This document shows, piece by piece, positions 1-64,000 of a DNA stretch of 64,000 nt. How positions within the stretch are numbered: position 1 is the first letter of the stretch; each line of letters begins with the position of its first letter. Where the stretch lies: contig JBAIAA010000237.1 of assembly GCA_037893245.1 (NCBI GenBank), positions 1,116,001 to 1,180,000 on the forward strand. Reading direction: 5' to 3'. A program made the translations under genes and the position numbers. Below the pieces are notes generated by a model, which was given only the letters and a program-made list of their open reading frames with translations, did not search any database and was not told where the DNA came from. The stretch is from Crossaster papposus. Lineage: Eukaryota; Echinodermata; Asteroidea; Velatida; Solasteridae.

Positions 1-230
1 AAACAGTGTTCGTTTTCAACCGGCGTCGGGCAGTGGTACAGTTCTTGATGCTCTAGTTTATAATTTTTTTAATTTTTTATTAATTTTTTCGAAACAATTA
101 CACAATAAATTAAGCACATCCATTTTTCTGAATGCCTATAATCATTATTTGCTTTCAAATATGTAAGAGATTTCTTAATAATTTGGTAGTAAGATTTTTC
201 GATATCAGCAAATGGTGTATCCTACCTTAA
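1..230 (-). mobile_element. MITE family B, copy cut by the window start
   Basis: It ends in GGTGTATCCTACCTTAA, the family B terminus, and contains family hallmarks (TTTTGCTGGATGCCTA-like, AATAATTTGGTAGTAA, GATATC.GCAAATGG). The left half lies outside the window. Family B elements are ~300-400 bp with ends TAAAGGTAGGATACACCA; no coding capacity. Confidence 0.85.
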
Positions 231-504
231 GTTTGTTTTTTAATGTATAAACTCTACGTTCTTTTATCGGTTTTAATAAAACTCGGATGCAGTGACCCTT
301 AAGTGGGAAGACACAATTCTTCATTGGCTTACTGAAGTCAAAGGTCATGTATGGGTCGTTAGAGGTCATTCAAATTTAATATGCTGTACATATGATTGTT
401 ATTTTAACAGTGTATTCAGCAGCGAGTTTGCCACATGGCTTGTGTGTTGTGTATGGTGTGACTGACTAACGCGGCAAGGCTTATGCATCTAGCCGTGCTG
501 TGTC

Positions 505-548
505 ATGATGTGGCAAATGAACGGAAGCTATATTGATGGAGATTCGGG
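505..548 (+). CDS. Coiled-coil gene, exon 1 (start exon, proposed)
   Basis: ATG at 505 follows an in-frame TAG at 490-492, so the frame opens here. It encodes 14 residues beginning MMWQMNGSYIDGD and ends with two bases of a Gly codon before the donor GGG|GTAAGC. Phase 2 is exactly what exon 2 needs, and the joined codon is GGG. G is at -3 of the first ATG; a second ATG follows directly. The long intron (5.4 kb) and small size make this the least certain exon; RNA could place the start elsewhere. Confidence 0.5.
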
Positions 549-3500
549 GTAAGCAGCCCTTATTTGCATAATGAAGGGTTTCCAAGTATTTTATTTATTT
601 ATTTATATTTATTTATTTGTGAGGTTTCTGGCAAAATAAGACGGAACTGGGCAGAGGTTGAAATGAGGGTACTCAGGTATTAGAAAAGAAGAAATTTTTT
701 GTCTTCAATGCTGTTGCACTTCAATCGGACATTCCATTAACAAGTTATGGCTGTTTAACCAGTTTGTGCCGGGATTATTTTAACATCACCGAGCGAACGC
801 GCGGGATTATTTTTAATGAAACTTGATCCGAGGCGGGTTCAGGCTGATAGGACCGAGAAGCACACCCATGCATTTTCTGTCTTGCTCGCTGCTGACAGAC
901 ATTTTCGGCCTTGCTCGTGGCGTATTTATGCGTCATCCGTTTTGAATCTGGGGAAAACTTGACCAAAAGTTTGAGTTGATTGAGGCGGATTGAGGCCGGA
1001 CGGCGATCGCGAAAAAAACCAAAGATAACATAAGAATAACTGAAAACAAACGCTGTTTTTTGTGCTTTTCTCGGCATCCATGACTGTAAAACTTCATACA
1101 GGTCAGTTAAAGGTAGTATACACCATTGGTAACTGCTTGAATTATCATAAATGGTTCGATTTAGGTAAATATGGTAAATATCGTTTAACTGACCTGTCCG
1201 AAGTTTTACAATCATGGTTGCTGAGAAAAGCAAGAAAAACGACTCTCGTTTTCAACCGGAAATCGGGCAGTTTTTCTTATGTTGTTTTTGTTTTTTCGCG
1301 ATCGCCGGCCGGCGATAACGAATTTTGGTTTATTCAATTCAATTTTTTTGAACAATTACAGGATATCTAGGGCAATCGTTTTGCTGGATGCCTACAATCA
1401 TTACTTACTTTCAAATAAGTAAGATATTTCCTAATAATTCGGTAGTAAATTTTTTTGATATCTGCAAGTGGTGTATACTACCTTTAAACAATATTCACTA
1501 TAAAATACAACCCCCCCCCCCCCCCCCCCCTCAAATTTACCCATTCATGATAATTCAAGAAATTACCAATGGTGTATCTTATACCTTTAATACAAGCTGG
1601 CAGTAATGTGCACTGCTTTCACTCTTCATTTGCACAAAGTTCAATAAACTGCTTATGAGTGGTAGGCCTAACCTTGATTGTGCTTCTTAGCTCTGCATAA
1701 ATAAAGACCTATAGATAATTGAAATTCACTGCTGATAATTTTACGTGTCTAATCAGAGAATTTTAGAGGTTGAACCCCTTGACGCTGATAATAATTTGCT
1801 CACTACATGTAACTTGATTATACGCAGGACTGCACAGCAGTAGCTGCTTTGCATAATGGAGCCGAGCGTGCATCTGTGAAACATGCTGTATTTTACGGTG
1901 TATAACACAGCTGACAACATGTATTCGCATTTTTGTATCACTGCTTTGTTCTTGTGTACAAAATGGTTGGAAAGTCGAGCACGTTTTTCAAAATGCTCCC
2001 ATTTTAACCATAATTTTTTTCCTGGGTTGAAATTTCGACCCAATATACCCTATATTATACCCTAACCCAAACACTAACCCTAACCCACATCCTAATCCTA
2101 GTTTTTGAGTAATTTAAGTAAAATCAAAAAATCTAAATTCCCAGTGGAGACCTATTCATCTATAGAAATTTACCCTCCGGAGACGTTTTGTCTCCATTGT
2201 ACACATTGTGTTCATGTCTCCAGAGGGTACCGTATTTTGCACCAGCAGTCCATACAGACTAGCTGGCCATGGCCATAGTTGCTCCCTAGAGCCAATTTCA
2301 TGTTGCTGCTAAGCACAAAAAATTGCTTAGCATGAAAATTCTTCCCTGGCAAAAACAGGATTTCCGATCGACCAAATTTTCAGGTGATGTACATTGTATA
2401 TTGTTTGTGACTGGTATTCAGCTGTTTTTTGCTTAGCATGAAAAGCACATGGAGTTTTGGCTGGTCAACCTGCTTGCTTTTACTGAGCAAGACTTTGTTT
2501 GTGCTAAGCAAATTTGTGTGCTTAGCAGCTTCATGAAATTGGCCCCTGGTGTCAAAGGGTTTTACATGTAGGCAGTTAGAGGATTTTGGGCGAACAAATG
2601 TAAAGACAATGGGCAATCGAAACAAAAAACTGGCCGAGCTTTGTACTAAAACATAGTATAAATAATAATGGAGGCTAAGCATCCTTGTACTGGCAGCTGT
2701 GAAGCTTGATTGCGAAGGATGTAACATTATTACCCCGGTCATTGGGCCGACGAAACATTCCAAATACCATCTCAGCTCCCTTGGGAGTATACAGCTTTAT
2801 GCTGCTATTTTGGCACAAAGCAGCTAAATCAACCACAATAACCATCTCTGCCCTCACAGGTACTCATTTACTCCTGGGTAAAGGGAAGCAATGAGTGACA
2901 AAGTGTCTTGCCCAAGGGCACACGCCCCATACCGGTACTTCCAGGCCAGACTGGAACCCACAACCTGCAGCTTTACCTATACTTGTACAGATTACATATT
3001 CAATGCTTCAGAGCACGAGGCCACGGCACTCCACGAATATACCCCGGTACATGTACTCTCTGTAATCAGTCATTCAATTCCTACACAAACTGGGGATAAG
3101 TGGGGCGCTGTGGTCCAGTGGTCATGGTGTTTGACTCCTGTGCGGTGCTACGCGGGTTCGAACCCTGGCAGGGAACATGGTGCTTGTGTTCTTGGGCAAG
3201 ACACTTTGCTACAATCGCCTCTCTCCACCCAGGAGTAATGGGTACCTGTGAAAGTAGAGACCACATGCGCTGATCTTGAGCTGCTGCATAAATGGTTTTG
3301 TTCCTGGTGAACAGGGATAATAATTGTAAAGCGTTTTGATAGTACACCCATAATGTGGGTGTCTAAAGCGCTTTATAAGAACTAACATAAAGTGTAAATG
3401 GCACCGTAACCTGTGTAATAATTTCAGACGGAATCAAGAGATGTGGAAAGTACACTAAAAAATCCATGGATTATGGATTATGGATACTTCTAATAAATGT

Positions 3501-6500
3501 ATGCATAGTTGTCCATGGTAACATGGCAACAGATGTAGTGGCATTAGCTATGGCTCGGTAGCGTTCGTGCCTAAGGCCATGCTAATGATTTGAATAATTA
3601 AAAACAAGGTCTGTATGGTTTATTTATTTATTTATTTCTCATATTTATCACCTATCTACCATGTGATGGTTTCCTATAAGGGCCCTGACTTAAAAAAAAA
3701 AATACAAAGTATACAATAACATTATACTTAAAAAATTTAGTAAAAAGTAAAATGTACAAATATCTAAAAAGACGGTGAAAACATTTTTAAAAGGAAGACA
3801 ACACATATAAGTTAAAAAGGTACGTAAGAAGTAAAAACGTACAAATACCTAAAAACAAGGTTAAAGAAAAATAACACTACACGTACCAAAATACTTCTTA
3901 ATTCGGTAGTAACATTTTTCAATATCTGCAAATGGTGTATTCTACCTTTAAAGGTAGGATACACCGTTTGCAGATATCAAAAATATTTACTACCGAATAA
4001 TTAAGAATTATCTTACTCATCTGAAAGTAAATAATGATTCTAGGCATCCAGCAAAATGATTGCGCTAGATATCCTGTAATTATTCTGAAAAATTGAATTT
4101 GATAAAGAAAAATTTGCATAAGAATAACTGCTCGACGCTGAATACTTGCTTCTGTCATTTTACTAAGAATCCTATCCATGTACGTTTTTGCTGATAACTT
4201 TTAATGTATTTTTGGTCCTTATTTCTTTTTAATGAATGTATGCAGGGCCTAATGGAAGTTTGAAGGATTTCCAAGTATTTTATTTATTTATTTATATGTA
4301 TTTATTTGTGAGGGGTTCTGGCATAATAAGACGGAACTGAGCAGAGGTTAAAATGAGGATTATCAGGTATTGGAAACGAGGATAATTTTTGTCTTCAATA
4401 CTGTTGGTTGCACTTCAATCGGACATTCTATTAACAAGTTATGGCTGTTTAAAGTTAGAACCCATTTATTAACTGTTTGGGCACACCCTGTGTAAAAGAA
4501 ATGTAATAAATACATGTACCGGTAGGATATTTTGAATATTTGCAGATGGTGTTTTTATCTTTTCAACTAGTTTGCACCAGGATTATTTTAACATTGACCG
4601 GGCCTATACGCAAGATACACCTTTTCTTTTCACGAACCTCGGTCTCAAACGATTTTAGGCTGTCATCTGTGGGTAGCACACCCCGATATTTCCGGCCTGG
4701 CTCGCTGCGAGTGGGTCACGGACTGATATTTTCGGCCTCGCTTTATCGCTTGTTGCGTTTATTTATCAAATAGCTCATGTTGGGATGCCAGTGTTAATCA
4801 CTGCATTAGGAATGCACAACGACGGATGTTTTATCTTCGTCGTCTTATTCCACTTATCTAGTGATTTGTTGGGTCAAGTTTTATCGTGCAGTGGTGGAAA
4901 GGGTGTTAACACAGTCCATCACTGTGTAATAATATGGAAGTACGACCATGGCTAACCGGCGGGTACTGGAGAGAGTTGTTAAGTCGGCTACACGTATTGT
5001 TGGTAGATCTCTCCCGTCAGTCGCAGAAATTTATAGCACCAGATTGAAGACGAAAACCAGTGCTAATATCGAAGATGAATTTCATCTGGCAAATGAGTTG
5101 TTTGATGAGATCAGGGAAGCGTTATAGAGTAATCAAATGCAATACAGAAAGATTCCGGAGTAGTGGTTATCCTACTGCAGTCAGGGGATTGAATGGGATG
5201 AAGTACATTTTTTGTAAATTTTTAGTTTTGCCTACAAGATATTAATTGATTTTAAAAACACTTTACGTTAATGATTTTTTGGTAATTTTTGAGAAGTAAT
5301 TTTTTAATTAAAGTGGAAATTCAATGTTTTTAATATAAAGTTTAAATGTATTGTAATGTTTTTATGCACGGGAACCACTGCAATTTCTAATGTATGGTAT
5401 TGTATATAAATAGCAATAAACTGATGATAATAATAAATAAAATTATAAAAATCATCCGTTCCGAATACCGCAACACTTTTGCATGGATACCGCATGTGTA
5501 CACACCATCAGATGCGAAGTGGTTAATTTTGAAGTGAGCTAGAGGCAAATGCTCCTTTAACCAGTTTGCGCCGGGATTATTTTAACATCACCGAGCCGAG
5601 GCGCGAGATTAATTTTAACGAATTGATCCGAGGAGGGTTCAGGCCGATAGTACCAGCAAGCACACCCACGCATTTCCAGCCTTGCTCGCTGCTGACAGAC
5701 ATATCCGGCCTTGCTCGTGACGTGTTTATATGTCATCCATTTTGAATCTTTGCGTTTATATACATCCTCCGGCGCGAACTGGTTAAAGAATATTGCAAAA
5801 TTAGTTGAATTTAGTCAAACTGAAAATGCTTTACGTGGCATCACTGACTTCACATTTGTCTTTGTTCTCAAGTCAAGTTTATGAGCTTATGTTTATAAAT
5901 GTATATTTTTCACAGGCCATTCAATAAGTTTGGGCCGGCCCCTCTTCCAGCCATTTCCAGCAACCTGACTAGTTCCCAGACTCTACAACCCAATGACTAC
6001 AACCAGATCGTCCCCATCAGCGGGCACCGGTCCGCGGTGGCGGGGGACTACACGGAGAACAGACTGCGAAAGGTGGAGGAGAGGCTGAATATGTCTGAGA
6101 AGTCCTGCCGGGCACTGCTGGAGGAAGTAGTCCGATTGAGAGGTATATAATTAATAATAAATTACATTTATAAAGCGCTTAATACAATGTTTCTAAGCGC
6201 TTAACAAAACAAGGTACAACGTATAGTAAACATACAGCAATAATAATACATAATTCTAAATAATAACAATAACAGATAATTAGCAACTTACTTTAAACAA
6301 AACTGCCCTATAAATTACTAATAAAGGGATCGTATACATTTGGTAATTGGAAACCCACTGTTTGTTTCAGTCCTATATAGTTATAGATACCATAAAACTT
6401 ACGTTTAAAAATTTCCTTTAAAAAGGTGGTAGCAATTTTGAGATATTGCCGAGAATCTGGAGCGGTTATGTCCACGCAGGAAGAATAATCTGCATTGGAA

Positions 6501-9500
6501 TACACAATCTGAGAAACGTCACTGCAGTAACGCTTCACAGATTCAAATATTTGGGGATAAAAAGTGATATTTTTTTCCATAACCGCAGTACTTCAAAGTG
6601 AAAAGTTTCTAAAAATGCATTATACTATCCAAATTTGCTGTGTTTCTTACCAAGTAAGTTTTTATTGCCATAATTTTTTGGAGTAATTACCAAACGTATA
6701 CGATCCCTTTAAACAAAAAATACTTCAAGCTTTCCTTAAAAGACTCTACAGATGGGGATTGACGAATACTAATTGGTAAACTATTCCATAATTTAGGGGC
6801 TGCAACAGCAAAAGCACAATGACCATAACGGGTATTGGTTCGGGGACCAGGGGCGTATTAGAAATTAGCATGTGTAGTTGACCGTAATGAACGTGATGGA
6901 ACAATAGGTTTGAGAAGGTCGTTTAAATATGATGGAGCATCATACCCATGTTTAATTTTGAATACTATCAAAAGAACCTTAAACTGATTGCGAGTTAAAA
7001 TAGGTAGCCAATGAAGAGATCTAAGAATAGGAGTTATGTGTTCATATATTCTGGTTTTTGGTGATGAGACGGTAAGCAAGAGTACAATTCGTTACAATAA
7101 AAAAGTAATCTAAATGAGAAGTCACAAAAGCGTTGATCAATCGTTCTGTAGACTGACTGTCTCAGAGTTGCACGTTTAGTCCAGTTATTTATTCTTTCTG
7201 GCAATGAAACCCTCAAAGGGACTGCAATGACGTTATTGCATTAAAGTGTGAAACCCAGGTTTAATATCTGCTTCTCCCTGTTTTGAAATTCTGTCAAAGT
7301 CGCCAAAGGGTTTTCACACTATTATCTTGTCTCACCGTTTTGAAAGCAACGTGGGTTGACTTTGAGTGGCGCTGGGTCTGATCAAACATGAATCCACATG
7401 TCTAACTGTTCACACTTCTACCTGCTCATGCTCCAGTCAATTATAGATTTCCTTCCCTTGGAGGCTTGGACGAAACCAATTTCATAAAATATGTTAGCAC
7501 AAACATTTGCTTAGCATGACAATTCTTCCTTAGCAAAAACAGGGTTACAAACCAAACTTTCAGTTGATGTTTATTGTTTGTGACTGGTATTCAGCTTTTT
7601 TTGCTATTAAAGCATGAAAGTACATGAAGTTTGGGCTGGTACCTTGTTTTTACTGAGCAAGACTTTGTTTGTGCTAAGCACATTTTTGTGAAATTTAATG
7701 AAATTGGCTCCAGGGCTGATTTACACCAGTGTAGCGCCCCATACCTACTCATTTGAGAACCATTTGCACATTTTTGAATTGCCTTTTTATACCCAGTGGT
7801 TTAACAAAATGCAATTTGTAATCTAGGTGAGTTGAAGCAGTCGCACCATCACTCGGACGAGGCCATCCGGAGCGAGCGCCAATCCCGCCAGCAGCTTGGC
7901 GACAGCATCCGGGCCAGCAACGATCTAATTGGTCAGCTGGGAGCGAGGCTCAAGCGGGCGGAGGAGCGCGTGTCCAACGAGCGGACGGCCGTCGGGGCGC
8001 TTGTCAACCACACCAAGCAGGTCGAGCAAGCGGTGCTGGGGAGCCAACATGAGCTGGTGGCCAGGAGAGATCTGCAACTAGCCAAGTAAGGTTCTGTCTA
8101 TAGATTCATATGTCGGACGAGTTCCTGACAAACAAGACACTCGCAGCTTTGTGCTTGTATTCAGAGTTGTTAATGACTTGAGTCACAATTGTTAGTGACT
8201 CAACTCGACTCAAGTCCCCATGGGTAAATGACTCAAATCAACTCGAGTCACTGCTGGCAAATGACTTGATTCGACTCGACTCCTTCATCTGAATGACTCG
8301 ACTCGAGTGAAGGCTATTAGTCCTTAACCCTCCTATATACAGTGCAGTTACCATAGAGCTGTCAGACCTTTCAAAACCTTTCAAGTTTTCTGGACTGAAG
8401 CGTTTTGAAAGGTGAGAAAGCTGTCTGACAAATAGAACCTATGAAAGGTTTTGAAAGGTAAAACAACTCTCTGAACAAACTGGTGTTAAAAAAAAAAAAA
8501 ACTTTCAAAAGGTTTTGAAAGGTGTAGTAGTGCAGTAGCAAAAAATTCTGGAGCGTTTTGAAAGGTTCATACTTATTGATAGCCATTTTGCCCATTAAGC
8601 AGATTTTGAAAGGTTTTGAAAGGTAAAACCATAAGAGGGTTAAGGGATGTAAAGTCAAATTTTTCACTTTTTTAGGTTGATGTTAATTTGGAAAGTATAC
8701 GTCATCAGCTTTACAATGATAATAAAACTAACATTTTCCGACATTTCTATTCAAAGTTATAGTTTATCAAAGTTGCCAAGCCATTATATAACATTATATA
8801 GTTTTTTGTTACGGTTTAGGCCGTGTCCGAAACGGGTGTCTAGAGCTAGAACTACGGCTATTGTCTGCGTCGGCCATTTTGTAGCGCTGTCCGAAATGCC
8901 GTCTAGAGCTACAGCTATGGCTACAACGTCACAAAAATCTAGCCGTAAAAGAAGTTGTCTAGCTCGGGCAAAACAAAATGGCGGCAGCACTAACGTTAAT
9001 TTTGGAGCAAATTTTCGTTTAGTTTTCAATGATAGTGCATAACAGATCGACAAATACGTCAATATCATCAGGTATTTCGACTGGCTGTTAACAAACATTG
9101 TGTAACATCTAGCAGACGATAATTGTTGTAAATTCTTACATCGTAATTTTGCAAACACTAATTAAGCATCACTTGGGGGCGCAATAACTAGCCGTAGGCT
9201 CTACCGTAGCCGTGTCCGAATTACATTTACCTTAGCGCCTACATAGACGTAGCTGTAGCTGTAGACGTAGACCGTAGCTCTAGACACTCGTTTCGGACAC
9301 GACCTAAGTCTCTCTTGCAAAAATAACATGTGCGCCTTTACAGCCCGTTCGTGGTGGACGGTCACATTTGGTTTAATACAAAAGTCGGTTTGTGTTATAA
9401 CAATTTGCTAGAATCGCTGAGCTTCACAACGAGTTGGACGAGTCCAATCGCCTCAGAGAGCAGCTAGAGAGAGCCACCGCGACTGTGGTGGATGAGGTGC

Positions 9501-12500
9501 GTGCCATCAAGGGCAAAGTGGACACTCACCACATGGAAGCATCAAGTACAGTGCATGACATCAAGGAGCGTACCAAGAGAATAGAGGAAGACAACAGAAC
9601 ACTGGTGAGCACCAACAATTTCTAGTTTACAAAACCAGGTTTTTTTCAACTTTTTTTTTTATTACCCTAACCCCCTAGGCTCAATACACTATAAAGCATA
9701 CTAACCCCAGCAAACTTCTCAAACAGCTCACACAGGTTCAGTAATTATTGGTACTGAACCTAACGGTGCCAAACTCCAACTTGTTGAAGTTTGATTGACT
9801 TGGTACAGATGGGGGTCTATGCCTTTTGTCAGTGTTCAGGATCAGGGCTGTGATGACTGGCCGTTGGTTCTGTGTGTTGGGCTATGTTTTATAGGGGACA
9901 CACAGGGTGTACACATGTCACACTTACAGTTGAACTGGAATGCCTAAGCTCACCCACGAACAAATGCCTGTGCATTCCTCCAAACTCTTACAAGAGTCAT
10001 GCCTTTTTGCCCTGAACCTCACATAATTCAACAGGGTTTCTCTGGTCCTTTTGTACATTGGGCAAGATAGTTTAGTTGGTGGAGCGCTGCCAGTCCGAAT
10101 AAAATAGGGGACGTATAACAATAGAGGACAATAGGGTCCCCTATTTAGAAAAGGTCCCCGATTTCGATTCGTGTACAAAACCTATAGGAGGCCTTCTGAA
10201 AAAGTACAAACAAAAGAGGGACAATAGGAGGTCCTTGATTGGAGGCGTATACACACTTGTGTACGAATATTTTATACGTACTGCGGACCTACGACCAATT
10301 GACGTCCACAGGATGCGGGAAAAGTTTACTGATTGTAGACTTGCACACGTCCACAGTCAGTTTTACCCTTTCTGAAAAATAGCTTAAGGTTAAAATGGGT
10401 TAGGGTTATAGAACAAATGAAGGGGAACACATAAGAGGACCAGAAAAAAAATGTGGGTTTTAAAAAATGTCCTACAAGCAAGAAAAATGTTTAGCCAATG
10501 TTTTCTTAACTACATAAAGTCAAAGAAATGTCCACAGTCGAATGGAAGGTAAAGCTGGGGGTGTGTGTACGAACCTTGCTACACTTGTGTGGACTTGGTA
10601 ACAAAAGATGTCCACACTTTACACAAACCTGAAACCTTCTGTGGAGTTGGCCAAGTCCACACAAGGTTTTCCCTCTTGGATAAAGAACGTTAGAGGTAAA
10701 ACGGGTTTGGGTTACATATAGAAAAATTGAAAAGGATTATCCTAGGGTATAACATTCGCAAATGTTGATTGAAAACAAATTCATGGTGTGAAATAATTAG
10801 TATTTGGTGAAATTTGATCGATGTTTCTTAACTACACGAATACAAAGGATGTCCACACAGTGATAGTAAGGTTCGCATAGTTGTGCGTTTGTATTGACCG
10901 GCAATCGTGGTCGTCGGACAAAAGAATTGGGAGTCAAACAATGGGTCCACGATTGACACAACGTCCACGATCTTTTCTCGTGTACAAATCCTATGGCGAT
11001 CATTCAAAATTACAAACAAAAGAGGGAAGACGGTCGGACAATGCCCCGTCCACGATTGCCGGTCTATACATGACTGCGTGTTCTTGTATCGTATTACGAT
11101 CGAGGATCGAAACACAAAAGGGAACAAAGGGAACAAAGGATCCTCGAAGGACGGTTTGCTTGTCCGAATTCGGTCCTCGATCGTTGGGGCAAGCGCTAAG
11201 TAATGGGGTTAGGGTATAGTAAAGGAACAAAGGAAAACACAATATCGATCCTCGGTCGTTATGTGGTTCACGACTGTGTGTGTGGGTGTGTGTTTATTTA
11301 TGTACATGTTTGACATCTGTGTTGCGTCCTCTGTGTGTGCACACGTTGCATGTTTTTCCCCTCATCCAGATCTCTAGATATCGCATCCAAAATAGCGACC
11401 AGGAGTTAAACTCCGACAAGAACCTTACCCAGATCAGGTTACAGATGAGTGCCAGGTAGCGTATACGTGGGTCGGTGACCGGCCACGGTCGACCGGTATC
11501 CATCAATGCATTGCTACACGTGGGACCTGATATGACTTTTGTGTTGTCAGTCGCAATACCGCGATGTGACGTATTGGTGCACAGATAGACAATGTACATA
11601 CATCATATGGGGGCTCGTGGCCTAGTGGTTAGGGTTTGTGAATGATATTCAGAGGGTCGGGGTTCAAATCCAGCTTCTGGCCATATGTTGTGTCAGTCTT
11701 TTGAATGAATGAATGTGCGTCATCCTGGAACGCATTGATGAGATGGAATTGAATTCCACATGAGCTTTATAGGTAGGATACACGATTTGCAGATATCAGA
11801 AAAATTTTACTACCGATTTATTAAGAAATATCTTACTTATTTGAAAGTAAATAATGATTGTAGGCATCCAGCAAAATGATTACGCTAGATATCCTGTAAT
11901 TGTTGCGAAAAATTGAATTTTCGATAAAAAAACACACAATTGCCGGATGGCAATCGCGAATAAAACAAGAACAACATAAAAACCACTGCCTAACGTCGGT
12001 TGAAAACAAACGCTGTTTTTCTTGCTTTTCTTAGCATCCATGACTGTAAAACTTTGAACAGGGCTGTTAAACGATATTTACTAAAAAATACAACCCCCTA
12101 AATCCACCCATTCATGATAATTTAAGCATTTACCAATGGTGCAGGATACACCATTGGTAATTGCTTGAATTATCATGAATTTGTAGATTCGTAGGGTTGT
12201 GTTTTACAGTAAATATCATTTAACTGACCTGTCCGAAGTTTTACAGTCATGGATGTCGAGAAAAGCACGAAAACATTTTTAACCGGCGTCGAGCAGTTAT
12301 TCATATGCTATTTTTGTTTTTTCGCGATCGCCGGCCGGTGATCCCGAATTTTTCTTTATAAAATTCTACTTTTCGGAATAATTACAGGATATCTAGCGCA
12401 ATCATTTTGCTGAATGCCTAGAATCATTATTTACTTTTAAATGAGTAAGATATTTCTTAATAATTCGGTAGTAAATATTTTTGATATGGTGTATACTACC

Positions 12501-15500
12501 TTTAATGGATTTTCCCCCCTGCATTTTTCTAATTAAAATTTCACGGGAACTAATAATACGAGAAAATAGCATAATCCCTATAAAGTAATCAGACGTGTTT
12601 TGATGGATCCAGTCTGATGTGACCGGTTATTGTTCCGTTAATTGACTGACGTTGTTGGTATAGCATTTGAGTAATGAGTCTGGAGATGTAATTGTTGATG
12701 TACATGTACATAATGACAACCCATTCATGACAAATTGACTGTATTGGGAGTCGTTGAAGCCGAAACACAATGAGACAATTAGTCTGCGCTTGTTGGAACC
12801 GCCCACTTTTTATAATGATCACTTTCGTTTTCCTTCATCACTGCAGTACTATTCTGCACAAAAGGCATGGGTGCATGTTTTTGTTTTCCGTCTGCATTCA
12901 AAGGTTGTTTGTTGGCAAATCGCCTGTGAAACAGGAGTGAAAAAGCATTGTAACAGTACAATGTGCTAATTCACAAAACATTTCTAAAATTAAAACATTC
13001 GGACAGTTTCAAAATTAAATTTAAAAAAATATATAAAAAATATTAAAAAATAAAACAATTTTTTTTTTCTGAAACTAAGCTGACAACCATTTCAAACAAT
13101 TTTGTAAGTGGGTATGATTCTCATGAATTTTGTTTTTTTGCTTTTCAAGGGAAACTCTCGTACAGTCATCATAACCAGCATGCCATTAACCGTTGTTTGC
13201 TTTAATATAAATACTCATCATTTGCAGTGTGTCGTGAGTGATATTTGCCCTTGCTAACCATTCATAACACGTTTTACACACAGAGGTAATGTGGGAATAT
13301 GATTACGTTTAGGGGTGATGCATTGGGTCATTTGGGAGATATTTTGCTCAGGAAGTGGGTAGCATGAAAATAACCCCCAACCCTGCAAAAAAACCACGAA
13401 ATCTGTATTATACGCACAGGATTATACGAAATCAGTATTGTACGAAATCCTTATTACACGAAATCCTTATTACACAAAATCCGTATTATACGAAATCCGT
13501 ATTATACGAAATCCGTATTATACGAAATCCGTATTACACGAAATCCGTATTACACGAAATCCGTATTACACGACATCTGTATTACATGCTTAGTCGGTAT
13601 TAAAGTGCTATGAATGAATTATTATGAATGAATTATTATAAATAGCCTATTCAAGTCATTCATATTTAAATAATAATAATAATATCTTGGATTTATATAG
13701 CGCCTTTCACACCCGAAGGGCATCTCAAAGCGCTTCCAACATTATTACCCCTGGTCACTGGGCCATTTTCAATCCTTAAACCATCTCAGCTCCCTGGGGA
13801 GTATACAGCCTGTGCTGCAATATATGCGCTACTAGGCTAAATCAATCACAATAACCATCTCTGCCCTCACAGGTACCCATTTTACCCCTAGCACTTTACT
13901 ACCGATTGAGTGTGTAATACGGATTTTGCATAATACGGATTTCGTATAATCCTGTGCGTATAATTATAGATTTCATTTTTTTTTTCAGGTGGGGGGGGGG
14001 GGGGGGGTGGGGGATATTTATGCTAGATATTTACTTCTTATGCAAAATATCTCCCAAATGACCCAATGTATCTCCCCTGAAGTGGACAGAATTCATATTC
14101 CAACATTTTTGTTTTCATCTCGATTTTCACCCCATTCTAACAGAGATTTATTCACATGTGGTTGACAACGGTTACCGAAGAGAAATAAGTATACATGTAC
14201 ATGTACGTGTACTTGTACGTGTACATGTACTGCCACTGCCCATATCTAGAATGAAAACATGTTAAGAAAAAAAAGGTTTCATTACTGTATTGTTTTAATA
14301 TACTGGATATTTACTGATTTGCAAATGTTTTACATCATAGGGCTGGAATTGGAGGCAAAATACTTGCCGAGTTACATGTATTGTGAAAATGGATTTTTGT
14401 TCTCTCAAAGTATTTCCATTTTGTACATGTTGTAATTGATTCCAATTTGTAACCCTCTGAAAAAGGGCTCTTGTTTTGCGTACAAAATTAATCTGCCCCA
14501 AAAAGCTGAACTATTTTCCAGGAGAGGTGAAACTCAAATATTGCCCTGGGAATGCACTTATGCTGTGACCGACTGGTCCAGTTCATGCAAACACATGGAT
14601 AATAATTTTTGCACAACAATTTTATCACTACATGTAGCATCACATATTAACCAGTTCGCGCAGGGATTATTTTTAATGAAACTCGCTCCGAGGCTGGTTC
14701 AGGCCGATAGTACCGGGAAGCACACCCACGCATTTTCAGGCTTGCTCGCTGCTGACAGACATTTTCGACCTTGCTCGTGGCGTGTTTATGCATCATGTGT
14801 GTTGAATCTGTGGAAAACTTTGCGTGTATATACGTTCTCCGGCGCGAACTGGTTAAAAAAAGGTCTTGGCTGTTGTACCGGTACCATAGCCGTGTACATT
14901 GTACATGCATACTCATATCCCTTACCTCCACTGCAGGACTTCTGTGCAATATTTCTCACTTTTGGGGCTCTTTCTGTCCATAAATTTACCTCTTTAATGC
15001 TGCTAATAAGACGGAACTCCAGCGTAAAATTCACGAGAGCCAACACTCATCTGAGCAAACTACCTCTCTGCTTAGAACCCAGCTGGATGCTAGGTAACGC
15101 CCTCAAATCTTCTCCGTTTCTTTCTTTTCCTCGCATCGATGTCCACAATTCTGAAATGTTTGCCTATTATAGAGGAATAGATATTATTTTTCTTTTACTG
15201 CAATTTTTAGAAATGGATGGATTTGGGGGGTAGTATTGTACAGCATATATTATTATTACACTGTTTAAAGGGATCGTATACGTTTGGTAATTGGAACCCA
15301 CTGTTTGTTTCAATCCTATATAGTTATAGATATATACCATAAAACTAACCTGTAAACATTTCATTTCAAAAGGTGGTAGCGATTTTGAGATATTGCCGAA
15401 AATCTTGAGCGGTTATTTCCACGCAGGAAGAATACTCTGCATTTGATTACACAATCTGAGAAACGTCACTGCACTAACGCTTCTCAGATTCCAATTTTTG

Positions 15501-18500
15501 GGGATAAAAAGTAATATCTTTTTCGAAGTGAAAAGTTTCAAAAAATGCATTATACTATCCAAAGCTGCTGTACTTCTTACCAAGTTAGTTTGTATTGCCA
15601 TTAATTTTTGGAGTCATTACCAAACGTATACGATCCCTTTAAAGATTTGTGTTCGTAGATGCTGTGTTCTTTGATTTTTCTCAGACGAAACAGAGTAATT
15701 TATAGACGGGGAATTGTACATGTAAGGTCAGAGATTCAGTTGTTCCCCTTCACAGATGTGTAATCAATTGGAAAGAAAATGTGGAATAACTAAATATGTG
15801 ACCTGTTCATACGAAACCCGGACAAAGTCGCACAATGTGTTTTGTCACAATGTACTCCTGAAGTCATTTCGGGATGGATTTTACCATTTTTAGGTTTTAG
15901 GTTTTCCTGAGTCACTCACTATTAATCTACAATCTCCTCAAATTTGAACAAAATCCGTCTACCAGAAGTGTGTTTTTTTGTCAATTTTGTGAAACATTTG
16001 TGTATAGAAATAATACGCTTTTCTAAACTTCCAAGCTGTTTATCTCATAATTAGGTTGTCAGGGTTTTATCACTAAATCCAGACCCCAGGGAAGATAGGG
16101 TGGGGGTACATATGTAAATGATACATCATTTTAAAGCTGAGAACCTAGAGAATTTGAAAAAAACTAAATCTGAAAAACTAAATTCTGGTCGGCCGATCAT
16201 GCATTCGCAATTGATACAAAAATACCAATTTACTTGAAAACGTCAGCACACCAGGAGCCATTATTTTACAGGAGGCTTCAAACTGCCATTCCCATCTAGT
16301 AAAGTATTTTGCGATAATTTGGTCATTAATTTTTTTAAATGTTTGCAAATGTTGAACATTCCCTTTAAGCGCGCATATATTATTAAAAGTATCCTTATGA
16401 AAGAAAAAACAGTGAATTGGTTATTGTTGTCAAGGCTACGCTCGCACTAATTTGATAATTTGCTGGCAGTCAAGGGTTTTGGTTCAGTAGTTTACAACAT
16501 TTTAATTAACTGGCATAAATAATTGCTCAAACTTCAAGGATGCTATTTTGCTATCATTACTATTTATTACTAAAATCATAAACCTTTCTGGGAAATATAA
16601 TTCAGGTTGTTGTAAAGGTAGAATACACCATTTGCAGATATCGAAAATATTTATTACTGAATTATTAAGAAATATCTTACTCATTTGAAAGTATATAATG
16701 ATTCTAGGCATCCATCAAAATTATTGTAATTATTCCGTAATTTTTTCGACGCCGGTTGAAAAGAAACGCTGTTTTTTTGTGCTTTTCTCGGCATCCATGA
16801 TTGTAAAACTTTGAAAGGTCAGTTAAATGATATTTACTATAAAATACAACCTCCCAAATCCACCTATTTATGATAATTCAAGCAATTACCAATGGTGTAT
16901 CTTACCTTTAAACCCTTCTTGAAAATCTTTTCCAATTCTATTACGTTAATTTAAACTTGTACACTCTTTTCAACATTGACGTAATATTGCATACAGATTT
17001 GACAGAGTGGCTAGGGGCCAAAACTACCCATAACAGTGCACGGATAATCTTTCTAGAAGATAAATAATACCAAGATATCTCAATTTGGGCTAGTGGTTTT
17101 AGCTTCAGACACTATTTTGTGAAGCGAAGTCTGAAGTTATTTTGCACAGAGAAATATATAAATTCGCGGGCGCAGTTTAGTTATTTCTTTATGCGAAAGG
17201 ACCTCTTACTTCGCTTTACAAAATAGGATCTAGAAATAAAACTAATGGCTCAAATTGAGATATCTTCCTACCATTTTTCTTCTAGAAAGATCATTCATCC
17301 ATAGGTACATGTAGTTTTGGCCTCAGTGTAGTGGAAGTGTGCTTGTTCTTTTTTTGTACAGTCTGAAACAATTATTTAAATTAAAAAAAACCATCAATTG
17401 TTATTAGTTTTGAAAGCTTGTGTCCTGTTTATCACTCTGTTGTAGCTGCTGTTCTTTCTAAAATCTTGTTTTCCTTCAATTTTTCAAGCATGATTTACAT
17501 TAACCTTTTCATTAGAAGCCTAACCAATTCGGTTTTTTTTGTAAACCATTTGTAATCTTTCATAATCATACATTAATAAAAGTGTTTAGCTTGCAGCGGA
17601 CTTGCAATTTGGCTTACGGCAGGCTTGCGATTTGGCTTATGGCAGGCTTGTGATTTGGCTTGCGACGGACTTGCGATTTGGCTTACGGCAGGATTGCGAT
17701 TTGGCTTTCGGCAGGCTTGCGATTTGGCTTGCGGCAGGCTTGCGATTTGGCTTGCCGCAGGCTTGTGATTTGGCTTGCCGCAGGCTTGTGATTTGGCTTG
17801 CCGCAGGCTTGTGATTTGGCTTGCGACGGACTTGTGATTTGGCTTGTGGCAAACATGATTTGGCTTGCGGCGAACGTGCGGTTTGGCTTGTGGCAGACTT
17901 CCTATTTGCCTTGCGGCAGACTTGGTATTTGGCTTGTGGCGGACTTGCGATTTGGCTTGCGGCGGCTTGCGATTTGGCTTGCGGCAAACTGGCGATTTGC
18001 CTTGCGGCGAACTTGCGATTTGGCTTGCCACAGACTTGTGATGGACTTGACTACAACTCTGCCTTCATTATTGGTGACAATTTTAAGACAATCACGCCAG
18101 TGACAAGAGCTTACACTATTGATTATTTGTTGGGCAGACTTGGTGAGGTGAGGGATGTATTGATGGATCTCAGAAACCGAGTCACCACAGAGGAGACGGA
18201 GAGAAGGCAACAAGAACAAAATTTCTTCCTCAAGTATGTCAAGATTTGATCATTTTCGTCTGTAATACGACCGGCATGTTATTCTAACTGTTCATTCGTT
18301 GATTTTCTCCTCCTGAGACAATCTCTGTAAATTTGCTGATGCCTGCTATGCTTTTGCACGCACAAGAATCGCGAAAGAGAAATCATCCAACCTTCATATG
18401 CACATGTGCTGTTGGAATATCGAACAGACTTATTACTGATAGTAAACACAAATGAGTTGCCCCCTCCGACAGATTAAACGACCTCCAGTCCCAGCTCCAT

Positions 18501-21500
18501 GAGCAGGGCCTCAAGCGAGACGAGACCCTGCACATCCTGAACGTGTTGCAGAGAGAGCGGGAGCACGCTGCCGACAACGAACGGCTCAAGATGATGGGCA
18601 AGATTGCAGAGATTGCCGAGGAGGTGAGCCGCAAGATACTGTCCAAGGAGATCCGACTCAGGGAGGAAGCGCAGCAGAAGTTTGGAAACATGGAGAAGGT
18701 AGGTGGAGGTGTCCGCATGCTCTTTATGGCTCGGAATAGCAAAATTACATAAGTACACGCAACTCTTACTGAAACTCACGGAAACTCACTCATGACATAT
18801 TCTTTGCTCTCGTAGCAGTATCTCCACGCAGAGCAAGCCTTACAAGAGGAGAATGATAAGAGATGGGCCGGTTTTAATACAGAAACTCACGGAAACTCAC
18901 TCAACACATATTCTTTGCTCTCTCAACAGTATCTCCATGCCGAGCAAGCCGCTCGTATCACTCATGAGCAAGCCATGCGAGAGGAGAATGAGAAGAGATG
19001 GGCCGCCTTGCAGAAACTCACGGAAGAAGAAGTACTCAACGTCAGAGAAGGACAAAAAGTAAAGTGTTACGGCTTTGGCTTGCAATTATGTATGCAGCGA
19101 GCATAAGAAGCCACTTTCCATAGACCAGTTTGTTGCTGCTAGCCATAGCCAAATAATATGGACACATTTGAATCATTTTTGTTTCCATCCAAGACCCCAA
19201 AATATGTTTAGAAATGACTCTAAAAATGGAGAGAAAAGCATGGATGAAAATTTGTGCAGACAAAACAGATCAGTAACTCTGTAATATTTAGATTCTGTTG
19301 AGGTGGGACCACAATTTTGATTCCAAGTTTTGAATCAAAGTTTTTGCAGAGCCACCAAAGCCTACTTGAATTCCTATTTTGCAAAATTACTTAAGACTTC
19401 TCGATTTAAAGTTGTATTATGCCATTCGTGCATTTTTATTGTTTAAAAGTTTTTAAAAATTTGAAGAATTGTTTAAAACAAAAACTGATATAGGTTTAGC
19501 TCTGTGAATGCTGTATATTCCCAGAAAGTAATTTTCAATTTTTAATCAACTACTAATGGAAATTTCCAAAAATGCATCTCTGAGACGCTTTTTGAGACAT
19601 CTTTTATTAGTTTCTTCAATATGAGAGCATGCAAAAAGAAATAATTTCACAGGGAGTTTAAAATCAATCATAACCTCACATCAAGTAGGATTTTGAATAA
19701 TAATTTGGTTGGTTACTTTTGGGGGATAGTTTTTGAGCACACTTTCCCTCTTTGGGGTTTATTGGAGGCATATGTGACCTGTCATCAGAAAATGAGCGTA
19801 AAGTCGGCAAAATCAAAAATTGAGATATGGGTATTTCTAAATTCTGTGGAAACGGAGCTTTCCAATGTTAAATAACACTTGGAGATTTGATACTCAATTT
19901 TTTTATTTTTTTTATTTTTTAGTCTGCAGTCTTAAATACAGTGATTATGAGAAAACAGGCATTTCTTGCGAGAAATTGTGTGAACGCGCAAAGAAAGGCA
20001 TAGTCAAAATTGTCTCAAAAACTGATTTTTTTTTTATCTGATCGTCCTGAAAAATTGGGAATTGATTGTTGGGGATTTAGTCTTAAAAAAAACCATATAA
20101 TCTCAAAATCGAGCACCCCTTCAAATGTTGACTTTGACTGGCCGTACTGGGAAATCACTCCGTGCGACTTTACGCTCATTTTGTGATGACAGGTCACATA
20201 TAAGTTTTGTTTTCGAACATTATTGCCTGAACTTTTATCAGTTTTTGCTCTCTGTTTGTAGTTGGACAGGTACAAGAATGTTGGTGGGATGAGCAAGTTC
20301 AGTGAAGCCATGGATAAACTAGAGAAGCTGCAACTCGAGAATAAGAAGCAACTAGAAGCCGTCATGAAGGCCGAGATCAAATCAAGGTCAGAAAGTAAAG
20401 TCCTTTTTCCTCTTTTGTGTGTGTGTGCGTTTGTATTGACCGGCAATCGTGGTTGTCGAACTAAAGAATTGGGAGTCAAACAATGGGCCCACGATTGACA
20501 CAACGTCCACGATCTTTTCTCGTGTACAAATCCTATGGCGATCATCCGAAAACGTATAAACAAAAGAGGGAAGACGGTCGGACAATACCCCGTCCACGAT
20601 TGCCGGTCTATACATGACTGTGTGTGTGTGCGTCTTCCCCTACACAGTTTCTCACTTGACTTGAAACTGGGCGACTGGTGATTGACTAAGTTGTAAGGAC
20701 TTTTAATAGCATAGACTGTGCACTGTGGTAGGGCTGTGCATCGGAACCGGATACTCGAGTACCCGGCCGTTGATGTCAGGAACTGATTCCAGATTATGGA
20801 ATTGAGTACCTGTAGCCAACTTTATCAACTACATAGTAACTTTTCAGACGAAGAAAGCGAAAGGTTTTGAATGTCATTTGTTGGGCATTTTGAAAATGAA
20901 ATCAGGCTACATATATATGGAAAAACAGAATATATCTCAGTGAATTTGCAGTTTACACCTTAACCAGTTCGCGCCGGGATTATTTTAACATCACCGAGCC
21001 AACGCGCGGGATTATTTTTGACGAAACTCGATCCAAGGCGGGTTCAGGCCAATAGTATCGGAAAGCACACCCACGCATTTTCAGGCTTGCTCGCTGCTGA
21101 CAGACATTTTCTGGCCTTGCTCGTGGCATGATTATGCGTCATCCGTTTTGAATCTGGGGAAAACTTTGCGTTTATATACGTCATCCGGCGCGAACTGGTT
21201 AAAGCCTTAATAAGCTCACTGTAAACACTTCAATTTTGCTGAAATAGCTCACTGATGTCTGGCAGTATTATAGTGTAGATCTTTATGAACAAGTGGAAAA
21301 GAACTGCTGAGATTTACATTTTGGGTTAGGTTTCTTTAACGTGTACCCGAGTACCTGTTTTTTGTTTTTATTTGGTACCCGGTTTTTAAACTTCCCGTAA
21401 ATGCACACTTCTAGTCTCTGATTACCTTCTTTTCTTTTTTCCTTTTTCTTCAGGCAACATCAAGACAAGCAGAACGAAGACAAGATAGAGGACGTTCAAG

Positions 21501-24500
21501 AGAAGCTAGGCGTGGCAATCTCCACCTTGCAGCAAGCCATCGGAGGCATCAAAGACCAAGTATCCTCCACTAATATTCAGGTACCTCCGAAAAGAAAATA
21601 CGAATCAGAAAAATCGAATAGGATCTGCTTTTTCTTTTTATAAAAGGGTGCTGTGATTGATGCTATTTAATTTAGATTGTAATTTAATGGTCGAGATCCA
21701 GATGTAATTTGTTTCGACTGTACATTATTTGAATCATAACATCCAAGGCCAACAGAATACTAGGTCTCCTGCGTCGCAATCTGCAGTACACACCACAGTC
21801 ATTAAAGACCCCTGCCTATCAGTCACTAGTTCGATCCCGTCTGGAATACTGCAGTGCAGTATGGAGTCCTCACTAGAAAATCTTAAAAGATAAGGTAGAA
21901 GGTGTTCAACGAAGAGCAGCTAAGTTTGTCTTGAACAAACCCCACTGCCGCAGTGCTCCAGATAGTGTCACAGAAATGCTAAAGAAATTGGAAGGGGAAA
22001 CACTATAGAGAGACGACGACAACATCAGAGTATCATCTTTGTGTACAAGGTGGTACACAGTCTGATAATAGTTCCACACGCATATTTCCCAATCCCTGGC
22101 CACACAACTTCTAGAAGATCCTCAGTGTATACAGTTTCTTACCCTATCAAACCCGGATAGATGCATTCAGATATTCATTATTGCCCGGAACAATTGCCCA
22201 TCCCAGTCACAGTACATGCAGCACCCAGTCTTGATGCATTCAGGACTGGATTGCTCACTGAGGCTTTCTAAACTTTCTAAGTCCAGATTTCACTGTAAAT
22301 ATATGCACCTACACCTACACTATGTAAATGAGTTATTATCTACACTGGTCCACACCGTGCACGACAAGCAAATTTACGAGATATCCAGTTGGACGCACTG
22401 TCAATTATCAACGTAGACGTAGAAGTACATTATTCTCCAATTGTGACTTCAAATTGTAGGGTTTTTTTTTCTTCAGTGAATTTTTAACACTTTACAATTT
22501 CTCCTTATGGTCACTGTGGTACATGTAGGTCGATTGGAGTGATGTGGTGAGATATTCTGACGTTAAGTCCTTGTCATGGCATTTGCCTTGCATGTAGTCT
22601 GTGTATCATGCTGTCCTGTTCTACACATTAACCAGTTCGCGCCGGAAGATGTACACGCAAGGTTTTCCCCAGATTCAAAACGGATGACGCATAAACACGT
22701 CACTAGCAAGGCCGGAAATGTCTGTCAGCAACGAGCAAGGCCGGAAATACGTGGGTGTGCTTCCCGGTACCATCGGCTTGAACCTGCGTCAAATCGAGTT
22801 TCTTTAAAAATAATTTTGCGCCTCGGCTCGGTAATGTTAAAATAATTCCGGCGCGAACTGGTTAAAGCATGGATTCTTAATACTTAGACACTTGGAGCTA
22901 TTCACAGTGTGACAGGACAATAGTTTTTTTTTTCCTAGCCTGAACAAAGTTTAGGAAGAGACAGCTGCACTCAATATTTCTGTACGTAGTGTGTACGTAT
23001 GTGTCATTTTGGTTCAAGTATTGGAAAAATTGGTCTTGTATTCGAACTTGAATTCCAATTTTAATCAAACTTGGGTTGTGCATGCAATACTACAACTTTT
23101 ATATGATGCTTGTGTCAAAGGTCAAGTACTGAGCTCAAAGGTCCTTTGAGGTCAAGTTGTAAAATAGGGTAATGGGCGGTAAGTACCGGTAGGCGAGACA
23201 TGCGGTTCGAGAACCATTCTTGTTTTACCTTGCTCCCACTTTTTTTTCTTGAAATTGTACCTTTTTCTACTTGTTATTTTGAAAAATGAAGCCTCATTAA
23301 ATATTTTTCTTGAGAGTGTTGCACACTGCCATATGTAATGAAGGGCTTGGATGCAGGAGTACTGCAACTGTACTTCCAAGAGCTCAGTTGAGGATGGAGC
23401 CCAAGTGTTGCAATTACAGAGCATGCAAAGTGAGTCTTACAATGCTGTGGACATGGGCGAGTATTAACAAATTATTCCTGAAAGCTGGCAAACTAGTCTT
23501 ACGTTTATCTTGATTTTGTCCTCCAAAGTTATACTTTTTTTCGGCTATCGGCTTTATGCACTCAATGTGAAGATGACATAAATTGAACACATTTCAACTG
23601 TCATGAATTTCACACTGGATGGTGCATGGTTTAATTCACTCTGTGTTCGTATTATTTGAAGCACGCACCAGTATTTTATTTGTTATTTTGTTTTGAAAGG
23701 AAGTGTCCGTAATGGCCATGGCAGAGCCAATTAACTGTTATATTTAAGGCTTTGTCCAAATTACCTGGCTTCGGCTTGACATTACACACGAGTCTATTAT
23801 GTACCGGTACATGTATGTAGTGGCTGCAGCCACTTCTCATAGACTTGTGTGTAATATCGAGCTGTGGCCAAGTAATTGGACACGACTTGCTCCTTGATTC
23901 ACAGAATCTGTCCAAAACTCCCAATCTGTAATCTCCTATGTGTAAGACCATAACTAGATGATGGATGCTAAGATTTCAAGAATACGTTGGCTTTGTCTTC
24001 GTCTTCATCTTAGGCTTAAGTCGATTTTAGGGCTGTAACTGCTTGAACACCAGCTGCATTTTTGGTTTCTGTTTTGCTTCAGAAACATTCAATCTATTGA
24101 TATGAATCAAACAATTTGAATATTTCTATTTGCTTCCATTTCTATTTGCTTCTCAGTCATTCGGAGGCAAAGCCAAAAACGAAGCAAAGGTTAACAAAAG
24201 CCATATTTATTGATTGAGCTCTTCAAAGATGTTTGTATCTGAGATGGTCTCTTGATATTGGGGTTTGTCTTCTCCGTAATGCACAACAGTATCAAGACAA
24301 AGTGAAGCTGATGATCGAGGAGCAGAGCCAGGGTGGGTTACGAGGCCTAGCTGACCTGGATGCCAGGGTCATGGCCTTACAGGCCAAGCTGGTAGCACAA
24401 GAAGATGAGATGCAGAAAACCATCAATAAGGTGAGATGTAGGAGCAGAACCAGGGTGGGTTATGAGGCCTAGCTGACCTGGATGTCAGGGTCATGGCCTT

Positions 24501-27500
24501 ACAGGCCAAGCTGGTAGCACAAGAAGATGAGATGCAGAAAACCATCAATAAGGTGAGATGTAGGAGCAGAACCAGGGTGGGTTATGAGGCCTAGCTGACC
24601 TGGATGCCAGGGTCAAGGCCTTACAGGCCAAGCTGGTAGCACAAGAAGATGAGATGCAGAAAACCATCAATAAGGTGAGATGTAGGAGCAGAACCAGGGT
24701 GGGTTATGAGGCCTAGCTGACCTGGATGCCAGGGTCATGGCCTTACAGGCCAAGCTGGTAGCACAAGAAGATGAGATGCAGAAAACCATCAATAAGGTGA
24801 GATGTAGGAGCAGAACCAGGGTGGGTTACAAGGCCTAGCTGACCTGGATGTCAGGGTTGTGGCCTTACAGGCCAAGCTGGCAGGGCAAAAGGATGAGATG
24901 CAGAAAGCCATTGATAAGGTGAGATGTAGGAGCAGAGCCAGGGTAGGTTACGGGGCCTACCTGACCTGGATGCCAGGGTTGTGGCCTTACAGGCCAAGCT
25001 GGTAGCACAAGAGGACAAGATGGAGAAAACCATCGATATGGTGAGATGAAGGAGCAGAGCCAGGGTAGGTTATGAGGCCTAGTTGACCTGGATGCCAGGG
25101 TCAAGGCCTTACAGGCCAAGCTGGCAGCACAAGAGGACAAGATGGAGAAAACCATCGATAAGGTGAGATGTAGGAGCAGAGCCAGGGTGGGTTACGAGGT
25201 CTAGCTGACCTGGATGCCAATATATTACAATATTAAAGCCATTTGCGAGTTAAAATTGAATAACATCTGGTTCAAAGTTAAAATGTGCCAAGCAATTTGC
25301 GCAAGTCAGTGTACCAGATCTTATTTGTATTTAACTCGCAAATGTCTTATTTCATCTGAGTGGTGGAATTGTATTATTGAGACAAAGGTAGGCTATTATC
25401 TAAATCTGTTGTCATTTTAAATATCAGGGTTTGGTGTTTTTTAGGAAGAAAATATTTACCAAGTTTGTATAACTTCTTTTCTTCTTCTGCAGGCAATCTC
25501 TGAGGCTATTGATAACAAGGTAAGCTAACAGCAATTCAGGATAACATTTATAAAAGTACTTGTTTTTGTTTTACTTTTGTCATCATCTTTTGCAGTCACT
25601 TAAAGCGTGTATGTCCCGGTGGTATTATATTAACACAAATAAAGCCTCAGTCACACCAGATCGTAGGATTTATGGATCGTGCGATTGGTGGCGATTTGGC
25701 CGAGGTATGACCAATCGGCAATGTTTGCTACAATCTCCGTTAGCTGTCGCATACTGCGATTGATCTTTAAGACTGATGGTAGGTCATGCGATCACCAACA
25801 ATTGGAGAAGATCAATGGCAAGATCAATTGTAGGTAATCGTGCGACTAGTGATGGCGATCAGCGACCGCTTGCACGATCGTTCGTGAGGTTGTACGACAA
25901 GTAGCACCACCAATCGTCAGGTGGCACAACCAGTTGCACGCCCAACTGTGCGACTGCGTGACCCGCGATCATCCACGACTGGTGGTGCGACCATGCGCGA
26001 CTGGTGATCCGAGCATGTAAAACATCTCTGCGACCTCTTACGATTTGGAAGCGCAGGTCAGAAGTTTTGAACATGACCATTCGACCTTGCTGCGACTGAT
26101 TTTGCTCTGGTGATCACCCACGACCTCAGCGACCAGTCGTACGCACTTTCTACAAGTTTTCGGTCGCAGCTAGGTTGTAACCTGGGGCCAATTTCATAAA
26201 ACATGTAAGCACACAAATTTGCTTAGCAACAAAATAGTTTTGCTCAGTAAAAACAGGTTACCAGCCAAAACTCTATGTGCTTTTCATGCTGAGCAAAAAC
26301 CTGCTGAACATCAGTCACAAACGATAAACATCAACTGAATATTTTATTTGTAACCTTGTTTTTTTCCCGAGGAAGAATTTTCATGCTAAGCAAATTGCTG
26401 TGCTTACATGTTTTATGAAATCGGTCCCAGGTCGTAGGCCCGGTGTGACTGGGCCTTAAGGCAAACAAATGTAGTTAAAATTCAAGAAAAATTGTTAAAT
26501 TCAATACTTCTTGAAAACATATATTGTAGCCAAACTATCAAAGGTTGAAAACTAAACCTACTCAAGTTTTTTTAAGAATATTCTACAAAATATCTTAACA
26601 TTGGCTTTGGGTATCTATCGCATATTTGTACTAACCATGTGCATTACATTTGTCATTGCTGTTCAGCTTTCTTTAACTGACCTTCATGTGGTAAGAAAAC
26701 ATATATTATTCTTGTCATTTTTCGTACAGCTTTTTTTATTGCCGATCAGCTTTGTGGACATTGGTGTCAAGCAAGTTGTGCATGTGTACTCATTTATCAG
26801 TGTTTCGGATAGCACAAAAGTCCAGCACGGTACAACCATTGGACCATGCCGCTCCACATTGTACAACTTGCCAAAATGTACCCCTTCTCTCGTTTATCAA
26901 TGCTATTGACCTGCATGTGAGCGTTGTACAAATCTCATTAATTTAACCCTAACTTATAATTCTGTATAGTTCTTTAATGTATATGAGTTGCTATTGCTCA
27001 TATTCTCATGAATATACATTCACGCACCACCCAGCTCCTGAAAAAATATATCGCGAACAACTACTTCAGTTAGTAATAAGTGTCTTCCATATATATATAC
27101 ATTGTTTATAATTATCGTCTGTTTCTGTTTTAAAGTGCTGCACAGTCTACATTGGGTGTCCCTTTCACTCCAAACATTGTTGTTTTTGTGTGTTTCTTAC
27201 ATGAAGATAGCATCTTTCTTTTGATTTTGTTTTAAATACTTTTTCAGCTAGTCAGTTTTGTTGCATGTGTGGCGTGTATTATTGTAAATTGCTCTAAGTG
27301 TGAAGTACAGCTTTAGGATGCTGTTCGTTTGGAAAACAAATCACACGTATCAGCAATTTGGTAATTGTACAGAATCTTGAGGATCTTTTGGTGGGCAGAG
27401 GTCGAAATAGGGGTGCTCCGGTATTAGAAAGGAGGATAACATTCTCCTTACAGTACTGTTTGTTGCACTTCAATCGGACATTTCATTAACAGGTTATGGC

Positions 27501-30500
27501 TGTTTAACCAGTTCGCGCCGGAGGACGTAAATACACGCAAAGTTTTTCCCAGATTCAAAACGGATGACGCATAAACACGTCACAAGCGAGGCCGAAAAAA
27601 TGTCTGTCAGCAGCGAGCAAGGCCAGAAATGCATGGGTGTGCTTCCCGGTACTATCGGCCAGAACACGCCTCGGATCGGGTTTTGTTAAAAACAATCTCG
27701 CGCCTTTGCTCGGTGATGTTAAAATAATCCCGGCGCAAACTGGTTAAAGTTTATCAACATAATGTAAAATAAAATAAAAATAAATGTAAAATATTGAGAA
27801 AAAGTTTCGAGTTTTGTACATGGATGATATGACAACACTTTGGTTATATTTCCTTAAAAACACTTTTATTTCACTACCACAATACTATTTCTTAACAAAA
27901 TATAGTTACATGTAGTAGGCACACATGATGTACCAAAGATGGCACATATCAATAAATCTGAAAATTAAAAAAAATCACTGTTTATTCATTATTAATTTTT
28001 ATAGTTTTTTCCACTGTACCCAGTTCCATCTCATTTTGTCAGAATGCCTCGCATGTTATTAATGATAATTGACAAGTGATAGTTGTAAACCTTGAAATTA
28101 TAGTTTTGGAAACATGATACAATTTTCTGTATTTCAGAATTCATAAAATTAAATTTTTTGGAACAATTACAGGATATCTAGCGGAATCATTTTGCTGGAT
28201 GCCTACAATCATTATTTACTTTCAAATAAGCAAGATAGTTATTAATAATTTGGTAGTAAATATTTTTGATATCTCCAAATCAAAAATGTGTATCCTACCT
28301 TTAATCATTATTCATAAGTCCCTTTAAAGTTAACTTGTTCCACGCGGGCAATTCAGTGTTTGTGCAATTACGTGATAAACATCTAACAATCGCAAATACG
28401 TGACAAGGATACCTATTGCACTTTTTACATTTTTTTTCGTTCCAACGAAAGGTTTTTACGTCTACGGTTCTCACAGTGAATGCTTGTAAATGTGCATGTT
28501 TTTAGTTCTTCAGGCAGTGTCGGTCATTGTGCAGAATGGAGTATCTTCTTTTTTCCACAGGCGACCAAAGTGATGATGGAAGACCAGGCTGAGAAACTAG
28601 AGAAGCTGGATGACTGGCGAGACAGCGCTGAGAAGAAACTCAAACGGATCAAGGAGCGTATGGATGAACTCGGACCAGAGGTGGGCCAAAATTACTTTAT
28701 GTAATATTTAGCTAGTTTAGGCGTTCAAGTATTCCTACTTTAACTACTTTTCTCATCTTGCTCCTACTTTTTCTAATTTTTCTACTTTTTCTAATATTTC
28801 TAAGAGGGCCTAATATTTTGATCTTAATAATGTCATTTTTTTATATAGCGCTTTAGGCCGAGTTCGGGCGGTCTCTTCTTGACACGCGTAACTTGTTCTT
28901 GCAAAACCCTTGTGGATAGGTGGTGTGTGTTCTTGTTCCGAGTGCAATGTTCACGGGTCGCGTTCCCGCCGTTCGAGCGCGAGAACAGAGTTCGCGTGTC
29001 AAGAACAGACCGCCCGAACTCGGCCTTAGACTCCAACAATGTGGGTGTATCAAAGCGCTTTACAATTATTATGCCTGTTCACCAGGAACGAGACCATTTC
29101 TGCAGCAGCTCAAGATCAGCGCATGTGGTCTCTACCTTCACAAGTACCCATTACTCCTGGGTGGAGAGGGGCAATTGTAGCAAAGTGTCTTGCCCAAGAA
29201 CACAAGCACCATGTTCCCTGCCAGGGTTCGAACCCACGTATCATCGTACAGGAGTCAAACACCATAACCACTGGACCACAGCGCCCTAGATCTTAACAAG
29301 GTCTTCTTCAGAGACAACACTACTGTGTACATGAAACAAACATATAAAGGGTGACATACAAGCTTGATGCACATTATGGTTTAGAGAAGAAAAACACAAA
29401 AGAGAAATAACAGAGTGATGATTAGGCTAAGGGAATAAAAAAAGATGAGGTCGGAGGTCAGAGTGGGTAGGACCAATGACCGACCAAGGGGGTGAAGGGG
29501 TACATACATTTGGTTGGAAAAAATAAAATCTCATTGCGAGTTTTACTTATGAGCACACATACATAAAGAAAAAACATCTAAGTGCTTATTACATATGTGA
29601 TGCGATCAAGCAAAATCAGTCTGAATTAGGCCTTGGTTATTTTTGGGGATTTTTACACATTCTGTTGTAGCGTACTTCAGGCTCCATTTCAGTGAAAACC
29701 CCATGTGAATACGACCTTTGGTTAAAAAATTACAACCATTTGAACACCAGCACGTTAAAAATAAAGAAACTGAGAAAGTCAAGTTTTTGTATCACTTCCT
29801 TTTTGAATTTGGTTAAAAGATTATTTTCATGTAAAAGAAAAATATTTTCCCCTTCTGTTTTTGTAAAAAAAGGCAATTTTGATTTGTCCACCCCTACGAA
29901 CATATTTTGGCCCGATCTCAAAACAAGAATTGCCGAGTTCCGACTGATTTTGCTTGATCGCATCACATATGTGACCATCCACAACAAAAGGGCCGTAAAG
30001 TCGCCAGAGCTTATTTTGAGAAAAGGACTATTAAAATATGTGAAAAACAACTATGTCTTTATAATTCATCATTTAAAGCTTATTTCTTGTAGATTTCAAT
30101 TCTCTAAATATCTCAAAGCGTCAAGATGCTTACTTTACAGCCCTTTCGTAGTAGACGGTCACATATAGAGCTGGGCCAAAAAAGGAAACTAATTTTGAAA
30201 TTGAATAAATTGTCTACTTGCTTATAATCTTTGGCTTTTAAGGACCCAGCTCACTTAAGGTTGATATTCCCGTTCTCATTATTCAGATTGGTGAGATGAA
30301 TCGGACCAATGAGACGGTGCAAGAGAACATGAAGGGACTGATTGATGCGGAATCCAAGGATAGGTAAGTGGATTGAGTGGTTACGAGGTAGAGGAGGCTC
30401 TAACGACTTAGATTCGCTCCTTCTACTTTGGTAGACAAAACACGCCACACATGCATACAGCTAACGTCTTTGTATATTGTGCAGCCGACGTCAGTCTTTG

Positions 30501-33500
30501 TAACATTGTTAATACATTTGTGTATACACATGTACATGCAATTTGATACATTTCCCATTCATAAAAACAGGCACGTGCGAGTTGTGCGCGCGTACGTATA
30601 CATGTACACTGTACATTGTACATGTACAAACTATGTACATGTACGTACATGTGTACACATTATGGCTATTTAGTTGGTACATTACTGCTAGGTTTATTCA
30701 CTGCATTAAAATTGTCTCGTGTTTGGGCGTGAGTACCATTAACTACCATAGTGGCAGCGTCAGAAACCTTTTTCCGTTCACGCATTTTCGGCTCAAAAAG
30801 TCAGGGGAAAGTGGCCAGGAAATGCCTCAGATTGCACCAGAGAGCATCTAGAATCCAAAATATTTCGGGACCCTTTAATAAGCAGGCCCTAATGGGCGTC
30901 GCGCTCGCAGTGTCTTCCCCCCTAAATATTTACACAAATCCCGGATCAGCCCCTGGGGCCACAACAGCAGGTCTATCGAAGGCTGAGCAATTGTCCCATT
31001 CCAAGAAGGCACTACACTCGTTGTGTAAATGAGTCGTCTTTATAGTGTTTGGCATCTATTGTGATTGATAGCTGAAGGCAGGGATAATAATTCAACCGTC
31101 ATCAAGCGTGACTCGGTTTTCTCTTTCACAAATTTGATTTAGACATTGGCGGGTGACTTTGTTTTTCTGTTTGGTACTGTTTATGTATCCTCGTTTTATC
31201 AGCAGGGCATATTGGCTCAAGACGGTTTGCTTTGTGTCTTAACCCCAATACTCTCTGGGCATTGTCAATGATTTGTCATAATTTCAATTGTTCAGTCGGT
31301 TCTAGGGCTGTTCATTTGCGAAAGTTTAGATTTCGATATTCGAAACTGTGTTATGACAAACAAATTATAATATATTCGAAACTTAAAGAAATAAAAAAAT
31401 AAAAAAATAAAATAGCATTTCATGGTTTTTTTCGAAATAAGAAGTTACTGAATGGCGATGATATTAATGTTTATTTGTGGATGAATTTTTGTTACTTGTA
31501 CCTGCTGATCTGTGTAACTTTCTGGTACAATGTACATGATTATTGAGTTTGGATCTCTGAAAAACAGAGAAACTCTGGTTGCCCGGAGCCCTGGTGCGGT
31601 TGTCCCGACGCCGTCCGGGCCCGGGATTTGTCAAGCTCTGCGACAAAATAGCTCTCTTCTAAAAGCACAAGGCATTATGTGTAGTACCGGGTCACGGTAT
31701 AAGAAAAAAAGACTGAGCTTGGTAAGGTAAAAGAAAAGAAAGAAAAAACAGGTCAAATTCTGTAAAGAATTTTTTGTTTCCCTAACTTACATAATGCACC
31801 CAGAAATTACATTGTACACAAATATTGAACGTAAATGTACATATTACGTTATTTTACTTTTCCTGCCTCATAATACCCTCTCAATCCCTTAGTTTAAAAA
31901 CAAATATCTATAGAATATTTGTATTAATTTAATTTAGTAACAGAGTAAATCTGTGTCAGCCTTGGAAATGTTAATTGAAGTAATTTTTAGATCATTGATT
32001 GCAATGTGGAGTGTCATGGTTTGGGGCATTGGGTTTGTAGTCTGCGGGTAATTCTGCAGGGGCCAATTTCACAAAGCTGCTAAGCACAAAAATTTGCTTA
32101 GCATGAAAATTTGTCCTTGGTAAAAACAAGGTTACAGACCAAATTTTCACATGATCTTTATTGTTTTTGATTGATAATCAGCTGGTTTTTTGATTAGCAT
32201 GAAAAACACGTAGAATTTTAGCTGATAACTTGTTTTTATTGAGCAAGACTTTTTTGTGCTAAGCAAATTTTTGTGCTTAGCAGCTCCGTGAAATTGGCCC
32301 CAGGTTGTGGGTTTGAGCCGATCCTATGGTTATGGTGCGTGTACCCTTGGGAAAAGTACTTTAACTCTCTTTGCTACTCTTAACCCAGGAGTGAATGGGT
32401 ACCTGTGGGGGCAGAGAGGGTTATTGTGATTGATTTTAACCTTGCGCCAAAATGGCAGCATCCGGTTGTATACTCCCCAGAGAGCTGAGATGATATTTGG
32501 AATGTTTCATTGGCCCTAATTATTAGTAGAGTAATAATGATGTAGCGCCTTGAGAACTTGTGAGGGTGGATATGTGCACTTTATGAATATGCATTAATAT
32601 TATTATTAAGACTGGTTCAATACCTCCCGGAAAAGCAAATGCGACGCGAATTTGACGTCAAAAAGCATTTGCTGCGTAAAATCAATGATGTGTTCAACTT
32701 TTGCAAATTTTGCAAAGAGGATACGTTGTTTTTTTCAATACATTTCAAATGAACCACAAGGGAAACTGACTAGGTGACTACTGTATAAATTGAAAATTTA
32801 ACTTTTTTATTTTCCACGTTAGAATCCGTGATATCCAGATGGTTCGTCAGGACTTCGAAGCCAAGCACACCCAGCCTAGCAGGGCTGAGGACGTCGCGCC
32901 TGCCGTACCGGTCACTCAGAAGGAGAAGCTGGCCCAGGGCAAAGGAGGCAAAGTGGACGAAGCCACCAAGGCTAAGATTGAAGATATAGAGGACGTCATT
33001 AATACGGTAGGATTGGTGTTTTGTTTTTGTGTCCCCTTAAACAAAGTTTTGGGAGACGTTTGCCATTCCTAAATAGACCTGGAACCTAAAGGGAGGATAG
33101 ACACTTTTTGCAGATATCCAGAAATTGTACTACCCAATTATTAAGAAATATCTATAAAACAAGAACAACATAAAAACAACTGCCCGACACCTGTTAAAAA
33201 CAAATGCCGTTTTTTTTCTTGTTTTTCTCAGCATCCATGATTGTAAAACAGAATTTTGATTTTAATTTAGCTTGGATAGAGGAATCCTTGGGTGGGGTTT
33301 CATTAAACTCTTTTTAAATAGGATGTCAAAGGTCATGAAGGGGTCATTTGAGATTGAGATTTGAGAATGCACAAAATTTGACTTTTTCAGAAAACAAAAA
33401 AATGGGGATCGACCGTGAAAAAAAGCAACACTTCAGGATCGCTTGTTTAAATATGTGAGGCGTTCTGACAAAATATAACAATCATGGAATAAAAGAGAGA

Positions 33501-36136
33501 AAAAATGAGAAAAACAATTGCCATCTTTCGTTTTCACAATTGCAAAACTTGAAACTCTATTTAAGGGCCTTTGTCTTGAAGTTTTACTTTAATAAGCCAT
33601 AACTTTTCTCCTTTTCTCATTAATGATTTTTTTTATTTTTTTTATTTTTTATTATTGCAGCAACGGAAGAAAATTGAGGAGGTTTGTATATTCGTTTGGT
33701 TTTTGTACATATATATTTTGTATATAATTATATTGTTATGTTGTGGGAAAGGTTGGGGAGGTATAATTCGTGCATGCTTTTAAAAATCTAGTTTTTGAAA
33801 TTAACCAGGCCTCGGACGCTTACTATGATTGTAACAAAAATGGGACACAAACGGAAAACTGTTGTTAATAAAAGAATAAATATGTGCGTGGTTGATTTTT
33901 AACCAGTTCGCACCTGAGGATGTATATAAATGCAAAGTTTTTCCCCGATTTAAAACAGATGACGCATAAATACGCCACGAGCAAGGCCGGAAATGTCTTT
34001 CAGCAGCGTGGGTGTGCTTCCCGGTACTATCTGCCTGAACACGCTTCGTATCGAGTTTCGTTAAAAATAATCCCGCGCGTCGGCTCGGTGATGTTAAAAT
34101 AATCCCAGGGCGAACTGGTTAAGCACAAGTATGTTAACTACCAACTCATAGGGTATTCTATATCTGCTCAGCATCCATAATTGTAAAACTTCGGACAGGT
34201 CAGTTAACCAGTTCGCGCCAGGATTATTTTAACATCACCAAGCCGACACGCGGGATTATTTTTAACGAAACTCGATTCAAGGCGGTTTTAGAGTGATAGT
34301 ACCAGGAAGCACACCCACGCATTTTCGGCCTTGCTCGAGGCGTGTTTATGTGTCATCCGTTTTGAATCTGGGGAAAACTTTGCGTTTATATACGTCATCC
34401 GGCGCGAACTGGTTGCGACATTTACTATAAATACCTCAAATTCACCAATTCATGATAATTTAAGCAATTACCAATGGTGTATCCTACCTTTAAACTATAG
34501 ATTGTACTGCTGCAGAAAATGGCAAACTGGGGGTACTCCAGTCACTTTCTCTGTTGTTTTTGACGAGACTTTATATGTTTGGTGCTCATCTCGTCTTCTT
34601 CTTTTTCATTTACAGCTTAAGGAGCAGATAGGGAATGCTGACAATAGCATACAGACACTCAGAGTGCATCTAGGAAGGAAGATTGAAGCAGAGACAAAAG
34701 CTGTAAGTCCTCCTCCAATGTTCAATGCACACACAGCTGATCACTGAATAGGAGAGTAATATGCCATTTGCGTGTTAACTTTGATTCATAAATACCTGGG
34801 ACAGTTTAGGCATTCCTATCGGTCGAGAGCCCATCACGTGGCCGGTATTAAACGGACGATAAAGACATGGCTGGAAGTGTTTAAAACCAGCTGGCAACAA
34901 AGCGATGTCGCATTATACCCGTCCCCAGGGCTCACTTTATTTCCAACCGTACCTCGTCTCCAATAGTAAGAGCGGGTAGTGTTGGGCGCGTACAGCTCGA
35001 CACCCTGGGAACAAAGTTGCCAATGGCAGTAATAGTCTGGTTCATAGTAAATACGCTTTATTGCATGTATTGTGTAGAGCGACAGAGGCACACAGAATGG
35101 CGAAACACCATCGGCTTTCGGCTCGGGTAATTATCAGCACCCAGACTCCAAGCGGTATTAAACAGAGTGATTAAAACCTCTCGAACACACATTTATTCCC
35201 TTAATAATATCTGGTTCACTGACTTGCTCAACATGTTTGGCACACTTTAACTTTGAATTCTCCAGACTAAAAGAGACTGTTGTTATATCACGTGATTCGG
35301 GGCAAGCCTTACGCTAACAACCCCCAGCTCCGGAATGGTCTGGTGTCTTTGTGCCATTCTCACCCATTGTGAACAATGTATTGGTGCCAAGTGTCTCTTA
35401 AGTAACTATGCTAGAGCTTGCCCCAAATCACGTGATATAGCAACAGTGTCTTTAGTCTGGAGAATTCAAAGTTAAAATGTGCCAAACATGTTGAGCAAGT
35501 CAGTGAACCAGATATTATTTAAATTTAACACGCGAATGGCTTATTGTGACCCACTCCACAATAAGCTTATTGTAGATAAATTTAAAGAGATACATGTATG
35601 TTAAAAGTAACAAATGTCACACTAGCTAGTGTACACCATGTTAACCAGTTTGCGCCGGGATTATTTTAACATCACCGAGCTGATGCGCGGGCTTATTTTG
35701 CAGCGAGCAAGGCCGGCAATGCGTGGGTGTGCTTCCTGGTACCATCGGCCTGAACCCACCTTGGATCGTGTTTCGTTAAAAATAATCCCGCGCCTCGGCA
35801 TGGTGATGTGGAAATAATCCCGGCGCGAACTGGTTAAACAATTTAGCACATGTATTTCTGTGCAGTTGTTGGGTCCTGCACCAGACTAACTAACTAATGT
35901 TCATTACCTGTGTTCTTGCATTAATCCAGAGGAGAGAGGAGGTACAAGACATGCAGGGTTTGTTTGAAGATCTGCAGGGTAGAGTGGCTCCGTTGTTACC
36001 GGGCGGCAAGGGCCCAGCCGGACGCCGTTCTCTGCCCACAAACAAGGACAACGGGCCAGAGTCCGCTAAGGGGAGTAAGAAGGGGAGTGCGTCTGGTAAG
36101 AGCAGGACGTCGACCGGAAGCAACCACGATAGGTAG
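505..36136 (+). CDS. Long coiled-coil protein, CCDC154-like (18 exons, 791 aa)
   Basis: Whole-gene span; exons are listed separately. I joined 505-548, 5916-6142, 7827-8085, 9412-9604, 11370-11455, 18138-18233, 18473-18698, 18930-19058, 20262-20386, 21454-21580, 24290-24430, 25493-25519, 28561-28680, 30287-30363, 32823-33006, 33661-33681, 34616-34702 and 35930-36136. All introns are GT-AG, all phases match, and the total of 2376 nt is exactly 792 codons including the stop. Residues about 70-720 are Glu/Lys/Arg/Gln/Leu-rich, heptad-like coiled coil, broken near residues 643-670 by a Pro/Ala-rich hinge. The last ~45 residues are basic, Gly/Ser/Lys-rich and probably disordered. There is no signal peptide or membrane segment. 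CCDC154 is my best family guess from length, all-coiled-coil make-up and the PERCC1-like neighbour; any other long coiled-coil family remains possible. Function is unknown from sequence. The gene being real: about 0.95; the name: about 0.45. Confidence 0.8.
571..754 (+). repeat. Repeat family L copy (host of a MITE C insertion)
   Basis: The stretch from GAAGGGTTTCCAAGTATT to TTATGGCTGTTTAA has close relatives at 4252-4456 and 27390-27507. It includes a TTTATTTATTTA microsatellite and a conserved CACTTCAATCGGACATTC. Here, as at 27504, MITE C begins exactly at the terminal TTAA. Confidence 0.75.
755..960 (+). mobile_element. MITE family C (piggyBac-like), right end lost
   Basis: It begins TTAACCAGTTTGTGCCGGG, the family C terminus, and follows the consensus to GGGGAAAACTT, where it breaks off into family B sequence. 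Complete copies are ~210-245 bp with ends TTAACCAGTTCGCGCCGG in inverted orientation. Confidence 0.85.
991..1592. mobile_element. Family B cluster: inverted and partial copies fused
   Basis: Pieces of family B in both orientations: GGCATCCATGACTGTAAAAC, AAAGGTAGTATACACCATTGG, the GCGATCGC-rich centre, and ends at ~1487 and ~1592. A run of about 20 C (1509-1530) lies within it. Together with 755-960 it makes chance reading frames on both strands that are not genes. Confidence 0.75.
2045..2096. repeat. Interstitial telomere-like CCCTAA tract
   Basis: Degenerate CCCTAA units (ACCCTAACCCAAACACTAAC and variants) form about 50 bases. This is the animal telomere hexamer in degraded form, in intron 1. 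It is short and impure, so it is a relic or chance tract, not a chromosome end. Confidence 0.6.
2288..2547 (+). mobile_element. MITE family D
   Basis: Ends are GGCCAATTTCAT... and ...ATGAAATTGGCCCC, with inner repeats GCTGCTAAGCACAAA and TTTGTGCTTAGCAGC, so the whole ~260 bp can fold back. Other copies are at 7475, 26184, 32059, 40500 (partial), 49643 and 54329. Confidence 0.88.
2727..3043 (-). mobile_element. tRNA-derived SINE, type 2
   Basis: Read on the minus strand it starts GTGGAGTGCCGTGGCCTCGT, has a B-box-like GGTTGTGGGTTCCAG, then GCCCTTGGGCAAGACACTTT, CCAGGAGTAAATGAGTACC and a body ending CAATGACCGGGGTAATAATG. A sense copy lies at 55309-55620. Confidence 0.8.
3102..3387 (+). mobile_element. 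tRNA-derived SINE, type 1
   Basis: An A-box-like TGGTCCAGTGGTCATGG near 3111 and a B box GGGTTCGAACCC near 3154 mark a Pol III promoter. The body has CTTGGGCAAGACACTTTGC and the tail GTCTAAAGCGCTTTATAAG. It is the intact counterpart of the interrupted copy at 28830-29287. Confidence 0.88.
3893..4185. mobile_element. Family B, two copies head to head
   Basis: A short family B end running into ...CTACCTTTAAAGGTAGG... meets a second copy in the opposite direction, making a ~130-base inverted repeat around the TTTAAA centre near 3951. The second copy breaks off near 4185. Confidence 0.75.
4252..4456 (+). repeat. Repeat family L copy with empty TTAA site
   Basis: Same sequence as 571-754 and 27390-27503, but TTATGGCTGTTTAAAGTT runs on without a MITE C. 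It therefore shows the target site before insertion. Confidence 0.72.
4565..4772 (+). mobile_element. MITE family C, old diverged copy
   Basis: CTAGTTTGCACCAGGATTAT, then scattered matches to the family C body (AGCACACCC, CGGCCTCGCTTT, GTTTAT). Its ends are decayed, so this is a much older copy than the others in the window. Confidence 0.6.
4920..5245 (+). pseudogene. Non-LTR retrotransposon ORF2 C-terminal tail, frameshifted
   Basis: MANRRVLERVVKSATRIVG and SLPSVAEIYSTRLKTKTS to FHLANELFDE (4948-5098), then in another frame SGKRYRVIKCNTERF and GYPTAVRGLNG (to ~5195), match the typical end of LINE reverse transcriptase proteins: a basic helix, an IY..R block, then GRRYR.....R.....P.AVR.LN. 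A frameshift near 5100 and a TAG at 5125 show it is dead. Only the 3' end is present, as usual for 5'-truncated LINEs. Confidence 0.72.
5557..5786 (+). mobile_element. MITE family C
   Basis: TTAACCAGTTTGCGCCGGG at the left and CCGGCGCGAACTGGTTAA at the right. Near-complete copy ~130 bases before exon 2 of the coiled-coil gene. Confidence 0.92.
5916..6142 (+). CDS. Coiled-coil gene, exon 2
   Basis: The acceptor is TTTTTCACAG|G and the donor GAG AG|GTATAT. It starts with the third base of a codon and ends with the first base of the next. It encodes residues ~15-90: a Pro/Ser-rich lead (PFNKFGPAPLPAISSN), then the first coiled-coil part (ENRLRKVEERLNMSEKSC, ALLEEVVRLRG). The exon is clearly richer in GC than the flanking intron. 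Confidence 0.88.
6151..7220 (-). pseudogene. CR1-like LINE 3' end, interrupted by MITE A
   Basis: Minus-strand frames give YEHITPILRSLHWLPI, FKVLLIVFKIKHGYDAPS, YLNDLLKPIVPSRSLRS and, nearer 6750-6850, a AAPKLWNSLPISIRQSPS-like end, the hallmark C-terminus of CR1-type reverse transcriptase. The 3' tail at 6151-6200 has AGCGCTTTATAAATGTAAT. A frameshift near 7070 and stops show decay. MITE A (6322-6712) sits between the coding part and the tail. Confidence 0.75.
6322..6712 (+). mobile_element. MITE family A inside the CR1-like remnant
   Basis: Ends TAAAGGGATCGTATACATTT and AAACGTATACGATCCCTTTA are a ~25-base inverted repeat. The body has GGTGGTAGCAATTTTGAGAT and TGCATTATACTATCC. Other copies: 15264, 37411, 38796, 43410. 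Confidence 0.9.
7475..7712 (+). mobile_element. MITE family D
   Basis: ACCAATTTCATAAAATATGT to ATGAAATTGGCTCC with the internal TGCTTAGCATGA and TGTGCTAAGCACA motifs. It is somewhat diverged and lies in intron 2. Confidence 0.82.
7827..8085 (+). CDS. Coiled-coil gene, exon 3
   Basis: The acceptor is TTGTAATCTAG|GT and the donor CCAA|GTAAGG. It encodes residues ~91-177, starting ELKQSHHHSDEAIRSERQ and containing a strongly heptad-like stretch (LGARLKRAEERVSNERTA). It ends in phase 2. No stop occurs in the used frame, while the flanking intron is full of stops. Confidence 0.9.
8170..8312. repeat. ACTCGACTCGAGT-type simple repeat
   Basis: Repeated GACTCGACT / CAACTCGAGTCA words form an imperfect ~5- to 10-base satellite in intron 3. 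A related tract occurs at 45140-45250. Confidence 0.7.
8366..8625. repeat. TTTTGAAAGG-rich degenerate array
   Basis: GTTTTGAAAGGT or its complement ACCTTTCAAAAC occurs about ten times in 260 bases with irregular spacing. It starts with the complement and continues in the direct sense, so the edges can pair. Confidence 0.65.
8819..9304. mobile_element. ~486-bp MITE with GTGTCCGAAACG ends
   Basis: GGCCGTGTCCGAAACGGGTG and CTCTAGAGCTA-like sequence at the left match the inverted CTAGACACTCGTTTCGGACACGACC at the right (30+ bases). Near the right end lies a GTAGCTGTAGCTGTAGAC hexamer run. Flanking TTTA / TAAG fits a TA target duplication. It lies in intron 3. Confidence 0.82.
9412..9604 (+). CDS. 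Coiled-coil gene, exon 4
   Basis: The acceptor is CAATTTGCTAG|A and the donor ACACTG|GTGAGC. It completes a Lys codon, then runs IAELHNELDESNRLREQL and on to KERTKRIEEDNRTL, ending in phase 0 (residues ~177-241). Charged, heptad-like composition continues from exon 3. Confidence 0.9.
9660..10870. other. Intron 4, first part: no gene seen
   Basis: AT-rich sequence with GGGGACGTATAAC / AGGGTCCCCTATTT-type inverted words (10085-10260) and repeated TGTCCACA words (10300-10860). It looks like decayed foldback elements related to the 10891-11069 MITE. No coding signal. Confidence 0.4.
10891..11069. mobile_element. MITE family F
   Basis: GTATTGACCGGCAATCGTGG at the left and CCACGATTGCCGGTCTATAC at the right form a 20-base inverted repeat. 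It is nearly identical to 20433-20613 through most of its 179-181 bases, so both are recent. Confidence 0.9.
11370..11455 (+). CDS. Coiled-coil gene, exon 5
   Basis: The acceptor is CCCCTCATCCAG|ATC and the donor GCCAG|GTAGCG. It encodes ISRYRIQNSDQELNSDKN and then LTQIRLQMSA (residues 242-270), ending in phase 2. A second AG eight bases downstream would put a stop in frame after five codons, so the first AG is the one used. This exon is too short to stand out as an open frame by itself. Confidence 0.82.
11610..11763 (+). mobile_element. tRNA-derived SINE, type 3
   Basis: GGGGGCTCGTGGCCTAGTGG (A-box region) and GGGGTTCAAATCC (B box) lie ~45 bases apart. The acceptor stem does not pair, so it is not a tRNA gene. 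The tail GAATTGAATTCCACATGAGC runs into a family B element. Confidence 0.7.
11767..12504. mobile_element. Family B inverted dimer (~740-bp hairpin)
   Basis: A full copy (11767-12146) is followed by a second in reverse (12147-12504). ATACACGATTTGCAGATATC at the left pairs with GATATGGTGTATACTACC at the right, and CCAATGGTG|CAGGATACACCATTGG marks the centre. The arms are ~360 bases each with modest divergence. Confidence 0.85.
13405..13590. repeat. 15-bp tandem array TACGAAATCCGTATTA-type
   Basis: About 11-12 copies of ACGAAATCCGTATTA/C. A chance frame through it reads Y-T/Y-K-S-V-type peptide; this is not a gene. A short inverted piece of the same array lies at 13912-13955. Confidence 0.88.
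13671..13895 (-). mobile_element. tRNA-derived SINE, type 2, head missing
   Basis: Minus strand: AGGGGTAAAATGGGTACCTG, GGCAGAGATGGTTATTGTG, CCCCAGGGAGCTGAGATGG, ending in a CGCTATATAAATCC tail with ATT repeats. It is inserted inside the foldback element. Confidence 0.78.
14180..14236. repeat. GTACATGTAC simple repeat
   Basis: TACATGTACATGTACGTGTA and similar hexamer words, self-complementary, in intron 5. Similar words cluster at 30520-30660. Confidence 0.8.
14647..14856 (+). mobile_element. MITE family C
   Basis: TTAACCAGTTCGCGCAGGG to CCGGCGCGAACTGGTTAA. One left-end segment (ACATCACCGAGC) is deleted relative to other copies. Confidence 0.9.
15264..15642 (+). mobile_element. MITE family A
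   Basis: TTAAAGGGATCGTATACGTT and AACGTATACGATCCCTTTAA ends with the family body between. TTAA occurs at both edges. Intron 5. Confidence 0.92.
16612..16912 (+). mobile_element. MITE family B, internally deleted
   Basis: TAAAGGTAGAATACACCATT to CCAATGGTGTATCTTACC, only ~300 bp because the GCGATCGC centre is missing. Confidence 0.88.
17585..18042. repeat. 24-bp minisatellite GATTTGGCTTGCGGCAGGCTTGC-type
   Basis: About 19 copies of a 23-24-base unit (GATTTGGCTTGCGGCAGG plus CTTGC) fill 17585-18042. As the period is near 24, all six frames stay open for long stretches; the Lys-Pro-Asn/Ala-Ser-Gln peptides on the minus strand are an artefact. It ends ~95 bases before exon 6. Confidence 0.92.
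18138..18233 (+). CDS. Coiled-coil gene, exon 6
   Basis: The acceptor is TTATTTGTTGGGCAG|A and the donor CTCAA|GTATGT. It completes an Arg codon, then LGEVRDVLMDLRNRVTTE and ETERRQQEQNFFLK (residues 270-302). It lies about 100 bases after a 24-bp minisatellite whose chance reading frame continues into it; the exon proper starts only at 18138. Confidence 0.85.
18473..18698 (+). CDS. Coiled-coil gene, exon 7
   Basis: The acceptor is GCCCCCTCCGACAG|A and the donor GAGAAG|GTAGGT. Residues 302-377 form very regular coiled coil: LNDLQSQLHEQGLKRDET, then ERLKMMGKIAEIAEEVSR and EEAQQKFGNMEK. It ends in phase 0. Intron 6 before it is only 239 bases. Confidence 0.92.
18819..18868 (+). pseudogene. Partial duplicate of exon 8 (probable dead exon)
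   Basis: This is a shortened copy of the start of exon 8, with its own TCTTTGCTCTCGTAGCAG acceptor. It reads YLHAEQA then LQEENDKRWAG and lacks the seven residues ARITHEQ and neighbours found in the full exon. The upstream flank (GAAACTCACGGAAACTCACT) is also repeated before the real exon. The only nearby GT leaves phase 1, which does not fit exon 8, so inclusion would break the frame. Confidence 0.7.
18930..19058 (+). CDS. Coiled-coil gene, exon 8
   Basis: The acceptor is TTTGCTCTCTCAACAG|TAT and the donor CAAAAA|GTAAAG, phase 0 on both sides (43 codons, residues 378-420). It encodes YLHAEQAARITHEQAMRE and then KLTEEEVLNVREGQK. A truncated copy of its 5' part lies 111 bases upstream, showing a local tandem duplication. 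Confidence 0.9.
19770..20201. mobile_element. MITE family J (TATGTGACC ends)
   Basis: TATGTGACCTGTCATCAGAA with AATGAGCGTAAAGTCG at the left and CGACTTTACGCTCATTTTGT ... GACAGGTCACATA at the right, ~35 inverted bases. Relatives at 29966 and 41966, fragments near 9345 and 15799. Intron 8. Confidence 0.85.
20262..20386 (+). CDS. Coiled-coil gene, exon 9
   Basis: The acceptor is CTCTCTGTTTGTAG|TTG and the donor TCAAG|GTCAGA. It encodes LDRYKNVGGMSKFSEAMD, then KLEKLQLENKKQLEAVMK and AEIKS (residues 421-462), ending in phase 2. A 181-bp MITE starts 46 bases after the donor. Confidence 0.9.
20433..20613. mobile_element. MITE family F
   Basis: Near-identical to 10891-11069. It starts 46 bases after the donor of exon 9. 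Confidence 0.92.
20960..21202 (+). mobile_element. MITE family C
   Basis: TTAACCAGTTCGCGCCGGG to CCGGCGCGAACTGGTTAA, intact ends, close to consensus. Intron 9. Confidence 0.93.
21454..21580 (+). CDS. Coiled-coil gene, exon 10
   Basis: The acceptor has a very strong pyrimidine tract ending TTTTTCTTCAG|G; the donor is ATTCAG|GTACCT. It completes an Arg codon and encodes QHQDKQNEDKIEDVQEKL, then GVAISTLQQAIGGIKDQV and SSTNIQ (residues 462-504). It ends in phase 0. Confidence 0.9.
21740..22290 (+). pseudogene. Non-LTR retrotransposon reverse transcriptase C-terminus
   Basis: KANRILGLLRRNLQYTP, AYQSLVRSRLEYCSAVWSP, VEGVQRRAAKFVLN, RRRQHQSIIFVYKVVHSL and PSLDAFRTGLL are the classic end of LINE reverse transcriptases (LEY...VW.P, QRRA..F, R...R....YKI.H). 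In-frame stops (e.g. TAG after the VWSPH block and after LEGETL) show it is dead. It is 5'-truncated and sits in intron 10. Confidence 0.85.
22628..22865 (-). mobile_element. MITE family C
   Basis: TTAACCAGTTCGCGCCGGAA to CCGGCGCGAACTGGTTAA, inverted relative to the 5557 copy. Intron 10. Confidence 0.92.
23745..23890. mobile_element. Small foldback element (~145 bp)
   Basis: TTGTCCAAATTACCTGGCTT with ACATTACACACGAGTCTAT at the left pairs with ATAGACTTGTGTGTAATATC and GGCCAAGTAATTGGACA at the right (~45 bases), around a GTGGCTGCAGCCAC centre. Confidence 0.72.
24290..24430 (+). CDS. Coiled-coil gene, exon 11 (founder of the 122-bp array)
   Basis: The acceptor is CCGTAATGCACAACAG|TAT and the donor AATAAG|GTGAGA, phase 0 on both sides, 47 codons (residues 505-551). 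It encodes YQDKVKLMIEEQSQGGLR, then LADLDARVMALQAKLVAQ and EDEMQKTINK. The last ~120 bases plus the donor were copied downstream into a tandem array. An internal CCTTACAG before the last 48 bases could act as an alternative acceptor. Confidence 0.88.
24431..25222 (+). repeat. 122-bp tandem array derived from exon 11
   Basis: The motif GTGAGATGTAGGAGCAG recurs at 24431, 24553, 24675, 24797, 24919, 25041 (variant) and 25163, a constant period of 122. Each unit is the 3' ~112 bases of exon 11 plus its donor. Units 2-4 are nearly identical; the later ones carry substitutions. The full unit is not open (TAG in GGCCTAGCTGAC), but in each unit the last 48 bases after CCTTACAG stay open in phase 0. 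The final unit is cut off near 25220. Confidence 0.95.
25229..25352. mobile_element. Family G foldback, short deletion form
   Basis: AAGCCATTTGCGAGTTAAA at the left and TTTAACTCGCAAATGTCTTA at the right, with ACATCTGGTTCA and TGTACCAGATCTTATTT inside. This is the ends of the longer element at 35197-35545 and 42585-43146. It follows the 122-bp array directly. Confidence 0.75.
25493..25519 (+). CDS. Coiled-coil gene, exon 12 (27-nt microexon)
   Basis: Strong acceptor TTCTTCTTCTGCAG|GCA and donor AACAAG|GTAAGC enclose nine codons, AISEAIDNK, phase 0 on both sides (residues 552-560). It fits between exons 11 and 13 without changing frame, so it could be skipped freely. It resembles the end of the array cassettes (MQKAIDK). 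Confidence 0.8.
25640..26460. mobile_element. MITE with AGTCACACC ends, carrying MITE D inside
   Basis: CCTCAGTCACACCAGATCGTAGG (from ~25647) and CGTAGGCCCGGTGTGACTGGGCC (to ~26457) are inverted ends. The body is rich in GCGAC/GTCGC words. MITE D (26184-26429) interrupts it near the right end. Without the insert it is ~570 bp. Intron 12. Confidence 0.8.
26184..26429. mobile_element. MITE family D, nested
   Basis: GGGGCCAATTTCATAAAACA to TTTTATGAAATCGGTCCC with TGCTTAGCA words. It splits the AGTCACACC element. Confidence 0.85.
27390..27507 (+). repeat. Repeat family L, 3' part
   Basis: GGTGGGCAGAGGTCGAAATA to AGGTTATGGCTGTTTAA, matching 620-757 and 4320-4452. MITE C follows at its terminal TTAA. 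Confidence 0.72.
27504..27747 (-). mobile_element. MITE family C at the TTAA of family L
   Basis: TTAACCAGTTCGCGCCGGAG to CCGGCGCAAACTGGTTAA. The base run after the element (TTAAAGTT) equals the run in the uninterrupted L copy at 4449-4456. Confidence 0.92.
28141..28304 (-). mobile_element. MITE family B, half copy
   Basis: ATTACAGGATATCTAGCGGA through GGATGCCTACAATCATTATT to GTATCCTACCTTTAA. The other half is missing. Confidence 0.82.
28561..28680 (+). CDS. Coiled-coil gene, exon 13
   Basis: The acceptor is CTTCTTTTTTCCACAG|GCG and the donor CCAGAG|GTGGGC, 40 codons, phase 0 on both sides (residues 561-600). It encodes ATKVMMEDQAEKLEKLDD, then WRDSAEKKLKRIKERMDE and LGPE, a clean heptad pattern. 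Confidence 0.92.
28830..29287 (-). mobile_element. tRNA-derived SINE type 1, split by a MITE
   Basis: Read on the minus strand: GGGCGCTGTGGTCCAGTGG, B box GGGTTCGAACCC, TGGGCAAGACACTTTGC, GATACACCCACATTG, GTCTAA | MITE | AGCGCTATATAAA. It matches the intact copy at 3102-3387. Confidence 0.88.
28856..29024. mobile_element. PIF/Harbinger-like MITE with TTA target duplication
   Basis: GGCCGAGTTCGGGCGGTCTC ... TTCTTGACACGCG at the left and CGCGTGTCAAGAACAGACCG CCCGAACTCGGCC at the right are inverted with almost no mismatch over ~33 bases. TTA flanks both sides (28853-28855, 29025-29027). Ends starting GGCC and a TWA duplication fit PIF/Harbinger. Confidence 0.85.
29966..30166. mobile_element. 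MITE family J, short form
   Basis: CATATGTGACCATCCACAAC with AGGGCCGTAAAGTCG at the left; TTACAGCCCTTTCGTAG and GACGGTCACATATAG at the right. It lies ~120 bases before exon 14. Confidence 0.78.
30287..30363 (+). CDS. Coiled-coil gene, exon 14
   Basis: The acceptor is GTTCTCATTATTCAG|ATT and the donor GATAG|GTAAGT. It encodes IGEMNRTNETVQENMKGL and IDAESKD (residues 601-626) and ends in phase 2. It is 77 bases, too short to appear as a long open frame, but junctions and phase fit both neighbours. Confidence 0.88.
30440..32040. other. Intron 14, first part: no gene seen
   Basis: A GTACATGTAC-rich stretch (30520-30660), then mixed sequence with a GC-rich patch (31560-31650, CGCCGTCCGGGCCCGGGA). 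Open frames here are short and show no domain. I see no further exon. Confidence 0.4.
32059..32302. mobile_element. MITE family D
   Basis: GGGGCCAATTTCACAAAGCT to CCGTGAAATTGGCCCC, with CTGCTAAGCACAAAAATT at the left. It abuts a type 2 SINE at its right edge. Confidence 0.88.
32303..32610 (+). mobile_element. tRNA-derived SINE type 2, head missing
   Basis: GGTTGTGGGTTTGAGCC, GTACCCTTGGGAAAAGTA, CCAGGAGTGAATGGGTACC, CAGAGAGCTGAGATGATA and a tail with ATTATTATT. Intron 14. Confidence 0.78.
32823..33006 (+). CDS. Coiled-coil gene, exon 15 (hinge)
   Basis: The acceptor is TATTTTCCACGTTAG|A and the donor AATACG|GTAGGA. It completes an Arg codon, then IRDIQMVRQDFEAKHTQP, a Pro/Ala/Val-rich break (AEDVAPAVPVTQKEK) and a return to helix (KAKIEDIEDVINT); residues 626-687. 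The break suggests a flexible hinge before the last helices. Confidence 0.9.
33087..33250 (+). mobile_element. MITE family B, partial
   Basis: TAAAGGGAGGATAGACACTT, GCAGATATCCAG, CCCAATTATTAAGAAATATC, then a jump to TCAGCATCCATGATTGTAAA. The right end is missing. Confidence 0.75.
33661..33681 (+). CDS. Coiled-coil gene, exon 16 (21-nt microexon)
   Basis: Acceptor TTTTTATTATTGCAG|CAA and donor GAGGAG|GTTTGT enclose seven codons, QRKKIEE, phase 0 on both sides (residues 688-694), exactly one heptad. The donor is not ideal. The frame works with or without it, so it may be optional. Confidence 0.68.
33899..34122 (-). mobile_element. MITE family C
   Basis: TTAACCAGTTCGCACCTGAG to CCAGGGCGAACTGGTTAA. 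It is slightly diverged. Intron 16. Confidence 0.9.
34160..34494. mobile_element. MITE family B with nested MITE C
   Basis: CTCAGCATCCATAATTGTAA and ACTTCGGACAGGTCAGTTA, then MITE C, then CATTTACTATAAATACC and CCAATGGTGTATCCTACC. The two B parts are contiguous in other copies. Confidence 0.85.
34204..34414 (+). mobile_element. MITE family C nested in family B
   Basis: TTAACCAGTTCGCGCCAGG to CCGGCGCGAACTGGTT. It sits in CAGTTAA of family B, ~200 bases before exon 17. Confidence 0.9.
34616..34702 (+). CDS. Coiled-coil gene, exon 17
   Basis: The acceptor is CTTTTTCATTTACAG|CTT and the donor AAAGCT|GTAAGT, 29 codons, phase 0 on both sides (residues 695-723). It encodes LKEQIGNADNSIQTLRVH and LGRKIEAETKA, the last clear coiled-coil segment. 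Confidence 0.9.
34757..35545. mobile_element. Family G foldback with a further insertion
   Basis: The left end TGCCATTTGCGTGTTAACTT (34760) is separated from its partner by ~400 bases that include CGGTCGAGAGCCCATCACGT, a sequence also found inverted at 63780-63805. The right part (35197-35545) has ATCTGGTTCACTGACTTGC and its inverse around a GGAATGGTCTGGTGTCTTTG core. Confidence 0.72.
35641..35837. mobile_element. MITE family C, rearranged into a foldback
   Basis: Both ends are of the same kind: TTAACCAGTTTGCGCCGGGA with ATTATTTTAACATCACCGAG at the left and CGGCATGGTGATGTGGAAA ... CCGGCGCGAACTGGTTAA at the right. The usual CATCCGTTTTGAATC half is absent. It lies ~90 bases before exon 18. Confidence 0.82.
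35930..36136 (+). CDS. Coiled-coil gene, exon 18 (last exon, stop)
   Basis: The acceptor is CTTGCATTAATCCAG|AGG. It encodes RREEVQDMQGLFEDLQGR, then a basic low-complexity tail (KGSKKGSASGKSRTSTGS) ending at TAG 36134-36136 (residues 724-791). No AATAAA is seen in the ~300 bases after the stop. The first candidate in a 3'UTR-like AT-rich stretch is near 40357, so the true transcript end is unknown. Confidence 0.9.
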   Translation, partial: RREEVQDMQGLFEDLQGRVAPLLPGGKGPAGRRSLPTNKDNGPESAKGSKKGSASGKSRTSTGSNHDR

Positions 36137-36139
36137 CTC

Positions 36140-36225
36140 AGGAAAAGGGGATTTTTGTTGGGTAGCTTCATTGAGGATTCACAGGAAAAGGGGATTTTTG
36201 TTGGGTAGCTTCATTGAGGATTCAC
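36140..36225. repeat. 43-bp exact tandem duplication just after the stop codon
   Basis: AGGAAAAGGGGATTTTTGTT to GAGGATTCAC occurs twice in a row with no difference (36140-36182 and 36183-36225). It begins four bases after the stop of the coiled-coil gene, so it is in the 3'UTR. Confidence 0.95.
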
Positions 36226-36506
36226 ATCGTAGGAGGCTGCAAAGTGTTTACCTTTTCCAGGCCACTTTTTGTTATTACATGACGGAAAATATTGTAAAAA
36301 TATAACCGTCTTAACGTGTTGCCTGTATTTGTTGATGTAAATTGCACCAAAAAGGCTAAGGGCCACCCAAGGTGGCAGCCACAAACAAGAATCGAAGGAA
36401 TTTAAAGAAGGCAAGGAATGGTTTGATTTTAACTGTTGTCAGTTGTACGGTAACAAGGGAAAAACAAAGTTGTAACAAGAGGAAATGTTTTTGGGAGTAG
36501 TTTAAG

Positions 36507-37015
36507 ATCAGCGAAATCTGTTCTTTACTCCCGGATGGTGAGAGCCAATTGTAGTAAAGTGTCTTTCCCAAGAACACAAGCACCATGAGACCAGCGCAAA
36601 GTGTTCTCTACTCCCGGGTGTAGAGTCAATTGTAGTAAAGTGTCTTGCCCATAAACACAAGCTCCATGAGACCAGTGCAGTCTGTTCTCTACTCCCGGGT
36701 TGAGGGAGTCAATTGTAGTAAAGTGTCATGCCTATGAACACAAGCACTATGAGACCAGTGCAGTCTGTTATCTACTCCCGGATGGAGAGAGTCGATTGTA
36801 GTAAAGTGTCTTGCCCATGAACACAAGCACTATGAGACCAGTGTGATCTGTTCCCCACTTCCAGGTGGAGAGAGTCAATTGTAGTAAAATATCTTGCCCA
36901 TGAACACAAGCACTATGAGACCAGTGCGATCTGTTCCCCACTTCCGGGTGGAGAGAGTCAATTGTAGTAAAGTGTCTTGCCCAAGAACACAAGCACCATG
37001 AACCCAGTACTACAC
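36507..37015. repeat. ~83-bp array derived from SINE type 1
   Basis: ATGAGACCAGTGC recurs at 36585, 36666, 36749, 36832 and 36915, with a period of 81-83. Each unit contains CAATTGTAGTAAAGTGTCTT and GCCCATGAACACAAGCAC, which is the minus-strand middle of SINE type 1. Chance frames here are not genes. Confidence 0.9.
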
Positions 37016-37297
37016 AATTTTGTTTTGGCTGTGTTTTTTTATATGGAATTTTAGTTGTGTTTGATGAAGGAGTTTAGGTTCGGTTTCTGACTACTGCCAT
37101 TAGTCTTGGGAAGGTGTATAGGCACAGTGAGCAGGGATAATAATGTAACGTATTGTTATACATACATTTATTGTTATTAATAACTGAACAGTATGCAAGT
37201 ATTTGCTTTTTGCACAGTGAAATGGCTTTGGGGTGGGAGAAGAGTTTAAAACAAGCTGTACCATACACTCCATAAGAAAAGATTTTGCCTAATAACC

Positions 37298-38080
37298 GTA
37301 ACCCCTTAGGGTGTGTGGATTTTGCCTTAACCGTCACCCATTAGGGTGTGTGGATTTTGCCTTAACCCTAACCCTAAATGGTGTGTGGATATTGCCTTAA
37401 CCCTAACCCCTTAAAGGGATCGTATACGTTTGGTAATTGGAACCCACTGTTTGTTTCAATCCTATATAGTTATAGATATATACCATAAAACTAACCTGTA
37501 ATAATTTCATTTCAAAAGGTGGTAGCGATTTTGAGATATTGCCGAAAATGTGGAGCGGTTATGTCCACGCAGGAAGAATAATCTGCATTGGAATACACAG
37601 TCTGAGAAACGTCACTGCAGTAACGCTTCTCAGATTCAAATTTTTGGGGATAAAAAGTGATATCTTTTTCCATAATCGCAGTACTTCGAAGTGCAAAGTT
37701 TCTAAAAATGCATTATGCTATCCAAAGCTGCTGTACTTCTTACCAAGTTAGTTTTGATTGCCATTAATTTTTGGAGTAATTACCAGACGTATACGATCCC
37801 TTTAAGGTGTGTGGATTTTGCCGTAACCCCTTAGGGTGTGTGGATTTTGCCTTAACCGTAACCCCTTAGGGTGTGTGGATTTTGCCTTAACCGTAACCCC
37901 TTAGGGTGTGTGGATTTTTCCTTAACCGTAACCCCTTAGGATGTGTGGATTTTTCCTTAACCGTAACCCTTTAGGGTGTGTGGATTTTGCCTTAACCGTA
38001 ACCCCTTAGGGTGTGTGGATTTTGCCTTAACCATAACCTCTTAGGGTGTGTGGATTTTGCCTTAACCAGGGTGTGTGGAT
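37298..38080. repeat. ~36-bp array, split by MITE A
   Basis: Units of CCTTAACCGTAACCCCTTAG plus GGTGTGTGGATTTTG run 37298-37410 and 37805-38080, interrupted by MITE A (37411-37804). Roughly 10-11 units in total. Confidence 0.92.
37411..37804 (+). mobile_element. MITE family A inside the 36-bp array
   Basis: TTAAAGGGATCGTATACGTT to GACGTATACGATCCCTTTAA. Removing it and one TTAA restores CCCCTTAAGGTGTGTGG, one base from the array unit. Confidence 0.93.
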
Positions 38081-38090
38081 ATTCATATTT

Positions 38091-38548
38091 GGTGTGTTCG
38101 ACTCGGGTAAAGTCTATGCTAGCCACGAGAACCAGCATTGGGGCTCCCTTTAATATCAACTAAACGAACGCTCAAACAAGGGCCATCGCAATCCTCACGT
38201 AATGTTCGTAGCCGCGGCCATAGCAATTGAAAAATTTCATTTTTGGAGTGAGGCTTACCTTCAAATTTACCACTTTTCCATTAACAAGTAACAACATGAA
38301 ACAAAAATAGACTTGCAATGAAGTTGATTTTTTTAGCCCACTTGAAGTTGTCCACAGCCCAAAAGTCGCCATATTTGTCATTGCTTGGAATAAACAACGC
38401 ACGCGTGTGACGTTTTCCACCTGTGTCTCCGCTGTACAAGCAGGGTCTGTGGTGGTTGGCTTTGGTGAGTCTAGAGTATGAAGTCGGAGCTAAACGAACG
38501 ATCCAGAGCTAACCCCTGTCGACTCGGCTGAGCTAAACGAACACACCC
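38091..38548. mobile_element. MITE with GGTGTGTTCG ends
   Basis: GGTGTGTTCGACTCGGGTA at the left and GAGCTAAACGAACACACCC at the right; CTAAACGAACG also occurs inside (38160, 38491). About 458 bp, after the 36-bp array. Confidence 0.72.
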
Positions 38549-38795
38549 ATTGAAATTGATGGCGGATTAAGCGCCATTGGGGTTAAACTAACAAACCAAT
38601 TTTAACCACATTTTGGAGGATCAGTCAAAGTGTACTGTTAATTTTATGTTTTGCTGGACAAAACATTGCGAACAATTTATTACAAATGTGTGTTTGTGTG
38701 TTGTTTTTTATTTCCAAGAAAATTAACTTAGAAAATATGAAAAGCTTAAATTTTCTATTGAATTTATGATACATTGTATTAAAATACTTTGTAAG

Positions 38796-39186
38796 TTAAA
38801 GGGATCGTATACGTTTGGTAATTGGAACCCACTGTTTGTTTCAATCCTATATAGTTATAGATATTATACCATAAAACTAACCTGTAGAAATTTCATTTCA
38901 AAAGGTGGTAGCGATTTTGAGATATTGCCGAAAATCTGGAGCAGTTATGTCCACGTAGGAAGAATAATCTGCATTGGAATACACAATTTGAGAAACGTCA
39001 CTGCAGTAATGCTTCTGATCAGATTCAAATTTTTTGGGGAAAAAAGTGAATAGTGATATCTTTTTCTATAACTGCAGTACTTCGAAGTGAAAAGTTTCAA
39101 AAAAATGCATTATACTATCCAAAGCTGCTGTACTTACCAAGTAAGTTTTTATTGCCACACTTTTTGGAGTAATTACCAAACGTAGG
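38796..39186 (+). mobile_element. MITE family A, right end decayed
   Basis: TTAAAGGGATCGTATACGTT at the left; the right end breaks after TTACCAAACGTA and lacks ATACGATCCCTTTAA. Confidence 0.88.
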
Positions 39187-39446
39187 CATGGGGTAATAAG
39201 GTTTTTTTCGTCAGGTTTTCTGGTTTTCCTACCTGCACAAATATCCACATGTTTAATATATGGCTGTGTGTGTGTGTGATCAGTTGTGAGTCGCATGGCA
39301 TTGCCTAATTAATAGATGATTATGATGCAAAATTTGCAATGGTTGAAATCTTCTGTTTGCTAACTCATAGCTCGACATTTTGCCCCGATGACGTCACAAA
39401 TTCGCATTATTTAGTGTTCGTGTTCGCATTTGCGGCAAGTATGAAC

Positions 39447-39636
39447 ACACACGTTTGTTTATGGTGTAAATCGAGGAGTTTCCTTTGTTCCTCTCGACAA
39501 TTTCCTTTGTTTGTACTCTCATTGGTTTTGTACGCGAATCTCAATCGAGGACGTCCTCGATTCTAACCCTAACCCCAATTCACATTCATGTCCCCAGGCA
39601 TGTGTCCTCCATTTACACCATAAACAAACGCTCCCA
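39447..39636. mobile_element. Small MITE with ACACCATAAACAAACG arms
   Basis: CGTTTGTTTATGGTGTAAAT (39451-39470) and ATTTACACCATAAACAAACG (39610-39629) are inverted copies ~140 bases apart; AATCGAGGACGTCCTCGATT lies at the centre. Confidence 0.75.
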
Positions 39637-39699
39637 TACATGCCTCTCGGCCAACTTTTGTAGAGTGGTCTTAGTTTTTGAGCTCCATCTCTGTTGTCT

Positions 39700-40390
39700 G
39701 CTTATATATTGAACATCAGTTGGAAAATGGTCAAATGTAAATTGTCCTGTTTGCAAAAGGTAACAATTGGTTAATGATGAAAATTCTACCTTTGTAATGT
39801 TTGTTATTACAAGAAAAAGGCATGTTTCTTTCTTCTTGTTTTTGTTCTATTTATTTTATATCACTATAATAGCTAATTATTGGAACTTCCATGAAATGTC
39901 TAAGGTAGAACGGTTTGACTTCAAATGTAATGTATTTATATTTCCAGACGTTTGGCTGAAATAGAACTCTGTTAACAAGATATGTCTGTTCACAATCTTC
40001 CTTGTGGGTTATAAGTATGACAAAAATGCCCTTGAATGTGCCTTTTGAACAAAAATATATATATATTTGTTGTGAATATTTATTATAAAAATGGTGTAAA
40101 AAATCTGTATAGAAATTATATCGAGCAACATTGGGATATGCAGTGTTGTACTGTACCAGAAAAAAATCCAGAAAAAGAACAACTAACTAGTTATTTACAT
40201 ATATATTATTTACATATATATTTCTTTGCAGTGGTGTTGAATTTTGATGGATTTTGTGAAATAGAGACAGTTTGGGTAAATATTTATATATGAAAGTCGT
40301 TGATTAAGTATTCATGAGTTATACCATGGAGGTAGGAAACGGTTATACCATTGTTAATAAAAGTTATTTCATTGTATTTTAATCTTTACC
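39700..40390. other. AT-rich unique stretch, 3'UTR-like
   Basis: No inverted ends and no coding signal. It ends with GTTAATAAAAGTTATTTCAT, a possible poly(A) signal near 40357. It might be the distal 3'UTR of the coiled-coil gene, 4.2 kb after its stop, but nothing proves a link. Confidence 0.25.
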
Positions 40391-40499
40391 TAGACTGTTG
40401 GGTTTTTTCTTGTTCGTGAATTAAAAAAGACAAAAATCCTCAAGACTGCACACGCGGGAAATTAAAACATGTCAATCCCTAACAACGTCAGAATAATGA

Positions 40500-40655
40500 C
40501 ATGTATATTGTTGTGACTGGTATTCAGCTGGTTTGAACTTAGCATGAACATCACATGGAGTTTTGGCTGGTAACCTGTTTTTACTGAGCAAGTTTGTTGT
40601 GGTGCTAAGCATTTTAGGGGGTGCTAATTAAGCAGCTTTATGAAATTGGCCCCAT
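40500..40655. mobile_element. MITE family D, right half only
   Basis: TATTGTTGTGACTGGTATTC through TAACCTGTTTTTACTGAGC to TTTATGAAATTGGCCCC. The left half is missing. Confidence 0.78.
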
Positions 40656-40659
40656 GAGC

Positions 40660-41965
40660 CATCCAAGACATGATTACAACATGGGTCCAAAGTTAGCTTA
40701 GGGCGATAGACAATATCCTAAAACTATTATGGTCCTCTACAAAAAGTGTTCTTTTTTGGCGGACACTCCCTGTGCTGTACATGTACACCAAATCATATAA
40801 TAATGATGGTCAATGCAATTTAGATAATTTTTCTGAATCGTTAACTATACATGTTAATGGTAATTGGATCTGTTACGGATAGTATATACGATGTACTTTA
40901 TTTTGGAATTGTATTGTCAGTCGGACAACAATCGTGACAGATGATTTTCGAATGCTTATTTAGGACAGAGTAACGGCGTATACCGAGGAACATTTGGCGA
41001 GCGCGAGTATTATGTCTCGACGCAGCACTGTAGGACCGTATCGCCAGTTGCTGTGCGAGAACTGTACGACAAAGTACAATCCAATATCGGCCTAAATATG
41101 AGCTCTCTCTAGAATCATTAAAGCACTGGACAGGCCGACCAGAGCCCAGTGCACATAGCGGATATTGTACCTAATTCCTGTAATAATTTACTCGCCGTTA
41201 TTGACATAATCCGCCGGATCAATGGAATATTAGTCCACTAAAGTGGGGGAGCGTGTAGCTTTTTCAGAAACAATTGCCTGGCAAATAAACCACCGCGACG
41301 TGGTGATGAGGTTTTTCTGTGTTGTATGCGGTCTAATTTCATTGATGGGGTCCCCCCCCCCCCCACCTTTTTTTTCATTATCGATTGGAGGTTGATGTTA
41401 AAGAGATGTTTACTGGATTGTTGTAGTATCGACTGTTTTAAAACCTGGCGTTTTAGGAGGTGATGGCTAAAATGGAACTTTGGAGTGATGTTATTGTGTG
41501 TTTTATCATTTATATGCACCTCGCTTGTATGTTTGACGTTTACAGAAAGTGTTTTTGAGAGTGGTTTTTTTTTCAACTATGTGAGAAACTGGCAGCTATA
41601 CCCTAAGCAATTATCGGTGTTATGGGTTGTCGGAGTATACAACAGCGGTATAGAGAAAGCACAAGTAATAACGATTATTATGGTGCTTAAGGACATAAAT
41701 AATTTAGGGGAAATTATGAGAGAAAAAAAACATGAATGGCTTAGTGGTTATTACCACAAAGTAGATAAAAACAAAAAAATGAACTAAATTTATCAAGACA
41801 TTTGGTAAAACTTTTGTAGGAGACCTGATTCTTGAGATATGGGAGCGAAATGAAAAGGGCCCAGTTAAGTTGACTTCATTCACAAGACGCAGTGTTCCGT
41901 CAACTAAGTTTCCCCTTTATCAAATGACTGTTTCTTGCATATAGGAATACTCGAACATGATTTCA
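40660..41965. other. Intergenic, mostly unique; no gene seen
   Basis: 40900-41230 is unique and relatively GC-balanced, with no repeat edges. A run of C (41351-41363) and then low-complexity T follow. Frames of ~100 codons at 41238-41787 are AT-driven and show no domain. Confidence 0.35.
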
Positions 41966-42407
41966 ATATGTGACCAGTCGCCACAAAAGGGCTGTAGAAA
42001 GTCATACTCTATCAAAAATTATATTTTTGTGCTTAAATGAAAGAGTATTTAATAAGCTTTAAAATGAAGGGTCAGACAGCTCAGTCGGTAGTATGGCTCT
42101 AGAGTTATGATAATTTGAACCGAGCCAGGTCGGTTGCATTTACTCAATCGGAAAGCTGAGAAAAAAATGTTTTGAACCAGTTTTTAACAAGTTTCATGCA
42201 TGATGCCCCACAAAAAATCACTCCATTTTTATAATTTAAAACACTTTGGGGCTTTAAAACTTCACAAGATGTAAATTTAAGGTTTGAATATTTGAAATAA
42301 ACTAAAATCCTATTGTCGACATTGTACATTAATTTTGACCTATTTCCGATGATATCTCGAGGAAACACAATGCGGGTTTACGGCCTGTTTGTGATGACGG
42401 TCACATA
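41966..42407. mobile_element. MITE family J
   Basis: ATATGTGACCAGTCGCCACA at the left and TGTTTGTGATGACGGTCACATA at the right; AAAGGGCTGTAGAAAGTC and GGTTTACGGCC are the inner arms. Confidence 0.8.
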
Positions 42408-42584
42408 ATATGCTTTATAAAGAAATATTTTAACAGAACAGGCTCTAAGCTCCCTACCATAAAACTACTCTTGTGACGCTCTCTATATTCACTGAAAAAA
42501 AGTGTGGATTCTTTTAAAAGAATGTCCACTTAACTGTACATTTAAGTACTGAACCTTTTATTTCATCGTTTTCGTTACGCAATT

Positions 42585-43146
42585 GACCATTTGCGTGTGG
42601 AATTTGAATAATATCTGGTACACTGACTTGTTCACACAGCTTGGCACAGTTTACATTTAAATTCTCCAGACCAAAGACACTGTTGCTATATATCACGTGA
42701 TTCGGGGCAAGCCTTACGCTAGCTATACCCAGCACGATGTGTGGCAGAGGGGTACCCCCCTCTTATCCCTATACTTTATACGCACTCAACACTATTGTAA
42801 CCTAACCCATCCCCCCTTGAAACCTAAAAGGAATTCCTGAGATTCCGGGAACACAATGGTCAACACAAAAGAGGGGGGGGGGGGTTTCTCTGCCACATAT
42901 CGTGCTTCATATGACGCTAGCAACCCCGGCTCTGGAATGGTCTGGTGTCTTTTTACCATTCTCAACCATTGTGAACAATGTATTGGTGCTGACCGTCTCT
43001 AATGTAACTATGCAAGAGCTTGCCCCGAATCACGTGATATAGCAACAGTGTATTTGGTCTGGATAATTTAAAGACAAACTGTGCCAAGCTGTGTGAACAA
43101 GTCAGTGTACCAGATATTATTTAAATTCCACACGCAAATGGTCAAT
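42585..43146. mobile_element. Family G foldback, fullest copy
   Basis: TTGACCATTTGCGTGTGGAA at the left and TTCCACACGCAAATGGTCAA at the right, with ~150-base arms that include CACGTGATTCGGGGCAAGC and its inverse. The centre has a G run (42872-42885) and GAATGGTCTGGTGTC. Confidence 0.85.
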
Positions 43147-43409
43147 TAACAGGGGCACAGACCGGGCAAATCTTTAATGTAGTTAGCTCACCACTGAACA
43201 ATGGACTTATTTTTATCTAATTCGTGTAGACAATGCGTGTGATGAAAGGAACGTATAGTTGATGTGAGAAAAGTTTGCGGTAGCACCATGTGTTTAATCT
43301 CTTTTGTGGAGTTGTGTGGTTCTGAACTTCTGATTTGTTGTAACTCGACGTTTCGAACAGCTTGCTCTGTTCGTCTGAAAGTGTGCCGGACTCGTAGAGA
43401 TAAAGGGTC

Positions 43410-43802
43410 TTAAAGGGATCGTATACGTTTGGTAATTGGAACCCATTGTTTGTTTCAATCCTATATAGTTATAGATATATACCATAAAACTAACCTGTAA
43501 AAATTTCATTTCAAAAGGTGCTAGCGATTTTGAGATATTGCCAAAAATCTGGAGCGGTTATGTCCACGCAGGAAGTATAATCTGCATTGGAATACACGCT
43601 CTGAGAAATGTCACTGCAGTAACGCTTCTCAGATTCATATTTTTTGGGATAAAAAGTGATATCTTTTTCCATAACCGCAGTACTTCGAAGTGAAAAGTTT
43701 CTAAAAATGCATTATACTATCCAAAGCTGCTGTACTTACCAAGTAAGTTTTTATTGCCATTAATTTTTTGGAGTAATTACCAAACGTATACGACCCCTTT
43801 AA
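43410..43802 (+). mobile_element. MITE family A
   Basis: TTAAAGGGATCGTATACGTT to AACGTATACGACCCCTTTAA, with TTAA at both edges. Confidence 0.93.
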
Positions 43803-43899
43803 GTTCTGGTTAGAGTGCACTGAAGTAGAATGGCTTGGTCTTGGGTTCCGTGGAGTGGCTTGGTCTTGGGGTCCGTGGCTAGTTGGCTTGCCACCTATT

Positions 43900-44560
43900 T
43901 TAAATCCTCACTTTCATTAAGTTGATGTCTGACTTTACCGTAGAAGTTAATGAACAGAACACCGCAAGAAAGAAAGTTATCCTCGGCTGTGACGACTACT
44001 ATGGTATCCCAAATATCTAGTAAGCATTTTAGGGGCAAGTGGTTACACTATACGTTATGGAACGCGGTAAAGACAGCTCACGTTGTCATTAATCACTAAC
44101 TGTCTATCGGACCAGCAGTCTTCATCATTTCCTATGTCTGCTAATATACTGGCTTTACATTTCCCGACATACTCGAAGCTGTCCCCCTGCAGCCCACAAC
44201 CATGTCGTCGGCCTTCTTTGATCCGATATGGCATTGATGATGTGGTGAGATACAGACAAGTGTGTATGGTATCACATCATCATCATCATCATCATCATCT
44301 ACCACCGCTGCTGCCTTGAGATCAGCGAGTCGCGGTGGTGCGGCGTGTCCTCAATAAGGCAACCGTTACTAGCTGTAAGACCCCGTCATCTGCAAACCAG
44401 TCTCATCGGTTGTACGCCGCGCGCTCCCTGCGGTACTCCACCGTTGCCGACCGGCGAGCCGCGCCGAGGGCCTTCTTGCCCATATCCCGGGAGACTATGC
44501 CATGATTCCTAACTCATATCGCCATCTCAGCTACGCGGCATTAGCTTATCATACACCAAC
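43900..44560. other. Unique GC/CpG-rich block with a CAT run
   Basis: No repeat family edges. A (CAT)9-like run lies at 44275-44300, then CpG-dense sequence (44320-44490, e.g. CCGGCGAGCCGCGCCGAGGG). The His-run reading frame through the CAT tract is an artefact. It stands out from the AT-rich surroundings and could be regulatory. Confidence 0.4.
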
Positions 44561-45139
44561 TTCTTAATATGATGAAAAAGAAACGATGAGATGTTGTTTT
44601 GACAGGCTATTTAGCGGCTGGGTGATTAATGAGGGGGGCGCCGTGTGGAATTGAACTCGACTCGACTTGAATGTCTCCACAGAGGCAGGAAGGCATGGTA
44701 AGATACACGCACTCTAAAAGATAGCAATATATCACGAGAGCTAATAATAAGGCCCTAGTTGGTGGCCACGGTGGGTAATGCTCTAAAGTGGCGCTCGGCA
44801 CTCACTAGACGTGGTTGGTTCTAACGACTCGGGCAATCATATTTAGATGTGTCACAGAAACTACTCCATCTAGAACAGAAAACATCATTCATACTTAAAA
44901 TCTACAACAAATGTACTCAGTTTCTTCCATGATCATGTGTAATACTTACATGGCCCTTAGGCAAATACCAAGGTCCCATATTACACAGTTATACCTAACA
45001 TTTATTGTATATGACTGCGACCTAACGGCGCGATCAGCTTTCTCGCAATAGACCTTTACAGTGTAGTGTACAAGATTTACTTAGAGGTTTAGGTTAAGTT
45101 TTTCTTTGAATAAATTAACCGCTCTTATTATTATGCAAG

Positions 45140-45700
45140 CTGGTGACTCGACTCGACTCGAGTCACTGCTCAGAGTAAGCTATTGTTACTTCACTCGACT
45201 CGACTCAACTATAGAGTTCCTCGTCAGAAGTCTCGACCCCACTCGAGCGAAGGCCAATAACACTCGATTTTGTTTGCAGTGACTAATTATACGGTGCATT
45301 TTTTTGGTTCATGTCACTTCGCGAATGCAGTACGGAGCGGCCGCTTATCACAAACAAACCTATACCCCGTATAACCTTGTCTTTGCTCTTATTACAACAA
45401 ATTTAGAAAATTGTGGTTTGACCAAAAATGTACACGCATTAGCCCGGATGTACACTTTAAAATACCGACCAATGGTTTTCACTCTTGAGATTAATGTTAT
45501 TAAATATTCGTGACTCGAATTGTCTCTAGCTAATAATGACACAACAGACTCGACTCGACACACTGTGACCGTGACGTCTACTTGACTTTCTTGACCAAAT
45601 ATATATATATATATATATTTTTTTAAAAGATGACTGGACTCGATTCGGGTAACAATACTAACTGACTCGTTACAACTCTGGAGTTTTTGTGCATTTTTTA
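45140..45700. repeat. GACTCGACTCGA simple repeat and AT run
   Basis: GACTCGACTCGACTCGAGTC near 45147, more such words to 45250 and 45545-45660, and (TA)10 at 45599-45618. A 171-codon minus-strand frame across it is composition-driven. Confidence 0.7.
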
Positions 45701-45899
45701 CACTTTGAGATATTTTCTGACTGACTTGACAAGTCCGACCCAGAGGACGATCTGTAGGCCTACTGTAGCGCGATTTATAGTAAAAACCAAAGGCTAACAC
45801 TGCGAGAGGCAAGGGCCGTTTTCCAAACCCTATAGCTTCGTCTCCATCTTTTGCTTCGTTAATGCAATTTGGCAATTGTGGTGGAGCCAGAATACAGCA

Positions 45900-47940
45900 T
45901 GAGCTGTGGTTTAGAAACCGGTCAGGGTATCACCATCTAGGTTACTTGCAGACTCTTGGTGGCGCTATTTAGCCCTATGAACCTCGACCCCCTCCAGCAA
46001 TCAGTGTCGTGGCCCTTTTTCCACATAAACTTTGGATTTCCTGCAGGGGCGTGCACATTTTGCAATATATATCGTGGGATAAGATGACGTCTCGACACTA
46101 AACAACAACAGGAGCCAAATTATTAATCAGAAAAGATGCAGCGGTAAGTAATGAAATAGTTTCACTTACTGAACATCAACATTTCTTAAAAGGCATTAAT
46201 ATACATGACCGAATCCTGCCAGTCCATAGGCCTATGTGTTTTATAACACACCTCGGTTCAAAAGATCTAGACGCCGCCATTTTTCATATTAAGATGCGCC
46301 TGGCAAACCTCTTGAGGGCGCTGTAACCAGTCAATAATTTTAGGTCTATTGCCCGCTTCGGGAACTATTTTCCGCAAATTCACGATGGCGCAAATCTCAT
46401 GCACTAGCCTATATATTAGTTAACCCCACGTGACCGTGGACTTTCAGCCAACCAGAATACAGAACTAACAAGAGATGTGTTATAACCACCATATGCGATG
46501 CGAAATATGCCCGCTCAATCATTCAATGGTCCTTGTGTCGATTATTCCAAAATACAGTAACAAAATTTGTTTCTGAATTGACATTTTCTTAAAGTTAAAC
46601 ACGGTTTGTTTAATATTCAAAGCACAGTATGTGGCCTCGCCACGGTTTTACAGCTTATGTGTCCGGCTCCACAAAACAGGGTATTGTACGTAGTCGCGCT
46701 GTGTATTATCATGTAATGGCCCGCTCAATGTTGAGAGGGTGAACATTTCATAACAAAAGTGATTATTATTTGTTGTTATGAATGACATCGTTAATACCTA
46801 AAGTATCAAGTTTCATTCACAGAAATGTTGATTTTGATGAATAAAGCGGGAAAACGACTAGCTATTTCAAAGCCCGTTTTCTCAGTTGTGTAATTGGAAC
46901 TCCAAGGAATTAGTAATCAAAATGCAAATATTATCTCCAAAACAGGAGGGCCTATGGAGCTCTATTATATACCGAATGAAAGCTTACTTCCAGGCTTTTC
47001 AACCATGTAACTCACATTTTGCGACATAATGTGGAGTGGGTCACATATAAATCTTTGTCGCACGGCGGAAGAAATTACAGAACTGAGGAATTAGCTGCAG
47101 AAACCAGATTTTAATGCAAGGATTTGAAGCACATACCGAGAATAAATAAATGAAAACTGAATCAACGACTTTGATAATTATGAGAGATTTGGGCCAATCA
47201 CAGCAGCTGTATTGTGAACCGTGAGTGAACGGGGGAAAAACACGATACCGCAAGCTCGCTTGAAATACACACACTGTAACAAAGAACACGACTATAATAA
47301 CGACACAAAAGAGCCATTTATCAATATATCCGCGGCCCTGTTTATAAATAGACTCTACCAGATAAAAATCGGCAAAATAAACTAGTCTGACAGCTCCCCA
47401 GTGTTTTCCTGTCGCCCGTCGTATGCATACACGGCACAAAAAGGAAGTACTCACGTTTTTGAAGAAGAAAAAAGCCCTCTAATTTACTGCCGTTACAGAG
47501 ATAAGCTACATAATAGGGGCTGTATGAGTTGACAGAAGAGCGCGTGGCTAGCATGAATGGGAGGCTGGCGATATCGCGACAAACTCCACACACGATGAGT
47601 GGTGTGGCACAGGTGTGAGGCGCGTGGCACGCGACCGGCCCTGCTACTGGTCACTGACATTAATTATTTTATTGCCACTTAATCCATTCTCCACAATAAT
47701 ACACTGTGGACAAAGTGAGATTGTGGTATCAAATCTATACTTTATTTTCCGAGTGCAGATTATTGCAACCTTTCCGCCAATGGGAACCACTTGTATTTGC
47801 TGAATGGTGTGAAAGTATAAGAACATCAGTTTGTATTATTTCTTTTTTAGTATTTATGAATACAAAACTTTTAAACAATATTTACTTTAAAAAAAGAAAT
47901 TCTCTAAACCCATTCATTTTCAACAATTGCAGCAAAAGTA
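45900..47940. other. Intergenic unique stretch, no supported gene
   Basis: Largely free of the window's repeat families. Minus-strand frames at 47041-47454 and 47342-47593 lack domains, and the second lacks an ATG. A donor-like GTGAGT occurs on the minus strand near 47455, so an unseen small exon is possible but unsupported. Confidence 0.3.
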
Positions 47941-47956
47941 AATGGTGTATACAGCC

Positions 47957-48310
47957 TTTAAAGGTAGGATACACCATTGGTAATAGCTTGAATTATCATA
48001 AATAGGTGGATTTGGGTGGTGGATTTTATATAAAATATCGTTTAACTGACCTGTCCGAGGTTTTACAATCATGGATGCCGAGGAAAGCAAGAAAACGGCG
48101 TTCGTTTTCAACCGGCGTCGGGTATAATGGTTGTTATGTTGTTCTTTTCTTTTCGTTTTCGTTTTCAGAACAATTATAGGGTTTCTAGCACAATAATTTT
48201 GCTGGATGCCTACAACTATTATTTACTTGATAAAGTAAATATAAAGTAAATATTTCTTTATAATTTGGTAGTAAACATTTTCGATATCTGCAAAATGGTG
48301 TATCCTACCA
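47957..48310 (-). mobile_element. MITE family B
   Basis: TTAAAGGTAGGATACACCAT to GCAAAATGGTGTATCCTACC. A short inverted end just before it (GTAAATGGTGTATACAGCC) makes a small hairpin. Confidence 0.88.
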
Positions 48311-48319
48311 TAGAGCAAG

Positions 48320-49060
48320 GAACAGATAATCCTGCCTTAAAAAAATTATTTAGTTTTCGCAGAAGGGGAAGAAACGTGCATGTACACATTAAATTGTAAG
48401 TTTGCTTAATCCACTTATTTAGCGTCCCCACCTGCTATATATATAGCCTGGATGATCAGTTACATACTGTGGATATCCGTATGTCAGTGCTGCAACACAC
48501 TCGGTCATGCTGAGAAACACACAATGATGTATGGTCTCTGGCGCAGGAGGGAAATAATATAAGAGGAGGCGGAAAATCCCACTCATGGCTGAAGACTGTA
48601 CACAGTGCACGCAACAAGACATGATTGATGCGTGCACTGTCAATGATGAACGAGTTGATAGTGGGCCGACCACGAGGCTGATACTTATAGGCCATGCACG
48701 CTTCAACTCGTAGGCGATCACATTGCCAGTATTTAGCATAACTCGATATCAAACCTACAAATTCCTTTTTGCCAAATTGTGATTAGCGGAAACTCGAACG
48801 TAATTTCCAAACGAGGGGTGATTATTATAAGATATTGTTTTCTCAGTAGTTACTTGCATCTTGTTGCAGCTATATACCGTTGCTAAAGAATCTTCCAGTT
48901 ATTACTCGGACACTCTCCATAAAAGAAAGTAACATTTAATTTACTGTACACGAACATGGCATTGGTACTAATGGTTCGTGTACAAATCAGAGTGAGCCAA
49001 TAAGAAAACAGCTCCCATGGTTTGTGCACTGACGGATGTAGCCAATAAGTGTTTTTTTCT
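48320..49060. other. Intergenic unique stretch, no supported gene
   Basis: A TATATATATA at 48436-48446 and CACGAACATGGCATTGGTAC / ATGGTTCGTGTAC (48950-48985) as a small inverted repeat. Minus-strand frames of ~100 codons have no recognisable domain. Confidence 0.3.
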
Positions 49061-49066
49061 TTTATA

Positions 49067-49218
49067 AAATTCAATTCTTCGGATCAATTACATGATATCT
49101 GGCTCAATCATTTTGCTGGATGCCTACATATTATTTACCTTCAAATTATTAAGATATTTCTTTATAATTTGGAAGTAAATTGTTTTTAATATCTGCAAAT
49201 GGTGTATCCTACCTTTAA
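49067..49218 (-). mobile_element. MITE family B, half copy
   Basis: AATTACATGATATCTGGCTC through GGATGCCTACATATTATTTA to GTGTATCCTACCTTTAA. A C run, an A run and GAAGAA repeats follow (49228-49280). Confidence 0.82.
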
Positions 49219-49642
49219 GAGGGAAATCCCCCCCCCCCCCCAAAAAAAAAAGAAGAAAGAAGAAGAAGAAGAAGAAAGAACGCGGATATAATCAGTAAAG
49301 TCCACCTTAACGGTTAGGTCTACATATTGGCGTTATCCCTAAAGTACATGAGTAGCAATGCGAATAGCGAGTTAGCATTTGTATCCGTAAACGCTTATGA
49401 GGGGATTGTATGCTTTGCTTCAACTCGCTGCACGCGTTCATGACGTGACCAGACAGTAGATGCCCACATCAACTGCACTTGGAATCTGTCTTGATTAGCT
49501 CTTTCTGTTGAGTTTTCTCTCGACACGGTTATTACTTTGGCCAACAAAATTATTCAGCTCTTCGTCGCTTCGTAGACCTTTTAAAGATCAGGAGCACACA
49601 CGAAGCAGTTTTTTCCAAGCGGCGCAGGCAGACTTTTGTCCA

Positions 49643-49888
49643 GGGGCCAATTTCATAGAGCTGCTAAGCACAAAAATTTGCTTAGCATGAACATTTGTCC
49701 TTGGCAGAAACAAGGTTACAGACCAAATTTTCACCTGATCTGTATTGTTCTGGATTGATAATTAGCTTTTTTTTTTTGCATAGCATGAAAAACCCGTATA
49801 ATTTTGGCTGGTAACCTGTTTTTAATGAGCAAGACTTTTTTGTGCTCAGCACATTTTTGTGCTTAGCAGCTCTATGAAATTGGCCCCA
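49643..49888. mobile_element. MITE family D
   Basis: GGGGCCAATTTCATAGAGCT to CTATGAAATTGGCCCC with TGCTAAGCACAAAAATTTGC inside. Confidence 0.9.
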
Positions 49889-49899
49889 GGTTACTGCCG

Positions 49900-50929
49900 A
49901 GGAGGCTCATTAAAAAAAAATACCAAAATGTAATTATTACAGAAAATAAACAGCAGATAAAACTGATAAACCATCAACACATCCTTAATATTAAAAACAG
50001 ATGCTTCCCTAGACGCCATGCACTGTCCATACTAAATTACTGTCACGCCAAAGAAATAACTAATTTCAATTCGGGCGATTCACAATGCAGTGCGCCACCA
50101 AGCGTTTGACTCAAAAGAGCCACTTTTAAACTTTACGGTCGACTTCTTCCGTACATCATACTGTAGTGAAATATATATTCTTCATTGTTCACGCGAGGTA
50201 CAACACAAACATAAATGTATCCGGAAGCGTCGTTGATTAAAACATTGTTATTTGCAGAAAAAAATTGGAACTTTAGTCGTGCGCGTCCAAAAAGACTTAA
50301 AAACTGATGAGTTCATGCAAAATTAATACCGTTTTTCAAACTGATGTCGACTTTTCCCCATGATGCACTGCGGGTATAGCAGGATTTGCGCCTCCAACGG
50401 CAGCTTCTATGTATTGTGAATCGCTCGAATTCTCTGATTAGCCAAATAAAAAACGAATTAAATGAAGGAATTACAAAAGAATATAAACAAACCACATGAG
50501 CAGATCTAGCTTTGAGCATACGGGAGGGGGTGGATATTTGAGTGATGGCTTGCTAGAAAGTCCGAGGGCATTCCCCCGAAAAAAAAATGAAATCTACAGA
50601 ATTTTCTGCCTGCATTTTAAGTCAACGTGGGGTGGATCTGCCAACTGACCATTTAACTAAAACTTTAAAAACCAACCCGGAGTTTTTGTCATTGTGTGTG
50701 ATATATATTCTGTGCCATTGTATTTTGTGAGGAACAATAATTTAGCCCTTCTTTATTTTACACGTGTTTGGCGTAGGCGTTACTAACGACCGCTTGCTCA
50801 TATACACAGGCCTGATAAGGTTTTTACACTTTGACCGGTTTGGGGAGGGGTGTTGGAGAAGAAATGACAAGTGACGTATGTCTGCGACCTAAAAGAAAAA
50901 AGAAAAAACTCGACATGCAAATTAACCTC
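49900..50929. other. Intergenic stretch before the promoter-like block
   Basis: AT-rich, no repeat family edges and no long frame with a domain. It leads directly into the CCAAT/CRE block. Confidence 0.35.
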
Positions 50930-51016
50930 GTTGGAGCAACCAATCGGATTATAGTTGTGACGTCAGACCAGTACGACGCCGACCAATCAGGACTTTAGAT
51001 TGGGCGCCGCGGTGTT
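50930..51016 (+). promoter_or_regulatory. Promoter-like block: three CCAAT boxes and a perfect CRE
   Basis: CCAAT occurs at 50940-50944 and 50983-50987, and its complement ATTGG at 50999-51003. TGACGTCA, the full cAMP response element, lies at 50958-50965. A GC-rich TTGGGCGCCGCGG follows. The ~40-base spacing of CCAAT boxes around a CRE is typical of TATA-less NF-Y/CREB promoters. It lies just upstream of an open exon-like stretch with a good donor. Confidence 0.5.
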
Positions 51017-51055
51017 GTGATATGGGAGTTGTGTGTGTGGTCCATAGTGGGTGAG

Positions 51056-51304
51056 ATGGAGGACCGAACACACTTTCTCTACTCCGCGGGAGATCGAGAA
51101 AAAACCACTGCTGTCGGTACGGCAGGTGCTTGGCCTAGTTTCAGATATAAAAACCCGAATGGGGCTTTGCAGGACTATGCACTTTTTTTGACAAGCAGCT
51201 ACGGTAGTTTACTGAGTTGCACCGACTGTGTCTGTTATCTTCCTGCGGACTATATGCGCTACTGTATCCGCCCGGTCTCCAGCCCTCGTGACCGATTGAG
51301 AAAA
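51056..51304 (+). CDS. Possible orphan first exon (83 codons) after the CCAAT/CRE block
   Basis: ATG 51056 opens a frame beginning MEDRTHFLYSAGDREKTT and ending RDRLRK at 51304 before a textbook donor AAAA|GTAAGT, phase 0. I recognise no domain. The composition is Tyr/Cys/Ser-rich and mixed, not obviously coding. It could be the first exon of an unseen gene, a 5'UTR exon of the PERCC1-like gene (splicing to 59130 or 59163 would end the frame at once, leaving a upstream reading frame), a lncRNA, or chance. No continuing exon was found by eye. Confidence 0.3.
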
Positions 51305-51461
51305 GTAAGTTTACTCATTTCCAACCAGTCTTTCTAGATCATTTTGTTCGGATATTAATTTCTAAATTTTAAAAGCTATTCGATCTAGCTCTTTAAGTTC
51401 GGTTCAGTTTAGTTCGTCAGGGTTTACAAATAAATTATGAAAGTATTGCCACATTAATGGT

Positions 51462-51800
51462 ATAGGCCTAGATACACCATTTGCAGATATCGATACCGAA
51501 TTATTAAGAAATATTTTACTAATTTGAAAGTGAATAATGATTTTAAGCATCCAGCAAAATGATTGCGCTAGATATCCCGTAAAATAAGCCGGACAGCGAT
51601 CGCAAAAAAAACAAGAACCACCGAACAACTGCCCGACGCCGGTTGAACACGAAGGCCGTTTTTCTTGCTTTTTTTTTTGGCATCCATGATTGTAAAACTT
51701 CTGACAGGTCAGTGAAACAATATTTAATATAAAATTCAACCTCTCAAATTCACCCATTCCTGATAATTCAAGCAATTATCAATGGTGTTTCATACCTTGA
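51462..51800 (+). mobile_element. MITE family B
   Basis: AGATACACCATTTGCAGATA to TCAATGGTGTTTCATACC. It has the GCCGGACAGCGATCGC centre and slightly decayed ends. It lies ~160 bases after the candidate exon donor at 51305. Confidence 0.82.
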
Positions 51801-51809
51801 ACCTATGCT

Positions 51810-52900
51810 GGTGTGTGATATTGTTTTATTAGAATAGATAGATATTTAGCACTATTCATCAACAGCGCAATATATTTCTTAGTATAAGATTCAAGATGTG
51901 GCGCTGGAAAAATGGCATATGTTCTGAACAGGATAGCAAAACACATGTGATGTGCATTTTTAGTTATTAATGATCATTTCTAGGGTCAAGGAAAATAACA
52001 TATCTGGACAAAACTTGTGAGAGGAGCTGGGTGAAAGAGGACTGCTCGGATGTTGGTCACGGTCATGCATGTTTCGTAAACAGTTGGTCACCATCCTCTA
52101 AATTCGACTATTAAAACCGAGTGCACTTTTAAAAATGTCCAAGTTACAAAATGGACATTACACTAATGGCGAAGAAGAAGAGCAAAGAAGCTCATTTTAT
52201 TGGTCAGTTCCGTTTGGACTCGACCACACGCTTTATTGCATTATTACTTTCTGCGTCTGGACAGGCATATTTATTTTTAAGACCGTGAAATCATTCTGGG
52301 GTATACATCCTACCAAACTGATGATGCCGAGATTTTGTTTAACACATTATTATATCTTAATTTTTTTTAATTTTTTTTTACTCGAACCCAATCGGCGTAA
52401 TCATAATGCTGTTTAAATGTCGACATTATTTCCATAACAATTGGGCCGAACGTATTACAGTCTGTGGATTATGACAAGGTTGTGAAAGAAAAATAGCAAA
52501 ATGCATTTGAAAAAAAATGAATCCTCCCCAGTAGTTATACATCAAAAAGATGTTATTAATTTGTTGCAGAATTGTGATTTAAATCCTAACTCATTCATAA
52601 AGGTTACATTTTGCACCCTATCGAGATTAATTTAAACGCGCTTTTGCGAAATTGGTCAGAAAAACCTATACACCGTATGCAACGTAGGTTTTAGCAACAG
52701 TGTCCCGAACCGATTTTTATAACTATGGATTGAATCCATTATACAATCTTACTTCGAAACCCCGAATAGAACAAAAGTGATTTGGACTGATTTTCCATTG
52801 TGATTTCAGATCTTTAAAAGCGTTTAGCGTACAAAATGGATACATTTAGTTGGAATTCGGAACGTTTTGATGGTCGGAGTTACATACAGCACGTCATTGA
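51810..52900. other. Intergenic AT-rich stretch, no gene seen
   Basis: A 93-codon frame at 52135-52416 (Phe/Ile-rich, hydrophobic) arises in AT-rich sequence and shows no domain. No repeat edges were recognised. Confidence 0.3.
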
Positions 52901-52901
52901 T

Positions 52902-53293
52902 TTAAAGGTAGGATACACCATTGGTAATTGCTTGAATTATCAGGAATAGGTATAGGGGTTGTATTTTATAGTAAATACCGTTTAACTGAACTGTCCGAAG
53001 TTTTACAACCATGGATACCGAGAAAAGCACGAAAAACAGCATTTGTTTTCAACCGGCGTCGAGCAGTTATTCTTATGTTATTTGTGGTTTTTTCGCGATC
53101 GCCGTCCGGCGATCGCGAATTTTTCTTCATAAAATTCAATTTTTCAGAATAATTACAGGATATCTAGCGCAATCATTTTGCTGGATGCCTAGAATCATTA
53201 TTTACTCTCAGATGAGTAAGATATTTCCTAATAATTCGGTAGAAATTGTTTTCGATATTTGCAAATGGTGTATAGGCCCCCTACTACCTTTAA
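52902..53293 (-). mobile_element. MITE family B, full length
   Basis: TTAAAGGTAGGATACACCAT to GGTGTATAGGCCCCCTACTACC. It contains the complete centre (TCGCGATCGCCGTCCGGCGA), so it is a good reference copy at ~390 bp. Confidence 0.9.
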
Positions 53294-53929
53294 TTCAGCC
53301 AACAGAGAATGTGACTTACGATAGATCCTGATCATTTCAGTTAAAACTATTTTGTAATATTAATACCTTAGATGGATATGGGCGCGTGTAAAAGATAAAG
53401 AACGCTTAACGTTAATAGTTTACACGTACATATACATTGTTTATTGATATATACAAAATATACCCAATATTTTTTGAAAGCAATGACGAAAGATATGAGT
53501 GGGTGGGGAAACGAATTGACATTATACATTCACCTTAGCCAAAACCACGGATCCAAAGTTGTATATTTTTCACCGCGCTGTCAGGACTTGTGTGCCAATT
53601 TTAAAACATCTCTATCTAAACAATGGGTAATTTTTCGTTCAATAATTGGACCGCAGCGACAAACAATGTTCTAAATTATTCAAAATATTATTTCGAATGC
53701 ATTGTTTGCGCGGGAAAAAAACCTTTATACATGCAGTTTTGTGGGTTAAGGATGCCATAACTATGGGCCAACTCTTTTGGGTAAATGTTTCATACATCAT
53801 AAACAAGCTGCACAAGAGTCAGAAGTTTTGTGAAATTTGAGTCTCTTCATTTCATTTTAATACCGGATAATCGGTTTTTTTTATCAATGATACAAAAATA
53901 TATTGTAGTGTAAACGATATTTATCAACA

Positions 53930-54325
53930 TTCTAAGAAATAAAGGTTCAATTTGTCAGCCTATACATATAGTTGGTAAAAATAGCAGCACCTCTGGTCAA
54001 AAATTGAACCTATGAGGGTTCAGCTCTGAAACACGTTGCACCCTTAAAGGTGAACATTTTGCACCCCTTGAACCTTTTATTATAAAGGTTCAAATATGTA
54101 CTATATTTTGGGGGTACTGCACCCTGAAAACAGATTGGTTGAAATAACCAACTGATTTATGTGTCTACCAATGATATTGGCCAATTTTAACTTAGTGGTC
54201 GAAATAACCAATGATATTGATAATTTTAACAAAAATATTGGTCAAAATAACCAATGTTTTGGTTAAAATTGACGAATATATGAGTTGGAAAAACATCTAC
54301 CAATCAATTGGTTATTTTCAACCAA
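53930..54325. repeat. Inverted-word repeats (AAGGTTCAA and TTGGTTAAAA types)
   Basis: AAAGGTTCAATTTG and CAAAAATTGAACC, then CCTTTTATTATAAAGGTTCA, then repeated ACCAATGATATTGG / TTGGTTATTTTCAACCAAT words. They look like two small decayed foldback elements side by side. Confidence 0.55.
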
Positions 54326-54328
54326 TCA

Positions 54329-54567
54329 GGGGCCAATTTCACGGAGCTGCTAAGCACAAAAATTTGCTTAGCATGAACATTTGTCCTTGGTAAAAACAAG
54401 GTTACAGACGTGATTTCCACGTGATCTTTATTGTTTTTGTTTGATAATCAGCTGGGTTTTTTGGTTAGCATGAAAAACATGTAGAATTTTGGCTGATAAC
54501 ATTTTTTTAATGAAGACTTTTTGTGCTAAGCAAATTGTTGTGCTTAGCAGCTTCGTGAAATTGGCCT
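54329..54567. mobile_element. MITE family D
   Basis: GGGGCCAATTTCACGGAGCT to CTTCGTGAAATTGGCC, intact inner arms. Confidence 0.9.
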
Positions 54568-54657
54568 CTGTTTTTAGGGTGTGCTATTGTATCAATAATT
54601 TAGTGGCCAATTTAATGCGAATTAGCTTTCATACAAATTGGTTTTTTAATACACTCT

Positions 54658-54868
54658 CAAAACTGTGTTAAGCAAATGTAAACATTTGTCTTGCTATCAG
54701 TTTGTAAATGTATAACGCACGTGTATAATTCCTAAACATCAATGTTCAATGACTAAACACTTAGCATTATGTAAACGTGTTTAGCAAATGTCAACATGTT
54801 TTTAAACTGATAGCAAGAAAGTGCTTAGAAAAGTATTTACTCGCTAAACACAGTTTTTGCAGCGCTTA
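54658..54868. mobile_element. Small MITE with AAACTGTGTTAAGC ends
   Basis: AAAACTGTGTTAAGCAAATG with TCTTGCTATCAGTTT at the left pairs with AAACTGATAGCAAGA and CGCTAAACACAGTTTTT at the right. Confidence 0.75.
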
Positions 54869-55308
54869 GCTCTTTTTTTATTAGTTTGTTCATTTTTGTA
54901 GTAAATATATATGTGTTAAACTTAAAAAAAGTAAAAAATTAATTAGCGATACGAGAAAATGTAACATTTTGTATGAAAGTCGACGTACAAACAATAAACT
55001 TCGGCAATTTTAAACTTCGGTTATCGTTTTCCCTCTTTTTATCGCGTGTAGGCATCCTACGCGTTTTCCTTTATCTCTGCTTAATGCGTGCCTAATGGTG
55101 AATTTGAATTTCCAACTGGCGCAACTGAAAGCTCGAGCGAATTCGAATGACACAATGTGAAATTTTGATTTAAATGCCTAATTTTTGAAATTGAATTGTT
55201 GAAAAATGAGGTTGCATGTTTTAAATTGAAATTGAACAATGTTTTTAGTTCATTAAATGTTGATCTAAAACGTGCATCCAAATTCGTGCGAAAATGTGTG
55301 ATTTGTTA

Positions 55309-55620
55309 TCAGTGTGGAGCGCCGTGGCCTCGTGGTTCGAAGCATTGAATTTGTAATCTGTATATGTAAAAGGTAAAGCTACAGGTTGTGGGTTCGTGTC
55401 CTGCCTGGGACATGGTGCGTGTGCCCTTGGGCAAGGCACTTTTGTCACTCATTGCTTCTCTCCACCCAGGAGTAAATGGGTACCTGTGAGGGCAGAGATG
55501 GTTATTGTGGTTGATTTTAGCTGCTTTGCGCCGAATTGGCAGCATCGAGCTGTATACTCCCCAGGGAGCTGAGATGGTATTTGGAATGTTTCGTGGGCCC
55601 AATGACCGGGGTAATTAATT
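55309..55620 (+). mobile_element. tRNA-derived SINE type 2, full copy
   Basis: GTGGAGCGCCGTGGCCTCGT (A-box region), GGTTGTGGGTTCGTGTCC (B-box-like), GTGCCCTTGGGCAAGGCACT, CCAGGAGTAAATGGGTACC, CCCCAGGGAGCTGAGATGG and CAATGACCGGGGTAATTAAT. Confidence 0.88.
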
Positions 55621-55859
55621 TACCTCCAAAAAGGCACTTGGGGAGACAATCCCAGATTTATGCTATTTTATCCTTCGCAATTCAGCTCCACAGCTGCAAG
55701 TAAGGACAAACAGAACCGTTCTCACCTGAACGTGTTTGTTTTTGTACAACTGCGGTGCGACCAAAAAACATCGTACAGCCGTGCAATTTCCGTATACGAA
55801 TTTCCCTGTGTTTTTTTTTTAGCGCAGTCTCACTTCTACAACTGCCATGCGATTACTGT

Positions 55860-56040
55860 TCAAAAAAATATAGACGCCCACAAAAATATAAACGCCCCAA
55901 AAATTGTTATTTGTCTTGATTTGTAAACAACATTTGTGTCCATCTCTGCCAGTGAGGAATTGCAGTGATGCAGTAATTCCACCCACAACACAGATGTGGG
56001 TAGAATCACTGCATCACTGAGGCGTTTATATTTTTGTTCA
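55860..56040. mobile_element. Small MITE with AAAATATAAACGCC arms
   Basis: AAAAATATAAACGCCCC (55881) and GAGGCGTTTATATTTTTG (56020) are inverted; inside, TGCAGTGATGCAGTAATTCC and GAATCACTGCATCACTG also pair. Confidence 0.7.
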
Positions 56041-56049
56041 GTGTATATA

Positions 56050-58559
56050 AACGACTGATATTACAGCACTGCATGCTGCCGTACGCTGTTATTTTTGTAC
56101 CTGCGTCGTGACTCTAACATTATACGCCACCGGTTTTTTTACCTGTGCACTGGCGCCCAAATAGACCTATGTATTCTGGTCGAGTGTCTCAGCCATGTTA
56201 ATGTTGAGGTCCAGCCGACGAAGCCCCCGATGTTCCTACGATCTGGGGATTGGACTTTTGGAGCATTATTTTGGGGCACCTCAGAGCCGAACCAAACGCA
56301 GGTTTTATGATTGAAATTCGATATTGATTACACACTATACTATAGCTATAGCGGTGATTTCGATGCCACATCCCGGCGGCTCACCAACAAAATACTAGTA
56401 CATGTAGTTAGGAAAATGACCTGGGGCCTTTTCGTTTATTAAACTGAGGTTAAAAGGGAAAACAATCAGACATATTGGAGATCATGGGTAGGGCGACTTT
56501 AACTTTTTGGAATTGGAGAGCCTAATAATTATATAAGAGTAGCCGTGATATTTCACAAAACAATCTTTGGGGCTTTCCGTTTGCCATAAAAAGGGCGGCC
56601 CAAGTTTTTGGCCCATTCCTGCTAATACTAGTCGCATATGGCTTTCCGTTGTCATTGCTTCGGTGTGGCATTCAAGCAAGAGAGACCATAAGTGTCATAT
56701 ACATGTAAAATGTTAGGGGGGGGGGGGGTGGGGGTCGCTAATGGACATTCGGAGCTCTTGTACTTTTTGTTTTGTTATTCAATCGTGACTTCAACTTTCA
56801 AGACAAAGGTGACGGTGTGAGCCTAGACTCCATTACTGCTGGCTAGCTAGCGAAAAAGTGCAGTTCATTCTGAATTGCTTCACAGTTGCACTTGGGACAC
56901 TCCTAGCAGATCATGGTAGTTGACTTCATCTGGCAATTTAATGTCCTCGTACGTGCACGCGAGTGCGTTGCTCAAGCACGATCGACTATACAAACTCACC
57001 CCCAATAAAATGAAATAAAAAAGCGCGTCACCGGAGATCGAGAGAGAGGTGTCAAGATGTTATGATCTTTTTGAATACTTGAGTTCATAAATACAACAAA
57101 AACTGGTGGTGGCAGGTTGTAATTAGCTTCTTGGTCCAATCCTTATCGCTCGAGTATTCAGCAGCGCTAGCGAGCCTTTCCTAAATAGATCTAACCGCCT
57201 AAACCGTTGACAACCTCTCCACTTAGGGCTGGCCATTCGCGAGCCCGTTCGATAGCTACAATACTATTACCCGGCCAAGTTTTAAGGGGAGAAGGTGAAG
57301 CATTAATATCTACTTGTCCTTTTCGACTAAAACCGGAGTGATATATTGGGGGCCTGAGCCTGACGTTAATTCGTTTGCAGATGGTGTTTGCACAGTTCTC
57401 CATACTGGCCGGGGTTGTGGGAGGGTTGGGTGATGCCGTTTTTCCATTAATATTTTCCTCCCGCCTCGCGCTTGGTTGGGTGGCCAGCAACCAACGAGGC
57501 GGGTCGTTGACAAGCTGCCAAGTTCAATTGCGCGCCGAGCTCGGGATGGACACACAGTCGCAAAGGACGGTGAAAATATAACAGCGCTGCATGCTATACA
57601 CATTAACACCTCGGTTCACATTATACATTATAAACTCCACCATACTCGGCAATCATGAAACAAAGAAACATTAATACTAGAGCTGGGCGATCCTACAAAC
57701 AGACATTAAAATGTGAAATCTGCATTAGGAACCGATTCTTACTTTTGCGGATATAGGCCTACTTGTGAAACTTGAAAAGTTAGAATGATGTGGGTTTTTT
57801 TTCTTGGAGGGAATCAATCATTTTGTTGATGTTGCTTAATGTAAACAATATTTATTTTATTTTATTTACTTATTTATTTATTATTTCGGGTAGCCCATTC
57901 AGTGAAATTATTTGTTCTTCCTTGGAGCCCACAATGAGAGAAGACAATGTGAAGCAACAAGGTGAATTTTTTGTTTTGTTAATTCAAAAACAAAACGAAT
58001 AATTTTGGCTCATTTGGTAGGCCCTATACACATTTAAATTTGCAATCTCCTTTTTGTTTTCAATTTCATCTCTAAACACTTTTTTTATCCCTGAAAAAAA
58101 TATAATAAAAATTATGAAAAACAGTAATTATAACACTTTCATTGTGCAAAGTTGGGCTTGATCTATATGCGAAACCACTAACTCATATTATAAACTATAG
58201 GCCTACTGCGCAAAGCTCTATTAATAGTTTGAAAAAAACATCTCCAATTGCGTACACGTAACCCACACAACCTGTAATTCAAGCACAATTAAATATACGG
58301 TGGTTTTTTGTTCTATGTAAACTCACTTAAAAAAAAGAAGGGTGAATTCTATACTCGAATAATAGAGTGTACAGGAGTTGACATTTCCTATTTTAGCGTC
58401 CAAAGTTCAGGCCCGGTAGCTTGCTTGGGAGAAAATGTCGTCAGTGAAATGACTCGTATCGCCTCGACGAGAGGCCCGGTGGAACGGACCGCCATGTTCG
58501 CTTCATTACGCTCATCAAACAGTAGCTTATTTTTACGCCGGTACCCCGTCTCACTTTGA
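56050..58559. other. Intergenic stretch, no supported gene
   Basis: Contains a G run (56717-56728) and a GC-rich patch (57380-57560) with overlapping frames on both strands that lack domains. No known repeat edges were seen. Upstream regulatory sequence of the PERCC1-like gene is possible. Confidence 0.3.
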
Positions 58560-59249
58560 TATGATGACGGTAAACGATACAGGCTACTTCATGACTCGTT
58601 CACGGTCGACCGCGGTCGAGCATATGTCATTCCTCCTTGTTCTGTGTGGTATTATTATACATCAAACTACTACTGCTTGGAGAGCTGTCTTGGGGGTAAT
58701 CCGAGCAAGACTTGATGCGTGACCATTGGCGATATTTCATACTTTAGCCGACGGTGACCTGACACCGGATCGAGAAACAAAAAACCTCACCGTGAATCAG
58801 ATCAAAATTATACTAGTCGCGTCAGATTACTCGATGTGCAAACCGATCTGGAATTTGATTTTTGGTAATCCTTCTTGATTTTTTTTATTTTTAGAATTGG
58901 TGGTATCTGACTGGTTCGTTGATTGCTTTGTGGTTGGAATATTAATGCTCAGATATGAGCCAACATGAAACACTTTGAAGTTATTTACGAGTGCATAAAA
59001 TGTCATTAGCGTGCAGTTACTATGGAGAATACCATGCCAGAGCGTGCAACGCACGGTTAGAGTACCTCATATATTTACATCGTGTTGTGATTTTCTCATA
59101 ATTTTTCTCTCCGTCTTAAAACCTTGCAGATTTAATGCATCCAAATTCTCGTCAATCTCCAGCATCTAAGATACTTTCTGAAAGTCGTCCGGAGTTGTAG
59201 ACTGAGTCGAGATTTATAGTGATTAATCTTGGAACTATTAAACGGCGAC
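58560..59249 (+). promoter_or_regulatory. 5' flank / probable 5'UTR of the PERCC1-like gene
   Basis: This is mostly unique sequence directly before the ATG. There is no clear TATA box at a fitting distance. Two AGs with pyrimidine tracts, at 59128-59129 (CTTAAAACCTTGCAG) and 59161-59162 (GTCAATCTCCAG), could accept an upstream non-coding 5' exon. Reading from either to the ATG meets stops, so any such exon would be untranslated. A single CATTCCT (58627-58633) resembles a TEAD site but may be chance. Confidence 0.35.
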
Positions 59250-60191
59250 ATGATGGCCACTGACATGGCAGTGGGTTTTGGCCACCAGGGCATGACGTCA
59301 GTCAATAATTTCGGCCACAGCTTTCCGCTACACTCACACCATCAGATGGTCGGGTATGACTACTATACCAACCCCGCCAGGGGCTACCAAGATCACGTGA
59401 TGGTGGCACAGCACAATCAGCAACACGAGGAGGTAGATGAGGAAGACATAGAAGATGAAGATGATGATGATGAGGATGAGTTAGAGGAGAGCGATAATGA
59501 GTCCATGTACACCTCGGCCGACATGGACTCTGAGGTCGCCAGCGAGGATCTAGCGGAGCCCGAGCCCAACGTTGCCGAGCAGCTTTTAGAGTTTGCCCAG
59601 GCCGTCAATCGAGACATCCAGAAGTACTTTGGCCGCAATCAAAGTGCGCACGAACCCGAGACCTCTGCACTGGCGACCGTTTACGAGGACCGCTTCGCCT
59701 CGGGCAAATCGGGACGGGAGCTGTACTACGCCGACCTGCTGCGGGTGGCTCAAAATGGCGACGCCGCCGAACCGTCCTGCAGAACGGGGCGTGGGGGAAT
59801 CGGGAGGAGGCATGATGCTTCCCTATCGCCCCGTACGTCAACAACATCGGCAGGGGAAAATGCAGTTGTAATCAACGCGAACTATTCCTGCCAGAAAGGA
59901 CTGGGACCTTTAAAGGAGCTGTTTGATTTTGCCATCGGGGGCTGCGCGGACAGTGTCAGCAGTAATGACCGCCGCGACGGCCGTTGGCAATCCCAGGAGG
60001 ACTCTGCCCAGAAATGCTTCCAGACGTTACCGTGGAGAAAGCGGGCCCTCCCTAGTAGCTTCTTCGTGGAGCCTGGTTCCCGTGGCCAGCCCCGCACTGA
60101 CTCTATTGGCTACGACCCGCATGTGACCATGATAGAGGAACATGAGACACCAGACTTCAGTGATCTTGTCGCTAATTTCACCGCCGATTAA
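59250..60191 (+). CDS. PERCC1-like protein with TEAD-type omega-loop motif (313 aa)
   Basis: Unspliced frame from ATG 59250 to TAA 60189-60191. A TGA at 59220-59222 closes the frame upstream; a second ATG at 59253 has a better context (A at -3, G at +4). In order: a His/Met/Tyr-rich N-terminus (residues 1-55), a Glu/Asp-rich block (~60-85), a predicted helix with LLEF (112-115) and DIQKYFGR (122-129), RELYYADLLRVAQ (156-168), a Ser/Thr/Arg-rich linker, then WRKRALPSSFFVEP (262-275) and an acidic end. The helix and the neighbouring coiled-coil gene suggest PERCC1, which in mammals is needed for enteroendocrine cells. FAM181 proteins have a similar N-terminal LLxF...DI helix and a C-terminal RKRxLPxSF motif, so they are the main alternative. 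The motif matches the YAP omega-loop that contacts TEAD. A nuclear co-factor role is inference. The frame is GC-rich, unlike its surroundings. Confidence 0.75.
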   Translation: MMATDMAVGFGHQGMTSVNNFGHSFPLHSHHQMVGYDYYTNPARGYQDHVMVAQHNQQHEEVDEEDIEDEDDDDEDELEESDNESMYTSADMDSEVASEDLAEPEPNVAEQLLEFAQAVNRDIQKYFGRNQSAHEPETSALATVYEDRFASGKSGRELYYADLLRVAQNGDAAEPSCRTGRGGIGRRHDASLSPRTSTTSAGENAVVINANYSCQKGLGPLKELFDFAIGGCADSVSSNDRRDGRWQSQEDSAQKCFQTLPWRKRALPSSFFVEPGSRGQPRTDSIGYDPHVTMIEEHETPDFSDLVANFTAD

Positions 60192-60259
60192 TTACGACAG
60201 CCAGAAAATGACAGCTACAACCGTTAGCCATTGAACCAGGACATTTGATCGTGCGTCTG

Positions 60260-60499
60260 TAACCAGTTCACACAGGGATTATTTTAACATCACCGAGCCG
60301 AGGGGCGGGATTATTTTTATCGAAACTCGATCTGAAGTGGGTTCAGGCCGATAGTGCCGGGAAGAACACCCACGCATTTTTGGCCTTGATCGCAGCTGAC
60401 AAACATTTCCGGCCTTGCTCGTGGCGTGTTTATGCGCCATCCGTTTTGAATCTGGGGAAAACTTTGCGTTTATATACGTCATCTGGTGCGAACTGTTAA
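60260..60499 (+). mobile_element. MITE family C
   Basis: TAACCAGTTCACACAGGGAT to TCTGGTGCGAACTGTTAA, ends slightly mutated. It starts ~70 bases after the stop of the PERCC1-like gene. Confidence 0.9.
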
Positions 60500-60840
60500 A
60501 CAAAAACACCACGCCAATCTGTCGAAGTTCTTTCAAGCACCGATATTGCATGATTTTAAACAATTTATAGGTGTCCCAAAAAACTCAACAGTTTTTGTTG
60601 AGTATCATATAGGCCTACTCCTTTTAGGAACAATATATCGCCCTAAGCCTTGAACCTTAATTAGTTATATCATGTCCTGGCTATCAAATTTGAGCAAAAT
60701 TGCCGCTTTTTTTGCACAACTTGAAAACCAAATTTCTGTTTAGAGATGACTTGTATTACCACAAAAGAAGAAGGCAACATATGGCAACAATATTCATCTC
60801 TTTTGCAGTGCAACGAAATAAAAGAACTGTAATTTGATAA

Positions 60841-61149
60841 TTAAATGTAGAATACACTATTGGTAATTGCTTGAATTATTATGAATAGGTGGATTTGGGT
60901 GGTTGTAAATATTGTTTAACTGACCTAAAGTTTTACAATCATCGATGCCGAGGAAAGCAAGAAAACCGGCGTCGGGCAGTGGTTCCTAATTATGTTCATG
61001 GTTTTTTTTCGCAAACAATTGTAGGATATCTAGCGCAATCATTTTGCTGGATGCCTACAATCATTATTTACTTTCAAATAAGTAAGATATTTTTCTTAAT
61101 AATTTGGTAGTAAACATTTTTGATATCTGCAAATGGTATCCTACCTTTC
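60841..61149 (-). mobile_element. MITE family B
   Basis: TTAAATGTAGAATACACTAT to GCAAATGGTATCCTACC; ~310 bp with the GCGATCGC centre lost. A possible AATAAA (60817-60822) just before it might end the PERCC1-like transcript. Confidence 0.85.
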
Positions 61150-61398
61150 AGTTACGCACAAGGAAATTCTACCTCCCAAAATGAACAAGGCAATTGTGGA
61201 CATTAGTTACATGTACATTAAGTCTCCTTCTGCCAAAGATCGACCAGCAGGCAGTACAGTACCATCCAAAACTAATAAGGCAACATATATCAATAATCTA
61301 TTTCAGTGTAATGAAGACAAAAAAGTCCATACTATCTGGTAAATGTCCCCAGTTGAGAGATAACGCAATGAATTCATTTTGTCCCAGGCCCAGTTTAA

Positions 61399-62000
61399 AC
61401 CACGTCACACTAGAGGCATCCTGAGGCATCCTGAGCCACGCAGCGCTTTTACGCGCTTTCTACTAGCGCTCAAACCCCTGCGGTATTTCAGCCAGATCTG
61501 TGGTTATTAGCGCCAAAAAATCATGCGCCCAATCAGAGCCTCCGTTACAAACAGACCAAGGCCATTTCCTAAACCCTGGCTTTGGATCTGTCTAGTCTCC
61601 GGCTACAGCCTATTGTTAAACTGTATGAATGAAGCCTGAGACCATAGAGCTGTTCCTTGCTCTATGCTGAGACTAGACAAAGACAAAGCTGGGGTTCAAA
61701 ACAAATGTTCATCCTCCCACGTAACAATTAAAATCATTCGGAAAAATTGTAGAAATTAACGTACAGAACGTGAAATAAAGCCTTGCTATTATATATTATA
61801 CAGAATAAGAAACATAAAAGACTGAAAAGCTACGTAAACGCCAATAAAATTAAGTATAGTGGTAGAAATTGTCATTTTACCAGGGGTGCACGTTCATATC
61901 ATGTATTGGCCATCTTGTTTAATGATTGCTGCGAATGCAGGGTTTGAGGGCGACAATTCAAGAGCCAACTCTGCGTGGCTCAGGATGCCGTCACACTAGA
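61399..62000. repeat. Inverted GGCATCCTGAGCCACGCAG pair
   Basis: GGCATCCTGAGCCACGCAG near 61427 and its inverse CTGCGTGGCTCAGGATGCC near 61969. GTCACACTAGAGGC occurs beside both. It may be an element boundary or a copy of the neighbouring 61988-62515 element. Confidence 0.6.
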
Positions 62001-62515
62001 GGCCAAATGAGCCGGGGTGCCGTCGAAATGATAATTCTTGGTATATACCTGGATATTCGAAGTACAATCGAAGTGCATTCTAAACATTTCTGACGGCATT
62101 CCAAACAATCGGGCCTATTCTTGTGGCCGGCCCGAATATTTTGCTCATGCTCAAAACTTTCGAGGTGCATTCGAAGTACAGAAATATCGAACGGCATTCG
62201 AAGTGTATTCTAACTGCATAATTCTAACTGCATTCTAGATATTCTTAATCTTATGGCATTTCATTTTCAGCAGCATTCGAAACATTCTGATCGCATTCGA
62301 GGGAGAATCGAAACGGCAAGCCACTTCAAATCCTGCCAGAATGTCCCGGTCTGCATTGAGGAGTCGCCTGGAGAACATCAACTTAATTGTTGTCAATTTT
62401 TTCACAATTTTCGTCAATTTGAAATTCCCGCCCGAATTTGGCGCGAATTTTTGAAAATTCTCAATTTCGGCTGGTTCTGCTTGATTCCTGATTCCGAATA
62501 AGTGTGACGGGGCCT
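61988..62515. mobile_element. MITE with GTCACACT ends and CATTCGAAG words
   Basis: GCCGTCACACTAGAGGCC at the left, AAGTGTGACGGGGCC at the right. CATTCGAA / ATTCTAACTGCATTC words recur through the ~525-bp body. Chance frames on both strands are not genes. Confidence 0.7.
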
Positions 62516-62519
62516 TTAG

Positions 62520-63060
62520 AAGGTGCAGTTTTTAGATCGGTATTTGTTATTGATGATAAATGTTTGATTTTAGTTATTAAAACAAGAGGAAAGAATTCCA
62601 TATATTCCAGTTTTTACCACAAAGGATGTTTTAATTTCAGAAGTTGGAGAACACTGTTTAGGGAGTTTCTCCTTTTTCTGTCGGGGCCCATAGGTTTTGT
62701 ACACAGGAACTTAAATGATGTCCAGGAATGTAATTTTTTTTAAACAAAAACAGAATTTGTATAAATTATTGCGAGTTTTCTTAATGTTTGGGAAAATACG
62801 GTGCATAGGAATCTTTCAAAACAATTGTGAAAGATCCGGATAGAAAAGAAACTAATACAAAAAAAATTGTTTTGATACAACAAATTTGCTTCCAAGGGAA
62901 AATACCACAGAATATGGCCATTTACGTTAAAACAAAAGTTAAAATGTAGTAAAATGCTGCATACATTGTATACACATTGATTTTAAAAGATGGAATAAAT
63001 ATGGATTTGCCGGTTTCAAACGTATGTAATGTTCGTGTGTTAATGCCTGAGCCGAAGGCA
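62520..63060. other. AT-rich stretch, no gene seen
   Basis: A 79-codon frame (62504-62743) runs in from the preceding MITE and shows no domain. No repeat edges recognised. Confidence 0.35.
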
Positions 63061-63066
63061 AGGGCA

Positions 63067-63313
63067 TTAACCAGTTCGTGCCGGGATTATTGTAACATTC
63101 ACCGAGCCGAGGCGCGGGATTATTGTTAACAAAACCTGATCCGAGGCGGGTTCAGGCCGATAGTATCGAGAAGCACAACCATGCATTTCCAGGCTTGCTC
63201 GTTGCTGACAGACATTTCCGGCCTCGTTCGTGGCGTGTTTATGCGTCATCCGTTTCGAATCTCAGAAAAACTTTGCGTGTATACATGTACGTCCTCCGGC
63301 GTGAACTTGTTAA
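63067..63313 (+). mobile_element. MITE family C
   Basis: TTAACCAGTTCGTGCCGGG to CCGGCGTGAACTTGTTAA. Full length. Confidence 0.92.
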
Positions 63314-63942
63314 CAATGTCTAGGCTCATGAGCCGGTTTTACACGTACATTTAATACAAGCCAACCACATTTATTCAAATTTATTAATACCTTTCGGGTA
63401 AAATATGTCAAAACAAGTAAAAACATATAGGTTTCCAACTATTTTGTTAAACAATGATATACTTCATGTATATGTTTTGTGAAACACCCCTCTAGCAACG
63501 TTTGTGGTATGATCTTCGAATATCTTTGCTCTCGTAATCAGTCCGTAATCATTGGCGCGCCCGTCCCACTTAATGCGCAATGTTACGCAGAACGCACCCT
63601 GCCAGTACAGCGTTAATTAAGGACAATGAAATACTGACTCGTTTGTAGTATTGTGCGTGCCTTGTGAGGTTTCAACCAATAAAACGGCAAAGTTACCAGA
63701 TTGTATCGCCGTCAAAATTTCATGCGACACTGGAAAAGTGTTTAAAACCAACCAACCGGTCTTTATCAATTTGAAACCGGCCACGTGACGGGCTCTCGAC
63801 CAATAGACGATGTGCCCTCTGTTTACATCTGTATTCAAATGTGCCTGGCAGTATGCGCACGCATCATGTTTTACATAAACTTGGTTAAGAGTGACATCAG
63901 AGGTCACATAATTCAAAGGCGATCTGACCTGCGACGTCACTC

Positions 63943-64000
63943 TTTAAAGGTAGGATACACCATTTGCAGATATCAAAAAATTGTACTACCGAATTATTAA
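63943..64000 (+). mobile_element. MITE family B, cut by the window end
   Basis: TTAAAGGTAGGATACACCAT, GCAGATATC and CTACCGAATTATTAA match the left end of other family B copies; the element continues outside. Confidence 0.9.

Follow-up and report, generated by a model that had tools for sequence, protein, structure and literature searches.

Does a sea-star gene that resembles PERCC1 encode a protein able to dock on TEAD, the partner of YAP? Loss of PERCC1 results in congenital enteropathy, and TEAD docking, if true, would tie PERCC1 to Hippo signalling. We consider this question for a 64,000-nucleotide stretch of Crossaster papposus DNA (the window), in which an earlier note had read a YAP-type omega-loop within a PERCC1-like protein and had hinted that PERCC1 was new as a TEAD ligand. 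That hint of novelty falls away, as Sanchez-Pulido, Jia, Hansen and Ponting (2022) already predict PERCC1 to be a YAP/TAZ/FAM181 family member that has both interface 2 and interface 3 for TEAD, and do so across vertebrates, echinoderms, molluscs, annelids and chelicerates, with Acanthaster planci, Strongylocentrotus purpuratus and Saccoglossus kowalevskii among the species of their Fig. 1C (PMC9710580). Three lines of evidence underlie the published prediction: comparison of sequences, a homology model whose interface energies were calculated, and co-expression; AlphaFold models of the motifs failed to superimpose on YAP (PMC9710580). The claim was later cited by PMC10182130 and PMC10182134; in the passages covered of PMC13151016, neither YAP, TEAD nor Hippo is mentioned. 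A search for literature on TEAD with an omega loop in echinoderms, or naming TEADIR3, returned no match. What is new here is only one more echinoderm PERCC1 ortholog and a minor lineage-specific substitution within the loop, the rest being already known.

The PERCC1 gene and its surroundings

A protein search with the window protein returned 79 matches at E ≤ 10 (the weakest at E 5.0e-6), which constitute the homolog set used throughout. The best of these is a Patiria miniata protein named 'PERCC1-like', 81% identical along the entire query, and the second-best is from Acanthaster planci (73% identity); the third-ranked homolog and that of Asterias amurensis are each 54% identical. Latimeria PERCC1 is 38% identical across an aligned 66% of the query (E 1.9e-27), and the set further includes sea urchins, a brittle star, the hemichordate Glandiceps, amphioxus, other vertebrate PERCC1s, molluscs, the brachiopod Lingula and two annelids. 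The window protein and 32 of the 79 homologs were combined in a 33-sequence alignment, A1. Full-length similarity to named PERCC1s, together with the SGRELYYADL and PDFSDL blocks, bears out the PERCC1-like assignment made previously, and on this homology the gene is the sea-star ortholog of PERCC1; the ranking of the homologs points to a sea star with kinship to Patiria.

Several blocks are conserved across the protein (Table 1), the N-terminal half of which is acidic. The AEQLLEFAQAVNRDIQKYFGR block probably corresponds to the conserved N-terminal PERCC1 region that PMC9710580 describes as predicted to be helical and common to FAM181. Within SGRELYYADLL, residues S154, G155, R156, E157, Y159, Y160, A161, D162 and L163 are invariant in A1.

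Table 1. Features of the PERCC1-like gene in the window, with positions and supporting evidence.
Feature	Residues	Positions	Strand	Evidence
PERCC1-like coding sequence, single uninterrupted ORF	313 aa	59250..60191	+	ATG-started ORF; homology to PERCC1
Conserved N-terminal block AEQLLEFAQAVNRDIQKYFGR	109-129	59574..59636	+	A1 invariant L112, F115, D122, I123, F127, G128
PERCC1 block SGRELYYADLL	154-164	59709..59741	+	A1
Predicted TEAD interface 2 (LxxLF), LGPLKELF	218-225	59901..59924	+	A1; homolog pattern
Predicted TEAD interface 3, YAP-type omega-loop WRKRALPSSFFVEP	262-275	60033..60074	+	Pfam TEADIR3; A1; PDB profile; conservation
Conserved C-terminal block TPDFSDL	300-306	60147..60167	+	A1 invariant P301, D302, F303, D305, L306

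At the 3' end of the gene, 60190-60234 reads in the +1 frame as NYDSQKMTATTVSH followed by a stop, which corresponds to the tail that closes other sea-star PERCC1s (Patiria ends in SDYDNQLTATTVSH); this reading begins just before the end of the window ORF's stop codon. The gene in the window thus has a small frame change near its 3' end, at a cost of ~12 C-terminal residues, which could be either a real variant or an assembly error.

Elsewhere in the window, at least 29 further frames of ≥110 aa run from stop to stop, counting those closed within its ends; of the 29 listed, 10 were scanned, and none of the 10 matched a Pfam family at E ≤ 0.01. The interval 59200-60300 was also searched for repeats and contained only a short palindrome. 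On the minus strand at 17573-18064, there are frames of similar, KSQACRKPNRKPAASQIASLPQA-like short repeats, whose appearance suggests a tandem array and not a gene; the longer of these frames has no Pfam match at E ≤ 0.01.

The omega-loop and a second predicted TEAD interface

The omega-loop spans 14 codons and lies exactly where the earlier note had placed it. Anchored on LPxSFF and aligned to the YAP1 letters of 3kys_B (PMRLRKLPDSFFKPP), it is identical to YAP1 at R89, L91, F95 and F96 and carries W262 in place of M86, as had been claimed; further identities, beyond those originally listed, are P85 (P261), R87 (R263), P92 (P268), S94 (S270) and P99 (P275). The interface-3 signature PxxxRxLPxSFFxxP is satisfied by residues 261-275. 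Pfam PF15238 (TEADIR3, 'Omega loop, TEAD interacting region 3') matches residues 260-275 at E 3.2e-05, with a score of 24.4 bits that is slightly below the curated cut-off of 26. All 33 members of A1 match TEADIR3 at E ≤ 0.01, and the domain is found among the precomputed domains of 67 of the 79 homologs, being absent from 12, Patiria and Acanthaster among them.

Five loop columns (P261, R265, P268, S270 and F271) are invariant in 33/33 aligned sequences. A stricter search pattern recovered the loop in 66/79 homologs and missed others because Phe was disallowed at the L91 position; a relaxed version, [RKQ].[LMFIV]P.SF[FWY], regained 12 of the 13 missed, bringing the count to 78/79 and leaving P0071 as the sole homolog without a loop. 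This check across vertebrate and invertebrate PERCC1 proteins contradicts an absence of the motif elsewhere. It also widens the scope initially proposed, that of deep deuterostomes, since the motif is present in molluscs, a brachiopod and annelids as well.

Upstream of the loop lies a feature absent from the earlier note, the LxxLF motif (L221-F225), which PMC9710580 designates TEAD interface 2. Residues G219, P220, L221, L224 and F225 are invariant in A1, and the pattern [GS]PL..LF is found upstream of the loop in 75/79 homologs. In three homologs (P0066, P0068 and P0070) the loop occurs but the interface-2 pattern does not, and both are missing from P0071; GPF..LF replaces GPL..LF in P0068, P0070 and P0071.

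When the A1 profile was compared with PDB sequences, 18 matches were returned at E ≤ 10, and the leading 12, each with E < 0.01, were without exception TEAD-binding peptides: nine from YAP1 and one each from FAM181A, Yorkie and Vestigial. Among these, YAP1 3kys_B was matched at E 1.1e-05, the FAM181A peptide 6l9f was the third-best match and Vestigial was reached at E 0.0094; TAZ appeared at E 0.8 only, among chance-level matches. The window sequence by itself gave five chance-level PDB matches, with no YAP or other TEAD ligand among them. The occurrence of TEADIR3 in every A1 member and the TEAD-binding peptides that head the PDB matches together support the reading of a YAP-type omega-loop, and the proposal that PERCC1 is a TEAD ligand is supported as a prediction.

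Chance, convergence and lineage variation in the loop

The LPxSFF loop might instead be a chance or convergent match, kept for another partner and with no TEAD role. The five-contact pattern [MWLIF]..R.L...FF is weak evidence alone, because it is expected 0.71 times per window (six shuffled frames, 300 shuffles); it was observed twice, with one occurrence crossing a stop codon. The more specific R.LP.SFF is expected 0.013 times per window on shuffling, and when the 313-aa protein was shuffled 200,000 times it turned up once. The literature surveyed on PERCC1, consisting mostly of titles and with most subscription journals outside its coverage, yielded no PERCC1-TEAD binding experiment, which also leaves room for coincidence. 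It is conservation across homologs, however, and not chance statistics, that is the decisive argument for the predicted loop. A fortuitous match is difficult to reconcile with near-universal presence among the homologs, with the invariant A1 columns or with 78 loops in which the L91 position is limited to L/M/F and the F96 position to F/W. Nor would it explain why interface 2 is also there and why the A1 profile picks out TEAD ligands specifically. We regard chance or convergence as highly improbable.

Variation within the loop raises a different possibility. Residue counts cover the 78 homolog loops, exclusive of the window protein itself, and do not represent independent events because the homologs are related by descent. 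The M86 position is occupied by Met in 66 loops, Trp in 11 and Leu in 1. The Trp86 rows (P0001-P0004, P0006, P0008-P0011, P0013 and P0016) take in each of the 8 homologs that bear an echinoderm name (Patiria, Acanthaster, Asterias, Diadema, Lytechinus, Strongylocentrotus and Amphiura) or a hemichordate one (Glandiceps), plus P0003, P0006 and P0016, and no further named ambulacrarian was noticed among the 79 homologs. In the window, this position is a Trp codon at 60033-60035; outside the 11 Trp rows, 66/67 loops have Met. The F96 position is Phe in 20 loops and Trp in 58. Among named homologs, ambulacrarians, amphioxus, lampreys and the annelid Paralvinella have Phe at this position (60063-60065 in the window), as opposed to Trp in jawed vertebrates and the remaining spiralians. 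Arg87 occurs in 10/78 loops, nine with Phe96 and one with Trp96; the nine combining Arg87 and Phe96 all fall within the Trp86 rows, where position 87 is Ser in P0010 and Gln in P0013.

It is conceivable, then, that PERCC1 binds TEAD but that the ambulacrarian change from Met86 to Trp, mostly accompanied by the Arg87 and Phe96 of YAP, alters affinity or partner choice relative to the Met86/Trp96 loop of jawed vertebrates. The concentration of Trp86 in named echinoderms and hemichordates, and of the Arg87-Phe96 combination within the same rows, speaks for such a shift. However, the Trp86 rows share ancestry and may therefore reflect one or a few substitutions without effect, and FAM181A combines Met86, Arg87 and Trp96, so these positions are not tightly coupled. 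We consider altered affinity or partner choice unlikely, and a shift in TEAD affinity relative to YAP and vertebrate PERCC1 that would make the sea-star protein a tuned YAP competitor is a shade more doubtful still.

Predicted TEAD docking and comparison with known systems

Our preferred reading, to which we assign a probability of roughly 0.9, is that window PERCC1 is a predicted transcriptional co-regulator that docks on the YAP-binding surface of TEAD via two consecutive motifs: interface 2, LGPLKELF, followed by the interface-3 omega-loop PWRKRALPSSFFVEP. The YAP contact residues are all kept in the sea-star loop except M86, which is replaced by W, making TEAD docking the likely mechanism. 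PERCC1 would occupy this surface in the manner of YAP, TAZ and FAM181. Weighing against this reading are the window protein's Pfam score slightly under the cut-off, the PDB comparison with the lone sequence that did not reach YAP, the loopless homolog P0071 and the published AlphaFold models. By analogy with YAP and Vestigial (Vg) structures, R265 (YAP R89) would form a salt bridge with a TEAD aspartic acid, W262, L267 and F271 would build a hydrophobic core, and S270 (YAP S94) would contribute a hydrogen bond. F272 may cap the core, possibly with a pi-cation contact to R263 (YAP R87). The corresponding contact roles in YAP:TEAD4 are described for M86, L91, F95, F96-R87, R89-Asp272 and S94 in PMC7566471. 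Once docked, PERCC1 would modulate the target genes of TEAD, either alongside YAP/TAZ or in opposition to them. As for enteroendocrine cells, a role there is extrapolated from mammalian genetics only and may or may not extend to the sea star.

Both the window protein and YAP/TAZ/Yorkie present LxxLF followed by PxxxRxLPxSFFxxP, and R87, R89, L91, S94, F95 and F96 of YAP1 are identical in the sea-star loop. In contrast, the Fig. 1 legend of PMC9710580 lists interface 1 under YAP but not under PERCC1. As no WW domain is listed by Pfam at E ≤ 1, the window protein is not classed as a YAP/TAZ ortholog. The Vg omega-loop occupies the same site on Sd/TEAD but, unlike the sea-star loop, substitutes Phe for L91, Trp for F96 and Ser for R87 of YAP (PMC7566471). 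FAM181A/B resemble PERCC1 in architecture and have interfaces 2 and 3 in common with it (PMC9710580), although FAM181A has Met and Trp at positions 86 and 96 where the sea-star protein has Trp and Phe. The jawed-vertebrate PERCC1s of the homolog set likewise differ from the sea star in having Met86 and Trp96. With PERCC1 as described in PMC9710580, the window protein shares full-length similarity, interfaces 2 and 3 and the conserved blocks.
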